DNA of 60,102 nucleotides from Halioglobus sp. GTDB lineage: Bacteria; Pseudomonadota; Gammaproteobacteria; Pseudomonadales; Halieaceae. Position 1 is the stretch's first letter. The number at the start of each line of letters is the position of its first letter. The position numbers and the translations under genes are program-made. Below are positions 1-60,102 of this stretch, piece after piece. The notes beneath the pieces are model-generated. The model was not told the DNA's origin and did not search any database. It saw only the letters and a program-made list of their open reading frames with translations. The stretch covers positions 1-60,102 of the forward strand of contig JAQWNG010000030.1 in assembly GCA_029246385.1 (NCBI GenBank), written 5' to 3'.

Positions 1-838
1 CAACATGGACATTATTACCATGGCACTGAACTTGTACAGCCAGGGCGTTGACCCGCAGCTGCAGTTGGGCCACATGGACGAAATTATCCAGACGACCAAG
101 GAATGCACGCAGCTGCCGGTGCACCCGCGTCACCCCTATGCAGGCGAGCTGGTGTTTACGGCGTTTTCTGGCAGCCACCAGGATGCCATTAAGAAGTGTT
201 TGGCGAAGCGTGATGACGAGGCGGCTTGGGAGGTGGCATACCTGCCAATTGACCCTCAGGATATTGGCCGCTCTTATCAGGAAGTTATTCGCATTAACAG
301 TCAGTCGGGCAAGGGCGGCATTGCCTTTGTGTTGCAGCGTGACCACGGCTTGGACCTGCCGCGCTGGCTGCAGATTGATTTCAGTGGCGCAGTGCAGGCC
401 TACGCCGAGGAGCACGAGGCAGAGGTCGGATCGTCGGAGGTGTATCGTATTTTTCAGCAGCGATATCTTGCCCCCAAGGGGCGCTGGAGTCTGGGCAACT
501 ATCAGGTGAGCCGTCAGGACGGGGTGGACAAGTTGGAGGCGCAGCTGCATGAGGGGTCCACTGTGCACGCGTTGTCGGGAACGGGTAATGGCGTGGTCGC
601 CTCGTTTGTGGAGGCGATGCAGCGCTTTACCGGCAAGCATATTGTGTTGGTGGAGTATAACGAGCACGCGCTGAGTCAAAGCGCGGAGGCTGAGGCCATC
701 TGCTATATACAGCTTAATATTGATGGGGAGCGTTACTGCGGCGTTGGCTGCAGTTCGGATATCGTGCAGGCCTCACTCGATGGCATACTCGGTGCGATCA
801 ATGCGGCTAGCGCAAAAGGACAGAACGTCGCAGCATGA
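1..838 (+). CDS. leuA: 2-isopropylmalate synthase, 3' part (partial)
   Basis: This is the C-terminal portion of the first committed enzyme of leucine biosynthesis, which condenses acetyl-CoA with 2-oxoisovalerate in the cytoplasm. The reading frame is open from the window edge, so the N-terminal half of the TIM barrel lies outside. The visible part has the conserved LeuA stretch LPVHPRHPYAGELVFTAFSG followed by SHQDAIKK, and the last 130 or so residues fit the C-terminal leucine-sensing LeuA dimer domain (for example SGTGNGVVASFVEA). About 278 residues are seen of the usual 550-570 for the long LeuA type. The frame ends in TGA at 836-838. No clear terminator follows. Confidence 0.95.
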   Translation, partial: NMDIITMALNLYSQGVDPQLQLGHMDEIIQTTKECTQLPVHPRHPYAGELVFTAFSGSHQDAIKKCLAKRDDEAAWEVAYLPIDPQDIGRSYQEVIRINSQSGKGGIAFVLQRDHGLDLPRWLQIDFSGAVQAYAEEHEAEVGSSEVYRIFQQRYLAPKGRWSLGNYQVSRQDGVDKLEAQLHEGSTVHALSGTGNGVVASFVEAMQRFTGKHIVLVEYNEHALSQSAEAEAICYIQLNIDGERYCGVGCSSDIVQASLDGILGAINAASAKGQNVAA

Positions 839-952
839 TGCGCCCGTCACGCTGACCCGGTTTTACCGCGAGCATGATTGCGCAAATTACATGTTAGTCT
901 TACCTTCTGCCCAGTCTAAGGTGAAGCATAGGGGATGCTAGAGGTGATTGAC

Positions 953-1822
953 GTGTTATTTCGGTGGACAAGGTTGTGGCTTGTAATCGCGATTTTTTCG
1001 GTCAGCGCCTGCTCCAGCAGCACCTATGTTTACAACCGACTAGACTTTCTGTTGCCCTGGTATATGGACGATTATGTCGACCTGAATGCGGAACAGGAAG
1101 CCTACCTCGATGAGCTGTTGGTGCCCTTTTTGGCCTGGCACCGCGCACAGGAACTGCCGGTATATCTAACCGCCTTGAACCGCATCGAAGATAGCCTAAA
1201 CGAACCGCTAACGCCTGCGGGTGTCGGGGCGCTTGTCACTGATTTTGAGTCGGTCTGGCTGCGGCTGCAGGGTGAGGGGTTGACGCAGCTGTTGAATCTG
1301 GGTGCCCGCCTGTCCGATGAGCAAATAGCGGCGTTTTTAGAGGCGCTGTGGGAACAACAGCGCGAGTTCGAAGAGGAGTATTTGGAGCGCACTGAGGCGG
1401 AATTTTACCAGGACAACTATGACAATACGCTGGACACGTTTCAGGATTATATAGGTAGATTGTCCGACGTTCAGCGACAATGGGTGCGGGACAGCAGCCG
1501 CCAATTGCTGCGCTCTGATCAGGTGTGGCTGCAGGAGCGGGCACTGTGGCTGACCCAGCTGGCTGTTTTGTTAGAGCGCAAACCGGGCTGGCAGCAGCGT
1601 GTCAGGGCTGCTATTAGCGCGCGCAATGACACTGTATCGGCTGACTATCAGCGTGTGTATGAGCACAATATGGACGCTATTTATCAACTGACTGCGCAGG
1701 TATTGAACGCCCGTAGCGAGCGGCAGAGCCGACATTTAAAAGATAAACTCGCCGATATTCGCCAAGACCTAGAAGCACTAATCGCACAGGGCAAAACGGA
1801 TACCGCTGCGCGCTCAGACTAA
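953..1822 (+). CDS. DUF6279-type lipoprotein
   Basis: This is a predicted envelope lipoprotein of unknown function. The N-terminus (MLFRWTRLWLVIAIF) is a short basic segment followed by a hydrophobic run, ending in VSAC, a good lipobox. The mature part is helical and acidic, with sequence such as YNRLDFLLPWYMDDYVDL and AEQEAYLDELL, which I recognise as the DUF6279 family. I chose GTG at 953 because AGAGGTGA lies about five bases upstream and gives a normal signal peptide; an in-frame ATG at 935 is the alternative. The gene converges on argA with 35 bp between them. No specific role can be given. Confidence 0.8.
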   Translation: MLFRWTRLWLVIAIFSVSACSSSTYVYNRLDFLLPWYMDDYVDLNAEQEAYLDELLVPFLAWHRAQELPVYLTALNRIEDSLNEPLTPAGVGALVTDFESVWLRLQGEGLTQLLNLGARLSDEQIAAFLEALWEQQREFEEEYLERTEAEFYQDNYDNTLDTFQDYIGRLSDVQRQWVRDSSRQLLRSDQVWLQERALWLTQLAVLLERKPGWQQRVRAAISARNDTVSADYQRVYEHNMDAIYQLTAQVLNARSERQSRHLKDKLADIRQDLEALIAQGKTDTAARSD

Positions 1823-1857
1823 ACTCGTAACAACAGACTGTAAGGCCCGCTCAACAC

Positions 1858-3162
1858 TTAAAGGTTTTTGACAAACACTTTTGAATTTCGCTGCAGGTTG
1901 TAAAGCGATTGTTTTGCGCCGGGCAGCCTATCCTGATTCGCTTCCACGAAGCCCTGCTCTATAAACCAGTGGGCTGTCTGCGTGGTAAGGACAAATACCC
2001 GCTCGAGGCCCAGTTTGCGCGCCTCCTGCTCTAGCGCTTTTAACAATCGCTGTCCGCGTTTGCCGCCACGATAGTCCGGATGCGAGACGATGCAGGCAAT
2101 TTCTCCGCAGCCATCGTCAGGAAACGGATAGAGCGCAGCGCAGGCAATGATGCGCCCGTCGCGCACCAACAGACGAAACTGACGAATCTCCGTCTCCAGT
2201 AATTCTCGCGAGCGCTTGACGAGTGCACCCTCTCGCTCCAAGGGCTCGATCAGCTCGAGTATTCCGCCGACGTCATCGATACTCGCTTCGCACGACACCT
2301 CATATTCATCATTGGCCACCAGCGTGCCGCAGCCATCGTGCGTGAACAGCTCCTGTAATAGGGCGCAGTCGTCGGCATAACTGATAATGTGGCAGCGGTC
2401 TACGTCAGCAAGGCAGGCCCGCTTGGCACTCTGTAGCAGCGAGGCCTGCTGTGGTTCGGCAACGGCAAGCGCATCTATTTCGCCCGCCGCACACTGGCGA
2501 ATCAATGCGCCGTTGTCATTGAGTGCGCCCGCCTCGCTGCCAAACAACACCAGCTTGTCGGCGCCGATTGCGGCGGCGCATTGCACCGCAATGTCTTCCA
2601 ATGCCAGGTTGAATATTTCGCCTGTAGGGGAATAGCCCAGTGGTGACAGCAGTACGATGGAGCCGTCCGCCAGTTGCTGGTTTATTCCATCGGCGTCCAC
2701 GCGGCGCACTTTCCCAGTGTGGTGAAAGTCAATGCCACTGACAACACCAATAGGCCGGGCCGTGACAAAATTGCCCGAGCACACTCGTATGCGCGACCCC
2801 TGCATGGGTGAGTTGGGTAAACCCATGGATAGCAGTGCCTCGATTTGTGCGCGCAATGAGCCAGCAGCATCCTTGACGTGCTCCATTGCCGCATTGTCTG
2901 TGATGCGCAGGCCTCCATGGAACACACTTTCCAGCCCCGCGTGCGTTAGACGCTCGTCAACTTGCAGGCGCGAGCCGTGGATAAGCACCAGACGCACACC
3001 GAGACTGTTCAGTAATGCGATATCATGGATGATGTTGGGGAAGTTTTTATGTTGCGCGACGGCGCCCCCCAGCATCAGCACAAAGGTCTTGCCCCGATGC
3101 GCGTTGATGTAGGGTGCAGTGTTTCTTAGCCAGCGTATATGCTCCGGCGCCGATGTTGTCAC
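1858..3162 (-). CDS. argA: amino-acid N-acetyltransferase (N-acetylglutamate synthase)
   Basis: ArgA acetylates glutamate with acetyl-CoA, the first step of arginine synthesis, and is usually inhibited by arginine. The protein has an amino-acid-kinase-like regulatory domain over roughly residues 1-285 (SPYINAHRG-type start here as APYINAHRGKTF, then GGAVAQHKNFPNIIHDIALL) and a C-terminal GNAT domain (VSHPDYRGGKRGQRLL, the acetyl-CoA loop). The length of 434 residues fits the family. GTG at 3162 places about ten residues before the conserved WLRNTAPYIN, as in homologues; a TTG at 3174 is possible but lacks a ribosome site. It lies last in a minus-strand series DUF47-PiT-argE-argA, the order I recall from Pseudomonas. 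Confidence 0.95.
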   Translation of the reverse strand: MTTSAPEHIRWLRNTAPYINAHRGKTFVLMLGGAVAQHKNFPNIIHDIALLNSLGVRLVLIHGSRLQVDERLTHAGLESVFHGGLRITDNAAMEHVKDAAGSLRAQIEALLSMGLPNSPMQGSRIRVCSGNFVTARPIGVVSGIDFHHTGKVRRVDADGINQQLADGSIVLLSPLGYSPTGEIFNLALEDIAVQCAAAIGADKLVLFGSEAGALNDNGALIRQCAAGEIDALAVAEPQQASLLQSAKRACLADVDRCHIISYADDCALLQELFTHDGCGTLVANDEYEVSCEASIDDVGGILELIEPLEREGALVKRSRELLETEIRQFRLLVRDGRIIACAALYPFPDDGCGEIACIVSHPDYRGGKRGQRLLKALEQEARKLGLERVFVLTTQTAHWFIEQGFVEANQDRLPGAKQSLYNLQRNSKVFVKNL

Positions 3163-3248
3163 GTCATCATCCAAGCTATTGATAAATTAAAAGTTATTAA
3201 GGATACCGACGGGCGCACCGATTACCTAATGGCAATATTGCACAGTGT

Positions 3249-4400
3249 TCAGAGGCAGTAGTGGCGAATACATTGCTGCAGGAGGGTGATGCAAGGTTGA
3301 ATCTGATCCAGCTCCAGATATTCGTCGGGTTGGTGCGCGCGGTCTATTGAACCTGGCCCCATCACAATGGTTTCCATGCCTAGCTGTTGCAGAAAGGGGG
3401 CCTCAGTAGCGAACGCGACGGACTCTGCGCTGTGCCCCGTCAGTCTCTCTGCTAGCTGCACCAGTTCGCTGTGCGCGGACTGCTCAAAAGGCGCGATATC
3501 ATCAATCAACGGGCGTAGATTAATATCCAAGTGATGCTGATCTGCCAGCACATGCATGCGTTGTTCGATTTCAGCGCGCACAGTAGAGTTATCTCCTCCG
3601 GGCGTCATGCGGAGGTCAAAATGTAATTCTGTTTTGCCGCAAATCCGGTTGGGGCTGTCGCCACCGTGGATACACCCTAAGTTGAGTGTAGGCACAGCAA
3701 TGTTAAAAAAAGGGTGATGGTAGCGTGCGCCGAGCTCTTTTCGGTATGCGATTAAGTCCCCGATCACAGCGTGCATGCCTTCTAGGGCGCTGTTCCCCAG
3801 CGCTGGATCAGAAGAGTGACCGGCTTGTCCGGTGACCCTTACGGCCTCCATCATAATGCCTTTATGCATCCGCACAGGCACCAGTGACGTCGGTTCCCCG
3901 ATAATAGCCGCACGGGCTTTGGGGTGCCCCGCCGCAGCTAGCTGACGCGCGCCGTTCATGGAGCTTTCTTCGTCGGCGGTTGCGAGCAAGATCAATGGTT
4001 GCTTGAGTGAACGCGCGCTAAAGGCACTGGCGGCCGCTATGGCCAGAGGGAAGAAGCCTTTCATGTCGGTGCTGCCAAGACCGTAAAGGCGGTTGTCGCG
4101 TTCGGTCAGCGTCAACGGATTGCTTTGCCAGCGGCCTTCATCAAAAGGCACTGTATCGGTATGCCCAGCGAGCACTAGGCCACCCGGTCCTCTACCCAGC
4201 GTGGCAATCAGGTTTGCCTTGTCGCCGTCGGCGGTTACCGCCTGTATTTCAGTGGCAAACCCAAGGTCGCTGAGCCAACTGGCTAGGAGGTCAATGACCG
4301 CACGATTGCCCTGGTCCCAGCGGGAATCTGTGGAACTGACAGACGGCGTTTCTATCAGTTGCTGCAGCTGGCTATAGACATGTTTATGGGACGTGGACAT
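3249..4400 (-). CDS. argE: acetylornithine deacetylase
   Basis: ArgE is an M20-family zinc hydrolase that removes acetate from N-acetylornithine to give ornithine. Metal-binding and catalytic motifs are visible in order: LAGHTDTVPFDEGRW, GSTDMKGFFPL, ATADEESSMNGA (the Glu-Glu pair), GEPTS and, near the end, a His in SIDRAHQPDEYLE. The dimerisation domain occupies the middle (GKTELHFDLRMTPGGD). I start at ATG 4400 with GAGAGG upstream; an upstream ATG at 4466 in the same frame would add 22 unlikely residues. The length of about 383 matches the family. It precedes argA by 86 bp on the same strand. Confidence 0.94.
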   Translation of the reverse strand: MSTSHKHVYSQLQQLIETPSVSSTDSRWDQGNRAVIDLLASWLSDLGFATEIQAVTADGDKANLIATLGRGPGGLVLAGHTDTVPFDEGRWQSNPLTLTERDNRLYGLGSTDMKGFFPLAIAAASAFSARSLKQPLILLATADEESSMNGARQLAAAGHPKARAAIIGEPTSLVPVRMHKGIMMEAVRVTGQAGHSSDPALGNSALEGMHAVIGDLIAYRKELGARYHHPFFNIAVPTLNLGCIHGGDSPNRICGKTELHFDLRMTPGGDNSTVRAEIEQRMHVLADQHHLDINLRPLIDDIAPFEQSAHSELVQLAERLTGHSAESVAFATEAPFLQQLGMETIVMGPGSIDRAHQPDEYLELDQIQPCITLLQQCIRHYCL

Positions 4401-4489
4401 CGAGGTGAGACCTCTCGGTTCAGTGGCGCCGGCGGGAATCTTAGGCCAGTCTAGACAATCGAACACCGCCCGCCAAGTCGGCGCTTATG

Positions 4490-5770
4490 TTAGCCACCGA
4501 AGATCGCTTTGAATAAAAAGAAAAACAGGATTGCAAGGCCTGCTCCTGCCGGCAGCGTGACTAACCACGACGCAAATATAGTGCCGATTACGCGCAAATT
4601 AAGTGCTCCAATGCCACGTGCGAAACCAACGCCCAGCACCGCCCCGACGAGAGTGTGTGTGGTTGAGATGGGAAGGCCTGTACCCGATGCGATGACCACC
4701 GTGGCAGACGCGCCCAGCTCCGCCGCAAAACCTCTGCTTGGGGTCAGCTCAGTGATTTTACTCCCCACGGTGAGAATGACACGCCAGCCATAGGTGGCTA
4801 AACCGATGACAATGCCTAACGCGCCTACCATCAATATCCACCACGGCACCGCTGATTTGGCAACGATCTCTCCGCCAGACTGCACGGTACTGGCAATCGC
4901 GGCGAGTGGCCCTACTGCATTGGCGACATCGTTAGAGCCATGTGCAAAGGCCATGGCGCAGGCGGTGAAAATCATGAGGACGCCAAAAACGCGCTCTACC
5001 GAGGCAAAGCGGTTTACTTCATCCGGTGTGTCCTTGATGCCCCGCATAAGCATCATGCCAAGGCCAGCCACCAGAAGGCCGACGGCAAACGAGATGGGTA
5101 TGGCATTTGCAAACTCGCTGCCCAAACCTAGGTCCAGATCCAAGTCAACGTGTTTCAGACCCTTTAAAAGTGTGACCATGGATATCATGAAGCCAACCAT
5201 CCACATGTAAATGGGAATGTATTTTTTTGCCCGATGAAACGGGTCCTCTGAATCGAGAATGATAGTTTTGACACTAATAAACAGGCCGAAGGAAATGCTG
5301 CCGGCAAGCACGGGAGAAACCACCCAGCTAGCGACAATCGTGCCCACCTTACCCCAATGCACAGCATCAACCGAGATGCCTACTGCTGCGAAGCCGACGA
5401 TGGCACCGACAATGGAATGGGTTGTTGAGACAGGCCAGCCATTGACGCTCGCAATCATAAGCCAGGTTCCTGCGGCGAGGAGTGCAGACAGCATACCGTA
5501 GACCATTAACTGCGGTTCACCGCTCATCACATCAGGGTCAATAATGCCTTTGCGAATGGTGGCGGTAACCTCTCCACCTGCCAGATAGGCACCGAGAAAC
5601 TCAAATATCATCGCGACCAAAATCGCTTGCTTAAGCGTTAATGCTCTGGCACCGACCGATGTCCCCATGGCATTGGCAACATCATTGGCGCCGATTCCCC
5701 AGGCCATGAAGAAACCAAATAAGCAGGCCATTATCAGAAATATACTGCCATATTCCGCAATGATTTCCAT
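4490..5770 (-). CDS. inorganic phosphate transporter, PiT family
   Basis: This is a low-affinity phosphate permease of the inner membrane driven by protons or sodium. The family signature is present as two related copies, GANDVANAMGTSVGAR near the N-terminus and GSNDVANAVGPLAAI in the second half, each followed by a TTHS/TTHT motif (STTHSIVGAIVGF and STTHTLVGAVLG). About ten hydrophobic segments can be counted. The length of 426 residues fits PitA-like proteins. Nine bases separate it from the DUF47 gene upstream, so the two are almost certainly co-transcribed, the usual pairing for this family. Confidence 0.94.
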   Translation of the reverse strand: MEIIAEYGSIFLIMACLFGFFMAWGIGANDVANAMGTSVGARALTLKQAILVAMIFEFLGAYLAGGEVTATIRKGIIDPDVMSGEPQLMVYGMLSALLAAGTWLMIASVNGWPVSTTHSIVGAIVGFAAVGISVDAVHWGKVGTIVASWVVSPVLAGSISFGLFISVKTIILDSEDPFHRAKKYIPIYMWMVGFMISMVTLLKGLKHVDLDLDLGLGSEFANAIPISFAVGLLVAGLGMMLMRGIKDTPDEVNRFASVERVFGVLMIFTACAMAFAHGSNDVANAVGPLAAIASTVQSGGEIVAKSAVPWWILMVGALGIVIGLATYGWRVILTVGSKITELTPSRGFAAELGASATVVIASGTGLPISTTHTLVGAVLGVGFARGIGALNLRVIGTIFASWLVTLPAGAGLAILFFFLFKAIFGG

Positions 5771-5779
5771 GGTGACTCC

Positions 5780-6463
5780 TTACTTCGCCATTAAAATTTG
5801 TAGTCGGTCGCCCACGCTTTCTGCATCATCTGCAACCGTGCATATCAGAGTAACGATTTGGTACAAAAACATCACTTCGACGGGTGGCAGGTCGCTCTCT
5901 ATTTTAAAAAGCTTTTTACGCAGTTTAATAGCCATTTTGTCGGTGGTACCCTCGAGCTTATCGAGGGTTTTGAGCATGGCCTCCACTCGGCGGACTTCTT
6001 CGCGGCCAGTAAATCCGACCTCTAAAAGTTCGTCCAGTCCCTGCACAGCATTGAGTGCTTGGTGTGATGTCGCAGCGCTGGCAGTTGCGAGTTCTATCGC
6101 CGCATCCTGCAGCTTCTCGGGGAAACGGATACTGCGACCTATGATGAGTCCGGCAATATCTTTGGCGGTATTAGCAACGTGATCTTGAACCCCGACTAGG
6201 GTAAGCAAATCACTGCGTGGCACTGGGAGGAAGAGGCTATTAGGGAGGTTTCGGCGCACGGAGTATTTGAGCTTGTCTGCAGCCGCTTCGGCCGCCACAA
6301 TGTCTTTGTGTACCTGGTTGGCTTTCTCCCAATCCTCCGCTGCGGTTGCTCGAAGCAAGTCCGGAACGAGTTGTGCGGCGCGATCTGCCAGCACCATGTG
6401 GTCTTGTATAGGCCCGATGGGTGAGCGTCCAAACAGAGTGCCTAGGGGGCTGAGAATTGCCAT
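5780..6463 (-). CDS. DUF47/TIGR00153 PhoU-like protein
   Basis: This is a helical PhoU-like cytoplasmic protein that accompanies PiT phosphate transporters and is thought to modulate them. The family pattern is seen in SLFLPVPRSDLLTLVGVQDH and in heptad-rich helices rich in Ala, Glu and Lys. The start sequence (MAILSPLGTLFGRSPIGPIQ) is typical of the family, and the 227 residues are a normal length. It is the promoter-proximal gene of the PiT operon and is divergent from the PulE-type ATPase gene. The 190-bp divergent region holds a pair of CTGTC repeats reported below. Confidence 0.9.
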   Translation of the reverse strand: MAILSPLGTLFGRSPIGPIQDHMVLADRAAQLVPDLLRATAAEDWEKANQVHKDIVAAEAAADKLKYSVRRNLPNSLFLPVPRSDLLTLVGVQDHVANTAKDIAGLIIGRSIRFPEKLQDAAIELATASAATSHQALNAVQGLDELLEVGFTGREEVRRVEAMLKTLDKLEGTTDKMAIKLRKKLFKIESDLPPVEVMFLYQIVTLICTVADDAESVGDRLQILMAK

Positions 6464-6651
6464 GGTCTTAAATCCTTTTAGCAGTCGGTCGCAAGTATAA
6501 TAGTGAATTTTTCAGCTGTCATAAAAAACTGTCCCACCAACAGATGTATCATCATATGGGGTGCCTGTGGGGAAGCGTGAAAGCGTGAGAATACGGAACA
6601 CTGTGTTAGCATACTTAGAGTTATAAATCCGCGCCTCAAACTGGGCTTGTA

Positions 6652-8433
6652 GTGAATATGACCAACACCTTTAGCGAGCAATTGTTGGAGCACCGCCTGA
6701 GTCTGTCTGACTTGGTGCAAGACTTGAAGGCGGATGGACATCTGACAGATGCAGATTCTATCCGTATCGGTCTTTCAAGCAAAGCAAAAATACACCCGCT
6801 AATTTTTTTGGCCGATCAAAACCTGCGCGATGCAGCGGCGCCTGGCGCCTACTTGACGATGGACCGCTTGCTGGCGTGGCTCGGTAAGAAGGTGGGTCAG
6901 CCGGTTCATCGCATAGACCCGTTGAAAATAAACGTGACGGTGGTGTCAGAGGTGATGTCTAAGGCGTTTGCCGAGCGCCATCATATTCTCGCGCTGGAGG
7001 TCAATGTCGATGACGTTGTCATTGCCAGTGCCGAACCGTTTATGCGCTCGTGGGAGGCCAATCTGGAGCATGTGCTACGCAAGCCGATACGACGTGTGCT
7101 CGCAGACCCGCGGGAGATACTTCGCCACACGGCTGACTTTTACAGCATGGCGGTCTCCGTGCGCGGTGCGCGCACTGCTGATCGACCTGCTGGTCCGGGG
7201 GGGCTTGGTAACCTAGAACAGATGCTTGAGATTGGCTCCAAGAATGAGCCTGATGCCAACGATCAGCACATCGTAAACATTGTTGACTGGTTGCTACAAT
7301 ATGCCTTTGAGCAGCGCGCCAGTGATATTCATATTGAACCTCGGCGTGATGTGGGTAATGTACGTTTTCGTATTGATGGTGTGCTGCACTCAGTGTATGA
7401 GTTGCCAGCGCAGGTCTGTGCGGCAGTCAGTAGTCGCGTCAAAATTCTTGGCCGTATGGATGTGGCAGAAAAGCGCCGCCCTCAGGATGGTAGGATTAAG
7501 ACGCGAACCACTAATGGTGGCGAGGTTGAGTTACGTCTGTCCACATTGCCGACGGCGTTCGGCGAAAAACTGGTCATGCGTATTTTCGATCCGGATCTTA
7601 TGCAGCGCAGTTTTGAGCAGTTAGGTCTGGCAGACCTTGATCTACAACACTGGTATGACATGGTTTCATATGGTCACGGCATTGTACTGGTGACCGGACC
7701 TACAGGGTCCGGGAAGACTACGACGTTGTATTCGACGCTGCGTCAGTTAGCAAAACCGGAAGTCAATGTCTGTACCATCGAAGATCCGATCGAGATGGTG
7801 GAGGGCGCGTTCAATCAGATGCAGGTGAACCACGGCATCAATTTGGATTTCTCGACGGGGGTAAGAGCCCTCATGCGGCAGGATCCTGACATCATCATGG
7901 TGGGGGAGATACGCGATCTCGAAACCGCCAATATGGCAATACAGGCGGCTTTAACAGGGCATCTAGTGCTGTCCACTTTACACACCAACGATTCGCCCAG
8001 CGCTATCTCGAGGCTGTTAGAGTTGGGCGCGCCAGCCTACCTGATCCGCGCCACGGTGAGGGGCATTATGTCGCAGCGCCTAGTACGAATTTTATGTCCG
8101 CACTGCAAGGCGTTTGGCGCGCTGGATTTTGATGCTTGGCAGCAATTGACACAGCCTTGGGATGTGACGCCTCCGGCGCAGATCGCTCGTCCGGTAGGGT
8201 GCGATCAGTGTCGCGAAACGGGTTACCAAGGGCGCCAAGGAATCTATGAAGTCCTGGTGAATAGCCGGTCGGTGCAGGCGCATATAGCGCCGCAGCTCGA
8301 CACCCAGCACATTCGCGCGGCTGCGATGGCTGAGGGTATGCAAACCCTGCGCCTCAGTGGCGCCGCTCGTGTCGCGCGGGGTGAGACTACTATCGAGGAA
8401 GTGATGCGAGTCGCACCACAGATGGACACCTGA
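6652..8433 (+). CDS. GspE/PulE/PilB-type secretion ATPase
   Basis: This is a hexameric traffic ATPase of the type II secretion and type IV pilus class. The N-terminal 150 or so residues form the MshEN/T2SSE_N-like domain. The ATPase core has Walker A GPTGSGKTTTLY near residue 350, the Asp box CTIEDPIEMVEG, Walker B DPDIIMVGEIRD and the His box STLHTND. A four-cysteine zinc element follows (CPHC then CDQC about 40 residues later). GTG at 6652 and ATG at 6658 are both possible starts. No other secretion or pilus gene is adjacent, so its partner machine cannot be named from this window. Confidence 0.9.
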   Translation: MNMTNTFSEQLLEHRLSLSDLVQDLKADGHLTDADSIRIGLSSKAKIHPLIFLADQNLRDAAAPGAYLTMDRLLAWLGKKVGQPVHRIDPLKINVTVVSEVMSKAFAERHHILALEVNVDDVVIASAEPFMRSWEANLEHVLRKPIRRVLADPREILRHTADFYSMAVSVRGARTADRPAGPGGLGNLEQMLEIGSKNEPDANDQHIVNIVDWLLQYAFEQRASDIHIEPRRDVGNVRFRIDGVLHSVYELPAQVCAAVSSRVKILGRMDVAEKRRPQDGRIKTRTTNGGEVELRLSTLPTAFGEKLVMRIFDPDLMQRSFEQLGLADLDLQHWYDMVSYGHGIVLVTGPTGSGKTTTLYSTLRQLAKPEVNVCTIEDPIEMVEGAFNQMQVNHGINLDFSTGVRALMRQDPDIIMVGEIRDLETANMAIQAALTGHLVLSTLHTNDSPSAISRLLELGAPAYLIRATVRGIMSQRLVRILCPHCKAFGALDFDAWQQLTQPWDVTPPAQIARPVGCDQCRETGYQGRQGIYEVLVNSRSVQAHIAPQLDTQHIRAAAMAEGMQTLRLSGAARVARGETTIEEVMRVAPQMDT

Positions 8434-8461
8434 GTTGCCGTCGTTGGAACGCTGAGTACAG

Positions 8462-11347
8462 ATGAATATATTGACCACAGGGCTGCCGGCAGTGCTCGCG
8501 CAAGAGGCCCAACGCGTATGGCAGCATATTTTGGAGTCTGCAGGCGAGACGCTGGCCGGCAGGCTAACCGAGGTGTTGGCTGCGGGCCCCGAGGCGCTGC
8601 AACTGCCGCGCGTCTTGGCCTGCAGCCCCTTCGTTGCTGATCTGCTGCGCCGCAAGCCCAAATTATTACTGGATCTGATTATCAGTGGCCAGTTGCAACG
8701 ATCTCTAGGTGACCTTGAGTTTAGTGATGAGTTACATCGCTTGTTGAGCCCTGATGACGCTGAGCTTTTGCCGCTTCTAAGACAATACCGTGCGCGACAT
8801 ATGTTGCGAATTGTGTGGCGAGACTTCAGTCGTCTGGCCGATACCTTGGAGACGATGCGAGAGACTTCGCGGCTAGCCGAGGCGACTATTACAGAGGCCG
8901 TGACGGTGGCTGAGGCCGAACTGGAGAGCCTGTATGGTGCGCCCATAGGGCGACACAGTGGTGAAGTGCAGCAATTGATTGTGTTGGCTATGGGAAAACT
9001 AGGAGCACAAGAGCTGAACGTCTCGTCTGATATTGACTTGATATTTGTATACCCAGAGGGCGGCAACACAAGCAGTGTAGAACATTCTATTAGCAATGAG
9101 GAATTTTTTACTAAGGTGGGGCGTGCAGTGATCAGTGCGCTCGATCAGGTAACGGCTGAGGGTTTTGTGTTTCGGGTGGATATGCGCCTGCGCCCCTACG
9201 GTGAGAGCGGCGCCTTAGTGCATAATTTCGCAGCACTTGAAGATTATTATCAGCATCAGGGACGGGACTGGGAACGCTATGCCATGATTAAGGCGCGGCC
9301 TGTTACTGGCAGCGCCCAGCGGGCCGCGGATTTGATGGATTTGCTGCGCCCATTCATTTACCGCCGCTACGTGGACTTTGGTGCTATAGAAAGTTTGCGC
9401 GGTATGAAGCAGATGATTAGCACTGAAGTCCGTCGCAGAAGTTTGCAGGATAATGTAAAGCTGGGACACGGCGGCATCCGTGAGGTCGAGTTTATCGCGC
9501 AGTGTTTTCAGTTAATCCGCGGCGGACGTGACCGCGGTCTGCAGCAGCGTGAATTGCTTCCGGTGCTGGACGAATGCGCCACCTTGGGCTGCCTGCCGCT
9601 AACGGTCGCGGCGGAATTACGGACCTCCTACCTGTTTCTGCGCGACAGTGAGCACGCTATTCAGGGCTATCAGGATAAGCAGAGTCAAGATTTGCCGCAG
9701 TTGGCACTGCCGCGGGCTGCGCTGGCAGAAGTGATGGGGTACGTTTCATGGGCAGAGTACAAAACAGCTCTGGCGTTGTGTCGTCAGGTGGTGGCCGGAC
9801 ATTTTGCAGCCCTGATTGCAGATCCTGAGCTGGACGCCGATGAGGAAGACGGCGCGTTATCGCTGTGGGGCGCAGGCCCGAGTGAGCAGACGCTATCCGA
9901 TTTGGGCTACCGTCAGGAGTCTGAAACCTACCAGGCATTGCAGGTGTTGCAGCAGAGCCCCCGTGTGGCAACACTGCAAATTCAGGGTCGAAATCGCTTG
10001 CAGCAGTTTATGCCTCAATTATTGCGCGCCTGCGCCGAGATGGCGGACCCAGATTTAGCGTTGCAAAGGGTTCTCCCTTTGGTCAACGCGGTCATGCGTC
10101 GCAGTGTCTACCTTGCAATGCTGCTTGAAAATCCGCCTGCGCTTGTTGATCTTGTGACACTGTGCGGCGCCAGCCCTTGGATTGCCGAGCAAATAGCACA
10201 AACCCCAGTATTGCTTGATGAACTGCTGGATAGGGCGAGCCTTTATACGGCACCTGACAAAGAACTGTTGCGCGATGAGCTGCGTCAACAGGTTGCGCGT
10301 CTGGCGGTGGACGACCTAGAAGCGCAGATGAACGCACTGCGCTATTTCAAGGCGTCGCATGTGTTGCGGGTAGCAGCGAGCGAGCTGGTAGGCCGTTTGC
10401 CGCTGATGCAGGTCAGCGACAAGTTGACTTGGATTGCTGAAGTAATATTAGAGGAAGTCTTGGCCGTTGCTTGGGCGGGTTTGACGCAGAAGTATGGGCA
10501 GCCCTGCCGCGATCACGCTGGCCTGGGGTTCGCGGTTTTTGGCTATGGCAAATTAGGCGGCGTTGAGCTGGGTTATGGCTCGGACCTAGATCTGGTGTTT
10601 ATTTACGATGCCGCCAAAGGCGGGGCAACAAATGGAGAAAACAGTATCGATAATGCGGTGTTTTATACGCGCCTAGGGCAGCGCATGATTCAGATTATCG
10701 AGACGCAGATGACCATGGGGCAGCTGTATGAAGTAGACATGCGACTGCGGCCTTCCGGTGATTCCGGCATGTTGGTATCTACAGTACAGAGCTTCAGCCG
10801 CTACCAGCAGGATTCTGCTTGGACCTGGGAGCATCAGGCTTTGGTGCGGGCGCGTTTTGTCGCGGGCGACTCGAAGGTGGCGTCGGAGGTTGATACCTTG
10901 CGCCGGGCAATTTTATCCGAGCCTCGCGATGAGGCTTTTCTGGCACGAGAAGTGTATGCGATGCGCGAAAAGATGCGTGAGCACTCACTATCAAATGAGC
11001 ACCTGAAAGATGGGGAATTTCACCTAAAACAGGGTGTAGGAGGTATCGTTGATATTGAATTTATGGTGCAATACGCAGTCTTGGCTTGGGCTCATCGCGT
11101 CCCAATACTGACGCGATGGTCTGACAATGTGCGCATACTGGAGGCCTTGGGGCAAGAAGGTTTGTTTGAGCAGCAAGAGTGTGAAGCGCTTATCCAGGCC
11201 TATCTGAGTTATCGCTCCGCTGCCCATCAACTCGCCTTACAACAACAACTAGGAGTCTCTGCTGCGGACAGCTTTATGCAAGAGCGAACTGCAGTCAGCT
11301 CCAAGTGGCAGAAACTATTTGCGTCATATGTAAATGGGGTAACGTAA
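8462..11347 (+). CDS. glnE: bifunctional glutamine synthetase adenylyltransferase/adenylyl-removing enzyme
   Basis: GlnE attaches AMP to, or removes it from, a tyrosine of glutamine synthetase in response to PII, coupling nitrogen status to glutamine synthesis. Two nucleotidyltransferase domains are evident: the first with MGKLGAQELNVSSDIDLIF near residue 180, the second with GYGKLGGVELGYGSDLDLVF near residue 695. The conserved YVDFGAIESLRGMK and KLGHGGIREVEFIAQ segments lie between, and the matching KQGVGGIVDIEFMVQYAVL lies near the C-terminus. The 961 residues match the family. It is followed after 21 bp by ilvE, a neighbourhood also found in pseudomonads. Confidence 0.96.
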   Translation: MNILTTGLPAVLAQEAQRVWQHILESAGETLAGRLTEVLAAGPEALQLPRVLACSPFVADLLRRKPKLLLDLIISGQLQRSLGDLEFSDELHRLLSPDDAELLPLLRQYRARHMLRIVWRDFSRLADTLETMRETSRLAEATITEAVTVAEAELESLYGAPIGRHSGEVQQLIVLAMGKLGAQELNVSSDIDLIFVYPEGGNTSSVEHSISNEEFFTKVGRAVISALDQVTAEGFVFRVDMRLRPYGESGALVHNFAALEDYYQHQGRDWERYAMIKARPVTGSAQRAADLMDLLRPFIYRRYVDFGAIESLRGMKQMISTEVRRRSLQDNVKLGHGGIREVEFIAQCFQLIRGGRDRGLQQRELLPVLDECATLGCLPLTVAAELRTSYLFLRDSEHAIQGYQDKQSQDLPQLALPRAALAEVMGYVSWAEYKTALALCRQVVAGHFAALIADPELDADEEDGALSLWGAGPSEQTLSDLGYRQESETYQALQVLQQSPRVATLQIQGRNRLQQFMPQLLRACAEMADPDLALQRVLPLVNAVMRRSVYLAMLLENPPALVDLVTLCGASPWIAEQIAQTPVLLDELLDRASLYTAPDKELLRDELRQQVARLAVDDLEAQMNALRYFKASHVLRVAASELVGRLPLMQVSDKLTWIAEVILEEVLAVAWAGLTQKYGQPCRDHAGLGFAVFGYGKLGGVELGYGSDLDLVFIYDAAKGGATNGENSIDNAVFYTRLGQRMIQIIETQMTMGQLYEVDMRLRPSGDSGMLVSTVQSFSRYQQDSAWTWEHQALVRARFVAGDSKVASEVDTLRRAILSEPRDEAFLAREVYAMREKMREHSLSNEHLKDGEFHLKQGVGGIVDIEFMVQYAVLAWAHRVPILTRWSDNVRILEALGQEGLFEQQECEALIQAYLSYRSAAHQLALQQQLGVSAADSFMQERTAVSSKWQKLFASYVNGVT

Positions 11348-11368
11348 AAAATTAACAGGAGTGATGCG

Positions 11369-12295
11369 ATGAGTTTGGCCGATCGTGATGGTCTTATCTG
11401 GATGGATGGAGAGATGGTTCCTTGGCGTGAGGCCAAGGTGCATGTGCTAACCCACACGTTCCACTATGGTCTAGGTGTTTTCGAAGGGGTGCGAGCTTAT
11501 AAGACAAAGGCCCAGGGTACCTGCATATTTCGTTTGCAGGAGCATACTGATCGGTTATTTAACTCGGCGCATATTCTGCGCATGGCGATGCCATTTGATA
11601 AGGAAACGCTGCTTCAAGCGCAGAAAGACGTGGTGCGATTGAATGGGCTTGAAGAAGGCTACCTGCGCCCCATGTGTTTTTATGGCTCCGAGGGTATGGG
11701 GCTGCGCGCAGACACGCTGGAGACACATGTGATGATTGCCGCTTGGGAGTGGCCCTCTTATATGGATCCTGAGGCTAGAGATCGTGGTATCAAGGTGCGC
11801 ACGTCGTCTTTCACGCGGCATCACGTCAACATATCAATGTGCAAGGCCAAGGCCAACGGCAATTACATTAACTCTATGCTAGCGCTGCGCGAGGCCCTCG
11901 ACAGTGGTGCAGAAGAGGCACTGCTACTGGATAATGAAGGCTATGTTGCCGAGGGCAGCGGGGAAAACTTCTTTCTTGTGCGCGGTGATAAGATTTACAC
12001 ACCAGAGCTGACCTCTTGTCTGGAAGGGATTACCCGGGATGCCATATTTGTATTGGCCGCGGAGATGGGCTACCAAGTGTGCGAAAAACGTATCACCCGA
12101 GACGAGGTTTACGTTGCCGACGAGGCCTTCTTTACCGGAACGGCCGCTGAAGTGGTTCCCATCCGTGAACTCGATGGCCGCACTATTGGTAATGGCGGCC
12201 GTGGTCCTTTGACAGAGAAACTACAGGCTATGTATTTTGATTCGGTGCGAGGCAATCGAAGCGAAAATCGCCATTGGCTGGCGCCGGTGGCCTGA
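11369..12295 (+). CDS. ilvE: branched-chain amino acid aminotransferase
   Basis: IlvE is a PLP-dependent fold-type IV transaminase that performs the last step of leucine, isoleucine and valine synthesis. Recognisable parts are the N-terminal DRDGLIWMDGEMVPWREAKV, the substrate segment HTFHYGLGVFEGVRAY, the PLP-lysine region CKAKANGNYINSMLA, the signature EALLLDNEGYVAEGSGENFF and the phosphate-binding GTAAEVVPIREL. The 308 residues are as expected. AGGAG lies about seven bases before the ATG. Confidence 0.95.
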   Translation: MSLADRDGLIWMDGEMVPWREAKVHVLTHTFHYGLGVFEGVRAYKTKAQGTCIFRLQEHTDRLFNSAHILRMAMPFDKETLLQAQKDVVRLNGLEEGYLRPMCFYGSEGMGLRADTLETHVMIAAWEWPSYMDPEARDRGIKVRTSSFTRHHVNISMCKAKANGNYINSMLALREALDSGAEEALLLDNEGYVAEGSGENFFLVRGDKIYTPELTSCLEGITRDAIFVLAAEMGYQVCEKRITRDEVYVADEAFFTGTAAEVVPIRELDGRTIGNGGRGPLTEKLQAMYFDSVRGNRSENRHWLAPVA

Positions 12296-12359
12296 TTTTG
12301 GGCGTGCTGTGTTCGATACTTGTTGGTACAGGGTTGCCTCTGCAGATAGAGAGTAAAGC

Positions 12360-13241
12360 GTGACGCAAAAAGTACTGGTGGTCGGCGCTGGCGGGCAGTT
12401 AGGGCAAGAACTGCAGCGCACCTCAGGCCCGGCTATCGAATGCCTGCCGCGGACACGAACGCAGCTTGATATAACCGATCGGACCGCTGTGGCGCAGTGC
12501 TTTGCGTCTGTCGAGCCGCACCTAGTGATTAATGGCGCCGCCTATACCGCAGTCGATAAGGCTGAATCGGATGCTGATGCCGCCCAATGCGGAAACGTTG
12601 TAGGGCCTCTCGCCTTGGCGCAGGCATGCGCTCAGCAGGGGGTGAAGTTAATCCACCTGTCTACCGACTTCGTCTTCGATGGGCGTGCGTCTCAGCCTTA
12701 TAAGCCTGACGCGCCGACCAGTCCATTGGGCGAGTATGGACGCAGCAAGCGAGCTGGAGAGCTTGCGGTGCAAAGCGCACTGCCTCAGGCTGTTATTCTT
12801 CGCACTGGCTGGGTGTATTCAAGTTATGGCAGCAATTTCGTCAAAACCATGCTGCGCCTGATGCAGGAAAAAGATGATCTTGCTGTGGTGGCTGATCAGA
12901 TCGGCACGCCAACTTGGGCGCAGGGGCTGGCCGAAGCCGTCTGGGGTTTCGCTGCTCGGCCTCAATTATCGGGCATCTATCATTGGAGCGATGTTGGTGT
13001 TTGCAGTTGGTATGACTTTGCTGTCGCTGTCTGTGAGGAGGCACTTGCACTAGGGTTGCTGGTGAGGCCGGTCAATATTCGGCCTATCTTGGCAACAGAG
13101 TATCCCACGCCAGCGCCTCGTCCCGCTTATAGTGTGCTGGATAAGACCAGTAGCTGGCGCGATCTTGCCGTGGCAGGTGTCCACTGGCGGCAACAATTGC
13201 GGGCGATGCTCGAAGACTATAAAGGGCTACAACATGGATAA
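12360..13241 (+). CDS. rfbD: dTDP-4-dehydrorhamnose reductase
   Basis: RfbD/RmlD reduces dTDP-4-keto-L-rhamnose to dTDP-L-rhamnose with NAD(P)H, the last step of the pathway. This is an extended short-chain dehydrogenase: the nucleotide motif GAGGQLGQEL is at the start, NGAAYTAVDKAESD follows, and the catalytic YGRSKRAGE holds the Tyr-xxx-Lys pair. LSTDFVFDGRASQPY is the family segment. The start is GTG at 12360. The stop overlaps the start of rfbB by eight bases, so the two are translationally coupled. Confidence 0.95.
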   Translation: MTQKVLVVGAGGQLGQELQRTSGPAIECLPRTRTQLDITDRTAVAQCFASVEPHLVINGAAYTAVDKAESDADAAQCGNVVGPLALAQACAQQGVKLIHLSTDFVFDGRASQPYKPDAPTSPLGEYGRSKRAGELAVQSALPQAVILRTGWVYSSYGSNFVKTMLRLMQEKDDLAVVADQIGTPTWAQGLAEAVWGFAARPQLSGIYHWSDVGVCSWYDFAVAVCEEALALGLLVRPVNIRPILATEYPTPAPRPAYSVLDKTSSWRDLAVAGVHWRQQLRAMLEDYKGLQHG

Positions 13242-14301
13242 ATCTCTATTGGTGACGGGGGCTGCAGGATTTATTGGGGCTAACTTTGTCCACCACTGGA
13301 TGCGTAATCACCCCGAGGACAGCGTGGTCGCCTATGATGCCCTTACCTATGCCGGTAATCAGGCTAACCTTGATGGGTTGCGGGATAACAGGAAGTTCAG
13401 TTTTGTACACGCAGATATCTGCGACGATGATCGAGTGTTGCAAACGCTGCGCGCGCACAATATTGATACTTTGGTGCATTTTGCTGCTGAGAGCCATGTG
13501 GACCGATCGATCACTGGGCCTGATGCGTTTATTGAAACCAATGTCATCGGCACGCATTGCCTGCTCAAGGCCGCGCGCGAACACTGGCTGACCGCGGGCG
13601 AGTCGCGGCCGCACCGTTTCCACCATGTGTCCACAGATGAGGTCTATGGCTCACTCAATGCTGACGCACCGGGTTTTCACGAACACCAAAAATACGAGCC
13701 TAATTCACCTTATTCAGCGAGTAAAGCGGCTTCCGATCATCTCGTGCGAGCTTACCATCACACCTACGGACTGCAGGTTAGTACCAGCAACTGTTCCAAT
13801 AACTATGGCCCTTACCATTTTCCGGAAAAGTTGATTCCTCTGTGCATTACAAACATTCTGCGCGGGCGGCCACTGCCGGTTTACGGTGACGGCAGTAACA
13901 TCCGTGACTGGTTGTATGTCGAGGATCACTGTCGCGGCATAGAGCTGGTACTGCAACGTGGTCAGGTCGGTGAGACCTACAATATTGGCGGCAATAATGA
14001 GTGGAATAACCTAGATATCGTGCACTTACTGTGTGATCAGATGGATGCGCGCTTTGTTACAGATCCGTCATTGGCGCAACATTTTCCTGACGCACCAGGT
14101 GCCAATAGCAGCAGTGCGCGTGAATTGATTGTATTCGTAGAAGACAGGGCGGGTCATGATTGGCGCTACGCTATTGATGCGGGCAGAATCAGTCGAGAGC
14201 TGGGGTATGTGCCTCATGAAAGTTTTGAAACCGGTTTACAGCGCACGTTAGACTGGTATCTGTCCAATGAGTCTTGGTGGACGCCCCTGCTTGCTGTCTG
14301 A
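13234..14301 (+). CDS. rfbB: dTDP-glucose 4,6-dehydratase
   Basis: RfbB/RmlB converts dTDP-glucose to dTDP-4-keto-6-deoxyglucose using bound NAD+. The motifs are VTGAAGFIGANFVHHW (nucleotide binding), VSTDEVYGSL (the Thr-Asp-Glu catalytic set) and YSASKAASDHLVRAY (Tyr-xxx-Lys). The conserved NNYGPYHFPEKLIPL and DWLYVEDHCRGIELVL are present. ATG 13234 begins right at the Rossmann strand; the same frame is open further upstream inside rfbD but that extension is not credible. The 355 residues fit. Confidence 0.96.
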   Translation: MDKSLLVTGAAGFIGANFVHHWMRNHPEDSVVAYDALTYAGNQANLDGLRDNRKFSFVHADICDDDRVLQTLRAHNIDTLVHFAAESHVDRSITGPDAFIETNVIGTHCLLKAAREHWLTAGESRPHRFHHVSTDEVYGSLNADAPGFHEHQKYEPNSPYSASKAASDHLVRAYHHTYGLQVSTSNCSNNYGPYHFPEKLIPLCITNILRGRPLPVYGDGSNIRDWLYVEDHCRGIELVLQRGQVGETYNIGGNNEWNNLDIVHLLCDQMDARFVTDPSLAQHFPDAPGANSSSARELIVFVEDRAGHDWRYAIDAGRISRELGYVPHESFETGLQRTLDWYLSNESWWTPLLAV

Positions 14302-14373
14302 GCGGTGAACCTGTCGGTGACTCTCTGGCTTACTATGACGCAGCACACGCGTTAAGTCGCGATGCAATAATCG

Positions 14374-14922
14374 TTAGCTGAAAAGGGGTGTATTGTTCCA
14401 GCTGAGTCCCTTGTCATCCTTGGCTGATAATTGCGGCATCTCTTTGGCTGGTAACGGCCACTGGACGCCCACCGTGGGATCATCCCAGGCCAAAACCTGC
14501 TCACTAGCAGGATGGTAAATATCGGTGCATTTGTACATAAAATCGGCGTACTTTGAGGTGACATAGAAGCCATGGGCAAACCCCGGTGGAACCCAGAGCA
14601 TTTGCGGATTTTCTGCGTTGAGGCTCGCCCCGAACCACTGCCCAAGCGTAGTGGAACTGCTTCTGAGGTCTACGACGACATCGAATATCTCACCGGATGT
14701 CACGCGCACTAGTTTGCCTTGGGTATGTTCAGTCTGAAAGTGCAGACCTCTTAAGGTGCCATAAACTGAACGGCTGTGGTTATCTTGCATAAAATTGAAG
14801 TCGAATCCGGCCTCGCGGAACGTCTCAACATTCCATGTTTCCATAAAAAATCCCCGTTGGTCGCCAAAGACCGTCGGCTCGATTAGGTAGACGTCCTGCA
14901 GCGGTGTTTTAACAAAATTCAT
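14374..14922 (-). CDS. rfbC: dTDP-4-dehydrorhamnose 3,5-epimerase
   Basis: RfbC/RmlC is a cupin-fold epimerase that inverts C3 and C5 of dTDP-4-keto-6-deoxyglucose. The typical core is visible: [20 protein letters not shown] with the catalytic His, [11 protein letters not shown], and [13 protein letters not shown]. The 182 residues are normal. Its start overlaps the end of rfbA by four bases (ATGA). It converges on rfbB with a 72-bp gap that shows no strong terminator. Confidence 0.95.
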
Positions 14923-15818
14923 ACGAAGACGGTTCCATTTTCCTTGGTAAGACCTTTTAGATAGAGGCCATAGCCACTTTTTTCCAGTGGTTTGGCCAGC
15001 GCTAGCAGTTGGTCTGCGCTGATATATCCTTTGCGATAAGCCACTTCTTCGGGGCAGGAAATCTTCAACCCTTGACGCTCTTCAACCACACGGATGAAGT
15101 TGGCGGCATCGAGAAGGGAGTTATGCGTGCCGGTATCGAGCCAGGCGGTACCGCGGCTCATGACTTCTACCCGCAGGTCGCCACGTTTGAGATAAGCGCT
15201 ATTGATATCGGTAATTTCTAGTTCACCTCGAGGTGAAGGGCGCACGTTTTTGGCGATATCGACGACATCGTTATCGTAGAAGTACAGGCCTGTTACAGCG
15301 TAATGTGACTGTGGGTTGGTTGGTTTTTCTTCAATACTTTGGGCCACGCCATTGGCGTCAAAACTGACGACGCCATAACGCTCTGGGTCTTGCACATAAT
15401 AAGCGAATACGGAAGCCCCAGTGTCCCGGTTCGCAGCATGGCTCAATGTTTGAGAGAAGCCTCCACCGTAGAAGATATTGTCACCAAGCACCAAGCTCGC
15501 TGGTGACTTGCCAATAAAGGTCTCTCCTAGAATAAATGCTTGGGCCAATCCGTCTGGGCTGGGCTGCACCGCGTAGTTGATATTGATTCCCCAGCTGGCG
15601 CCATCGCCAAGCAGTTCGCTGAAGGCCAACTGGTCTCGTGGTGTCGTTATGATCAGAATATCACGGATGCCTGCCAGCATCAGGGTAGCTAGGGGGTAGT
15701 AAATCATGGGTTTGTCGTAGATAGGCATCAGTTGCTTGCTGACGGTGCTCGTCAACGGTTGCAGCCGAGTACCTGACCCGCCCGCGAGAATGATGCCTTT
15801 ATAAGGCAAAGTTGCCAT
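14919..15818 (-). CDS. rfbA: glucose-1-phosphate thymidylyltransferase
   Basis: RfbA/RmlA makes dTDP-glucose from glucose-1-phosphate and dTTP. The signature [16 protein letters not shown] is at the N-terminus, followed by [32 protein letters not shown] and [13 protein letters not shown]. The 299 residues match the family. It is the first gene of the minus-strand pair rfbA-rfbC. The divergent region to the glycosyltransferase upstream is about 340 bp if that gene starts at 16160. Confidence 0.96.
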
Positions 15819-15949
15819 TGATTGGGTTCCTACTACAGAAAATCGCGCATTATAGGCGTAAAACCGGGTCGCTGGCCAATGCTAGGGGCCTTAAGGCGGT
15901 GCTTCGGTGCATCAGGGCTGGATTTTTAACCAGTAGGTGATTAAAATCT

Positions 15950-15968
15950 AGCCCCTTTTTGGGGGGCT
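15950..15968. promoter_or_regulatory. G/C hairpin upstream of the glycosyltransferase gene
   Basis: The stretch reads AGCCCC, then TTTTTGG, then GGGGCT, giving a 6-bp stem with a 7-base loop. It lies in the intergenic region 15819-16159 between rfbA (minus) and the glycosyltransferase (plus). It overlaps the earliest in-frame TTG (15959), which argues against initiation there. It could be an operator or an attenuator; I cannot tell which. Apart from it and a TATAGG-like hexamer I see nothing specific in this stretch. Confidence 0.35.
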
Positions 15969-16159
15969 TCTGGAAAATTAGCGTCATTACCGGGTACTGG
16001 CGTTCTCAAGCCACCGAAGATGCTCGCGTAGTCACGGTCGCTTTAACTCGTCATCATAATGAGGACGCCATTATCTGGCATCAAGGTACAGAGCCGGCAG
16101 GCATAGCAATTGCCGATGGAGCAACGGTTCCCGCGAAAGCGACGGGGCTGGGCGGCCCA

Positions 16160-17386
16160 TTGCGTATCGCGCTGCTTGGTTATCGGAGTCAGCCTCATGC
16201 AGGTGGGCAAGGCGTGTATATGCGCTACCTGAGCAAGGCGCTGGTTGAAGCAGGTCATACCGTTGACGTCATTTCTGGCCCGCCCTACCCCCATTTGGAT
16301 CCGCGCGTTCGCCTGATAAAACTTCCCAGTCTAGACTTGTTCGAAAATGGACTCACGTCTTTGCGTCCGCATCATCTGAAGTCTATGAGTAATATTATCG
16401 AGTGGCTTAGTCAATTGACCGGGGGCTTTGCTGAGCCGCAAACGTTTGGGCGCCGCGCGGCAAAATATTTGCGTCAGCACGGCTATCATTACGATCTGAT
16501 TCACGATAATCAGAGCCTGAGCTACGGCATGCTGCAAATTCAAGATATGGGCCTGCCGTTGGTGACCACGGTGCACCACCCCATTACTAGCGATTTACGT
16601 ATAGCGCTGGCTGCCGCTCGCGGATTTAGAGAGCGACTATTTATTCGGCGCTGGCACTTTTTTTTGAATATGCAGCAAAAAGTGATTAAGCAGTTACATA
16701 ATATTGTGACGGTGTCAGATTGCTCGCGCCAGGATATCGCCCGAGATTTTGGTTTACAGCCGGCGGGCATTAGCCTTGCGTACAATGGTATTGATATCGA
16801 CACATTCAAACCTTTGCCGGATGTGGTGCGTAATCCGTTGCGCCTGATGGCGACTTGCTCTGCAGATGCTCCACTCAAGGGCCTGCGTTATTTACTGCAC
16901 GCCTATGCCAAGCTGCTTGAGCGGTATCCCGATCTAGAGTTGCTGCTGGTGAGCAAGCCCAACCCTGGTGGCCAGACGGAAAGATTGGTTCACCGTTTGG
17001 GCCTGGCGGACAAGGTGCAATTTGTTAAAGGCATTAGCACTGAGCAAATGGTGCATTATTATGCTGAGGCTGCGATTGCAATAGTGCCGTCAGTCTATGA
17101 GGGCTTTGGTCTGCCCGCAGGTGAGGCTATGGCGTGCGGTGTCCCGGTGGTGTCGACTGATGGTGGCGCGTTACCGGAAGTGGTAGGCGATGCCGGCGTT
17201 ATCGTGCCAGTAAAAAATGTCGATGCTCTGGTCGCAGCAATCGATACCTTACTACAGGACCCGAAGGCCCGCGCTGAGTTGGGTGCCCGAGGCAAGCAGC
17301 GCATTGAGGAGAATTTTTGCTGGCAGGTCTGTGCCAGGCAGATGACAGACTATTACAACGAGGTATTGGCCCGTGAAGACGGTTGA
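16160..17386 (+). CDS. glycosyltransferase family 4 (GT-B fold)
   Basis: This is a retaining GT4 glycosyltransferase of the GT-B fold, predicted to be cytoplasmic or peripheral to the inner membrane. The N-terminal domain opens with MRIALLGYRSQPHAGGQGVY, where the GGQG loop binds the donor or acceptor. The C-terminal domain carries EGFGLPAGEAMACGVPVVS, the E-x7-E motif, then a GGALPEVVGDAG donor loop. I favour TTG at 16160 because this family starts at the first beta strand; the frame is open from 15941 with a TTG at 15959, which would add 67 residues of no recognisable type. It overlaps the next gene by 14 bp. Substrate unknown. Confidence 0.88.
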   Translation: MRIALLGYRSQPHAGGQGVYMRYLSKALVEAGHTVDVISGPPYPHLDPRVRLIKLPSLDLFENGLTSLRPHHLKSMSNIIEWLSQLTGGFAEPQTFGRRAAKYLRQHGYHYDLIHDNQSLSYGMLQIQDMGLPLVTTVHHPITSDLRIALAAARGFRERLFIRRWHFFLNMQQKVIKQLHNIVTVSDCSRQDIARDFGLQPAGISLAYNGIDIDTFKPLPDVVRNPLRLMATCSADAPLKGLRYLLHAYAKLLERYPDLELLLVSKPNPGGQTERLVHRLGLADKVQFVKGISTEQMVHYYAEAAIAIVPSVYEGFGLPAGEAMACGVPVVSTDGGALPEVVGDAGVIVPVKNVDALVAAIDTLLQDPKARAELGARGKQRIEENFCWQVCARQMTDYYNEVLAREDG

Positions 17387-18089
17387 CTTCGTTCGCCTGC
17401 CCCTCAAGCCGAACGATATCGTTCTAGATCTCGGGTGTGGCGAGGGTCGTCATGTTATATCCGCTTACCTCGAGGCCGATGTGCAGTCCGTCGGCGTGGA
17501 TCTGTCCCTAGATGATCTGAAGATAACCCGTGAACGGTTTGTCGCCTTTGATGAGCCTGAAAATGGCGCTAAATCTTTTGGTCTGTCTTCTGCAAGCGCA
17601 CTAGAGTTGCCCTTCACCGACAATACCTTTGACAAAATTATTTGTAGCGAGGTGTTAGAGCACATCCCAGATTATCACCGTGCACTGGTTGAAATAGAGC
17701 GGGTGCTTAAGCCCGGTGGCCTTTTTTGCGCCAGCGTTCCACGCCGGTGGCCGGAGCAGATTTGTTGGGCGCTCAGTGAGGGCTACTATAATGTGCCTGG
17801 TGGTCATCTGCGTATTTTTCGCAGTAACGAACTGCGAGAGGAAATTGAACAACTAGGGTTCAAACATTATCACCACCATTGGGCGCATGCGTTGCACGTG
17901 CCCTTGTGGTGGCTAAAGTGCCTGTTTTGGGAAAACAGGGATACAAACTGGCTGGTCACTCAATACCATCGTTTTTTGGTATGGGACTTAATGGAAAATC
18001 CAGCGCTAACTCGGATACTGGAGAAATGCATGAACCCGTTTATGGGTAAAAGTGTCGTGATGTATTTTCGCAAGGATGCCAAATCATGA
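17373..18089 (+). CDS. class I SAM-dependent methyltransferase
   Basis: This 238-residue methyltransferase has motif I IVLDLGCGEGRHVISAY near the start, an acidic post-I residue (SVGVDLSL) and ICSEVLEHIPDYHRALVEIE, typical of Methyltransf_11 proteins acting on small molecules or lipids. Its GTG start lies inside the preceding glycosyltransferase gene and its stop overlaps the next ATG (ATGA), so the three genes form one tightly coupled operon. The acceptor is not evident; lying between a glycosyltransferase and a terpene-cyclase-like protein it may act on a glycosylated lipid, which is inference. Confidence 0.9.
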   Translation: MKTVDFVRLPLKPNDIVLDLGCGEGRHVISAYLEADVQSVGVDLSLDDLKITRERFVAFDEPENGAKSFGLSSASALELPFTDNTFDKIICSEVLEHIPDYHRALVEIERVLKPGGLFCASVPRRWPEQICWALSEGYYNVPGGHLRIFRSNELREEIEQLGFKHYHHHWAHALHVPLWWLKCLFWENRDTNWLVTQYHRFLVWDLMENPALTRILEKCMNPFMGKSVVMYFRKDAKS

Positions 18090-19165
18090 GCGGCTTATAT
18101 CTCAGCCCGGGCTTATTTCCCGAGGAGTTTCTGCGCCCAACAGTGGATTTTATTCTTGGCTGCCAACGCGACAGCGGCGAAATTCCTTGGTTTGAGGGCG
18201 GTTACACCGATCCTTGGGACCATGTGGAATCCGCAATGGGCCTGTCTATCGGAGGAGAGCTGGACGCTGCGTATAAAGCTTATCAATGGTTAGCGGAAAT
18301 GCAATTAGAAGACGGCAGCTGGTGGGCCTCCTATCGCGGACAAGAAATTGACAATGCCGGTCGGCGTGAGTCCAACTTTGTTGCCTACATCGCGACCGGC
18401 GTCTGGCATCATTATTTAATCAGTGCGGACGACGATTTTCTGCAGGCGATGTGGCCAATGGTCGATAAATCGATTGGCTTCGTGCTGTCTCTGCAGTCCG
18501 AATATGGAGAAATTGATTGGGCCGTGGATGGCGCCGGAAAGCCAAAGGGCGACGCTTTGGTGACCGGGTGTAGTTCGATCTACAAAAGCTTGGAATGCGC
18601 ACACAACATCGCGCTCACGCTGGGTGAAGGACGGAGCCACTGGTTGGTCGCGCGCGATAGGTTAGGCAAGGCCTTGCGTAACAAGCCAGAGCGATTTGAT
18701 CGCACGTGGGAAACTAAGTCACGCTATTCGATGGACTGGTTTTATCCGGTGTTGACGGGCGTATATACCGGAGCAGAAGCTCGTGCGCGTCTGGCGTCGC
18801 GCTGGGATGAGTTCGTTGAGGACAAGCTTGGCTGTCGCTGTGAGACCCAAGAGCCGTGGGTGACTGTTGCTGAAACGTGCGAGTTGGTTATGGCTTTACT
18901 GGCTGCTGGGGATCATGCGCGTGCTGTTGAAATATACAGCTGGCTGCAGCAGTGGCGCGCTAATGATGGCTCTTATTGGACGGGCTATCAACTGGTTGAG
19001 GATTTGTTGTGGCCTGATGAAAGGCCCACGTGGACGGCCGGGGCTATTTTGTTAGCAGCGGACGCGCTGACCAAACATACACTAGCCTCGGGGCTGTTTT
19101 GCAGTGTGCGCTTGTTGGATCGGCCCACTGATGATGCGCACGAGCGTCGAATTCTAGTGGATTAA
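18086..19165 (+). CDS. prenyltransferase/squalene-oxidase-like alpha/alpha-toroid protein
   Basis: This 359-residue protein carries repeated QW-like motifs of the prenyltransferase and terpene cyclase toroid fold: ILGCQRDSGEIPWFEGGY, LAEMQLEDGSWWAS, LSLQSEYGEIDWAVDGAG and LQQWRANDGSYWTGYQ. I do not see the DxDD motif of squalene-hopene cyclases, so cyclase activity cannot be asserted; a glycan- or lipid-binding or processing role is equally possible. It has no signal peptide. It is the third gene of the glycosyltransferase-methyltransferase operon and ends at a hairpin shared with the convergent methyltransferase gene. Confidence 0.8.
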   Translation: MSGLYLSPGLFPEEFLRPTVDFILGCQRDSGEIPWFEGGYTDPWDHVESAMGLSIGGELDAAYKAYQWLAEMQLEDGSWWASYRGQEIDNAGRRESNFVAYIATGVWHHYLISADDDFLQAMWPMVDKSIGFVLSLQSEYGEIDWAVDGAGKPKGDALVTGCSSIYKSLECAHNIALTLGEGRSHWLVARDRLGKALRNKPERFDRTWETKSRYSMDWFYPVLTGVYTGAEARARLASRWDEFVEDKLGCRCETQEPWVTVAETCELVMALLAAGDHARAVEIYSWLQQWRANDGSYWTGYQLVEDLLWPDERPTWTAGAILLAADALTKHTLASGLFCSVRLLDRPTDDAHERRILVD

Positions 19166-19186
19166 AGCAGGGCTGAACGCCCTGCT
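19166..19186. terminator. perfect hairpin between convergent genes
   Basis: The sequence forms an 8-bp perfect stem (AGCAGGGC / GCCCTGCT) around a 5-base loop, TGAAC. It begins right after the stop of the toroid gene and its right arm includes two bases of the stop codon of the methyltransferase on the other strand. On the minus strand it is followed by TTAAT, a weak T-tract, so it is most likely a terminator for the minus-strand gene, perhaps bidirectional. Confidence 0.55.
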
Positions 19187-19802
19187 ACAGGCGCAGTAAA
19201 AGGCCTAAACTATTCACTTGCTCTAGGCGTTTAAACAGGCCAGACGCCAGTGCCATACGATAGACCGCGTAAGGCGCTTGGCCTCCTTTGTGTGGGTCGT
19301 CGAACAAATCATGTATCGCCAGCACGCCGCCACGCATAAGGTGCGGCATCCAGCACCGGTAGTCTGTGAGTGCCGCGTCGAGACTGTGCCCTCCATCGAT
19401 AAAGACCATTGCCAGTGGCGTCTGCCAATGTCTGGCTGCCGCCTCTGAGCCTGCTACAACTGGCACGACCCATTCGTCCAGTCCCGCACGGCCGACATTG
19501 CGACGAAACTCTCGAAACGTGTCCATGACGCCTTCGCCGGCGTCGTAGAGATCGGGGTCGTGAAAAAATTCACCTTGCTGATGTTCTTCCGAGCCGCGGT
19601 GGTGGTCTAGTGCAAACACTGTACTGTTGTGAGTACGACAGGCTAGTCCCAGATAAATGGTGGATTTGCCACAGTAGCTGCCGATTTCCAATACCGGCCC
19701 CATTGCACTAGCGCGACGGGCCTGTTCAAACAGTGCCTGTGCCTCATCTGCGGCAAGGAACCCCTTAATCTGGTCGATGTCAGCGGGCAGGTCGGGAATC
19801 AT
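19185..19802 (-). CDS. class I SAM-dependent methyltransferase (Methyltransf_24 type)
   Basis: This 205-residue protein has motif I as GPVLEIGSYCGKSTIYLGLA and a metal-dependent-methyltransferase-like centre VFIDGGHSLDAALTDYRCW followed by GGVLAIHDLFDDP. Such Methyltransf_24 proteins are common in polysaccharide and natural-product clusters. It faces the toroid operon across the hairpin at 19166 and lies 18 bp downstream of nothing it could share a transcript with except tolC (21242-19821), which is upstream on the same strand. It could therefore be read from the tolC promoter. Substrate unknown. Confidence 0.88.
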   Translation of the reverse strand: MIPDLPADIDQIKGFLAADEAQALFEQARRASAMGPVLEIGSYCGKSTIYLGLACRTHNSTVFALDHHRGSEEHQQGEFFHDPDLYDAGEGVMDTFREFRRNVGRAGLDEWVVPVVAGSEAAARHWQTPLAMVFIDGGHSLDAALTDYRCWMPHLMRGGVLAIHDLFDDPHKGGQAPYAVYRMALASGLFKRLEQVNSLGLLLRL

Positions 19803-19820
19803 ATGAAGCGGCTTCCTTTT

Positions 19821-21242
19821 CTACGGCGATCCAATAACGGATTTAGCCGATGGCGAGGCTGGAGGCACAAGAAAGGCGTCCAGTTTGAGAATATCTGCCG
19901 GGCTGAGTAGCCCGGCATTTTCATTCAGACGCATCAGATTAAGAATATAATCGTAACGGCTGTTCGCGTAATCTCGTTCCGCTCGGAATAGCGTATTCTG
20001 AGCATTGAGCACATCAACCACATTGCGTGTTCCCACTTCGTAGCCGGCCTGCGTTGCGTCTACAGAACTTTTTGAAGAAATTATACTTTGCTTGCGTGCC
20101 GCGATGCGCGATACGTCACTGAGCACCGTCATATGCAAGGAACGGGTGTTGGTGACTGTATTGCGGGAGAGATTGATGCGCTGTTCCCGAGCGGCGCTGA
20201 ACTCTTGAGCTGCACGTCGTCGGTTGGCGCTGATCGCACCGCCGCTGTATAGCGGAACGCTGAGCGTCACCCGCCATATATGCTCTTTGAGGTTGCTATC
20301 GGGGGGGCTGTTGATGCCGGTATCGGGTGTGACGGTGATGTCCCCGTCAACGTCAAAGTCAGAATATTCATAGCCGCCGTTAATCTTGGGGGCGTGTTCC
20401 ATTTTGTTTGCTTTGGCAGTCTGGCGCGCAGCCTCTTCTCTGTAAGTGGCGGCTAGAAGTTCAAAGTTATTTTGCAGAGCAAAATCTACCCACGCAGCGC
20501 GATCAATAGGGTTTGGTGGAAGAATTTTGAAGTCGTCGATCAAAACGTTAAGGTTACTTTGTTTCTGGCCTGTCAATATCGACAGCCGCTCCAATGCAAC
20601 AGACACATCATTTTCATCCACGATGCGCTCTACCTGAGCGAGGTCTCTAGCGGCCTGCGCTTCATAGACGTCGGTGATGGCGATGAGGCCGACCTCAAAA
20701 CGTTGCTGAGTCTGCTCTAACTGGCGCTCGAATGCTCGCTCTTGAGCCTGTGAGGCGGCCAAATTGTCCTGTGCGCGCAAGACTAGTAGATAGGCTTCTA
20801 CCACTCTGACGATCAGATTTTGCTGATTCGCGGCAAAGGTGGCCTCCGCTTCTTTAGTGACCTGCTTGCCCGATTGAAAGCTGAACCATGCTGATAGGTC
20901 GAATAATGCCTGATTAAGAGAAATCACGTACCCCTCGGTACTGATGTCGCGATTGGTCAGCGTATTGTCAATGACAATACCTTCCTCACTAAAAATGGGG
21001 CCAAGGCCATCTGTGTCACCGTCGGAGTTTTGATAGGAATAACTTGCGCTCACTTGCGGCAGTAGTGCAGAGCGGCTGAGCTTTTCGGTCTCCCGCCTTG
21101 CAAGATAGATTGCTTCTTCTGATTTCAGTTGAGCGTCATTATTTAGCGCCAATTGATAGATATCACTGAGTGAGTCCGCTCGTAAGGTGATAGATGAGAA
21201 AAAGAGTCCGAATGACGCAAGCGCAATAATTAGATTTTTCAT
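19821..21242 (-). CDS. tolC: TolC-family outer membrane efflux protein
   Basis: TolC forms the trimeric outer-membrane channel for efflux pumps and type I secretion. The protein has a signal peptide (MKNLIIALASFGLFFSSITL, cleaved near LRADS) and two related halves of coiled-coil and beta strands. Diagnostic segments are LSDIYQLALNNDAQLKSEEA, ERQLEQTQQRFEVGLIAITD, LSVPLYSGGAISANRR and, near the C-terminus, GYEVGTRNVVDVLNAQ. The 473 residues are typical. Divergent from DUF1249 with 214 bp between. No pump genes are adjacent, as for tolC in many gammaproteobacteria. Confidence 0.93.
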   Translation of the reverse strand: MKNLIIALASFGLFFSSITLRADSLSDIYQLALNNDAQLKSEEAIYLARRETEKLSRSALLPQVSASYSYQNSDGDTDGLGPIFSEEGIVIDNTLTNRDISTEGYVISLNQALFDLSAWFSFQSGKQVTKEAEATFAANQQNLIVRVVEAYLLVLRAQDNLAASQAQERAFERQLEQTQQRFEVGLIAITDVYEAQAARDLAQVERIVDENDVSVALERLSILTGQKQSNLNVLIDDFKILPPNPIDRAAWVDFALQNNFELLAATYREEAARQTAKANKMEHAPKINGGYEYSDFDVDGDITVTPDTGINSPPDSNLKEHIWRVTLSVPLYSGGAISANRRRAAQEFSAAREQRINLSRNTVTNTRSLHMTVLSDVSRIAARKQSIISSKSSVDATQAGYEVGTRNVVDVLNAQNTLFRAERDYANSRYDYILNLMRLNENAGLLSPADILKLDAFLVPPASPSAKSVIGSP

Positions 21243-21456
21243 GCAATAATTCCCGAGCGAAAATTAACTATTTTTCAACCCTTGATTGTACCAGCCTCTC
21301 GTAGACTCTGCATACATTGAAACTGTCATGCAAAGGGTGCAGTTCGCGGTAGTTTGTGCCATCTTAGGAGCAGCTCTGCGACTATTGATGCGTTATCATT
21401 CTGTATGAGGTTGCAGGTTTCATTTATTTACAAGGGCTGAACGCCTAGGCAAAGTT

Positions 21457-21906
21457 TTGCAAAATTCGACTAGACGACTATTTAAACTTGATTTAACGGA
21501 GCTGCACGCGATCTGTGATGCCAATTATTTGCGCCTGAAACGCCTATTCCCTGATTATGAGAACTGCAATTCTCGCGATTTATTAGTAGGCGCCGCCAAA
21601 GTCCGACTGAGCATTCTAGAGCGTTGTCGTTACACCACTATTTTTCATATTCACCAGCAATCGACAGAATCCCATTGGTTGGGTCTATTAAATGTGGAAG
21701 TGAGGGCCTACCATGACGCGCGCATGTTGGAGGTCGTATCTTTTCAGTCTTATCGTCAGGTATCGGCCCGATATCGCTATCCTAACGAGCAAATGTTCGC
21801 GCAGGATGAAAAGTCCCAGCAGAATCGATTTTTGGCAGACTGGCTGGAACACTGCCTGCAAAACGGACGTGCCGCGCTTGATGTTGTCGCTACGACCGTG
21901 ACCTAA
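21457..21906 (+). CDS. DUF1249 family protein (YqiB-like)
   Basis: This small protein of 149 residues belongs to the DUF1249/YqiB family, recognised from LTELHAICDANYLRLKRLFP and from TESHWLGLLNVEVRAYHDAR with MLEVVSFQSY. Its function is not known. It sits between tolC and cpdA, the position it has in many gammaproteobacteria. The start is taken as TTG 21457 because no in-frame ATG or GTG precedes the conserved region; the ribosome site is weak. The nudF (ADP-ribose pyrophosphatase) gene that usually lies beside it is absent. Confidence 0.88.
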   Translation: MQNSTRRLFKLDLTELHAICDANYLRLKRLFPDYENCNSRDLLVGAAKVRLSILERCRYTTIFHIHQQSTESHWLGLLNVEVRAYHDARMLEVVSFQSYRQVSARYRYPNEQMFAQDEKSQQNRFLADWLEHCLQNGRAALDVVATTVT

Positions 21907-21918
21907 CGCGGCGGCACA

Positions 21919-22758
21919 ATGTCCCAAACTCCAGACTCAATCGAAACCGTCGGTACTCAGGGTGAGACGGCCCAGCTTGTGCAGTTAACCGATACGCACC
22001 TTTGCCACTCGCGCGGAGGCACTTTGCTGGGAATGGATACCGACCATTCGTTGCAGTCTGTCATTAATCTGGTTCAAAAAGAGCGACCTGTGATTGATCT
22101 GTTGCTAGGAACTGGAGACCTGTCTGACGGTGGGGCAGGCCCTGCTTATGAGCGATTGCAGGACTATTTTGATCAGCTGACACACGTCCACTACTGGTTG
22201 CCGGGCAATCACGATGATCGAGCGGTGATGGCGGCTGTTGCTGCTACTCCTGCGCGTATGTGCAGAGAGGTTAGGCTGGCCCGCTGGCAGGTCCTGCTTC
22301 TAGATTCGCAAATTATTGGGCATGTGGAAGGGCAATTAGGCAAAGCGGAGCTGGCGCTATTGGAACGGTCGCTGACCGCCGCAAAAGAGGAGGGCCGGCA
22401 CACGTTGGTCTGCCTGCACCATCAACCGGTAGCCATTGGCTGTGAGTGGCTGGACCAACAGATGGTCGCTGATGCCGACGCATTTTTTAACGTACTCGAC
22501 CGGTACCCCGGAGTCAAAGCGGTTCTGTGGGGTCACGTTCATCAGGAAATAGACCGTACTCGCAATGGCGTGCGATTACTGGCGTCGCCCTCTACCTGTG
22601 TGCAATTCGCGCCTGGCAGTGAACATTTTAAAGCCGATGATCAGCCGCCCGGTTATCGGTGGCTGGAATTGCACCATGATGGTCGCGTTGAAACGGGAAT
22701 ATCCCGAGTGTGGGACACCCCATTTTCGGTTGATCTGAATACAGGGGGTTACTTATAG
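21919..22758 (+). CDS. cpdA: 3',5'-cyclic-AMP phosphodiesterase
   Basis: CpdA hydrolyses cAMP and lowers CRP signalling. The metallophosphoesterase motifs appear in order: QLTDTHLCHSRGG (D-x-H), LLGTGDLSDGG (GD), WLPGNHDDR (GNHD), LVCLHHQPV and LWGHVHQEIDR (GHxH). All metal ligands are present, so an active enzyme is expected. The 279 residues fit. A small stem (CTCGC / GCGAG, 22759-22773) follows the stop but lacks a T-tract. The esterase gene yqiA, often between cpdA and parE, is missing; parE follows after 74 bp. Confidence 0.94.
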   Translation: MSQTPDSIETVGTQGETAQLVQLTDTHLCHSRGGTLLGMDTDHSLQSVINLVQKERPVIDLLLGTGDLSDGGAGPAYERLQDYFDQLTHVHYWLPGNHDDRAVMAAVAATPARMCREVRLARWQVLLLDSQIIGHVEGQLGKAELALLERSLTAAKEEGRHTLVCLHHQPVAIGCEWLDQQMVADADAFFNVLDRYPGVKAVLWGHVHQEIDRTRNGVRLLASPSTCVQFAPGSEHFKADDQPPGYRWLELHHDGRVETGISRVWDTPFSVDLNTGGYL

Positions 22759-22832
22759 CTCGCACTAAGCGAGGCTGACTGTACAATGCTGATCTGACCA
22801 AACTTTCCAATAACGCATGATAAGTTATAGCA

Positions 22833-24722
22833 ATGAGCCAATATACCGCTGAAGATATAGAAGTCCTGACTGGATTAGAGCCGGTGCGTAAACGCCCTGG
22901 TATGTATACGGACACCACCCGGCCCAATCATCTTGCGCAGGAAGTCATCGACAACAGCGTTGATGAGGCGCTGGGTGGTTTCGCCAGCGAGATCGATGTT
23001 TGTTTGAACAAGGATGGTTCAGTCACGGTCGCTGACGACGGTCGTGGTATGCCTGTCGATCTGCATCCCGGAGAAAAAAAGCCTGGGGTAGAAGTTATTC
23101 TCAGCACGCTGCATGCCGGCGGCAAGTTTTCGGATAAAAACTATCAGTTCAGTGGCGGGCTGCACGGCGTCGGCGTATCGGTGGTCAATGCGCTGTCCAG
23201 CGCTCTGGAAGTGGTGATCCGCCGCGACGGCAATATTTACAGTATGAGCTTTGCGGGCGGACAAAAGAAAACGGAATTGGTGGTTGCCGGCAGCTGTGGC
23301 AAACGCAACACCGGCACCACGCTCACGTTTATGCCCGATCCCAACTATTTCGATTCGGTTAACTTTTCGGTATCACGGCTGCGGCATGTATTGCGGGCTA
23401 AGGCGGTGTTGTGCCCAGGACTGCGAGTCAAGTTCAAGGACGAGAAGAAAGGTGAGACTAAAGAGTGGTATTTCGAAGATGGACTCAAGGACTATCTGGC
23501 GGATGCCACGATTGACTTTCCGGTCATTCCCGAAGAGCCCTTTGTAGGCAGCTTCAGTGGCAGTAATGAGGGCGTAGATTGGGCCGTGCAGTGGCTGCTA
23601 GAGGGCGGGGACATTACTGCCGAGTCCTACGTTAACCTAATCCCCACGATTCAGGGCGGAACTCATGTCAACGGTATGCGGACTGGGCTGTTAGATGCGA
23701 TGCGTGAATTTTGTGAACTGCGCAGCCTGTTGCCTCGTGGCGTTAAGTTGGCGCCGGACGACATCTGGGAGCGATGCTGCTATGTGCTCTCTTCCAAAAT
23801 AGGTGATCCGCAGTTCTCCGGGCAGACCAAAGAGCGGCTTTCGTCGCGGGAGGCTGCAGCGTTTGTGTCCGGCATTGTCAAAGATGCGTTTAGTTTGTGG
23901 CTCAATCAGCATACAGAAGAAGCAGAGAAACTAGCCGAGCTGTGCATCGCCAATGCACAAGGACGATTGCGTCTCGCTAAACAGGTGACGCGCAAAAAAG
24001 TCACTGCCGGTCCAGCGCTGCCGGGCAAGCTCGCCGACTGTTCAGGGGGTGACCCGTCACGGGCCGAGCTGTTTTTGGTGGAGGGAGATTCCGCCGGTGG
24101 TTCTGCGAAGCAGGCGCGTAGCCGAGAATTTCAGGCCATCTTGCCGCTGCGCGGCAAAATATTAAATACTTGGGAAGTCGACTCGCAGGAGATACTCGCC
24201 TCTCAGGAGGTGCACAATATTTCAATCGCCCTTGGCGTGGATCCAGCCAGCGATGATCTCTCCGGCCTGCGCTATCACAAAGTCTGTATTTTAGCAGACG
24301 CCGATTCTGACGGTCTGCACATTGCCACGCTAATTTGTGCCTTATTTGTGCGACACTTTCGGCCGCTGGTAGCGGCCGGCCATGTTTATGTGGCGATGCC
24401 GCCATTGTTTCGCGTCGATGTTGGGAAGGAAGTGTTTTATGCCCTGGATGAAGCCGAGAGGCAGGGCATTTTGGATCGGATTGAGGCGGAGAAGAAAAAG
24501 GGCAAAGTCAATGTTCAGCGCTTCAAAGGTCTTGGAGAAATGAATCCGTTACAATTGCGTGAAACTACCATGGACCCCGACACCCGACGTCTTGTGCGCC
24601 TGGTGCTCGATGCTGGCGATGGCACCAATCAGATGATGGATATGCTGTTGGCGAAAAAACGTGCATCGGATCGCAAAGCTTGGTTGGAGGAGAAGGGGGG
24701 TATTGCCGAGGCGGCACTGTGA
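22833..24722 (+). CDS. parE: DNA topoisomerase IV subunit B
   Basis: ParE is the ATPase subunit of topoisomerase IV, which unlinks daughter chromosomes. The GHKL ATPase motifs are seen in LAQEVIDNSVDEALGGFASE, VADDGRGMPVDLHPGEKKPG and GGLHGVGVSVVNALS. The TOPRIM part has LFLVEGDSAGGSAKQARSRE, AILPLRGKILN and the metal-binding ADADSDGLHIATL. The 629 residues, and GTGL-less GGKF spacing of the ParE rather than GyrB type, support the assignment. parC is not in the window. Confidence 0.96.
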   Translation: MSQYTAEDIEVLTGLEPVRKRPGMYTDTTRPNHLAQEVIDNSVDEALGGFASEIDVCLNKDGSVTVADDGRGMPVDLHPGEKKPGVEVILSTLHAGGKFSDKNYQFSGGLHGVGVSVVNALSSALEVVIRRDGNIYSMSFAGGQKKTELVVAGSCGKRNTGTTLTFMPDPNYFDSVNFSVSRLRHVLRAKAVLCPGLRVKFKDEKKGETKEWYFEDGLKDYLADATIDFPVIPEEPFVGSFSGSNEGVDWAVQWLLEGGDITAESYVNLIPTIQGGTHVNGMRTGLLDAMREFCELRSLLPRGVKLAPDDIWERCCYVLSSKIGDPQFSGQTKERLSSREAAAFVSGIVKDAFSLWLNQHTEEAEKLAELCIANAQGRLRLAKQVTRKKVTAGPALPGKLADCSGGDPSRAELFLVEGDSAGGSAKQARSREFQAILPLRGKILNTWEVDSQEILASQEVHNISIALGVDPASDDLSGLRYHKVCILADADSDGLHIATLICALFVRHFRPLVAAGHVYVAMPPLFRVDVGKEVFYALDEAERQGILDRIEAEKKKGKVNVQRFKGLGEMNPLQLRETTMDPDTRRLVRLVLDAGDGTNQMMDMLLAKKRASDRKAWLEEKGGIAEAAL

Positions 24723-25080
24723 AGATCGAAGTAACAGCGTTGTCTGAGGAAAACATCAGCTGTTCAAATTGCAGATGCAAACCGGAAACAGCTGCATACC
24801 CTTGAAGCGAACGGCCAGACGATTTAGATAAGGCCTGCGATATGTTTGCAAGTGCAAACCTTTAGTATAAGCCGCTGCCTTTGTATTGGGTATTTTGCTA
24901 AAAAATTATGAGTAACGTGAAGGGAGAAAGGTATTGCTAAGGGCCAGGATTAAAAAAAACCGTTAAAAAGAAGCTTGAAAAACGATGAAAGAAAAGCGCA
25001 ATGAAAAGAAGGAAAAGAAGGCTAATAGGAAGTAGGTGAATATTTCAGGTCTAGCGATGGCCGGTGGGAGCGAGATTATT
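24723..25080. other. intergenic region with inverted repeats and a purine-rich stretch
   Basis: This 358-bp gap between parE and yceI holds three visible items. First, a widely spaced inverted repeat CAGCTGTT (24757-24764) and AACAGCTG (24787-24794) just after parE. Second, a compact near-palindrome GTTTGCA-AG-TGCAAAC at 24844-24859, with another TGCAAAC at 24775-24781, which looks like a protein-binding site. Third, a strongly purine-rich segment from about 24940 to 25035 that contains a 16-codon Lys/Glu-rich frame (ATG 24985, TAG 25033-25035). No recognisable gene or RNA. Confidence 0.6.
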
Positions 25081-25677
25081 ATGAGCAACGCACAATATTG
25101 TCAGCGGTGGTTACTGACCATGGTGTTAATGATTCCTTTCGGCCCTGCTTGGGCTGATTGGGAGTTGGACAACGCGCAATCAGCGATCAATTTTATCTCG
25201 ATAAAAAACAATAGCGCAGGCGAAGTGCATGGCTTCACTTCTTTGTCTGGATTTATTGCCGCAACGGGCAAAGTTCAAATAGCGATCAATCTCAATAGTG
25301 TCCAGACGCTAGTGGAGGTGCGCAACGAGCGCATGCGCGAACTGTTATTTGAGACGGTCGCATTTCCGGCCGCCCAGATAACAGCCAACGTTGACCCGGC
25401 GATGCTGGCCGCAGCAGTCGATAGCGGCGTTATAGCCGCCAGCGTGCCCGTCACACTAGCACTGCACGGTCACGAAAAAACAATGACCATTGCAGTGGTG
25501 GCAGTCGGAAGCGGTGATGGCAGTTTACGTGTTTTCACAAAGCGCCCCGTTATTGTGAGCGCGGCTGATTTTGCCTTGGACAAAGGGGTATCGATGTTAA
25601 AAACTATCGCTGGCCTGCAGTCTATTAGTAATGCCATTCCGGTTACCTTCGATTTGCAGTTTGTGCCAACACAGTAA
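25081..25677 (+). CDS. YceI-family periplasmic protein
   Basis: This is an exported lipocalin-like YceI protein, a family thought to bind isoprenoid quinones or other amphiphiles in the periplasm. The signal peptide is residues 1-25 or so (basic start, LLTMVLMIPFGPAWA). The mature protein begins DWELDNAQSAINFISIKN, the family opening, and continues with VQIAINLNSVQTLVEVRNER and VTLALHGHEKTMTIAV. ATG 25081 with GGGAG upstream is preferred; a GTG at 25036 in frame is the alternative. Length about 198 residues. No cytochrome b561 partner is adjacent. Confidence 0.9.
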   Translation: MSNAQYCQRWLLTMVLMIPFGPAWADWELDNAQSAINFISIKNNSAGEVHGFTSLSGFIAATGKVQIAINLNSVQTLVEVRNERMRELLFETVAFPAAQITANVDPAMLAAAVDSGVIAASVPVTLALHGHEKTMTIAVVAVGSGDGSLRVFTKRPVIVSAADFALDKGVSMLKTIAGLQSISNAIPVTFDLQFVPTQ

Positions 25678-25891
25678 TAAGGGGTTTTGCGGGTCGTTGC
25701 ATGCGCAGGTGCAGTCCGTAATGCCAAATCATGGTTAATCGATGCAGTACGATCGCGATAGGCGCTTCGGCACTGACGATATGAAAAGCCATGCGGCAGC
25801 GGGGAGCGGTAAGGGTAAGACGCGATCAGTTCCGATATTGGAGCCATCGAGACCCTAATCAAGCGTCCACGCCGTTGCGCTCGGCCATACT

Positions 25892-28153
25892 CTATGGGGG
25901 TGTGGTTGTTGCTGTCGCCTTGGAAAGGTCTTGGTAAAGTGTCTGGTAACTGCGATTTCCCGGTGCGATTTGTGTCAACATTTTGGCGTAGCCGAGTGCC
26001 TTGCCGTGCTGACCGAGTTCAGCGCTGTAGTTGGTCAGCGCAAGCAGGACTTCAGTGCTTTGCGGCACACTGCGTAACAGCGCTTGTAACTGTGTGATCG
26101 CCGCGGCAGGTTGCCCTAGGTCATGCAGCGCAATGGCGTAGATAAAGCGGTGACGTGTGCCTTGAGTCTCTAGCTCGGCGGCTTGCTCTAGGTAAGTGAG
26201 TGCGGCGTCGGGCTGTCCGCTGCGAGTTTCCAGTAATCCTAGCGCATGCAGAGTCGGGCCGTTGTCTGGGAAGATCGCCAAGGCCTGAAGCAATACCTCT
26301 CGTGCCGCGGGGTCTTTAGATTGACTGCGCAACAGGTCCGCAAGGTTGAGATAAGCGGGAATCAGCTGTGCGTTCAGGTACAAGGCTTCCCGGTAAGCCG
26401 CCTCCGCTGCTTTTTCGTCGCCCTGTGTAATATAAAAAACACCCAGCTGTAATTGTGTGCCGGGCATGTCGGCATTCTGTTGCAAATTGCTGAGGTATTC
26501 ATCGAACAATACGCTCAGCTGTGCGGCTTGTTCAGGCGACACCTGATTCAGAGGGACCCCTGCAAGAGAAGCGGCAACCGCCATGCGCACAGCCGTTACG
26601 TCATCCGCTATCAGTGGCTGCATCAGTTGGTAGCGTTGGTTCAGTGGTAGGAAGTCAAGTGCACGAACGGTACTGGCACGCAGCAGCGCGTTGTCGTCAT
26701 ACAGCAGCTGAGTCGCGGTTTGCAACGCGTCGCGTCCACCGACCTGACCCAGCGCGTCCATCGCCGTGGCGCGCCAGATCGCAGCGGTGTCTGGGTCGCT
26801 TGCAAGCCTAACGAGCTGCGGCACCGCGCGGGCGTCACCCATCGCGAGCTGCTGAAAAGCGCGTGCGGGGTGACTGCCGGTGTCGCGAAACTGCACGCCC
26901 CATTCGCGCAAAGCCGCCAAGGCCCAAGGCGCGTCCTCATCCTCGTGGCACTGGTTGCAAGCGTTGGGTGTGCCCATGACCACGCTGAGGTCAGGCCGCG
27001 GGATACGCATGCTGTGATCACGCCGCTCATCAACCCCCATATAAGTTGTCTCCGGCATGTGGCAGTTAACGCACAGGGCGCCGGTTGAGTTGATCGGGTG
27101 ATGATGGTGTTTCGCGCTATCGTAATGTGCCGGCCCATGGCACTGAGCGCATACGCCATTGTTGGGGGCTCGTAATTTCAGGCTGTGAGGATTATGGCAA
27201 TTACTGCAGACCGCGCCGGCCTGATGCATTTTGCTTTGCACCCACGAGCCGTGCACATAGTCCTCATCGCGGACTTGGCCATCTGGATAATACAATGGCC
27301 ATTGCGGCAATACGGGCTCGTGTGTATCGAGTAACTCGGCACCGTAGTGATAATCGCCTAGCGTGGCGCGTCGGGAATGACAGCGAGCACAGCTGTCTAT
27401 TTGGGCGCTAGATGTCAAGGGTTGCGTCCGCTCGGCAATGATGGCATCCGACGGAAACGCCCATTGGCCGCGTTGCGCCAACGCTGTTGGGAAGCCGCCG
27501 TTGGGTAGGTCTTGCAATGTGTTTGCGGTAGCGAGCGCCTGATGCTGTTCGCCGGGGCCATGGCAAGCCTCGCAGCCGACATTTAATTCCGTAAACTGTG
27601 TATCGAAGGAGCGGTCGAGTGCATTATAGTTTTTCTTCAGATCCGTGCTATGACATTCTGCACAGCTTGTATTCCAGTTTTGGTAGGTGCCGGTCCAGTG
27701 CAGTGGATCTTTATAATCGATTTTTTCGTCGGGATAAAGATGGTACCAGCGCTGACCGCCTTCCGCTTTCGCCCGCGCATCCCAAGCGATACTTAGCGCC
27801 TGCAGCCGACCACGGGACAGTGGCAGTAGATACTGCTGCAGAGGGCTAACACCGAAGACATAGGACACTTCAAAGTCTTGTGTTTTACCGTCTTCACCGT
27901 CAGTGTTCACGATGAATTTCTCACCGTCGCGAAAGAATCGGGTCGTGACGTTGTTATACGTGAAGGAGGCATTGTTGAAGTTCCCCAGCACGGTCTCGGA
28001 GGACGGCAGTTGCATGGCAAGATCATGATGTGAGCCACGCCATTGCGCGTGCTCTTCCGCATGGCAGCCCTGGCATGCGGAAGAGCCGATGAATGCGCTA
28101 ACGTCGATAGCCCATAACGCTAGTGCGGTAAAAAGAATTTTTATAAGCAGCAC
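25892..28153 (-). CDS. octahaem cytochrome c with HEAT-like and TPR repeats
   Basis: This 753-residue exported protein has a signal peptide (MLLIKILFTALALWAIDVSA) and eight CxxCH haem sites at residues 27-31, 164-168, 194-198, 255-259, 316-320, 335-339, 361-365 and 399-403. CHNPHS and CHGPAHY resemble the paired-CxxCH family. After residue 435 come Ala/Leu-rich HEAT-like repeats (MDALGQVGGRDAL, VRMAVAASLAGVPLNQ) and from about 575 to 745 TPR repeats (AYLNLADLLRSQSKDPAARE). It is predicted to be periplasmic and to carry electrons or reduce a substrate while the repeats bind a partner. The substrate is unknown. It is transcribed alone, divergent from the amidotransferase gene. Confidence 0.87.
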   Translation of the reverse strand: MLLIKILFTALALWAIDVSAFIGSSACQGCHAEEHAQWRGSHHDLAMQLPSSETVLGNFNNASFTYNNVTTRFFRDGEKFIVNTDGEDGKTQDFEVSYVFGVSPLQQYLLPLSRGRLQALSIAWDARAKAEGGQRWYHLYPDEKIDYKDPLHWTGTYQNWNTSCAECHSTDLKKNYNALDRSFDTQFTELNVGCEACHGPGEQHQALATANTLQDLPNGGFPTALAQRGQWAFPSDAIIAERTQPLTSSAQIDSCARCHSRRATLGDYHYGAELLDTHEPVLPQWPLYYPDGQVRDEDYVHGSWVQSKMHQAGAVCSNCHNPHSLKLRAPNNGVCAQCHGPAHYDSAKHHHHPINSTGALCVNCHMPETTYMGVDERRDHSMRIPRPDLSVVMGTPNACNQCHEDEDAPWALAALREWGVQFRDTGSHPARAFQQLAMGDARAVPQLVRLASDPDTAAIWRATAMDALGQVGGRDALQTATQLLYDDNALLRASTVRALDFLPLNQRYQLMQPLIADDVTAVRMAVAASLAGVPLNQVSPEQAAQLSVLFDEYLSNLQQNADMPGTQLQLGVFYITQGDEKAAEAAYREALYLNAQLIPAYLNLADLLRSQSKDPAAREVLLQALAIFPDNGPTLHALGLLETRSGQPDAALTYLEQAAELETQGTRHRFIYAIALHDLGQPAAAITQLQALLRSVPQSTEVLLALTNYSAELGQHGKALGYAKMLTQIAPGNRSYQTLYQDLSKATATTTPP

Positions 28154-28299
28154 GTCGCAGTAACCTAATCTGTATTCTTAGATGGAGGCCCCCATGATCA
28201 GCCATTTAAAGGGTATGGACAGGGTCGAGAGCGCTACTTATTATAAGCGAGTTTTGAAGCAGTGGGAGCCAAAAATATGGTCGTTATTGAAGGTTGGTG

Positions 28300-29001
28300 A
28301 TGAAGCTAGGGATTTTAAGGACAGATGCGGTTCGTCCGGAGCTGGCGCCCGCATTCGGACAATATCCAGACATGTTCAGCGCGCTGCTGCGGCATGCGGA
28401 CCCCGATCTTGAGTTTGTAGTCTACGATGTAGAGAGTGGGGAGTACCCCATCGATATTGATGAGGTCGATGCGTATCTGATTACCGGCAGCAAATCCAGT
28501 GTATACGAAGATCAACATTGGATTATCGCGCTTATGGCGTTTACACGGGCGTTAAACGCGCGACAAAAAAAATTGCTGGGGATTTGTTTCGGTCATCAGC
28601 TGGTCGCTCAGGCGCTGGGTGGCAAAACCGAGAAGTCAGCCAAGGGCTGGGGCGTGGGATTGCATACGCATCGATTTACCACCGTGCCCTCTTGGCATGA
28701 TCACGGTGATTTGAATTTAAATATTCTGGTCAGTCACCAAGATCAGGTCGTCTCTGTGCCTGACAGTGCGCGCGTGTTGGCTGGAAGCGAGTTCTGCGAG
28801 AACGCAGTGTGTCAGATTGGCAATCACATACTGACTTTTCAGGGCCACCCAGAGTTTGTGCCAGACTACTCGCGTGAGCTGCTGTCTATCCGGCGAGAGC
28901 GAATTGGCGAGGCTGCTTATGCTGCGGGGGTGGCTTCGCTGAGCGGTGTTCACGAGGGTCAACGCGTGGCCCGCTGGATGCTCAACTTTTTGAACACATA
29001 G
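28300..29001 (+). CDS. class I glutamine amidotransferase-like protein
   Basis: This is a GATase1-type protein of the GMP-synthase-like group. The nucleophile elbow is LLGICFGHQLVAQALGG (Cys), and the His and Glu of the triad are in TFQGHPEFVPDYSREL, so the triad is intact. The N-terminus MKLGILRTDAVRPEL and ITGSKSSVYED match stand-alone YfeJ/GuaA-like amidotransferases. About 233 residues, with no synthetase domain. The start is ATG 28300, preceded at once by TTG and GTG codons in frame, with AAGG upstream. It overlaps a possible leader frame described among the findings. The acceptor is unknown. Confidence 0.88.
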   Translation: MKLGILRTDAVRPELAPAFGQYPDMFSALLRHADPDLEFVVYDVESGEYPIDIDEVDAYLITGSKSSVYEDQHWIIALMAFTRALNARQKKLLGICFGHQLVAQALGGKTEKSAKGWGVGLHTHRFTTVPSWHDHGDLNLNILVSHQDQVVSVPDSARVLAGSEFCENAVCQIGNHILTFQGHPEFVPDYSRELLSIRRERIGEAAYAAGVASLSGVHEGQRVARWMLNFLNT

Positions 29002-29083
29002 CGCAACCGCGGATACGGTCTCCTGCGTCCTGTGTTCGTTCTTGTGCGCGGTAGGTGGAAGAGAAAGCCTAACCGGAAGTCAC

Positions 29084-29524
29084 TTACCAGTCGCCGATAT
29101 TTTTCATGGATGCCCAGGGTTCTTGCGGAGGCAGCGACGCTCCGGCCTGCAGCAACTCAACGGAGATACCATCAGGAGAGCGCACAAAAGCCATATGTCC
29201 GTCCCGCGGTGGACGATTGATAACCACACCCTTATCCATCAGTTGCTGGCATAGCGCGTAGATATTCTCCACGCGGTAGGCTAAGTGACCAAAATTGCGG
29301 CCGCCTTCATAGTCTTGTGTGTCCCAGTTCCAGGTGATCTCCACCAGCGGGCTCTGGCCCTTTTCAGCGCTTCCAATATCGTCTGGTGCCGCTAGGAACA
29401 CCAGCGTAAATCGACCTGCTTCGCTGGTATAGCGATTGACTTCAACCAGCCCCAGTTGGTCACAGAAAAAAATCAGTGTGGCATCAAGATTTTTGGCGCG
29501 TACCATCGTGTGCAGAAACTTCAT
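29084..29524 (-). CDS. VOC-family (glyoxalase-like) protein
   Basis: This 146-residue protein has the two beta-alpha-beta-beta-beta units of the vicinal oxygen chelate superfamily: MKFLHTMVRAKNLDATLIFF at the start, GLVEVNRYTSEAGRFTLVFL, and FGHLAYRVENIYALCQQLMD followed by MAFVRSPDGISVELLQ, where the final Glu is a metal ligand position. It resembles lactoylglutathione lyase, but substrate cannot be read from sequence. Its ATG overlaps the stop of the upstream flavoprotein gene (TGATG), so the two are translationally coupled. Confidence 0.9.
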   Translation of the reverse strand: MKFLHTMVRAKNLDATLIFFCDQLGLVEVNRYTSEAGRFTLVFLAAPDDIGSAEKGQSPLVEITWNWDTQDYEGGRNFGHLAYRVENIYALCQQLMDKGVVINRPPRDGHMAFVRSPDGISVELLQAGASLPPQEPWASMKNIGDW

Positions 29525-31014
29525 CAGTGTGTCCTCGTGGCTGCTTGCTTGCCCGCCAAGCGGCCGGAGAATGAGGCATCCCCCACCGACATGCCACTGC
29601 TATAGCCTTCTGCTCTGCGCACGACACCGCATGCCGTGCGGCCCGCGGCGTATAAACCTGGGATTACATCGCGCTGCGGATCAACCACTTCACCGGTAGG
29701 GAGGGTGTCCAGTCCCCCTAACGTGAAAAAGGGTAAAAAGGATCCCCGTCCCGGGGTAATGTCCAGTGCAACCAGCGGCGGCACCAGTGGCTCCAGCCAC
29801 TCAGCCGCTTTGTGGCACTGGGTGTCCTTCCCGCTGACACAGTCTTCATTATAAACTTTAATCGTCTGTTGCAGTGTGCCCTCGCGCAACTCCAGTTCCT
29901 GCTCCAGCTCTTGCACGGTTTCTCCGGTACCGGCGACCTCGGAGCCCATGTAGCTGACCCGTTCATAGTCACCGTATTGTTCTACCGAGAGAATGAAGTA
30001 GACGCGCTCCGATTGTTGGCGCACGACGAATGCCCCAAGGCGGCCGTGATACACGTCTTCGTTAATGAAGCGCTGCCCTTGATCATTGATGACGATACCC
30101 TTGGTCATGCTGGCCGGAGGATAATAAGGCAATGTGATAAAGCCCTCATGCATATTAATTGCGGCGCCGCCTACGGCCATACCCATCAGTATGCCGGTGC
30201 CGGTGTCACCGGGGTTGCCGATGGGCGTGTTACCCGCGGTAAGCATGGGCGCATATTTGCGAATCATCTCTTCGTTCATAACGAAGCCCCCGGCGCACAA
30301 AATGACACCCTGATGAGCACGCACATTTAGTTCCTGCTGGTTTTGGCGTATCACTAGTCCAACAACCGCATCGTCTTCATCCACGATCAGCGTTAGTACA
30401 CGTGTTTCGTATGCGACGGTGATGGCTTCGCGCTTGCTGACATTTTCCGCGACGATTTTCATAAACAGCGGGCCACCGTTGTCACCTTCAACATGCAGGT
30501 TGTGACCGCGCGGACAGGGGTTGGCCTGTTGCGCGAAGGGGTAGGCTTTCTCGCTGCCGGTATACAGCAAGCCGTCATCCGTCAGGCACATAATGGCCCG
30601 TTCTTGATGAAAGCTGTCTTTGAACGGAACGCCGATATCCACCAGCCACTGAAAGTGTTCAGTGCTGTTTTCACAGTAATTGCGAATTTTCGCCTCATCT
30701 GCCTGCGGCCCTGCCGACATCATCATGTAGGTGACCATGTCCTCGGTACTATCTTCGAAACCGCATGCTTGTTGTACGCGGGTACCGCCGTTGCCGCCCA
30801 TATAGATTTCTGCGCTGGACATTGCCGTCGAACCTCCATTGTCGCTGGCAACCTCGAAGATGGTGACGCTAGAACCCGCATCTGCCGCCTCGATAGCAGC
30901 ACAGCCACCCGCGCCGCCAAATCCGACGACGACCACATCCGTTTCCAGATCCCATTGCGCGACATCACGAATTTTGCGCGCTTTAGAGGGGTTTGTTTTT
31001 GCTTTGTCGGACAT
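29524..31014 (-). CDS. FAD-dependent oxidoreductase (fumarate reductase/ketosteroid dehydrogenase type)
   Basis: This 496-residue flavoprotein has an N-terminal FAD-binding motif DVVVVGFGGAGGCAAIEAAD followed by GSSVTIFEVASDNGGSTAMS, and a C-terminal GLYAAGRTACGVVRRAEGYS that closes the FAD site. The layout matches the FAD_binding_2 family, which includes fumarate reductase flavoproteins and 3-ketosteroid dehydrogenases. There is no signal peptide. Sequence alone does not decide the substrate; the coupled VOC protein suggests a catabolic pair acting on a ring or enone compound, which is inference. Divergent from rdgC across 254 bp. Confidence 0.88.
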   Translation of the reverse strand: MSDKAKTNPSKARKIRDVAQWDLETDVVVVGFGGAGGCAAIEAADAGSSVTIFEVASDNGGSTAMSSAEIYMGGNGGTRVQQACGFEDSTEDMVTYMMMSAGPQADEAKIRNYCENSTEHFQWLVDIGVPFKDSFHQERAIMCLTDDGLLYTGSEKAYPFAQQANPCPRGHNLHVEGDNGGPLFMKIVAENVSKREAITVAYETRVLTLIVDEDDAVVGLVIRQNQQELNVRAHQGVILCAGGFVMNEEMIRKYAPMLTAGNTPIGNPGDTGTGILMGMAVGGAAINMHEGFITLPYYPPASMTKGIVINDQGQRFINEDVYHGRLGAFVVRQQSERVYFILSVEQYGDYERVSYMGSEVAGTGETVQELEQELELREGTLQQTIKVYNEDCVSGKDTQCHKAAEWLEPLVPPLVALDITPGRGSFLPFFTLGGLDTLPTGEVVDPQRDVIPGLYAAGRTACGVVRRAEGYSSGMSVGDASFSGRLAGKQAATRTH

Positions 31015-31268
31015 CTATTTACACCTCGGTGGTGGGCGCGAGTAAAAGGCACCCAGATCAGTCTCGCTATGATACGGGATTAAAGCGGTTTCATCGCGCG
31101 CTTACAACGGCGCATGTCGCTGTTGAGGTTAAGAAATTGTACGCGGCGCGGCTTTCTGCCCCAGCATCGTGTAGATTATCGCCAGCGACCGCTTCTGATA
31201 CATGCGCACTGTTAATGCACGGCCGCTGCGGTACAATCTTCGGTTTTTACGAGAGGCAGTCCTTCCCC

Positions 31269-32174
31269 ATGTGGTTCAAGAATATTCGAGCATACCGTCT
31301 GACCAAGCCTTTTGACCTTTCCCCTGAGCAGCTGGGGCAAAAACTCGCTGCACGCGGCTTTGAGCCTTGCGGGAAAGTGCAGGCTGTGTCCTTGGGTTGG
31401 GTGCCGCCGCTGGGCGAGGAGTCTGAGGCTTTAGTGCACGCTGCGGCTGGCCGCATGCTGTTGAAGTTAAAGAGAGAGGAGAAGTTGCTGCCAGCCACTG
31501 TCGTGCGCGAGCAGGTGGACGAGAAAGTTGCCATTATTGAGTCCGAGCAGGGGCGAAAGGTCTATCGTAAGGAACGGTTGAACCTGAAGGATGAAATTGT
31601 TCAGGATTGCCTGCCCCGCGCATTTACTCGTTCTACCCACGTGTATGCTTATATCGACGTGACGGCAAACTGGATTTTTGTGGATGCGGCCAGTGCCGTG
31701 CGGGCAGAAGAGCTACTCAATCTGCTGCGCGAATGTGTTGCCAGCTTTCCCGTACTGCTGCCGCAGGTTAACAACGCGCCGTGCACGGTGATGACCGCTT
31801 GGCTGCTGCATCGTAATTTGCCCGATGATTTTGAGCTCGGGCTGGAGTGCGAGCTGCGTGAACTAGGTGAAGAGGGCGGCGTCGTGCGCTGTCGCGGCGT
31901 TGATTTGTTGAGTGAAGAGGTGGAAACTCATCTGCACGCGGGTAAACAGGTCTCGCGTCTGTCACTGAGCTGGGATGAAAGACTGTCTTTGGTGCTGGCA
32001 GAGGACCTATGCTTGCGTCGGCTGAAATTTGCGGAAGAACTGATGAAGGAGAACGAAGAGATCCCGGAAGCCGATCAGGCCGCTCGGCTGGATGCTGATT
32101 TTGCACTGATGGCCGATGCTGTGACCCGTCTGCAGGAGCGAGTGATGACGTTATTTGGCGGCGAGGTCGCGTAA
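31269..32174 (+). CDS. rdgC: recombination-associated protein RdgC
   Basis: RdgC is a ring-shaped DNA-binding protein that restrains RecA-mediated recombination. The start MWFKNIRAYRLTKPFDLSPE is diagnostic, and PLGEESEALVHAAAGRMLLK, LPATVVREQVDEKVA and VDAASAVRAEELLNLLRE follow. The 301 residues match the family. ATG 31269 has GAGAGG eleven bases upstream; the frame is open further upstream but that part has no similarity. It is followed by mnmH after 8 bp, so the two are probably co-transcribed. Confidence 0.95.
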   Translation: MWFKNIRAYRLTKPFDLSPEQLGQKLAARGFEPCGKVQAVSLGWVPPLGEESEALVHAAAGRMLLKLKREEKLLPATVVREQVDEKVAIIESEQGRKVYRKERLNLKDEIVQDCLPRAFTRSTHVYAYIDVTANWIFVDAASAVRAEELLNLLRECVASFPVLLPQVNNAPCTVMTAWLLHRNLPDDFELGLECELRELGEEGGVVRCRGVDLLSEEVETHLHAGKQVSRLSLSWDERLSLVLAEDLCLRRLKFAEELMKENEEIPEADQAARLDADFALMADAVTRLQERVMTLFGGEVA

Positions 32175-32182
32175 CGGCGCCT

Positions 32183-33268
32183 ATGTCTGAGCGCCCCGAC
32201 ACAGCAGATTATCGCGCGCTTTTCCTCAGCCCAACACCAATGATGGATATGCGCGCACCGGCAGAGTTTGCGCGCGGTGCGTTTGCTTCAGCGTTAAGCC
32301 TGCCTTTGATGAACGATGGTGAGCGTGCACAGGTAGGAATTTGCTATAAGCAGCAGGGTCAGGCCGCGGCGATCACCCTTGGGCATCAGTTGGTGAGCGG
32401 TGAGGTAAAAGCGCAACGCCTGGAACAATGGAAGGCCTTCACGCAGCAACATCCCCAGGGTTATCTCTACTGCTTCCGCGGTGGCCTGCGGTCGCAAACC
32501 GTGCAGCAGTGGTTGCGTGACGAGGGCATTGATTACCCTCTGGTCACTGGCGGCTACAAAGCCATGCGGCAGTTCCTGTTAGAGGAGTTGCAGCGCGCCG
32601 TCGCCAGTGCTGCTTTTGTGCTGATCAGCGGCAGGACCGGCAGCGGCAAGACCCGTGTGATGACCCGTTTAGCGCGAGGCGTCGATCTTGAGGGGCTTGC
32701 CAACCACCGCGGTTCTAGCTTTGGACAGATGACCACCCCCCAGCCTAGCCAAATCGATTTTGAAAATGCCATCGCTATTGCCCTGATGAGATTGCTGGCG
32801 ACGGGCGAGCAGCGTATCTTTTTGGAGGATGAGGGGCGGCTCATTGGCGCCCTGTCTCTGCCGAGCGCATTGCGTGAGAAAATGGTGGAGGCCCCTATGG
32901 CGGTGGTTGAGGAGACGCTAGCGGACCGTATTGATGTCGTTCTTGAAGACTATGTACTGGACCTGGGCGGACGTTACGTCCAATTGTACGGCGAAGAAGG
33001 TCAGCGCCTGCACGCTGAAAGGCTGCAGAATGACCTTCTTAGAATACGCAAGCGCCTTGGAGGGCAGCTGCAGCAAAACGTGAGTGCTCTGATGGCAGAG
33101 GCTTTCACACAGCAGTGGCAGCACGCCGACCTCGGCGCACATCGGCAGTGGATCGCTGTTTTGCTGGAATACTATTACGATCCTATGTATGAATACCAGT
33201 TGTCAAAGCGCACTGGTAAGCAAGTGTTTAGCGGTGATCGTCAGGCGGTGATCGCTTGGGCGCAGTAG
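32183..33268 (+). CDS. mnmH: tRNA 2-selenouridine synthase
   Basis: MnmH (SelU, YbbB) replaces sulfur of 2-thiouridine in tRNA wobble positions with selenium by way of a geranylated intermediate, using selenophosphate from SelD. An N-terminal rhodanese domain carries the catalytic Cys in YLYCFRGGLRSQTVQ. A P-loop domain follows with LISGRTGSGKTRVMTRL and GLANHRGSSFGQM. The 361 residues match E. coli SelU. Ten bases separate it from the FAD-SelD fusion, its expected selenium donor. Confidence 0.94.
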   Translation: MSERPDTADYRALFLSPTPMMDMRAPAEFARGAFASALSLPLMNDGERAQVGICYKQQGQAAAITLGHQLVSGEVKAQRLEQWKAFTQQHPQGYLYCFRGGLRSQTVQQWLRDEGIDYPLVTGGYKAMRQFLLEELQRAVASAAFVLISGRTGSGKTRVMTRLARGVDLEGLANHRGSSFGQMTTPQPSQIDFENAIAIALMRLLATGEQRIFLEDEGRLIGALSLPSALREKMVEAPMAVVEETLADRIDVVLEDYVLDLGGRYVQLYGEEGQRLHAERLQNDLLRIRKRLGGQLQQNVSALMAEAFTQQWQHADLGAHRQWIAVLLEYYYDPMYEYQLSKRTGKQVFSGDRQAVIAWAQ

Positions 33269-33278
33269 GGCATCTCGC

Positions 33279-35507
33279 ATGAAGGCGGTCGCTGAGCTGT
33301 GTCGTGATCTGGTGCTGGTCGGTGGCGGTCACAGTCATGTTTTGGCGTTGCGAATGCTGGCAATGACGCCCATCGAAGGGTTGCGAATAACGCTGGTCTC
33401 GCCTGCAAGTCACTCGCCCTATTCTGGCATGCTCCCTGGCTTGATCGCAGGTCACTATAGCTTCGAGCAGACGCATATCGATTTGGCGCGTTTGTGCCAG
33501 TGGGCGGGCGCGCGTTTTGTTGCGGCTGCAGTGATCGCGCTTGATCCCTGTAATCGACGCCTGTCTTTAGCGGGTCGCCCTCCTTTGAGCTATGACGTAG
33601 TAAGCATCGATATTGGCGCTCAGCCAGAGCTCGATTCAGTGCAAGGCGCCAGAGAGCACGCGACGGCGGTGAAGCCTGTGTCGGGCTTATGGCAGCGTTG
33701 GCTTGCATCGCAGCAAAGAGTCAACGAACACAGTGGGCCTGAGAAATACTGCATCGCCATCGTCGGTGGCGGCGCCGGCAGCGTAGAGTTAGCGCTTGCT
33801 ATAGCATGCCGTCTGGAGGGCAAGGCGTTGGTCGTGGATCTATGGTGCGGTGCGCCGATGATGTTACCGCATTATAATGCTCGCGCCAGGCGGGAGGTTA
33901 TGGTGGCACTGCACCGCCGCGGTATCCGCGTGCATCTCAACGCTCGGGTAGCAGAGGTTGCAACGCATGCACTGTTTTTTACTGATGGAACGCGCGCAGC
34001 GTATGACGAATTGTTCTGGTGTACGGGCGCTTCTGCCGCGCCTTGGATTGCCGCAAGCGGGCTTGCCACTGATGAGCATGGGTTTCTCGCAGTGCGCGAT
34101 ACACTCCAGGCTCTTGATCATGACGCCATATTCGGCGCCGGTGATATCGCGACTCAGATTAACCATTCAAGGCCCAAGGCGGGGGTCTATGCCGTGCGTC
34201 AGGCGCCGGTGTTAACGCACAATTTGCGCGCGGTCTTAATGAATACTTCCCTGCGTCGGCATCGGCCACAGCGGCGGTTTCTTTCCCTGATAGCCTTAGG
34301 TGATAAGCGTGCGACGGCTGAACGTGGGCCGTTCTGTGCTTCCGGCAGTTGGACCTGGCGCTGGAAGGATCGGATTGATCGAGCTTTTATGGCGCGTTTC
34401 GAAAGGCTGCCGGTGAATATGCCGCTTACACCGCGCGATCGCCTGCCTGTGTTGGATTCTGCATCGTTGCAGGCTGCCTGCGGTGGCTGTGGTGCAAAGG
34501 TCGGCGCAGATGCCTTGAGTGGCGCATTGGCGCAGGTGCGGCTGGATTATCCGCAGCACTGTTGCGGTGCTGATGATGATGCGGTGGTGGTGCCTGCGCC
34601 TGCAGGAGCACGAGTGCTGCAAAGCGTCGATGTATTGCGCCAGATGGTGTCTGATCCCTGGTTGATGGGGCGCATTGCGGCTAATCATGCGCTCAGTGAT
34701 TTGTATGCCTGTGGTGTGCGGCCGTTATCTGCGCTGGCCGCAGTGATACTGCCTTATGCCAGTAGCACGCTGTTGCAGCGGGAACTGCAACAGCTGTTGG
34801 GCGGCGCTTTGTATGAGTTTGCCGCTGTGGGCTGTCAATTGAATGGCGGGCACAGCATGCAGGGGCCGGAGCTAAGTCTTGGCTTTACCGTAAACGGAGT
34901 GCCAATGGCTTCTGACGGGTCGCTATTGATGAAGACGGGCGCTGCGCCGGGTGACCAGCTGATATTGACCAAGCCTCTCGGCACGGGGGTGTTGTTTGCG
35001 GGGCACATGCAGCTGACTGCAGACGGGCGTGATGTGAGTGCGGCGATAGCCTCCATGCTGCAGGGCAATGGCGCGGCGGCGGAATTGGCACTGGCGCAGG
35101 GCGCTAGCGCTTGCACCGATATTACTGGGTTCGGGTTGCTGGGACATTTATTGGAAATGCTGGCGCAGACGCATGCTGCGCGTTTGGATTTGTCAGCGCT
35201 GCCACTGCTTAATGGCGCGCTGGAGCAGATTCAGGCTGGGACTGTGAGCACTATGCACGCATCGAATGTGCGCGCCCATGAGCATTTCTTGGCGAATACC
35301 GGGTTACAAGACGATGCGCGCAGACAGATGGTGTTTGACCCCCAAACCAGTGGCGGATTACTGATCGCAGCGCCCGCCCGCTGTGCACCACGATTGTGTG
35401 AATCGCTGCACAGCCGCGGTTATACTGCTGCTCGTATCATCGGTGAGGTAGTCGCACTGAAACCCAACAGTCCGGCGGTCGTCCAAGTTCAGCCTTCTGC
35501 CCAATAG
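33279..35507 (+). CDS. selD: fusion of FAD/NAD(P)H oxidoreductase with selenide, water dikinase (SelD)
   Basis: SelD makes selenophosphate from selenide and ATP. Here it forms the second half, from about residue 385, of a 742-residue protein. The first half is a pyridine-nucleotide-disulfide-oxidoreductase-like FAD domain (DLVLVGGGHSHVLALRML; second nucleotide motif AIVGGGAGSVELALAI; AIFGAGDIAT). The SelD active site appears as CGGCGAK, with Cys404 and Lys407 in place of the E. coli Cys17/Lys20 pair, so cysteine not selenocysteine is used. The dikinase glycine-rich and metal segments (GADDDAVVVPA, DITGFGLLGHLLEM, FDPQTSGGLL) are intact. The oxidoreductase may supply reduced selenium, which is inference. 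The gene end overlaps the convergent channel gene by 19 bp. Confidence 0.93.
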   Translation: MKAVAELCRDLVLVGGGHSHVLALRMLAMTPIEGLRITLVSPASHSPYSGMLPGLIAGHYSFEQTHIDLARLCQWAGARFVAAAVIALDPCNRRLSLAGRPPLSYDVVSIDIGAQPELDSVQGAREHATAVKPVSGLWQRWLASQQRVNEHSGPEKYCIAIVGGGAGSVELALAIACRLEGKALVVDLWCGAPMMLPHYNARARREVMVALHRRGIRVHLNARVAEVATHALFFTDGTRAAYDELFWCTGASAAPWIAASGLATDEHGFLAVRDTLQALDHDAIFGAGDIATQINHSRPKAGVYAVRQAPVLTHNLRAVLMNTSLRRHRPQRRFLSLIALGDKRATAERGPFCASGSWTWRWKDRIDRAFMARFERLPVNMPLTPRDRLPVLDSASLQAACGGCGAKVGADALSGALAQVRLDYPQHCCGADDDAVVVPAPAGARVLQSVDVLRQMVSDPWLMGRIAANHALSDLYACGVRPLSALAAVILPYASSTLLQRELQQLLGGALYEFAAVGCQLNGGHSMQGPELSLGFTVNGVPMASDGSLLMKTGAAPGDQLILTKPLGTGVLFAGHMQLTADGRDVSAAIASMLQGNGAAAELALAQGASACTDITGFGLLGHLLEMLAQTHAARLDLSALPLLNGALEQIQAGTVSTMHASNVRAHEHFLANTGLQDDARRQMVFDPQTSGGLLIAAPARCAPRLCESLHSRGYTAARIIGEVVALKPNSPAVVQVQPSAQ

Positions 35508-35965
35508 TGTGCCATTTTAAGGTAGAGAAAAGAGGCCGTCCACGTAATCAGCACTAACCCGGTGAGGGCTTCCAGCCCTGCCAGAAAACGCAGATCGCCT
35601 AGTGGGACAATATCGCCAAACCCTAATGTGGTGTAGGAGGTAAAAGAAAAATACACAGAGTCCATCAAACTGCCGCTGTAGTTCCCTTCTAGGTGGCCCC
35701 AGCCTTCGGCTTTGTTCATCCAATAGAATGCGATGCCAAACACCCATATTTCAACGATGTGTGCAGTAACGGCTAAAATGACGCCCAGTACGATTCGCAA
35801 GCGGTGGTGCATAGGAAGCTTGGGCGTCAGCAGATTAATTCGGTATAGACATTCATAGTGGCCGGTGACAACGATGCCAACAATGAACATGTTGATTAGG
35901 TAAATAAACACCACCTTACAAATATAGACCGCTGAGACGAGCATTAATGATGCTGTCGGCTTCAC
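35489..35965 (-). CDS. two-helix potassium-channel-like membrane protein
   Basis: This small inner-membrane protein has a pore region typical of K+ channels: SYTTLGFGDIVP, the TxGFGD selectivity filter, followed by a final helix (LEALTGLVLITWTASFLYL). Hydrophobic segments lie near residues 10-35, 60-80 and 130-152. No cytoplasmic nucleotide-binding (RCK) domain is present, so it is at most a minimal channel subunit. The start is uncertain: GTG 35965, ATG 35944 and GTG 35914 are all in frame, and the first two overlap the end of the upstream oxidoreductase gene. It is likely co-transcribed with that gene. Confidence 0.82.
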   Translation of the reverse strand: MKPTASLMLVSAVYICKVVFIYLINMFIVGIVVTGHYECLYRINLLTPKLPMHHRLRIVLGVILAVTAHIVEIWVFGIAFYWMNKAEGWGHLEGNYSGSLMDSVYFSFTSYTTLGFGDIVPLGDLRFLAGLEALTGLVLITWTASFLYLKMAHYWAEG

Positions 35966-36890
35966 TCATGATGCTGTCAATAAGTTGCTCCACGGTGGGC
36001 ACATCGTGGATTAATCCTGCGACCATGCCGCATGACCAGGCGCCTTCGTCTTGCCGACCTTCAATCATAACCTTGGGATAGACGCCCGCGACCTCATCAA
36101 TAATATCCTCAAATTTTAGATCTGTACCCAGCGTGCGCTCTTTTTCCAGCAAACGCTCTACGGCGGGGTTGTTCAGAACCCGTTCCGTATTGCGCAGCGG
36201 CCGCATCACTAGGCGTGTATCCAGCTCGCTCGCATCCACAATAGCCTGCTTGACGTTATCGTGCACAGGCGATTCTTGCGTGGCGATAAAGCGCGTGCCC
36301 ATGTTGATGCCATCTGCGCCCATTGCCAGCGCGCCCACGAGACTGCGACCGTCTGCCATCCCGCCAGAGGCGACGAAAGGTATTGCTAGCTCATCGGCTG
36401 CACGCGGTAACAGAATAAAATTGGGAATATCGTCTTCGCCTGGGTGCCCTCCGCATTCAAAGCCATCGACAGAGGCCGCGTCGCAGCCAATAGCCTGCGC
36501 TTTCAGTGCATGGCGCACCGCGGTACATTTGTGAATCACTTTGATACCAGCCTCTTTTAACAAGGGCAGATACTGCGCAGGGTTATTGCCTGCGGTTTCA
36601 ACGATCTTCACGCCGCCATCGATAATGGCTTGGAATAGTCCGGGGTAGTCAGGTGGCGTAAGCGTCGGCAAAAAAGTGATATTCACGGCGAAGGGTTTGT
36701 CTGTCAGTTCACGACAGCGCTTAATTTCTGCCGCAAGTTTCTCCGGCGTGCCCTGCGTCAATCCGGTAATGATGCCAAGGCCACCAGCATTGGAGACTGC
36801 TGCCGCAAGCTCTGCCAGTCCTACGAAGTGCATGCCGCCCTGAATGATAGGGTGTTCAATACCGAAGAGTTCAGTGATTTTAGTTTTCAT
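35916..36890 (-). CDS. nitronate monooxygenase / NAD(P)H-dependent flavin oxidoreductase
   Basis: This is a 324-residue TIM-barrel FMN protein of the 2-nitropropane dioxygenase family. Family segments are IEHPIIQGGMHFVGLAELAA, AVSNAGGLGIITG, AVNITFLPTL, VDGFECGGHPGEDD and ASGGMADGRSLVGALAMGAD with GINMGTRF. The His in ECGGHPG is the catalytic position in true nitronate monooxygenases. Many members have other substrates (enoyl compounds), so the name is only a family label. The frame starts at ATG 36890. Confidence 0.9.
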   Translation of the reverse strand: MKTKITELFGIEHPIIQGGMHFVGLAELAAAVSNAGGLGIITGLTQGTPEKLAAEIKRCRELTDKPFAVNITFLPTLTPPDYPGLFQAIIDGGVKIVETAGNNPAQYLPLLKEAGIKVIHKCTAVRHALKAQAIGCDAASVDGFECGGHPGEDDIPNFILLPRAADELAIPFVASGGMADGRSLVGALAMGADGINMGTRFIATQESPVHDNVKQAIVDASELDTRLVMRPLRNTERVLNNPAVERLLEKERTLGTDLKFEDIIDEVAGVYPKVMIEGRQDEGAWSCGMVAGLIHDVPTVEQLIDSIMSEADSIINARLSGLYL

Positions 36891-37292
36891 TAAATTGGAT
36901 TCCTAACAAGGGACATTACGATGACTTGGCGCTCATCATACATCGCAGCTTTATCGCGGTCATGTCATTGTGTGTCCTTTTATTGTTATCCCGGCCCTAT
37001 TGCCAATAGAGCCGTAAGCGGAGGCGAGGATGCTGAATCAGCTCAATGGCCGATGCAAGCTGACGAGAAATTGAAGGGATACAATGTCCTTAAGCATCTC
37101 CAATGCGCGTTTCTCCGCCTTCTTGACCTTGGCCTTATGTGGAAAAAGTGTCTGTATAGACTGGCGCCGATCCTATCTGTAAGCTAATGCATAACACTTC
37201 GTTCGAGACCCGCGCAGCCAGTAATTATGGCATTGTGCGTTTACAAGCACACCCGAAAGAATGACGGTATAAGGCTGAGGAGCCAAGCAATT
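36891..37292. other. intergenic region without recognisable gene
   Basis: This 402-bp divergent region separates the nitronate-monooxygenase-like gene (minus) from yghU (plus). An 88-codon open frame (36921-37187) has no family resemblance and an implausible composition rich in Cys and Ser. A small inverted repeat TGTGC / GCACA lies at about 37224-37241. GAGGAG at about 37277 is the ribosome site of yghU. I see no terminator or tRNA here; promoters for both genes should lie within it. Confidence 0.5.
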
Positions 37293-38183
37293 ATGACTGA
37301 TAAAGCCGCGTATGAGCCGCCAAAAATTTGGCAATGGAACCCCGACAGTGGCCAAGCTTTTGCCAATATTAATCGTCCAACCGCCGGGGCTCAGCAAGAC
37401 AAAGCATTAAAGATTGGCAAGCATCCATTGCAGCTCTACTCCTTGGGTACGCCCAACGGAGTCAAGGTTACGATTATGCTTGAGGAATTGCTGGCTGAAG
37501 GACATGCCGGTGCTGAGTATGATGCATGGCTGGTGAATATTGGTGACGGCTCTCAGTTCGATAGCGGTTTTGTTAACGCCAACCCCAATTCTAAGATTCC
37601 CGCACTGATGGATCACAGCACAGCCACGCCCACTCGAGTATTCGAATCCGGTGCCATTTTGCTCTATCTGGCAGACAAGTTTGGTGAGTTCGTGCCAACA
37701 GATCCATCCGCTCGAGCGGAATGTTTATCGTTGCTATTCTGGCAGATGGGCGCGACGCCGTTGGTCGGTGGCGGGTTTGGTCATTTTTATGCGTACGCCC
37801 CGATTAAAATCGAATATGCTATTGATCGCTATGCGATGGAGGCCAAGCGTCAGCTTGACCTCCTCGACAAGACACTTGCCGAACGCCAATATATATGTGG
37901 TGACGACTACACCATTGCCGACATGGCAATTTGGCCTTGGTACGGTGCGGTCGTGCGCAACAAGGCCTATCAAGCCGCAGAATTTCTGCAGGCTCATACC
38001 TACACCAATCTGATTCGTTGGATAGATGAAGTGGGAGAGCGTCCGGCCGTCAAGCGTGGCGAAATGGTGAACCGGCCCTTTGGAAAAAAGTCGCGACAGT
38101 TGCTAGAGCGGCATGACGCCAGTGATTTTGAACTTCGTACTCAAGACATCCTTGACCCCGATCCGGGGCCCGAAGGCTCATAA
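37293..38183 (+). CDS. yghU: glutathione-dependent disulfide-bond oxidoreductase (YghU-like GST)
   Basis: YghU is a glutathione-S-transferase-fold protein with disulfide reductase activity towards small disulfides. The N-terminal extension ending in YEPPKIWQWN is a hallmark, followed by the thioredoxin-like domain (LQLYSLGTPNGVKVTIMLEE) and the GSH-contact residues in NPNSKIPALMD and ESGAILLYLADKFG. The helical C-terminal domain includes DDYTIADMAIWPWYG. ATG 37293 with GAGGAG upstream gives 296 residues. An in-frame ATG at 37227 is judged too early. Confidence 0.93.
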   Translation: MTDKAAYEPPKIWQWNPDSGQAFANINRPTAGAQQDKALKIGKHPLQLYSLGTPNGVKVTIMLEELLAEGHAGAEYDAWLVNIGDGSQFDSGFVNANPNSKIPALMDHSTATPTRVFESGAILLYLADKFGEFVPTDPSARAECLSLLFWQMGATPLVGGGFGHFYAYAPIKIEYAIDRYAMEAKRQLDLLDKTLAERQYICGDDYTIADMAIWPWYGAVVRNKAYQAAEFLQAHTYTNLIRWIDEVGERPAVKRGEMVNRPFGKKSRQLLERHDASDFELRTQDILDPDPGPEGS

Positions 38184-38201
38184 GGTGACATTTTTCCCGG
38201 G

Positions 38202-38672
38202 CTATTTTGGCGGTCCGTGCGTGGGCTGCAGGAACAGTGTACTGGCCTCGCCGAAATATTGACTACTGGCGGCAGTGACGGCCAAGTGAATGCGTTGTGA
38301 CATGCTGGGCCTGACGGAAAGTGGCAGCGACCATTGCGTCGCGACAGCAGGGTCTGACGTCATCGCGTGTGCCAGAGGCGTCGCGTCTGCGAGTCCAATG
38401 CCGATAACCGCGCGGGATAGGCCGTGAGATGAGCGTAGTTTTAAGGCCCCGCCATCGTCCGCGTCGACATACGAAAGGCTAATCTTAATTTCCCCGTTTT
38501 GTAGATCACATACGCCGCTGCTATAGCGGCAGTTACTGCCGGCTAGCAACGGGTAAGAATACCCCGCTTGCGCTGGCTGTGGTTTTTCGCCGGCGACGTT
38601 GCCAACGGCCAGCCACGCGAGGATGGAAAGAATGGGAGCAATAATAACGGCAATGATGTAATGCCTTTTGAT
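38202..38672 (-). CDS. membrane-anchored hypothetical protein with apparent AUC start codon
   Basis: The frame is open from a TAG in the upstream gene region down to 38202 and contains no ATG or GTG or TTG before 38549, where a TTG lies inside what looks like the mature protein. The best start is ATC at 38672-38670: AAGGAG occurs at 38685-38680, seven bases before it. Read from there the protein has 156 residues with a textbook anchor: basic KRHY, then IIAVIIAPILSILAWLAVG, then a Pro/Gln-rich linker and a conserved-looking domain SNCRYSSGVCDLQNGEIKIS. It lies 22 bp after the symporter gene and is likely its operon partner. The product is not assigned to a family. Confidence 0.7.
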   Translation of the reverse strand: MKRHYIIAVIIAPILSILAWLAVGNVAGEKPQPAQAGYSYPLLAGSNCRYSSGVCDLQNGEIKISLSYVDADDGGALKLRSSHGLSRAVIGIGLADATPLAHAMTSDPAVATQWSLPLSVRPSMSQRIHLAVTAASSQYFGEASTLFLQPTHGPPK

Positions 38673-38694
38673 ATCCGCACTCCTTACAACGTTG

Positions 38695-40455
38695 TCACAA
38701 CGGCTGTCCGCTCGGTGCTGCGACTAAAGCATTTTGGGTCAGTGTCGAATGATCGGGGGCACGAATACTGTGTACCAATTGCGCTACTGCCTGCGGAGGT
38801 GCCGCCGTGAATTTGGACACGCCAAACGCCACAACAAAGTTGACCAGTGCGCCGACAGCGCCGAACGCGTTAGGTTCGATGCCCAGAAACCAGTTGGTGG
38901 GAGTGGTGCCTAAAAAGGCAGTGCCGGGAATGAACATGATGCCTTTGTGTTGGAACACGTAAAACAAAGTAACGCCGATTCCCGCTACCATGCCTACTAT
39001 TGCGCCTTCCCGGGTGACACGTTGGGTGAAGATTCCCATAATGAGCACTGGAAAAATAGACGACGCGGCCAATCCGAACGCGAGCGCAACGGTGCCGGCG
39101 GCGAACCCCGGCGGATGCAACCCTAAATAGCCTGCACCGAGCACGGCGAAGCTCATTGCAATGCGGCTCGCCAGCAGTTCTTGCCGCTCACTGATCCTGG
39201 GTCGCAGCATACCTTTAAGCAGGTCGTGCGATATCGCCGATGCGATCGCGAGCAATAAGCCCGCGGCAGTGGAGAGCGCGGCTGCAAGTCCCCCGGCGGC
39301 GACTAAGGCGATCACCCAGTTTGGTAAGCGCGCAATTTCCGGATTCGCCAGCACCATGATGTCGTTATCGACGGTAATCAGTTCATTGTCAGTGTTACTG
39401 GCATTGTAACGAATGCGGCCATCACCATCTTTATCGTCAAACGCCAGTAAGCCGGTCTTTTCCCAGTTTCTGAACCATTGAGGGCGCTTGTCAATCGCCA
39501 AATATTGACCGCGCTGCGGCTCCATCGTTTCGATGAGATTGAGTCTTGCCATCCCCGCTACCGCCGGCGCCGTGGTGTATAGAATAGCGATAAACACCAG
39601 CGCCCAGCCGGCTGAAGAGCGCGCATCTTTGACTCTTCGCACAGTAAAAAAACGCACGATGACATGCGGCAGACCCGCCGTGCCGAGCATCAGCGACAGC
39701 GTAAAGGCAAACATGTTCAGTGTGCTGATCCGCACATCAGTGGTGTACTGTTTAAACCCCAGTTCCGTCACGACTTGGTCTAGGCGGTCTAACAGATACA
39801 CATCGGATCCGATGATGGTGCCCCCTAGTCCCAGCTGCGGTACTGGGTTGCCAGTCAGTTGCAGGCTAATAAAAATGGCGGGAATGGTGTACGCAAGAAT
39901 CAGCACACAGTATTGCGCGATTTGCGTATAGGTAATGCTCTTCATACCGCCTAGTACTGCGTAGAGGAATACGATGACCATGCCCACGTAGAGGCCGGTA
40001 TCGTAGTCAACTTCCAGGAAGCGCGAGAATGCGACACCTACGCCTTTCATCTGTCCAATGACGTAGGTGACCGAACAGATGATCAGGCAAATAACCGCCA
40101 CTGCGCGTGCCGCGTTGGAGTAATAGCGGTCGCCAATAAATTCCGGCACAGTAAACTTACCGTATTTACGCAGGTAGGGCGCCACGAACAGAGCAAGCAG
40201 CACAAAGCCGCCGGTCCAGCCCATTAGAAACACGCTGCCGCCATAGCCCATGAACGCTATCATGCCGGCCATAGAAATAAAGGAGGCGGCTGACATCCAG
40301 TCGGCCGCCGTTGCCATGCCATTGAGGACTGGGTGAATGTCGCCGCCGGCAACATAGAAATCTTTTGTCGTGACCGCACGGGTCCACAGCGCGATGCCGA
40401 CATAAAGGGAAAAGCTTGCTCCGACGACTAAATAGGTAAGCGTTTTTAGATCCAT
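38695..40455 (-). CDS. sodium:solute symporter, VC_2705 subfamily (ActP-like)
   Basis: This 586-residue inner-membrane symporter has about thirteen hydrophobic segments. Family features include DFYVAGGDIHPVLNGMATA, ADWMSAASFISMAGMIAF, the GQMKGVGVAFSRFLEVDYDTG loop in two parts, and AGGLAAALSTAAGLLLAIAS. It resembles acetate/cation permease ActP, but the subfamily is distinguished by its DUF4212 partner, which is present 11 bp upstream. A hydrophilic insert near residues 310-370 includes an EF-hand-like DKDGDGRI. Substrate is probably a short carboxylate, by family only. Confidence 0.92.
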   Translation of the reverse strand: MDLKTLTYLVVGASFSLYVGIALWTRAVTTKDFYVAGGDIHPVLNGMATAADWMSAASFISMAGMIAFMGYGGSVFLMGWTGGFVLLALFVAPYLRKYGKFTVPEFIGDRYYSNAARAVAVICLIICSVTYVIGQMKGVGVAFSRFLEVDYDTGLYVGMVIVFLYAVLGGMKSITYTQIAQYCVLILAYTIPAIFISLQLTGNPVPQLGLGGTIIGSDVYLLDRLDQVVTELGFKQYTTDVRISTLNMFAFTLSLMLGTAGLPHVIVRFFTVRRVKDARSSAGWALVFIAILYTTAPAVAGMARLNLIETMEPQRGQYLAIDKRPQWFRNWEKTGLLAFDDKDGDGRIRYNASNTDNELITVDNDIMVLANPEIARLPNWVIALVAAGGLAAALSTAAGLLLAIASAISHDLLKGMLRPRISERQELLASRIAMSFAVLGAGYLGLHPPGFAAGTVALAFGLAASSIFPVLIMGIFTQRVTREGAIVGMVAGIGVTLFYVFQHKGIMFIPGTAFLGTTPTNWFLGIEPNAFGAVGALVNFVVAFGVSKFTAAPPQAVAQLVHSIRAPDHSTLTQNALVAAPSGQPL

Positions 40456-40466
40456 AACGCCATCAG

Positions 40467-40733
40467 CTATGTGTCGTCCGCACTAAACTCATCGTCCAGC
40501 GCAGACATTCTCCTCGCGTAGTAGAAAGTCAGTATCACAAACACATAAATAGCGCCCTGTTGAGCAAACCAAAAGCCCAGCTTATAACCGCCGATTTGAA
40601 ACTGATTTAAAACATCGACCAGCAGGACGCCACAGCCGAAACTGACCACGAACCAGACAACCAATAGTTTCGACATTAAGGCGATGTTGCGACGCCAGTA
40701 CTCTTTGGCGCGCTCTGGAGTTAAATTGGGCAC
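40467..40733 (-). CDS. DUF4212 small membrane subunit of the VC_2705-type symporter
   Basis: This 88-residue protein has the family layout: a basic N-terminus (PERAKEYWRRNIALM), two hydrophobic helices (LLVVWFVVSFGCGVLL and FWFAQQGAIYVFVILTFYY) with a short loop, and a polar tail. DUF4212 proteins are encoded directly before the sodium:solute symporters of the VC_2705 group and are taken to be an accessory subunit. It is the first gene of the three-gene minus-strand operon that ends with the AUC-start gene. Confidence 0.92.
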   Translation of the reverse strand: MPNLTPERAKEYWRRNIALMSKLLVVWFVVSFGCGVLLVDVLNQFQIGGYKLGFWFAQQGAIYVFVILTFYYARRMSALDDEFSADDT

Positions 40734-40836
40734 CTGATACCTCTTGTTATGTTTTCAACGCGCCCACTACTATAAAGGCACTTCCTACCTTTTGTATAGA
40801 ATACTTGCATCGACAAAACCGCAATCTTAAACCGAA

Positions 40837-40855
40837 GCAGCAACACACTTGCTGC
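40837..40855. promoter_or_regulatory. 7-bp inverted repeat in divergent promoter region
   Basis: GCAGCAA and TTGCTGC flank a 5-base spacer (CACAC) in the 265-bp divergent region 40734-40998 between the DUF4212 operon and the four-domain enzyme gene. There is no T-tract, so it is more likely an operator than a terminator. The rest of the region shows nothing firm. Confidence 0.35.
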
Positions 40856-40998
40856 CGTGCTGATCCACTCATTAGTGAAAGAGCGCCTAATCATCGCCCA
40901 GTGCAACGGTTTCAATCCGTAAGCCTCATCGGTAGAGTGTAACGCGCTGGATTAGACAAACCTGATCGAGCTGAAAACAGGCGGAGGGCGATGGAGTT

Positions 40999-43900
40999 AT
41001 GAGTACGCAATGGAGCTTAGGCATTGATATCGGAGGCACCGGTGTTCGCTGTCTGTTGGTTAATTTGAGTTCAGGTGAGGCTGCCGATAGTGCCTGCGCT
41101 GGCTGGCAATGCCCTGCAGCGCCGGGCACCCTCGCCGGGTTTGATATTGATCTCGATGTGCTGTGGGAGCGTATTGGTGCAGGCTGCAAAAAAGTTTTAT
41201 CAAAGGCCGGCGTCAATGGCGACAGCGTGGCGTCTGTTGCCGTATCGGCCATTCGTTTTGGCACCGTTATCGTGGACAACAGCGGGAGCCCTTTATTTGC
41301 AGTACCAACGCGTGATGCGAGGGCTGCAAGTGAGTTTCTGGAGCTGGCGGAAACTGAAGGTGATGCGGTCCTGCAGGACACCGGTTGCTGGCCTCTGCCC
41401 ATTCATGCCTCTGCGCGCCTAATGTGGGTGTTACGCGAAAAGCCCGAAATCTTAAAAAAAGCTGCCGCCGTTTTGAGTATTGGCGATTGGGTAAACGCCA
41501 ATCTCACGGGGACTAATGTGACTGACTATAGTCAGGCCGCCTGCTCCGGCCTATTTGATATCAATAAGCGCGAGTGGAGTTGGGATCGTATTACACGACT
41601 GGGCTTGCCCAAAGCGATTTTTCCTGACGTGAAATACTCAGGGACACCGATAGGCAACATAACCGCCGCGGCAGCCGCACACCTTGGCCTCACTAACGAT
41701 GTCGTGGTGGGTCTTGGCGGTGGTGACAGTCAGTGCAGCCTGCTCGGTGCCGGTATTATTGCGCCCGGTGAGGTTGCTTTTATTTCCGGTACGACTGCCC
41801 CGGTGCAAGTCATTTGTAACAAGCCCCCCATTGATTCAACCGGCCGCTGTTTTAGTGGCCTGCACCTCGTGCCGGATCGATGGGTACTTGAAAGCTCAGG
41901 CGGTCCTATGGGTGAGACCTTAACGTTTATGTCGAAGCTATTGTTTCCTGAAGCGCCTAATCCCGAACTTCGCCTACTGGCCGAAGCGGCGACGGCAGAT
42001 GTGGGTTCCTGCGGTATGCTGTCGACGTTTGGCGCGGAGGTGATGAACGCTAAGTCACCTGTGCTATCAGCGGGGCAATTCACGCTCAGTCACGTTTTGA
42101 TGGATGACAACAGCAATCCGCGCAGCCAGATGTGCCGCTCACTTGTTGAGGGCTTCGGCTGCGCGATTCGCGCCAACGTTGAGCAACTTGAATCTGTCGT
42201 TGGTCCGATCACGCAAGAGATCCACCTCACCGGTGGTTTCTCGCGCAGCGGAGTGTTTGCACAAATAATGTCTGATATTGGTGCCCGCACGGTGGTCCAG
42301 TCAGGTACGCCTCTGACCGCTGCATTAGGTGCGGTTATGTGCGCCGCTGTCGCGGTTGGGAAATATCAGGGTTTCGAGGCGGCGACTAATGCGCTGGTTA
42401 AACCCGCAGATAACGTGGTCCCTGTTGCCGAACATGTTGAGGCGAATGCGGCGCTGTTCAGCAGCTGGATTACCTTGCGTGAAGCCGGCAAGCATTTTGT
42501 CAGTCCTGCGATTTTCGACCACACGCTGGCCTGGATGTTTAAAGGCCTCGGTGCTGCTGACATGACGCACCGCGAGGCAATCAGCGTCGAAAAACCGCTG
42601 CGAGCTTTGGTCAGCGCGGCTTTTGATCGGGAGTCGCTGGATAGGATGGAGTCATCAATGGAAGTGACTTATGCGAACTTTCGCAAAGTCAATCGTGTGC
42701 TCAGTGGTCAGGGTCTGGTCGAAGAGCTGCAAAAAGAGGCCATTAATATTCTGGTAACGGAAGTCGATGTTGTCGACGCCAAAAGCCTGTCGCAACTGCC
42801 TCACTTACGTGTCGTTGCGGCCTGCCGAGGTCGCGCTGTTAATGTTGATGTCGACGCCTGCAGTGCGTTTGGTATCCCTGTGCTATATGCCCCTGGTCGC
42901 AACGCTCTGGCGGTCGCGGACTTAACCGTGGCCTTTGTGCTTGCCTCTGCCCGCAAGCTCATGGGCGCATCGGTATTTTTAAAAGATGCGTCAGTCACTG
43001 CAGGCAACATGGGTAAGATGGGTCAAGCGTTCAAGCAGTTTCAAGGGCAAGAATTGTGGCAGAAAACGATCGGATTGATTGGCATTGGCGCTGTTGGCCG
43101 CGAGGTCGCCAGCCGCTTGAGCGGGTTTGGCGCTCGTATTCTCGCCGCTGATCCATACGCTTCCAGCGAGCAGGCTGCGCTTGCCGGCGTTGAGTTAGTT
43201 GATTTTGATACGCTGCTGCGTAGCAGTGATTTTATCAGCTTGCACGCAGTCGTCACGGCTGAAACAGTGGGCATGATAGGTGCGGCACAGTTCGCTGCAA
43301 TGAAAAAAGGCGCGGTGTTGATCAATACTGCGCGTGCCGCTCTTGTTGATGAGTCAGCGCTGATTGCCGCGCTTGACTCAGGGCATCTTGGCGGCGCCGC
43401 TCTCGATACATTTAGTCAAGAACCTCCCGGTTTTGACCACCCCCTGATTACGAACGAGAATGTCATCTCAACGCCACACTCTGCGGGCAACACATTTGAA
43501 GTTGCCCGCCACCAAGGCGAAGCGATAGTAGACGCCTTGGAAACAATGTTGCGCGGAGAAAAGCCCGATAACGTGCTCAACCCCGAGGTTCTCCAGAGCT
43601 TTGATTGGAATGCACCGCGAATAGCACTCGATGATGACACGCTGCAGGGCTTAATTAAGAACTCAGGTCCTGCTATCACCGACCTTGATATGAAGACAGG
43701 CGCAGTAATGTCAGCGGATGTTTCCCATATAAATGTCCGCGAGGTTACGGCTTCTGGCGATATCATAGAAAAAATGTCGCTTATCTTGGCGGGCTTTTGT
43801 GCGGCTATAAGCATGGATGAGCGGGTGAGAGCGTTGAGCATAGGTCTGCATGTGAGCCTTGGATTTCAGGTTAACGACCTCGGTGTAGAGTTTTATATTG

Positions 43901-44844
43901 CGTTGCATGACGGGTCGGTAAGCGCTGCGCTAGGCACAGTAGACGGTGGCGCTGACGTTCGACTCGGCATGCGCGCGCACTACATTGACGGCATGCTCTC
44001 GGGGCGTAAAGACGCAATGGAGGCCGTGATGGAGGGTTATATTTCGTTTGCCGGGGATGCGGGGAAAGGACTAACCATTCAGCGACTCGAAGCGGATATG
44101 AAGCGAATTTATAATGCCATTGTTGAGGACATCGGCAGCCCTGGCGACCTAGCCGGTATTCCTATGCCGGGCGGATCCGTTGTCAGCGCGCCCGCCATTG
44201 TGGGTGTTGTCGATGTTCGCCAGCAGCTTCTTGACACGGTGAATGAGCTTTACGCTGAAGGCGTGATTACCGCAACCGGCGGGAATGTCAGTGTGCGCAA
44301 CCCTGATACCGAGGGTGAAATCTGGATCACGCCCAGTCAGGTTTTCAAGGGCGACCTCACGCCGGAGTTAATGGTGCTTATTGATTTAGACGGAACACCG
44401 TTGATTCCGGGGCAGAAAGCGCCGTCTAGCGAGAAAAGCTTTCATACTCAAATATTGAAAAGAAAACGCGAGGCCAATGTTGTTATTCATGCGCATGCGC
44501 CTTTCGCCACGATACTTGCTAATACGGGCGTTCCGTTTTTGCCCATCTCGTCAGAGGCGGCTTTTTTTGGCGGTGACATTGCTCGTGTTCCTTACATGAC
44601 GCCGGGCTCTGACGAGTTGGCCGCGGCCGTATCCGACATCATGGTGGATGAATGGGCCGTATTCTTGGTTAACCATGGGGTGGTGTGCGCGGGCAGAAGT
44701 TTGCGTAAGGCATGTGACATGATTCAAATTATCGATCGCACAGCTGAGGTCATCCTTCGCTGCATGGCGGTCGGGAAAGAGCCGACGTTATTGCCTCAGT
44801 CGGCCATTGATAAATTTAAGGAAATCGGCGATATCCTTGCCTGA
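40999..44844 (+). CDS. four-domain fusion: FGGY kinase, D-2-hydroxyacid dehydrogenase, SCP2-like domain, class II aldolase
   Basis: One frame of 1281 residues joins four enzymes or domains. Residues 1-515: FGGY carbohydrate kinase with ATP-site GIDIGGTGVRCLLVNL and catalytic Asp243 in GLGGGDSQCSLLG. Residues about 530-870: D-isomer 2-hydroxyacid dehydrogenase with GIGAVG (residues 695-700) and the Arg779, Glu808, His827 triad. Residues about 880-1050: an SCP2-like sterol-carrier fold ending MEGYISFAGDAGKGLTIQRL. Residues about 1070-1281: class II aldolase of the fuculose-phosphate type with Glu1145 and zinc ligands His1164, His1166 and His1226. All active sites look intact. ATGGAG precedes the ATG. 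The likely role is phosphorylation, redox change and cleavage of a sugar or polyol acid, related in domain set to AI-2 and four/five-carbon sugar pathways; the substrate is unknown. Confidence 0.92.
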   Translation: MSTQWSLGIDIGGTGVRCLLVNLSSGEAADSACAGWQCPAAPGTLAGFDIDLDVLWERIGAGCKKVLSKAGVNGDSVASVAVSAIRFGTVIVDNSGSPLFAVPTRDARAASEFLELAETEGDAVLQDTGCWPLPIHASARLMWVLREKPEILKKAAAVLSIGDWVNANLTGTNVTDYSQAACSGLFDINKREWSWDRITRLGLPKAIFPDVKYSGTPIGNITAAAAAHLGLTNDVVVGLGGGDSQCSLLGAGIIAPGEVAFISGTTAPVQVICNKPPIDSTGRCFSGLHLVPDRWVLESSGGPMGETLTFMSKLLFPEAPNPELRLLAEAATADVGSCGMLSTFGAEVMNAKSPVLSAGQFTLSHVLMDDNSNPRSQMCRSLVEGFGCAIRANVEQLESVVGPITQEIHLTGGFSRSGVFAQIMSDIGARTVVQSGTPLTAALGAVMCAAVAVGKYQGFEAATNALVKPADNVVPVAEHVEANAALFSSWITLREAGKHFVSPAIFDHTLAWMFKGLGAADMTHREAISVEKPLRALVSAAFDRESLDRMESSMEVTYANFRKVNRVLSGQGLVEELQKEAINILVTEVDVVDAKSLSQLPHLRVVAACRGRAVNVDVDACSAFGIPVLYAPGRNALAVADLTVAFVLASARKLMGASVFLKDASVTAGNMGKMGQAFKQFQGQELWQKTIGLIGIGAVGREVASRLSGFGARILAADPYASSEQAALAGVELVDFDTLLRSSDFISLHAVVTAETVGMIGAAQFAAMKKGAVLINTARAALVDESALIAALDSGHLGGAALDTFSQEPPGFDHPLITNENVISTPHSAGNTFEVARHQGEAIVDALETMLRGEKPDNVLNPEVLQSFDWNAPRIALDDDTLQGLIKNSGPAITDLDMKTGAVMSADVSHINVREVTASGDIIEKMSLILAGFCAAISMDERVRALSIGLHVSLGFQVNDLGVEFYIALHDGSVSAALGTVDGGADVRLGMRAHYIDGMLSGRKDAMEAVMEGYISFAGDAGKGLTIQRLEADMKRIYNAIVEDIGSPGDLAGIPMPGGSVVSAPAIVGVVDVRQQLLDTVNELYAEGVITATGGNVSVRNPDTEGEIWITPSQVFKGDLTPELMVLIDLDGTPLIPGQKAPSSEKSFHTQILKRKREANVVIHAHAPFATILANTGVPFLPISSEAAFFGGDIARVPYMTPGSDELAAAVSDIMVDEWAVFLVNHGVVCAGRSLRKACDMIQIIDRTAEVILRCMAVGKEPTLLPQSAIDKFKEIGDILA

Positions 44845-44877
44845 GGGGAACGCCGCTATGAATTTAAGTACTATAAA

Positions 44878-44923
44878 TAGGGTTTTCCCTACATTAAAAC
44901 CAGCAGTCGTCGCGTAATATGAT
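44878..44923 (+). promoter_or_regulatory. box A palindrome and -10 of the PAS-HTH regulator gene
   Basis: The perfect inverted repeat TAGGG-TTTT-CCCTA occupies 44878-44891. A good -10 hexamer TATGAT lies at 44918-44923, 33.5 bp from the palindrome centre (TAATAT at 44915 would give 30.5). A small palindrome GATAC-TAA-GTATC (44921-44933) overlaps the expected start of transcription. There is no clear -35, as expected for an activator-dependent promoter. The site lies 60 bp before the PAS-HTH gene and suggests autoregulation. Confidence 0.55.
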
Positions 44924-44950
44924 ACTAAGTATCGTATTTGAGTTAAACCA

Positions 44951-45700
44951 GTGGCACATTCTTTTTATAACCGCATTTTTGCTCACATCGCGGGCCATGA
45001 AAACGTTGGGTGGTTCGTCAAGGACACGTCGGGACGGATTGTGAAAGCGGATGCCTCGGGACGATTTGCGAGAATTGCCGCCCTTGATGAAGCCCAATTG
45101 CTCGGAGCGACCACCGCCGACTTGCCGTGGTCAAGCGCAACTGAGCAAGTTAATGAGGCAGATGCTCGCGTGCTCGCTGGTGAAGTTAAAGAAGCGGTTG
45201 GGGTCTATTGGCATCCCCCTGACAAGCAATGGCGCCGCATCGTTTGTGCGAAATGGCTTGTGCGCGGCGGCTTGAATGGCGACAACGGCGACAACCTAAT
45301 TTATTGTATGATCATGGATATTACAGGCGTTATGTATAGACCATATGACACTGAGATATTGCGTGAGCATATAGAGGTCGATTGGGAAAGAGAGTGTGTC
45401 ATCGTTGGTAAGAATACACTCTCACGCGCTCACATCGTTTGCTTGAGCTATTATCTCGACCAAATTACTCAACCTCAAATTGCTGAACTTACGGCAGTGG
45501 CGGTGAAAACAGTTGAAAAACGCATAGCACATCTGAAGAACGCGCTTCTGCCCTTGGATAGGTCATGCGAGAATTTGTATATGCTTTGTCGAAAATACGG
45601 GATTCGATCGGCGCTCGAGGAAAAGCGAGATTGGTTTGATCAGCAGGCGGTGATTTGGCCTATCACCCACGGGCAGTGGGCCAGCAATCTCCGCAAGTAG
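44951..45700 (+). CDS. PAS-domain HTH (LuxR-like) transcriptional regulator
   Basis: This 249-residue protein has an N-terminal PAS-like sensor (GWFVKDTSGRIVKADASGRF through CMIMDITGVMY, residues about 10-125) and a C-terminal helix-turn-helix region near residues 155-205: LSRAHIVCLSYYLDQITQPQ then IAELTAVAVKTVEKRIAHLK, where the VKTVEKRI helix is the LuxR/GerE-type recognition helix. It starts at GTG 44951. No phosphoacceptor domain is present, so it probably senses a small ligand or redox state directly. It lies between box A and box B, just before the EPS operon, and is the best candidate for the protein that binds both. Confidence 0.85.
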   Translation: MAHSFYNRIFAHIAGHENVGWFVKDTSGRIVKADASGRFARIAALDEAQLLGATTADLPWSSATEQVNEADARVLAGEVKEAVGVYWHPPDKQWRRIVCAKWLVRGGLNGDNGDNLIYCMIMDITGVMYRPYDTEILREHIEVDWERECVIVGKNTLSRAHIVCLSYYLDQITQPQIAELTAVAVKTVEKRIAHLKNALLPLDRSCENLYMLCRKYGIRSALEEKRDWFDQQAVIWPITHGQWASNLRK

Positions 45701-45709
45701 ATAGCGGAA

Positions 45710-45754
45710 TAGGGGGAAACCCCTATATTACGCCCATTGGTTTTTTTTTATACT
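45710..45754 (+). promoter_or_regulatory. box B palindrome and -10 of the EPS operon
   Basis: The 16-bp palindrome TAGGGG-GAAA-CCCCTA (45710-45725) is the strongest of the four copies. TATACT at 45749-45754 serves as the -10, 31.5 bp from the centre. A run of nine T (45741-45749) lies between the two. The coding start of the tyrosine phosphatase gene is at 45866, giving a leader of about 105 bases. This is the inferred main promoter of the exopolysaccharide genes. Confidence 0.6.
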
Positions 45755-45865
45755 ATGTGAGCTCGCGCGTAATTACCGGGCACAGAAGTTACCTTACAGG
45801 ATGATAGGAATGATGCATTGGTGATTTTGGCCGCTGGCCGCCAACACTGACGCCCCTGCTAAATT

Positions 45866-46684
45866 ATGATCGACATGCACTGCCATATGTTGCCCGGAAT
45901 CGATGATGGGGCACGAGACCTAGACACGGCCCTCAGCATGGCGCGCCTGGCCGTTGACGATGGCATTACAATGACAGTCTGCACCCCTCATATTTATCCT
46001 GGGTTATTTGACAATACCGTAGAGGGTATTCAGGCGGCCGTTGTTGATCTCAGAGACGCACTAAAACGGGCGCAGATTCCGCTGGAGATAACGTCCGGTG
46101 CCGACATACAGATTACACCCGATCTAGTGCAGGGATTGCGCTCTGGGTCTTTGCCAACATTGCATCACAGTCGATACTTTTTGTTTGAGCCTCCGCACCA
46201 TATTGCCCCGCCCGGAATGCTGGATTTACTGCATAACGTCATTCTGGCGGGCTACATTCCTGTGATTACGCACCCAGAGCGCCTGTCCTATGTGGAGGAA
46301 TATTATGATCAATTTCTCGAAGCTGCGGCCATGGGGGCCTGGCTGCAGATAACGGGTGGCGCCTTATTGGGTCGCTTTGGCCACAGGGTTAAAGCCATTT
46401 CTGAGCGCTTTCTGGCAGCGGGGGTGGTTCACCTGCTGGCCTCAGATGGACACAATCTCAAAAATAGAACACCAGAGTTGTCAGAGGCACGCGCAGCCGC
46501 GGCGTTGTGGGTGGGTAAAGAAGAAGCGCAGCGACTGGTGCAAGAGCGTCCGCGTGCCATTTTGGACGACCTGGAACCCGGCGCGGTCTCGCCACCCCAT
46601 GTGCAGCCTCCCAGCAGCAACAAAAATATCGATAAGGGGAGCGCATCGGGTTTTCTGGGACGCCTGTTGGGCGGAGCTAGATGA
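45866..46684 (+). CDS. tyrosine-protein phosphatase, CpsB/CapC type (PHP domain)
   Basis: This is a manganese-dependent PHP-fold phosphatase that removes phosphate from the tyrosine cluster of the BY-kinase and so resets polysaccharide assembly. Metal-binding motifs are MIDMHCHMLPGIDDGARD at the start (His-x-His), TVCTPHIYPG, and VITHPERLSY and LLASDGHNLKNR further on. The 272 residues are slightly longer than YwqE/CpsB because of a polar tail. It is the first gene after box B and its cognate kinase is encoded at 49407. Confidence 0.92.
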   Translation: MIDMHCHMLPGIDDGARDLDTALSMARLAVDDGITMTVCTPHIYPGLFDNTVEGIQAAVVDLRDALKRAQIPLEITSGADIQITPDLVQGLRSGSLPTLHHSRYFLFEPPHHIAPPGMLDLLHNVILAGYIPVITHPERLSYVEEYYDQFLEAAAMGAWLQITGGALLGRFGHRVKAISERFLAAGVVHLLASDGHNLKNRTPELSEARAAAALWVGKEEAQRLVQERPRAILDDLEPGAVSPPHVQPPSSNKNIDKGSASGFLGRLLGGAR

Positions 46685-46721
46685 TGATGCATCTGTGTTG
46701 TTGCAGGTCAAGGAGCGGCCG

Positions 46722-47768
46722 ATGCTGCTGGTAGAAACGCTGGCGCTGATAAGCTTGTTTGCGGCTATTGCGCTGTGGTCGACGGCCTGGTTGGGGCGCC
46801 GTGTTGATCTGGTGGATCGCCCCAGCGGGCGTAAGAACCATACCGGTGACATTCCCCTGACGGGTGGCCTTGCGATATATGCCACCCTATTGTTCGGCAC
46901 GATGGCACTGTCTATTCCGCCTTATACGACCATCTGCTTAGCGCTCGCGGGCGGATTGGTTATGGTTAGCGTGTCCGACGACTACCATCATTTGAATGCC
47001 ATTGTGCGACTGGTGCTGCACTTTGGCTTTGGCGTTTTGTTGGCCGTGATCGGCGGCATCAGCATCTCTAATGTGGGTGATCTGCTTGCAACGGGCGATA
47101 TTCCTCTGCTGTTGTTGAGCGTTCCACTGACCGGACTGGCTGTGGCAGGCCTATGCAACGCATACAATATGATTGACGGCATTAATGGGCTATCTGCTGG
47201 ACTAGTGGCGCTGCCGCTTGCGGTGTTGTTTCTATTGGCGCGCAGTGCAGGCCATGACGGTGCCGATTTTGCGCTGCTGCTGTTGATCCCCTGCCTAATC
47301 TTTTTGGTGTTCAATGTGGGTCCGGATAACACTGTATTGCCAAGGATTTTTCTCGGTGATGCCGGTAGTGTGACGCTCGGTTTTTTAGTGACAGCATCAT
47401 TAGTCTATTTTTCACAGGGCGACAACGCCGTGATTCGACCGGTAACGGCTTTATGGCTAGTCACGTTGCCGTTGATGGACATGATTGCCACTATGCTGGG
47501 ACGTTGGCGCAGTGGAGCGCGTCTGACAAAGGCTGACCGTTCGCATCTGCACCACTTGTTGGTGGATCAAGGTATGGACGGCCGCCATGCTTTGGCGATT
47601 TTGGTGCTCTATGCCGGTGTCTGCGCGGGTGTGGGCCTGACACTCGAACGTGCTCCTGAAAGCCTCAGCCTGCTAGCGTTTTTTATCCTTTTCATTATCC
47701 ATTGCGGCGTTGTTAGAAGCTTTCGCAGGCGCCAAACTACGGTGCAACCTTTACCCGTTGTAAATTGA
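46722..47768 (+). CDS. MraY/WecA-family undecaprenyl-phosphate sugar-1-phosphate transferase
   Basis: This polytopic enzyme transfers a sugar-1-phosphate from a UDP-sugar (often GlcNAc) to undecaprenyl phosphate, starting repeat-unit synthesis. The family motifs are SDDYHHLN, NAYNMIDGINGLSAG, FLGDAGSVTLGF and the HLHHLL substrate loop. About ten membrane segments occur in 348 residues. ATG 46722 has AAGGAG six bases upstream; the frame extends upstream inside the phosphatase gene but without similarity. It is the only initiating transferase in the window. Confidence 0.93.
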   Translation: MLLVETLALISLFAAIALWSTAWLGRRVDLVDRPSGRKNHTGDIPLTGGLAIYATLLFGTMALSIPPYTTICLALAGGLVMVSVSDDYHHLNAIVRLVLHFGFGVLLAVIGGISISNVGDLLATGDIPLLLLSVPLTGLAVAGLCNAYNMIDGINGLSAGLVALPLAVLFLLARSAGHDGADFALLLLIPCLIFLVFNVGPDNTVLPRIFLGDAGSVTLGFLVTASLVYFSQGDNAVIRPVTALWLVTLPLMDMIATMLGRWRSGARLTKADRSHLHHLLVDQGMDGRHALAILVLYAGVCAGVGLTLERAPESLSLLAFFILFIIHCGVVRSFRRRQTTVQPLPVVN

Positions 47769-47895
47769 GCGGAGCGTGTTTTGCGCTATACTTTGGTCGG
47801 TGTTGCCGGCTTGTGTGCATCGATTGGGTGGAGTGTTGCCGCCGAGACATCGGTCGTTAGGGTGCGTTGCGGCGCGTATTATTAGGATACCCCTT

Positions 47896-48621
47896 ATGTT
47901 GCGATTAAGAAGGTATAGGAGGGCGGCCTGCCGGCACCTGCTGATGTTAGCAGTGGTGTGCAGCGCGCTGGTCGGCGCCGCACAAGCGTCTGCCGCGGAG
48001 CCGGGCGAATTACTCGCCATGCCGGCCACGCCGGCAGCGGGCAGTGGCGTGGTGACGTTATCCACCAATGATTATCGTATAGGCCCTTCCGATCAGTTGG
48101 AAATAGACGTGTTCCAGATCGAGGAACTGTCGGGGGTGGAGCGGGTGAATTCTCGTGGCTACATCAAAATGCCGCTGATCGGCTCCGTGAAGGTGGCCGG
48201 GCTTACGCAGGGAGAGGCAGAAAACCTGATCACCGCGCTCTACAGTGAAGACTACCTGGAAGACCCGCAGGTCAATATCGATATTATAGAGTATGCCAGT
48301 CAGCAGGTGACGGTGATGGGCGCGGTGAAGAAGCCTGGCGTGTTTGCGCTGAAGGGGCGGACCACGCTGCTGCAGGCTTTGGCGATGGCCAATGGCCTAG
48401 ACGGCCTACCCGACAAAGAAGGCATTATCATTTTCCGTGCGAACACAGAGGGCAAGGTCGTCGGCTATGTTGTGGATCTGGCGCAAATCGAGGACGGTCA
48501 GCAGGGTGATCCCGAGGTTATCGGCAGTGATAAAATTGTGGTGCCGGTGGCCGGTGTGGCGTCGGGCATTAAAGGTATCACCGACACGTTGCGCGGCTTC
48601 GTTGGGTTTCAGCGCTATTAA
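47896..48621 (+). CDS. polysaccharide export protein, GumB/Wza-like (first copy)
   Basis: This is an exported protein of the polysaccharide biosynthesis/export family with a Poly_export domain (TNDYRIGPSDQLEIDVFQIE) and an SLBB-like domain (QQVTVMGAVKKPGVFALKGR). The signal peptide (LLMLAVVCSALVGAAQASA) lacks a lipobox Cys. At 241 residues it is much shorter than E. coli Wza and lacks the C-terminal helix of the Wza barrel, so it resembles GumB-type exporters. ATG 47896 is chosen at the signal peptide; longer starts are not supported. The paralogue follows 60 bp downstream. Confidence 0.9.
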   Translation: MLRLRRYRRAACRHLLMLAVVCSALVGAAQASAAEPGELLAMPATPAAGSGVVTLSTNDYRIGPSDQLEIDVFQIEELSGVERVNSRGYIKMPLIGSVKVAGLTQGEAENLITALYSEDYLEDPQVNIDIIEYASQQVTVMGAVKKPGVFALKGRTTLLQALAMANGLDGLPDKEGIIIFRANTEGKVVGYVVDLAQIEDGQQGDPEVIGSDKIVVPVAGVASGIKGITDTLRGFVGFQRY

Positions 48622-48681
48622 TGGTTTTAGCGCGCTAACGATGCCTATCGCGCCATGCGATAATGCACGACGGAGTATCGG

Positions 48682-49389
48682 GTGAGCTCTACTATGAAAA
48701 TTGCTATGTGCTGCAGTGTTGTTTGGCTACTGCTGGGCGGAGTGTCGCTGGCGTGGCCGGCCGGCTCCGAAATGACCAGTGCGCCGATGCCCCTGACACC
48801 AGAGGATGGCAGCGGTGCCGTAGCCCTGTCGACCAGCGATTACATTCTTGGCCCGTCAGACCTACTGCAAATTGATGTCTTTCAGGTGGATGAGCTGTCT
48901 GGCACCGAACGTATAAACGCTGCGGGCTATATCAAGATGCCGCTGATCGGTCTGGTCAAGGTGGCAGGGCTGAGTCGGGAGCAGTCCGAAGACTTGATTA
49001 CCGAACTTTATGCCGAGGCGTATCTGCAGGACCCGCAGGTGAACATTGATATCATGGAGTATGTCAGCCATCAGATTACCGTGCTGGGGCATGTGACGAA
49101 CCCCGGCGTGTATCCGCTAAAGGGCAAAACCACACTGCTGCAAGCCCTCGCCATGGCCGGTGATGCCGGCGCGCTGGCCGATGAAGAAGAGGTTGTCGTG
49201 TTTCGATCCGATGAATCCGGCGTCGTGGTGGGTTATGTGGTGAATCTGGAAGACGTCTTAGCCGGCACTACCGTTGACCCGGAAATCATTGGCAACGACA
49301 AGGTCGTAGTGCCGGTATCTGGCAGCAAATCGTTCATCAAGGGCATCACGGATACCCTGCGCGGCTTTGTCGGCTTTGCTACCTTTTAA
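48682..49389 (+). CDS. polysaccharide export protein, GumB/Wza-like (second copy)
   Basis: This 235-residue exported protein is a clear paralogue of the preceding gene: DYILGPSDLLQIDVFQVDEL, YIKMPLIGLVKVAGL, LQDPQVNIDIMEYVSHQITV and KGKTTLLQALAMAGD align directly with it. A signal peptide (IAMCCSVVWLLLGGVSLAW) precedes the mature part. It has no convincing lipobox. Start GTG 48682 or ATG 48694. Both copies end in the same ITDTLRGFVGF motif, so they may form a mixed channel or serve two steps. Confidence 0.9.
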   Translation: MSSTMKIAMCCSVVWLLLGGVSLAWPAGSEMTSAPMPLTPEDGSGAVALSTSDYILGPSDLLQIDVFQVDELSGTERINAAGYIKMPLIGLVKVAGLSREQSEDLITELYAEAYLQDPQVNIDIMEYVSHQITVLGHVTNPGVYPLKGKTTLLQALAMAGDAGALADEEEVVVFRSDESGVVVGYVVNLEDVLAGTTVDPEIIGNDKVVVPVSGSKSFIKGITDTLRGFVGFATF

Positions 49390-49406
49390 TACGGGTTATA
49401 TTATTT

Positions 49407-51674
49407 ATGAGTTCAGAGTCTCCGCCTAACAATCCGGTCCCCGCTGATCAGCAACTGATGATCGCTGAGTTAAAAACTCAGTTGGCGCGGTATGAGCAGG
49501 CGATTGCGGCGCCGGCTGCCGCCCCAGTCGACGACGATTTCATTGACCTGCGCGAGGTGTGGAATCTGCTGTGGCGTCGGCGTTGGACGATCCTTATCAC
49601 AGCGGGCGTCGTGTTAGTCGCCACGATTATTGCGACAGCGATGATGACGCCGATTTTTCGTGCTACCACGGTGCTGCAGATTGAGCGGGACGCCGGCAAG
49701 GTGGTGGAGTATCAGGGCGTGACCAGTGAAGAGTCGACTGGCTCAAGGGATTTCTATCAAACCCAGTATGAACTATTGCAAAGTCGCACGCTGGCGCGGC
49801 GCGTGATTGATCAGCTGGGGCTGCACGAATCCGGCGCTATGACGCAAGATGACGAGGAGCCGAGTTTTATCGGCGGCCTTATTGGCAGCGTGAAGGGCTT
49901 GCTAAGTGGTCCTCCAGATGCTCCAAAGGACGCATTGCCGCGAGACCTAGAGACCGTGTTTTTAAACAACCTGTCGGTCGCGCCCATCAGTAATTCTCGT
50001 CTGGTGCGGCTGTATTACGAAAGCCCGGATCCGGCTGAGGCCGCTCTGGTGGTGAACGCCATTGCGGCGTCGTTTGTGGATATGAGTCTGGAGCGCCGCT
50101 TTGAGGCCTCGGCCTATGCCAAGGGTTTTCTCGAAGAGCGGCTTAAACAGGTGCGGGCAGATTTGGAAGACTCCGAGCGCGCGATGGTCGCCTACACGCA
50201 GGAGCGCGGCATTATTAATCGGGATGACAAGCTGGGCATTTTGACTGAGAAGCTGAAAGAGATGAACCGCGCTCAGGTGCGAGTGGAGTCCGAGCGCTTT
50301 GCGGCAGAATCGCAGTATCAGGAGATGCTCAGCGCCAGCATGGCCAGTCTGGCTGAGATGCTGGACAGTGAGGTGATCCAGAATTTGAAGCAGCAGCGCG
50401 CCGATTTAACCTCTGAGTATCAGGAGAATCTGAAAATCTATAAGCCAGGTTATCCGAAAATGCTGCAGCTGCAGGAAAAGATCGCACAGCTTGATCTTGA
50501 GCTGAGCAAGGAGATCGGGCACATTCGCGACGGCATCAAGGTCAAGTATCAGGCCAAGATGCGTGAAGAGGCGATGCTGTCAGAGCGCATTACGTCAACC
50601 CGTGGGGAAATCCTTGATCTGGAGGCCAACAGCGTTGACTTTAAAACACTGAGCCGCGGCGTCGATACTAACCGCGAGCTTTACGATGGCCTGTTGCAGC
50701 GCATGAAAGAGGTGGGCGTGGCTGCCGGTGCCAGTAACAATAATATTTCAGTCATCGATCGTGCCGAAGTCCCGCGCAACCGGTTTAAGCCAAATATGAC
50801 CCTTAATGCCGCGCTCGCACTGGTGCTGGGCCTGATGTTAGGCGCGGCGATCGCATTCCTGTTTGAGGTGATGGATGACAGCATCAAATCCGGTGCCGAC
50901 CTAGAGAAACTGCTGAATAAGCCGGTGCTGGGTATTATTCCGAACATCAGCGCTAAAGAGCTGACGGAGTATGATGTCGCCTTAATGGCGTATCAGGAGC
51001 CCACATCGGCGTTGGCCGAGGCTTATCGCTCCATGCGCACCGCGCTGACGTTTTCGACCGCTGAGGGCGCGCCCAAAGTGATGCAGTTTTCCAGCGTCGT
51101 GCCCAATGAGGGTAAAACCACCACCGCGGTGAATATCGCGATCAATTTTACCCAGACTGGCAGTAAGGTGTTGCTCGTCGATGGCGATCTGCGCAACCCC
51201 TCGCTGCACAAATTGTTTCACTGTCCTAACGAAAAAGGGCTGACCAACTACCTGACGGGGAATGCGGATCCGGCGGAGGTGACCCAGTCGTTAGGCATCG
51301 CCGGGCTGTTTGTCATGACGGCAGGCCCGGTACCGCCCAACCCTGCGGAATTACTGCAAGGCGGCAAGCTGGTAGAGCTGGTGGCGCTTGGCGCCCAACG
51401 GTTTGACTATGTGATTATTGACAGTCCGCCACTGCTGGGGCTGGCGGACGCCGTGATCATCGCCGATGCCGTGCAGGCGACGATTATGGTTGCGGCCGCC
51501 AATAGCACCCGAACGGGCGCGTTCGAGGCCGGCGTAAAGCGTCTGCACCATTCACGTGCCAGTATACTGGGCACGGTGTTGACCAAGTTTGATCTAAAAA
51601 AATCGGGTGATAGCTATGGCTATGGCTATGGCTATTCTTACGGCGGCGATAGCGATGATGGGCAACGCGCCTGA
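49407..51674 (+). CDS. polysaccharide co-polymerase fused to BY-type tyrosine autokinase (Wzc-like)
   Basis: This 755-residue inner-membrane protein controls chain length and assembly of the export complex. The Wzz domain starts with [20 protein letters not shown] and a first membrane helix. A long periplasmic coiled coil follows (residues about 200-440), then a second helix ([20 protein letters not shown]). The kinase has Walker [17 protein letters not shown]' [11 protein letters not shown] and [11 protein letters not shown]. The C-terminus is a tyrosine cluster [12 protein letters not shown] with six tyrosines for autophosphorylation. Cognate phosphatase at 45866. Confidence 0.94.
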
Positions 51675-51688
51675 GCACATCAGAGACA

Positions 51689-53109
<1,421 letters not shown>

Positions 53110-53113
<4 letters not shown>

Positions 53114-54396
53114 GTGGGCGCTTTAGTGACAGTCATGCAGGCGTGGCCGCCAAGCGAACAGCATTGGTCGTTATTGCGGCTGTGGTGACGTGGCAGATCC
53201 TCAGCGTCAATCTGTCCGATTTTTTTGTTGCACAGGCTCGTGATGGTGATGCTCAATCGTTGCAGACGGCGCTGTGGTGGGATCAACACCATCCGGTGGC
53301 ATTGGCGCGATTAGGCGCGGATGCGATACGGCAGACGCAACCCGCTGCCGCGCTGCCGCTGCTGCGCGCCGCCATCGCATCCAATCCAGCAGATGCACGG
53401 CCGCAAATGGACATGGCCGCCCTGTACGCCGCACAGGAAAAGGTAGCGCAAGGTGACCGTCTGGCAACGGTAGCGAATAAATTGATGCCGGTGCAATATG
53501 CCGCGCAGTTAGATTTGGCGCTGTATTGGTCCGCGCGCGAAGACGTGGAGAGGGCGGTGCAGCATCTGGCCACTGCGCTGGTCGGGGGCCGGGGCAGACT
53601 GCGGGAGAGCTACTTTCCGCAGCTACTGGACGCTGCGGCGCAAGAGCAAACCCGAGGTGCGCTATTGCCCATCACTGACAATCCGGCACTCTACCCGTGG
53701 TGGGAGGCTTTTTTCAGGTACGCCGCGGGCAATGCAGAGGATGTGGGCACTGTGACGGCCTTGGTTGACATGCGCGAGGCGTCGGAGCAGGTGCCGTTGA
53801 GTGCGCGTGAGCGCGACCTGTATATCGGCCGCTTGCGCAAGGATGAGTTAATTGCTGAGGCCTATTTGTACTGGGTCAATGGGCTAAATAAAGAGGACAT
53901 GCAATATCTGGGGTATTTGTTTGACGGTGGCTTTGAGCGCGAAATCGTTAACAGCACCGGCTTTGAATGGCGCGCGTCCCCGCCCAGAAACAGCGGCATA
54001 CGGATCACGTCGGGTGATACCTACGGCATCGAAGGCGACACCGCCCTGCGTGTGTCGTTTAGCGGCAAGCGCATTCCGTTTAGGCACCTCAGTCAAAACC
54101 TGTACCTCGGCCAAGGCACCTATGCACTCAGCGGCAGAGTGCGGCCCGACAACTTAAAGGCCCGCCGTGGGTTGCAGTGGCGGGTTGACTGCAATGCTGG
54201 GGCTAGCGGGGCACTGGGCAACAGCGACACGTTTGCCGGCACCGGTGACTGGCGCGATTTTGCCTTTGATATCACGGTGCCCGCAGACTGTGTCGGTCAG
54301 GTGTTGAGCCTAAGATCGGTCGGTGCGCGCGACGTAGACCACGAGATAGAAGGCACGCTGTGGGTGGACGCTTTAAGGATTGAACGCAAACGATGA
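53110..54396 (+). CDS. TPR-containing membrane-anchored EPS-locus protein
   Basis: This 428-residue protein begins with a single hydrophobic segment ([21 protein letters not shown]), so it is anchored with its body in the periplasm. Residues about 45-260 are TPR-like ([35 protein letters not shown]). Residues about 280-428 look like a carbohydrate-binding jelly roll ([34 protein letters not shown]). I do not know a named family for the whole. The GTGA overlap with the J-domain gene and the ATGA overlap with the polymerase gene place it within the operon; a role in holding the nascent glycan is possible but inferred. Confidence 0.8.
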
Positions 54397-55886
54397 ACGC
54401 TTCGCTATCAATTGCCAGTCGAATGACACCATTGTTGTTGGCCGCGTTTATTGTATTGGCGCCGCTGTTCCGTTCCGGCAAGGTTCCGCTGGCCACGTTG
54501 CTGCTTGAATTGCTGGCGGTAGCCGGATTTTTGGCCCTGTGGTGGAGCAGCGAGCGCCGCAGGGTGTTGGGGCGCCTGGAGGTTTTTCTGCTGGCCGCGT
54601 TGGCGGTGTTCCCGCTGCTGCAATTGGTACCGTTGCCTGGGTTAAGCCGGGTAGATCTGCCCGGGCAGGCTGCCTATTTTTTGGCGCAACAGGCAGCGGG
54701 AGTCGATCAGGGCGCGGTCACGTTGTCGGTCATTGCGCGAGAAACGCTGTCGGGCTGGCTGCTGTTATTGGTGCCGATAGCGGTGTATCTGCTGACAAGA
54801 GCTAGCTCGGTGCGCACTCTGCAGAAACTGGTGACACTGATGTTGGTAGTCGCGACGCTGCAGGCGGTACTCGGCCTGATGCAATTTGGCTCGTCGCCAT
54901 CGCCGATGTTTTACTTAGGCTATGAATACGGCACTGGCAATGCGGTGGGTACCTATACCAGCCGTAACAATTTTGCCGGGTTTTTGTATCTGTCGCTGAT
55001 GCTGAGTCTGGCGCTGTTCATGGTCACCCTTGGTCGGCAGACCCTGACGCAACAGGGTGTGAGTCTGCGTGAGCGCATGCAGTACTATGCAACGGCCGAC
55101 GGACATCGCGCGTTTATCTATGGCGTGATCGCCCTGCTGCTGCTGCTGGCGATTATTTTTACTCGCTCACGCACCGGCATTGTGCTCACGCTGGTGGGCG
55201 TGCTGCTGGTGAGCGCTGTCTTTTCCCGTCGCATTGGCGGGGGCAATACGTTTGGTCGCACCGGCGTTATCGTGTCGCTCGCGGTGGGCCTGGCGATTGC
55301 CATCGGCTTGGGCACTGTGCTGGAGCGCTTCACGGTAAGCGATCCGCTGTCGAATGGCCGCTGGATTATATTTGATGGCGTCTTTGACGGTATCGGGCAG
55401 TTTTTCCCCTTTGGGGCCGGCAGCGGCACATTTCAGCAGACCTTTGCCCGCTTTCAAGACCTCAGTCAGGCCGATTATCTGATTAATCGGGCCCACAACA
55501 GCTATCTGGAGTGGATCTATAACGGCGGGATAGTGGCCGTCGCACTAATACTGGGCTTTCTCGCGCTGTATTGTGCTCGGTGGTTTAGCTTATGGAAGCG
55601 TGGCGACTGGGGCGAGTTTCGCTATGTTCAGGTCGGCGCGGGACTGGGCCTGTTGCTGATGCTGTTACACGAGACGGTAGACTACAACCTGTTTGTGCCG
55701 GCCAATATGGTCTATTTTGCCTTTCTGGCGGGGCTGTACCTGCACCCTTATCGGGAGCCGGCTGCGCCCGGGCAGCGCGCCAAGCGCAGGGGAGAGTCCG
55801 CTGCAGCCCCGTCAGAGGAGGCGCTGCGCAAAGTTGCCTTGTTGCCTCAAGCCACCGAGCCCGAGCGCAACCCGTTTATGGATTAG
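54393..55886 (+). CDS. O-antigen polymerase/ligase family protein (Wzy-like)
   Basis: This 497-residue polytopic protein has a Wzy_C domain: a large periplasmic loop with RSRTGIVLTLVGVLL and the signature INRAHNSYLEWIYNGGIVA near residue 370, followed by more membrane helices. In this locus it is the expected polymerase that joins repeat units in the periplasm; a ligase role cannot be excluded because the two share the fold. It is the last gene before the boxed promoter of the small exported protein. The frame starts at ATG 54393 within the ATGA overlap. Confidence 0.88.
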   Translation: MNASLSIASRMTPLLLAAFIVLAPLFRSGKVPLATLLLELLAVAGFLALWWSSERRRVLGRLEVFLLAALAVFPLLQLVPLPGLSRVDLPGQAAYFLAQQAAGVDQGAVTLSVIARETLSGWLLLLVPIAVYLLTRASSVRTLQKLVTLMLVVATLQAVLGLMQFGSSPSPMFYLGYEYGTGNAVGTYTSRNNFAGFLYLSLMLSLALFMVTLGRQTLTQQGVSLRERMQYYATADGHRAFIYGVIALLLLLAIIFTRSRTGIVLTLVGVLLVSAVFSRRIGGGNTFGRTGVIVSLAVGLAIAIGLGTVLERFTVSDPLSNGRWIIFDGVFDGIGQFFPFGAGSGTFQQTFARFQDLSQADYLINRAHNSYLEWIYNGGIVAVALILGFLALYCARWFSLWKRGDWGEFRYVQVGAGLGLLLMLLHETVDYNLFVPANMVYFAFLAGLYLHPYREPAAPGQRAKRRGESAAAPSEEALRKVALLPQATEPERNPFMD

Positions 55887-55894
55887 GGCAAAAT

Positions 55895-55977
55895 TAGAGG
55901 ATTTTCCCTATATTTACGGTTTTGGGTAAAACTAGGGGGTTTTCCCTATATAAAAGTGGAAAAAAGTTATTTAGACT
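55895..55977 (+). promoter_or_regulatory. boxes C and D and -10 of the small exported protein gene
   Basis: Two palindrome copies occur 38 bp apart: box C TAGAGGATTTTCCCTA (55895-55910, one mismatch between the arms) and box D TAGGGGGTTTTCCCTA (55933-55948). TAGACT at 55972-55977 fits as -10, 31.5 bp from the centre of box D, the same distance as at box B. The pair suggests cooperative binding and strong control of the gene starting at 56021. Confidence 0.55.
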
Positions 55978-56020
55978 CGCAGCTTTACTAAATAGTAAAC
56001 CAATCAGTAAGGAAACAATC

Positions 56021-56503
56021 ATGTTTGTTAAATCATTGGCCCTCACCGCCGCGACGACGATTCTTTTGGGCAGCAGCTTAACGACTGTCGCTGACAATGC
56101 TGGAACGCAACTCACCAGCTTGCAGTTGCCAGTAATGATTAATCAGACAGGTACCTATGTTGAGGCGCAAACCAATATGACGGTCTACCCCGGTGATCGC
56201 CTGATGGCAATGGGTGGCGGTTCGGCAACAGTGCAGTATGACAACGGTTGCGTGCAGTCTGTCAGCGACAACGAGATTGCCGAGATAGGTACTCCTGAGA
56301 GCTGCAATACGCTGGCTGAGGCAGGCACTAACTTTGCCGTTGGCGGTGCTGCTGCCGCTGGTGGTAGCGCTGCGGCCGCGCCAATAACCGGCGGCCTCGT
56401 ATTTGCCGCCACTATGGCCGGCGGCGTTGTCCTAGTCGACGTTGTTAGCGACGAAGTACTGTCTTCTGGCAACAACACCGACAATCCGCCTATCTCTCGG
56501 TAG
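56021..56503 (+). CDS. small exported protein with FecR-like strand motif and Gly/Ala-rich hydrophobic segment
   Basis: This 160-residue protein has a signal peptide (MFVKSLALTAATTILLGSSL, cleavage near TTVADN). The mature part contains MTVYPGDRLMAMGGGSATVQ and YDNGCVQSVSDNEIAEIG, a pattern resembling FecR-type beta strands, with two Cys that could form a disulfide. A Gly/Ala-rich hydrophobic stretch follows (residues about 105-140), then a polar tail. No function is known to me. It has its own promoter with two boxes and its own terminator, so it is a single-gene unit inside the EPS locus. ATG 56021 has AAGGAA upstream; an in-frame start at 55922 lies before the box D promoter and is excluded. 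Confidence 0.82.
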   Translation: MFVKSLALTAATTILLGSSLTTVADNAGTQLTSLQLPVMINQTGTYVEAQTNMTVYPGDRLMAMGGGSATVQYDNGCVQSVSDNEIAEIGTPESCNTLAEAGTNFAVGGAAAAGGSAAAAPITGGLVFAATMAGGVVLVDVVSDEVLSSGNNTDNPPISR

Positions 56504-56522
56504 CCGCTAGTTAGACGACATC

Positions 56523-56550
56523 AAAACGCCCGGCTCTGCTGGGCGTTTTT
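56523..56550 (+). terminator. rho-independent terminator
   Basis: AAAACGCCC and GGGCGTTTT form a 9-bp stem around a 9-base loop, followed by further T. It lies 20 bp after the stop of the small exported protein gene and separates it from rfaH. The A/T flanks make it potentially bidirectional. Confidence 0.9.
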
Positions 56551-56618
56551 GATTAGACACAGGCAATAGCTACTCAGGCCTGACTCTTCAGACCCTTAAT
56601 TTCGGATACCAACGCAAG

Positions 56619-57122
56619 ATGAGCACGCAATGGTTTGCCGTGCAGTCTAAGCCACGGCAGGAAAGCACCGCTAAGGAACAGCTTCAGCGCCAGGGCTATA
56701 CGGCCTATTTGCCGATGATGACGGTGCGCAAGCGCAGGCGGGCGGCCTGGACCACATCCGTCGAGCCGCTGTTTCCGCGCTACCTGTTTGTAAACGCCAA
56801 TATTAGTGAGCAAAGTCTAGCGCCGGTGCGTTCAACGGTAGGCGTGTCGACGTTGGTTCGTTTCGGCAATGTCCTTAGGCCGGTGCCCAACGCCGTTGTG
56901 CATTATCTGCAACAGGCAGAGACGGCGCAGGGTGCTGTGCCGGGAGAGGAAAGCTGGCCTTTTCGGGCTGGCGACAAGGTGGCGGTGTTAGAGGGCCCGT
57001 TTGCGGGATTAACGGCCGTGTTTGAGGGCGCTGAGCCGGAGGCGCGCGCCATGATTCTCATTGAGCTACTGGGACGGCAAAACACTGTCGAGGTGCCTAT
57101 CAATGCGCTGAATGCGCTGTAG
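56619..57122 (+). CDS. rfaH: transcription/translation regulatory protein RfaH (NusG paralogue)
   Basis: RfaH is a specialised NusG paralogue recruited at ops sites to prevent early termination in long polysaccharide operons. The NGN domain has WFAVQSKPRQESTAKEQLQR, GYTAYLPMMTVRKRRRAAW and VEPLFPRYLFVNANI; the C-terminal KOW part has FRAGDKVAVLEGPFAGLTAV. At 167 residues it matches RfaH rather than the 180-residue essential NusG. The ops element found 126 bp downstream, ahead of the next gene, supports this over other NusG paralogues. Confidence 0.9.
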   Translation: MSTQWFAVQSKPRQESTAKEQLQRQGYTAYLPMMTVRKRRRAAWTTSVEPLFPRYLFVNANISEQSLAPVRSTVGVSTLVRFGNVLRPVPNAVVHYLQQAETAQGAVPGEESWPFRAGDKVAVLEGPFAGLTAVFEGAEPEARAMILIELLGRQNTVEVPINALNAL

Positions 57123-57182
57123 CTCGCCACTGGCTTCGCTATAAAGGCCTTTTTGCAACCAGCACTTTTCTTTGTCATCCGC

Positions 57183-57205
57183 ATGTGTTCAACTGTTGAA
57201 CACAT
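57183..57205. promoter_or_regulatory. perfect 10-bp inverted repeat (operator candidate)
   Basis: ATGTGTTCAA, then CTG, then TTGAACACAT: a perfect 23-bp palindrome in the leader between rfaH and the MarR-type gene. Its size suits a dimeric winged-helix regulator, most simply the MarR-type EPS regulator encoded directly downstream. A weak -35-like TTGCAA lies upstream at 57153. Confidence 0.6.
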
Positions 57206-57231
57206 CAACCTAACGCCACATTGCGCCCGTG

Positions 57232-57260
57232 AAAAGAACCAGGGTGGGGCGGTAGCGTGC
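57232..57260 (+). promoter_or_regulatory. JUMPstart/ops element
   Basis: GGCGGTAGCGTGC at 57248-57260 is identical to the enterobacterial ops sequence that pauses RNA polymerase and recruits RfaH. The preceding ACCAGGGTGG matches the end of the JUMPstart element (CCAGGG before GGCGGTAG) apart from a two-base insertion. It lies 20 bp before the coding start at 57281 and on the same strand, so it should act on the distal EPS genes. Confidence 0.85.
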
Positions 57261-57280
57261 CCAACGGCAGATAAACCGGT

Positions 57281-57616
57281 ATGACAGAAGACTCTGAATA
57301 CACCCTCCTTAAGCTGCTTGAGTTGAACCCACAAGCGACGCAGCGCGAGATTGCCAGCGAAATGGGCGTAAGCCTGGGCAAGGTCAACTATTGCGTGCAA
57401 GCCTTAGTGGCCAAGGGTCTGGTGAAAGCCACAAACCTCAAAAACTCCCAGCGCAAGGCCGCCTATGTGTACTTGCTGACACCTAAAGGCATCACTGCAA
57501 AAGCTGCCATTTCGTTGCGTTACCTGCAGCGCAAAGTGCAAGAGTTCGAGGCGATCAAGGCTGAGATTGATGAGCTGGAATCTGAGCTTGTGGCGCAAGG
57601 GGTGGATGTGAGTTGA
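57281..57616 (+). CDS. MarR-type EPS-associated transcriptional regulator
   Basis: This 111-residue protein is a single winged-helix regulator with LLELNPQATQREIASEMGVS and LGKVNYCVQALVAKGLVKAT, then a wing (KAAYVYLLTPKGITAKAAIS) and a C-terminal coiled coil (LQRKVQEFEAIKAEIDELES) for dimerisation. This matches the small MarR-like family (TIGR04176) typically encoded at EPS loci. It is the first gene after the ops element and the 23-bp palindrome, so autoregulation is plausible. Confidence 0.9.
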   Translation: MTEDSEYTLLKLLELNPQATQREIASEMGVSLGKVNYCVQALVAKGLVKATNLKNSQRKAAYVYLLTPKGITAKAAISLRYLQRKVQEFEAIKAEIDELESELVAQGVDVS

Positions 57617-57754
57617 GTAGGCTTGTGGCATTGAAGCGCGCGTTGTGCGTATCTCCATTCCCGATAAGCGTTCTTTTCGTGCGCATAGGTAAGTGGCAGT
57701 CGAATGACTTAACAGAGTTTGGGCTGACTGGAAGTTTCGCAACAATTCGTAGTC

Positions 57755-59071
57755 ATGACACCTAAGCTAATAAAAATCCTCAATTCTTTGAATCTCCAGC
57801 ACAAGCTAGTTAAAAGTTTTTTGGGCGTGGGCGGCATGTATCTGCTATCCATGCCGGTTGGGCTGCTAACAAGCATTCTCTTGGCGCGTAATCTCGGGCC
57901 AGCAGCCTTCGGGCAATATGCCTTTGTACTGTCTTTGCTTGCTCTGTTGGCTTTGCCAGTCGCTGGTGGGCTGCCACAATTACTAACACGCGAAGTAGCC
58001 AAGTTTTCTCATGATGGGAAGTGGGCACTCTACCGTGGGGCTGTGCGTGCCGCTCACGGCTGGGTTCTATTGATGGCGGCACTTGTACTGATTGGCTTTT
58101 GGCTAGCCGGGCCGGTCGGTGGCTTGATTCCGCAAACAGGCAAATGGGCATTGCTGGGCATCGTAGTATTGTTAGTGCCGCTACAGGGCCTGAATGCCGT
58201 GCGGAACGGAACGATTAAGGGCCTTGGCTTTCCTGCGCTAGCCGAACTACCAACGCAAGCCATCCAGCCGATATTATTGTTGGCTTCCGTGGCCGCGCTG
58301 GCGGCGCTGGATATACTGACCGCGGCAAATGCCCTGTGGGCTCAGGTGGGCGTAGCTATTTTGGCCTTTGTTGTGGCGAGTGTGTTGTTCTACCGGATAC
58401 GTCCGAAAAGTGCGCGCGGGCATATACCGCAATCTGACAATCGCAACTGGCTGTTTGCCCTCTTGCCCCTCACCTTGGTTGGTTTGGTGGGTACTTTAAA
58501 TGCACAAGTCGCCACTGTGCTGCTCGGCACGCTAGGTACCGATGAAGCAGTCGCAGGTCTGCGGGTTGCGGAAAGAGGTGCCCAGCTTGTGTTGCTGTCG
58601 TTGACTCTAGTGAATATGGTAATTTCACCGCATATCGTCAAAAGCTATCATGACAATGATTTACAGCGGATCCAAAAGCTATCGCGTCGCTCAGCTCGCG
58701 GGGCTATATCAATAGGGGCACCCATTGGCTTAGTTCTTCTAGTGTTTGGAAAGCCTCTTATTGGCGTTGTATTTGGTGAAGAGTATATTCAGATGGCATA
58801 CCTACCAATGATGGCACTTGTTTGCGGCTATTTATTCCATTTGCTGGCGGGTTCATCTGCAATTCTCTTGATAATGTGTGGCTATGAAAAATTGACCCTC
58901 TTTTGCCAGCTTACTGGTCTGGTTGTAATGGTTGCTTTGTCACTGATCCTAATACCTTTGTTCCAAGCGCTTGGCGCAGCGTTGGCAGTAACAGTGGGTA
59001 TCGTTGTGTATACGGTGCTGCAAGCGCTATCGGTCACACAATGTTTGAAGATTAGGCCAGGAATTTTCTGA
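57755..59071 (+). CDS. oligosaccharide flippase (Wzx-like)
   Basis: This 438-residue membrane protein flips the lipid-linked repeat unit to the periplasmic face. It has about twelve to fourteen hydrophobic segments and the family opening GGMYLLSMPVGLLTSILLAR, NLGPAAFGQYAFVLSLLALL and LPQLLTREVAKFSHDG. It completes the Wzx/Wzy/Wzc set with genes further upstream. A 138-bp gap separates it from the MarR-type gene and shows no clear promoter, so it is probably read from upstream under RfaH control. Confidence 0.9.
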   Translation: MTPKLIKILNSLNLQHKLVKSFLGVGGMYLLSMPVGLLTSILLARNLGPAAFGQYAFVLSLLALLALPVAGGLPQLLTREVAKFSHDGKWALYRGAVRAAHGWVLLMAALVLIGFWLAGPVGGLIPQTGKWALLGIVVLLVPLQGLNAVRNGTIKGLGFPALAELPTQAIQPILLLASVAALAALDILTAANALWAQVGVAILAFVVASVLFYRIRPKSARGHIPQSDNRNWLFALLPLTLVGLVGTLNAQVATVLLGTLGTDEAVAGLRVAERGAQLVLLSLTLVNMVISPHIVKSYHDNDLQRIQKLSRRSARGAISIGAPIGLVLLVFGKPLIGVVFGEEYIQMAYLPMMALVCGYLFHLLAGSSAILLIMCGYEKLTLFCQLTGLVVMVALSLILIPLFQALGAALAVTVGIVVYTVLQALSVTQCLKIRPGIF

Positions 59072-59100
59072 GAAAGAGAATGTAAAGGAGACTATTACCG

Positions 59101-60093
59101 GTGGGAGAAAAAATAGATTCAAAAAAAAAATTACGTTGCAAGATTTGTAAGGTCGAGTCGATTCACGAAACTTATGTGGTACGAGAGATGATGCTGGGTC
59201 TCGATCATGAGTTTGAATATTTTTTATGTGCGGACTGCGGATGTTTGCAGATCAATAATATTCCACATGATCTCTCGAGTTACTATCCATCAAATTATTA
59301 TTCTTTTAACGCTATTAATTGGAAGAATCGATTTCTGAAGGCTGCGTTGGTGTCTAGAAATAAGGCAGCAGTTTTTGGCAAGGGTATAATTGGCCGGACG
59401 CTCAATGTACTAAAACCTCCTAGTGTCCTCTCTGCATCGTTTTTGAGCTGCGTCTCTAAGCAAAAATTAGATGTTAGTTCGAGGATATTGGATGTGGGGT
59501 GTGGAGAAGGAATTTTTTTACAGCATCTTGCAGAAATTGGATTCACCAACTTGACGGGTGTCGACCCATTTGTAGAGAAGGAGATTAACACTCCTAATGG
59601 GGTGAGAATTCTGAAGAGCTCTTTTAGCGATTTAGATGGTGTTTATGACTTTATCATTTTTAATCATTCTTTCGAACACTTGGCTGATCCTGCTGCAGCG
59701 ATGAGTGACGTTCGTCGTCTCCTTGCTGCAGATGGGTTGTGTATGATTAGAATCCCAGTTGTTCCTTGCTTCGCGTGGGAGAGGTACCGTGAAAATTGGG
59801 TTCAACTTGATGCACCCAGGCATTTATACATTCACTCAAAGGATAGTATGAGCCTACTTGCGAATGGAGGGGGGTTGTACGTGGAGGATATGCTTTACGA
59901 CTCGACTTCATACCAGATTTTGGGGAGCGAGAGATATGAAGAGTTGGGAACCGTCGCATCCAATCAAAATCCCAGTAGCAGCAGGCTTAAGACCATCCTT
60001 AAGAGGTGGCGGGCAACCTCTTTGGCTAAGAATTTAAACAGGGAGAACCGTGGTGACCAAGCGGCCTTTCTATTGAGACAGAGATCGTCATGA
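59101..60093 (+). CDS. class I SAM-dependent methyltransferase with N-terminal zinc-ribbon-like motif
   Basis: This 330-residue protein begins with a four-cysteine motif (RCKICK and CADCGC about 30 residues apart) as in sugar C-methyltransferase-type and other EPS methyltransferases. The SAM site is RILDVGCGEGIFLQHLAE, with IIFNHSFEHLADPAAAMSDV following. The start is GTG 59101. A run of ten A lies at 59121-59130 within the first ten codons. Base composition is markedly more AT-rich than the upstream genes, which suggests separate acquisition. Acceptor unknown. Confidence 0.87.
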   Translation: MGEKIDSKKKLRCKICKVESIHETYVVREMMLGLDHEFEYFLCADCGCLQINNIPHDLSSYYPSNYYSFNAINWKNRFLKAALVSRNKAAVFGKGIIGRTLNVLKPPSVLSASFLSCVSKQKLDVSSRILDVGCGEGIFLQHLAEIGFTNLTGVDPFVEKEINTPNGVRILKSSFSDLDGVYDFIIFNHSFEHLADPAAAMSDVRRLLAADGLCMIRIPVVPCFAWERYRENWVQLDAPRHLYIHSKDSMSLLANGGGLYVEDMLYDSTSYQILGSERYEELGTVASNQNPSSSRLKTILKRWRATSLAKNLNRENRGDQAAFLLRQRSS

Positions 60094-60102
60094 CTAGTCT
60101 AC
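60090..60102 (+). CDS. start of next EPS gene (partial)
   Basis: An ATG at 60090 overlaps the TGA of the methyltransferase gene (ATGA) and the frame stays open to the window edge (Met-Thr-Ser-Leu). The arrangement matches other coupled genes in this locus. Four codons are too few for any product call. Confidence 0.4.

What the first reader, a model, noticed from the sequence alone, without database searches (positions are those of the whole stretch)
44878..55977. A shared TAGGG(G)-N4-(C)CCCTA palindrome at three promoters, at nearly fixed distance from the -10
Four copies are seen: box A 44878-44891 before the PAS-HTH gene, box B 45710-45725 before the EPS operon, boxes C and D 55895-55910 and 55933-55948 before the small exported protein. 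The distance from palindrome centre to the putative -10 start is 33.5 (A), 31.5 (B) and 31.5 (D) bp, and no good -35 is visible. This geometry fits a class II-like activator at about -43 and a small dedicated EPS regulon. The adjacent PAS-HTH protein is the obvious candidate to bind. I do not recognise this palindrome as a named operator.
Basis: partly seen in the sequence, partly recalled or inferred. Interest (0 to 1): 0.8.

Follow-up and report, generated by a model that had tools for sequence, protein, structure and literature searches.

The report
VqmA-like operator controlling slime genes
A marine bacterium carries a repeated DNA switch site, nearly always the same distance from the promoter, in front of its slime-building genes and in front of genes for sensor proteins that resemble a Vibrio quorum-sensing receptor, so a receptor of that kind probably turns on slime production directly here.

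Summary
TAGGG-N4..6-CCCTA occurs 3 times in the window (0.08 expected); box C has one mismatch. The constant is the 3' half-site: exactly 23 bp separate CCCTA from a TANNNT hexamer at A, B and D. The genome has 14 exact sites; 8 lie upstream of genes and 7 of these 8 keep the 23-bp spacing: two PAS-HTH regulators, the EPS operon, a small exported protein, two LRR/BspA-type exported proteins and a DUF1254 protein. In 140 family genomes the exact composite occurs 20 times: 17 in the 7 genomes with a regulator relative, 3 in the other 133. The regulator is VqmA-like: profile search and Foldseek rank VqmA structures first, and published VqmA sites resemble the box. Best explanation: VqmA-like one-component activators bind at about -43, activate their own genes and switch on EPS and surface proteins. 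Two of three DPO-contact residues and a Tdh over cut-off are missing, so DPO is probably not the ligand. Binding, start sites, ligand and the division of work between paralogs are untested. New variant of a known kind.

The parts
44878..44891 (+). Box A, TAGGGTTTTCCCTA, before the PAS-HTH gene
   Evidence: exact match; same box with 23-bp spacing at 7 of 8 PAS-type regulator genes, this one included
44915..44920 (+). Putative -10 of the regulator gene, TAATAT, 23 bp after box A (alternative TATGAT at 44918-44923)
44951..45700 (+). VqmA-like regulator, PAS domain plus LuxR-type HTH, 249 aa (GTG start as listed; start not tested)
   Evidence: PAS_4; VqmA first in profile search and Foldseek
45710..45725 (+). 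Box B, TAGGGGGAAACCCCTA, before the EPS operon
45749..45754 (+). Putative -10 of the EPS operon, TATACT, 23 bp after box B
45866..46684 (+). First gene of the EPS operon, CpsB/CapC-type
   Evidence: PF19567
46617..55886 (+). Rest of the presumed EPS operon: WecA-like transferase (start uncertain), two Poly_export/SLBB proteins, Wzz/tyrosine-kinase protein, DnaJ-domain protein, a protein with only a weak sub-cut-off PEP_TPR_lipo match, Wzy_C protein
   Evidence: co-transcription inferred from spacing and strand only
55895..55910 (+). Box C, imperfect, TAGAGGATTTTCCCTA, 38 bp upstream of D centre to centre
55933..55948 (+). Box D, TAGGGGGTTTTCCCTA, before the small exported protein
   Evidence: a box-like site at 23 bp is kept before the relatives in G124 and G115, each with one mismatch
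55972..55977 (+). Putative -10, TAGACT, 23 bp after box D
56021..56503 (+). Small exported protein, 160 aa
   Evidence: no Pfam or NCBIfam family; relatives in 10 of 140 family genomes, own included; export inferred from the hydrophobic N-terminus

Best explanation
The palindrome is the operator of a small family of VqmA-like one-component activators (N-terminal PAS domain, C-terminal LuxR-type HTH). A dimer sits on TAGGG-N4..6-CCCTA centred at about -43, with CCCTA ending where the -35 element would begin, and recruits sigma-70 polymerase to promoters that have a -10 but no good -35 (class II-like activation). The regulator activates its own gene (box A), the downstream EPS operon (box B) and a small exported protein (boxes C and D). 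Elsewhere in the genome the same element stands before a second paralog, two LRR/BspA-type exported proteins and a DUF1254 protein, so this is a matrix/surface regulon with positive feedback. The PAS domain presumably senses a small molecule, probably not DPO. Shown by sequence: the boxes, the fixed 23-bp spacing, the co-occurrence with regulator genes, the VqmA-like fold, the similar published operator. Inferred: binding, activation rather than repression, start sites, ligand, and which of the two paralogs acts where.
For: 3 boxes in the window, 0.08 expected. 7 of 8 upstream-lying boxes of the genome have TANNNT exactly 23 bp after CCCTA. Over 13 oriented sites, 12 have it at offset 23 and 0-3 at each other offset from 10 to 39; 1 of 57 orientations of boxes from 29 genomes without a regulator hit has it. 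Composite box-23-TANNNT in 140 genomes: 17 of 20 in the 7 genomes with a regulator relative (reversed control 2), 3 in the other 133 (control 8). 14 of 17 VqmA-like regulator genes have an exact box within 500 bp upstream or 150 bp downstream. Regulator profile: phage VqmA 7dwm 7e-9, V. cholerae VqmA about 1.4e-4; Foldseek ranks 1-8 are VqmA at 5.6e-9 to 1.3e-8, next 9.8e-6. Published VqmA sites AGGGGGGATTTCCCCCCT and TAGGGGGAAAAATACCCT. The HTH stretch aligned to VqmA KTVE reads KTVE in P0002.
Against: No binding or start-site data. G115 keeps a one-mismatch box at 23 bp before the small-protein gene but has no regulator hit. The EPS-promoter box in G124 has 7 of 10 half-site letters. The boxed C17 promoter lacks the hexamer. 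Three of 17 regulator genes have no exact box, own paralog C21 among them. The vqmA and qtip directions of phage VP882 have no TANNNT at offsets 18-28 after the site, and the vqmR promoter could not be compared. Two paralogs share one box. P0002 alone matches VqmA weakly (E 0.013) and Foldseek TM-scores are modest (0.37-0.56). G120 and G116 count as regulator genomes only through weak HTH-region hits.
Confidence: 0.7

Rival explanations
1. The boxes are bound by a different, unlinked regulator (another LuxR/NarL-type protein), and the PAS-HTH genes are merely among its targets.
For: G115 has a box-like site at 23 bp without a regulator hit. TAGGG-N4-CCCTA-like sites are recalled for other LuxR-type HTH proteins such as NreC; my searches did not confirm this (no paper opened).
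Against: The composite concentrates in genomes with the regulator (17 of 20); boxes lie beside 14 of 17 VqmA-like genes, prophage ones included; published VqmA sites resemble the box.
Confidence: 0.15
2. The VqmA-like protein binds the boxes but represses, or acts as activator or repressor depending on ligand; the EPS operon is switched off rather than on.
For: The direction of regulation cannot be read from sequence; in V. cholerae the VqmA pathway ends in repression of biofilm genes through VqmR (abstract of PMC8284805).
Against: Box position just upstream of the -35 region with no good -35 is typical of activators (established knowledge); VqmA itself activates its promoters (PMC8284805).
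Confidence: 0.12
3. The palindromes are chance or repeat-derived and do not form a regulon.
For: 6 of the 14 genome sites lie in or overlap reading frames; the C5/C13 promoters are copies of one another; two G053 boxes lie in copies of one repeated sequence.
Against: Shuffles, reversed-pattern controls, fixed spacing against 1 of 57 at control boxes, box-like sites before the small-protein gene in another genus.
Confidence: 0.02

Closest known systems
VqmA of Vibrio cholerae and its site in the vqmR promoter
   Same: PAS plus LuxR-type HTH one-component regulator, colinear in profile alignment and first in Foldseek; palindromic site of G and C blocks around a short central stretch, AGGGGGGATTTCCCCCCT. 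A near copy, AGGGGGACATTTCCCCCT, lies between the two regulator genes of G124 (L092:7810-7827).
   Different: About 17% identity in Foldseek alignments; F67 and F99 are V and C in P0002; no Tdh over cut-off; boxes stand directly before protein-coding genes (EPS, exported proteins, the regulator itself), whereas VqmA acts on the vqmR sRNA gene.
VqmA of phage VP882 with its target qtip
   Same: 7dwm is the best solved relative; its site TAGGGGGAAAAATACCCT begins like boxes B and D; it activates its own gene as well as qtip.
   Different: Box-to-hexamer spacing of 23 bp is not seen in VP882; phage target is an antirepressor gene (section 7 of PMC12802170).
LuxR/NarL-type class II activators in general
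   Same: Palindromic site centred near -42.5 next to the -35 region (recalled, no call).
   Different: Sensor domains differ; no Pfam GerE match for 5 members even at E 5.

Membership tests
VqmA (DPO quorum-sensing receptor) | PAS domain followed by LuxR-type HTH, colinear along the protein | tested here: met
   PAS_4; alignment of profile positions 21-204 to VqmA 22-203; Foldseek ranks 1-8
VqmA (DPO quorum-sensing receptor) | DPO-contact residues F67, F99 and K101 | tested here: not met
   P0002 has V, C, K; over the 14 aligned relatives F occurs at neither of the first two positions, and K at the third in 10 of 14; positions from the alignment; residues named in PMC10426928
VqmA (DPO quorum-sensing receptor) | DPO synthase Tdh in the genome | tested here: not met
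   TIGR00692: best 123.7 bits, cut-off 458.35, 0 over cut-off
VqmA (DPO quorum-sensing receptor) | Operator with GG-N6-CC core as in PvqmR | tested here: inconclusive
   G/C-block palindromes of the same look but N4-6 between TAGGG and CCCTA; whether VqmA binds them is unknown
VqmA (DPO quorum-sensing receptor) | Target gene vqmR, an sRNA | tested here: inconclusive
   No Rfam match over gathering score in the window, L083 and L092; whether the library holds a VqmR family was not checked
VqmA (DPO quorum-sensing receptor) | Ligand-dependent activation of the target promoter | not testable with these tools
   needs reporter assays
Class II-type activator site | Site centred near -42, abutting the -35 position, with a -10 and no good -35 | tested here: met
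   Centres at about -42.5 (A) and -43.5 (B, D) if transcription starts 7 bases after the hexamer; start sites not mapped
Class II-type activator site | Activation by contact with RNA polymerase | not testable with these tools
   needs biochemistry

The most novel reading that the evidence does not exclude
A quorum-sensing-like receptor family outside Vibrio: VqmA-like PAS-HTH proteins of Halieaceae that sense a small molecule other than DPO and, with positive feedback, directly switch on exopolysaccharide and matrix-protein promoters through a common box-23-TANNNT element; prophage-borne members in another family of the same order use the same element before a small downstream gene, as VP882 does with qtip.
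Probability: 0.35. Interest if true: 0.8.

Novelty: new variant of a known kind. Interest (0 to 1): 0.62.

Why it matters
In the papers I saw (listed in the full report), VqmA is a Vibrio receptor and a receptor of VP882-like phages. A relative with a recognisable operator, a simple promoter rule (CCCTA-N23-TANNNT) and a matrix regulon in a marine family would give a directly testable circuit, a way to find its regulon in any genome, and a route to an unknown ligand. The prophage members suggest that phage use of such regulators may reach beyond the VP882 group.

Tried and rejected
P0002 as tblastn query found nothing in phages or plasmids, and a back-translated search of viral contigs found no relative. 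The V. cholerae PvqmR core AGGGGGGATTTCCCCCCT occurs in 14 viral contigs; their flanks were printed but not identified. It occurs in 0 of 369 sampled genomes of the class, so I could not compare the vqmR promoter spacing. Pfam and NCBIfam give no HTH family above cut-off for P0002; its weak HTH-region matches include sigma-70 region 4, so a sigma-factor-like protein was considered and set aside because of the PAS domain and the VqmA match. NreC of Staphylococcus was considered from recall; one paper search gave nothing, another listed 8 of 26 papers, none opened. A second look with VIA-align was not available. The response-regulator hits of the order-wide search (G374, G393, G411) and G311 were left aside as other families. 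From the 17-gene count I left out the HTH-region hits of G116 (3) and G120 (1) and a 41-residue fragment in G117:C90, because their reading frames were not delimited; for G117:C88b the start used there was my choice. From the 13-site count I left out G053 and G116 and the sites inside genes. G053 sites seen apart: of its 13 exact boxes, 4 have TANNNT at 23 bp.
Full report
Observation. The window holds three exact TAGGG-N4..6-CCCTA palindromes, at 44878, 45710 and 55933, against 0.08 expected from shuffles, and an imperfect fourth at 55895. They stand before the PAS-HTH gene, the EPS operon and a small exported protein. Families in the operon: CpsB/CapC, WecA-like transferase, two Poly_export/SLBB proteins, Wzz/tyrosine kinase, DnaJ-domain protein, a protein without a Pfam family, Wzy_C.

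Geometry. Measured from the 3' half-site, a TANNNT hexamer begins exactly 23 bp after CCCTA at all three promoters: TAATAT 44915, TATACT 45749, TAGACT 55972. If transcription starts 7 bases after the hexamer, the box centre is at -42.5 (A) or -43.5 (B, D), and the -35 position (17-bp spacer) directly follows the box.

Genome-wide. The own genome has 14 exact boxes. Eight lie upstream of genes: window A, B and D; the second PAS-HTH paralog on C23; an LRR_5/BspA-type protein on C5; an LRR_5/BspA-type protein and a DUF1254/DUF1214 protein on C13; and a DUF2939 protein on C17. Seven of these eight have TANNNT at 23 bp; C17 does not. The other six lie in or overlap reading frames, about the number given by the reversed pattern (5 with N4-8; 3 with N4-6). 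Among 140 genomes of the family, the own genome (14) and G053 (13) have the most boxes; no other exceeds 5.

Spacing control. Of 13 oriented sites (8 own, 5 at regulator genes of relatives), 12 have TANNNT at offset 23; each other offset from 10 to 39 has 0 to 3. They include copied promoters, so I estimate seven or eight independent cases. Of 57 orientations of boxes from 29 genomes without a regulator hit, 1 has the hexamer at 23. The exact composite occurs 20 times in 140 genomes: G000 7, G053 4, G117 3, and one each in G124, G130, G120, G037, G057 and G058. The seven genomes with a regulator relative hold 17 (reversed control 2); the other 133 hold 3 (control 8). Two of the seven, G116 and G120, have only HTH-region hits; leaving them out, five genomes hold 16.

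Regulator genes. Relatives of the PAS-HTH protein occur in 7 of 140 family genomes, and 7 of 390 sampled genomes of the order have a match, several of them ordinary response regulators. Of 17 VqmA-like regulator genes examined, 14 have an exact box within 500 bp upstream or 150 bp downstream; some G053 boxes are shared between neighbouring genes. Of the 8 PAS-type genes, 7 have an exact upstream box with TANNNT at 23 bp. The exception, the second G124 gene, has AGGGGGACATTTCCCCCT about 270 bp upstream, just after its neighbour. The other misses are G130:C118 and the own third paralog on C21.

Targets in relatives. Relatives of the small exported protein occur in 10 of 140 genomes, own included. 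G124 and G115 each keep a one-mismatch box with a TANNNT 23 bp on. G053, another genus, has two boxes 22 bp apart, the nearer one imperfect and 22 or 23 bp before TACACT depending on how the half-site is read, and an HTH regulator as next gene. The remaining six (G021, G025, G027, G030, G032, G132) have neither a regulator hit nor a box with at most one mismatch in the stretch scanned. G115 has no regulator hit, which speaks against a strict link. In G124 the EPS operon follows the regulator; its promoter box has 7 of 10 half-site letters, with TATGCT at 23 bp. In G117 the regulator gene has the same upstream neighbour but no EPS operon after it in the contig held. A one-mismatch box with TATTAT at 23 bp stands before a large exported fn3 protein in G117.

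Identity of the regulator. Pfam sees PAS_4 only. A profile of 14 relatives finds phage VqmA 7dwm at 7e-9 and V. cholerae VqmA at about 1.4e-4, aligned across PAS and HTH. P0002 alone gives 7dwm at 0.013. The AlphaFold model (pLDDT 81.5, pTM 0.70) has VqmA chains as Foldseek ranks 1-8 at 5.6e-9 to 1.3e-8; rank 9 is 9.8e-6; TM-scores are modest (0.37-0.56), as would be expected if the two domains are oriented differently. Published VqmA sites are AGGGGGGATTTCCCCCCT (PvqmR) and TAGGGGGAAAAATACCCT (Pqtip); compare box D TAGGGGGTTTTCCCTA and box B TAGGGGGAAACCCCTA. DPO-contact residues F67, F99 and K101 are V, C and K in P0002, and Tdh is not over cut-off. So it may work like VqmA at the DNA, but it is not shown to be, and probably is not, a DPO receptor. 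In VP882 itself no TANNNT lies 18-28 bp after the site in either direction, so the 23-bp rule is not a general VqmA rule on this evidence.

Mechanism. Best supported: a dimeric one-component activator on the box, touching polymerase from next to the -35 position, with positive autoregulation and direct control of EPS and surface-protein promoters. Shown: sequence features, co-occurrence, fold. Inferred: binding, direction of regulation, ligand. The own genome has two PAS-type paralogs with the same box, so they may compete, pair or serve different conditions.

Known or new. Paper searches (openly licensed PubMed Central only; listings partly capped) showed VqmA work in Vibrio and in VP882-like phages, and no listed title or abstract on Halieaceae or on direct EPS control by a VqmA-like protein. 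Seen: PMC8284805 (abstract, section 7, passages), PMC10426928 (passages), PMC7387800 (passages), PMC12802170 (abstract, sections 7 and 9); the others only as search listings. I file it as a new variant of a known kind.

Noticed in passing
L128:3671-4636 and L129:4320-5028 (genomes G237 and G264, another family of the order): VqmA-like 204-aa regulators beside phage terminase and Mu-type portal genes. 14 bp after the regulator gene stands TAGGGTTGAACCCTA or TAGGGTTTTACCCTA, read away from it, with TATAGT exactly 23 bp on, then a small reading frame that looks related in the two prophages. The layout recalls vqmA-qtip of VP882.
   Followed up: partly
L130:3384-4043 (own genome, contig C21): Third VqmA-like paralog (E 1.5e-27) without a box nearby (best 3 mismatches upstream, 2 downstream).
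   Followed up: partly
L092:7810-7827 (G124): AGGGGGACATTTCCCCCT between two regulator genes, nearly the published PvqmR core.
   Followed up: partly
window 56619-57122: RfaH-type antiterminator gene (TIGR01955, 157.2 bits over cut-off 144.5) right after the small exported protein; it may serve the surface-polysaccharide genes.
   Followed up: no
window 51689-53113: Protein with an N-terminal DnaJ domain and a long Glu-Pro repeat inside the EPS operon.
   Followed up: no
window 47776-49389: Two neighbouring, similar Poly_export/SLBB genes, apparently a tandem duplication.
   Followed up: no
window 40999-44844: One 1281-aa frame joins an FGGY kinase, a D-2-hydroxyacid dehydrogenase, an SCP2-like stretch and a class II aldolase.
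   Followed up: no
L085:6407-6420 and 7170-7183 (G053): Two TAGGG-N4-CCCTA boxes lie in copies of one repeated sequence and lack TANNNT at 23 bp; probably unrelated background.
   Followed up: no
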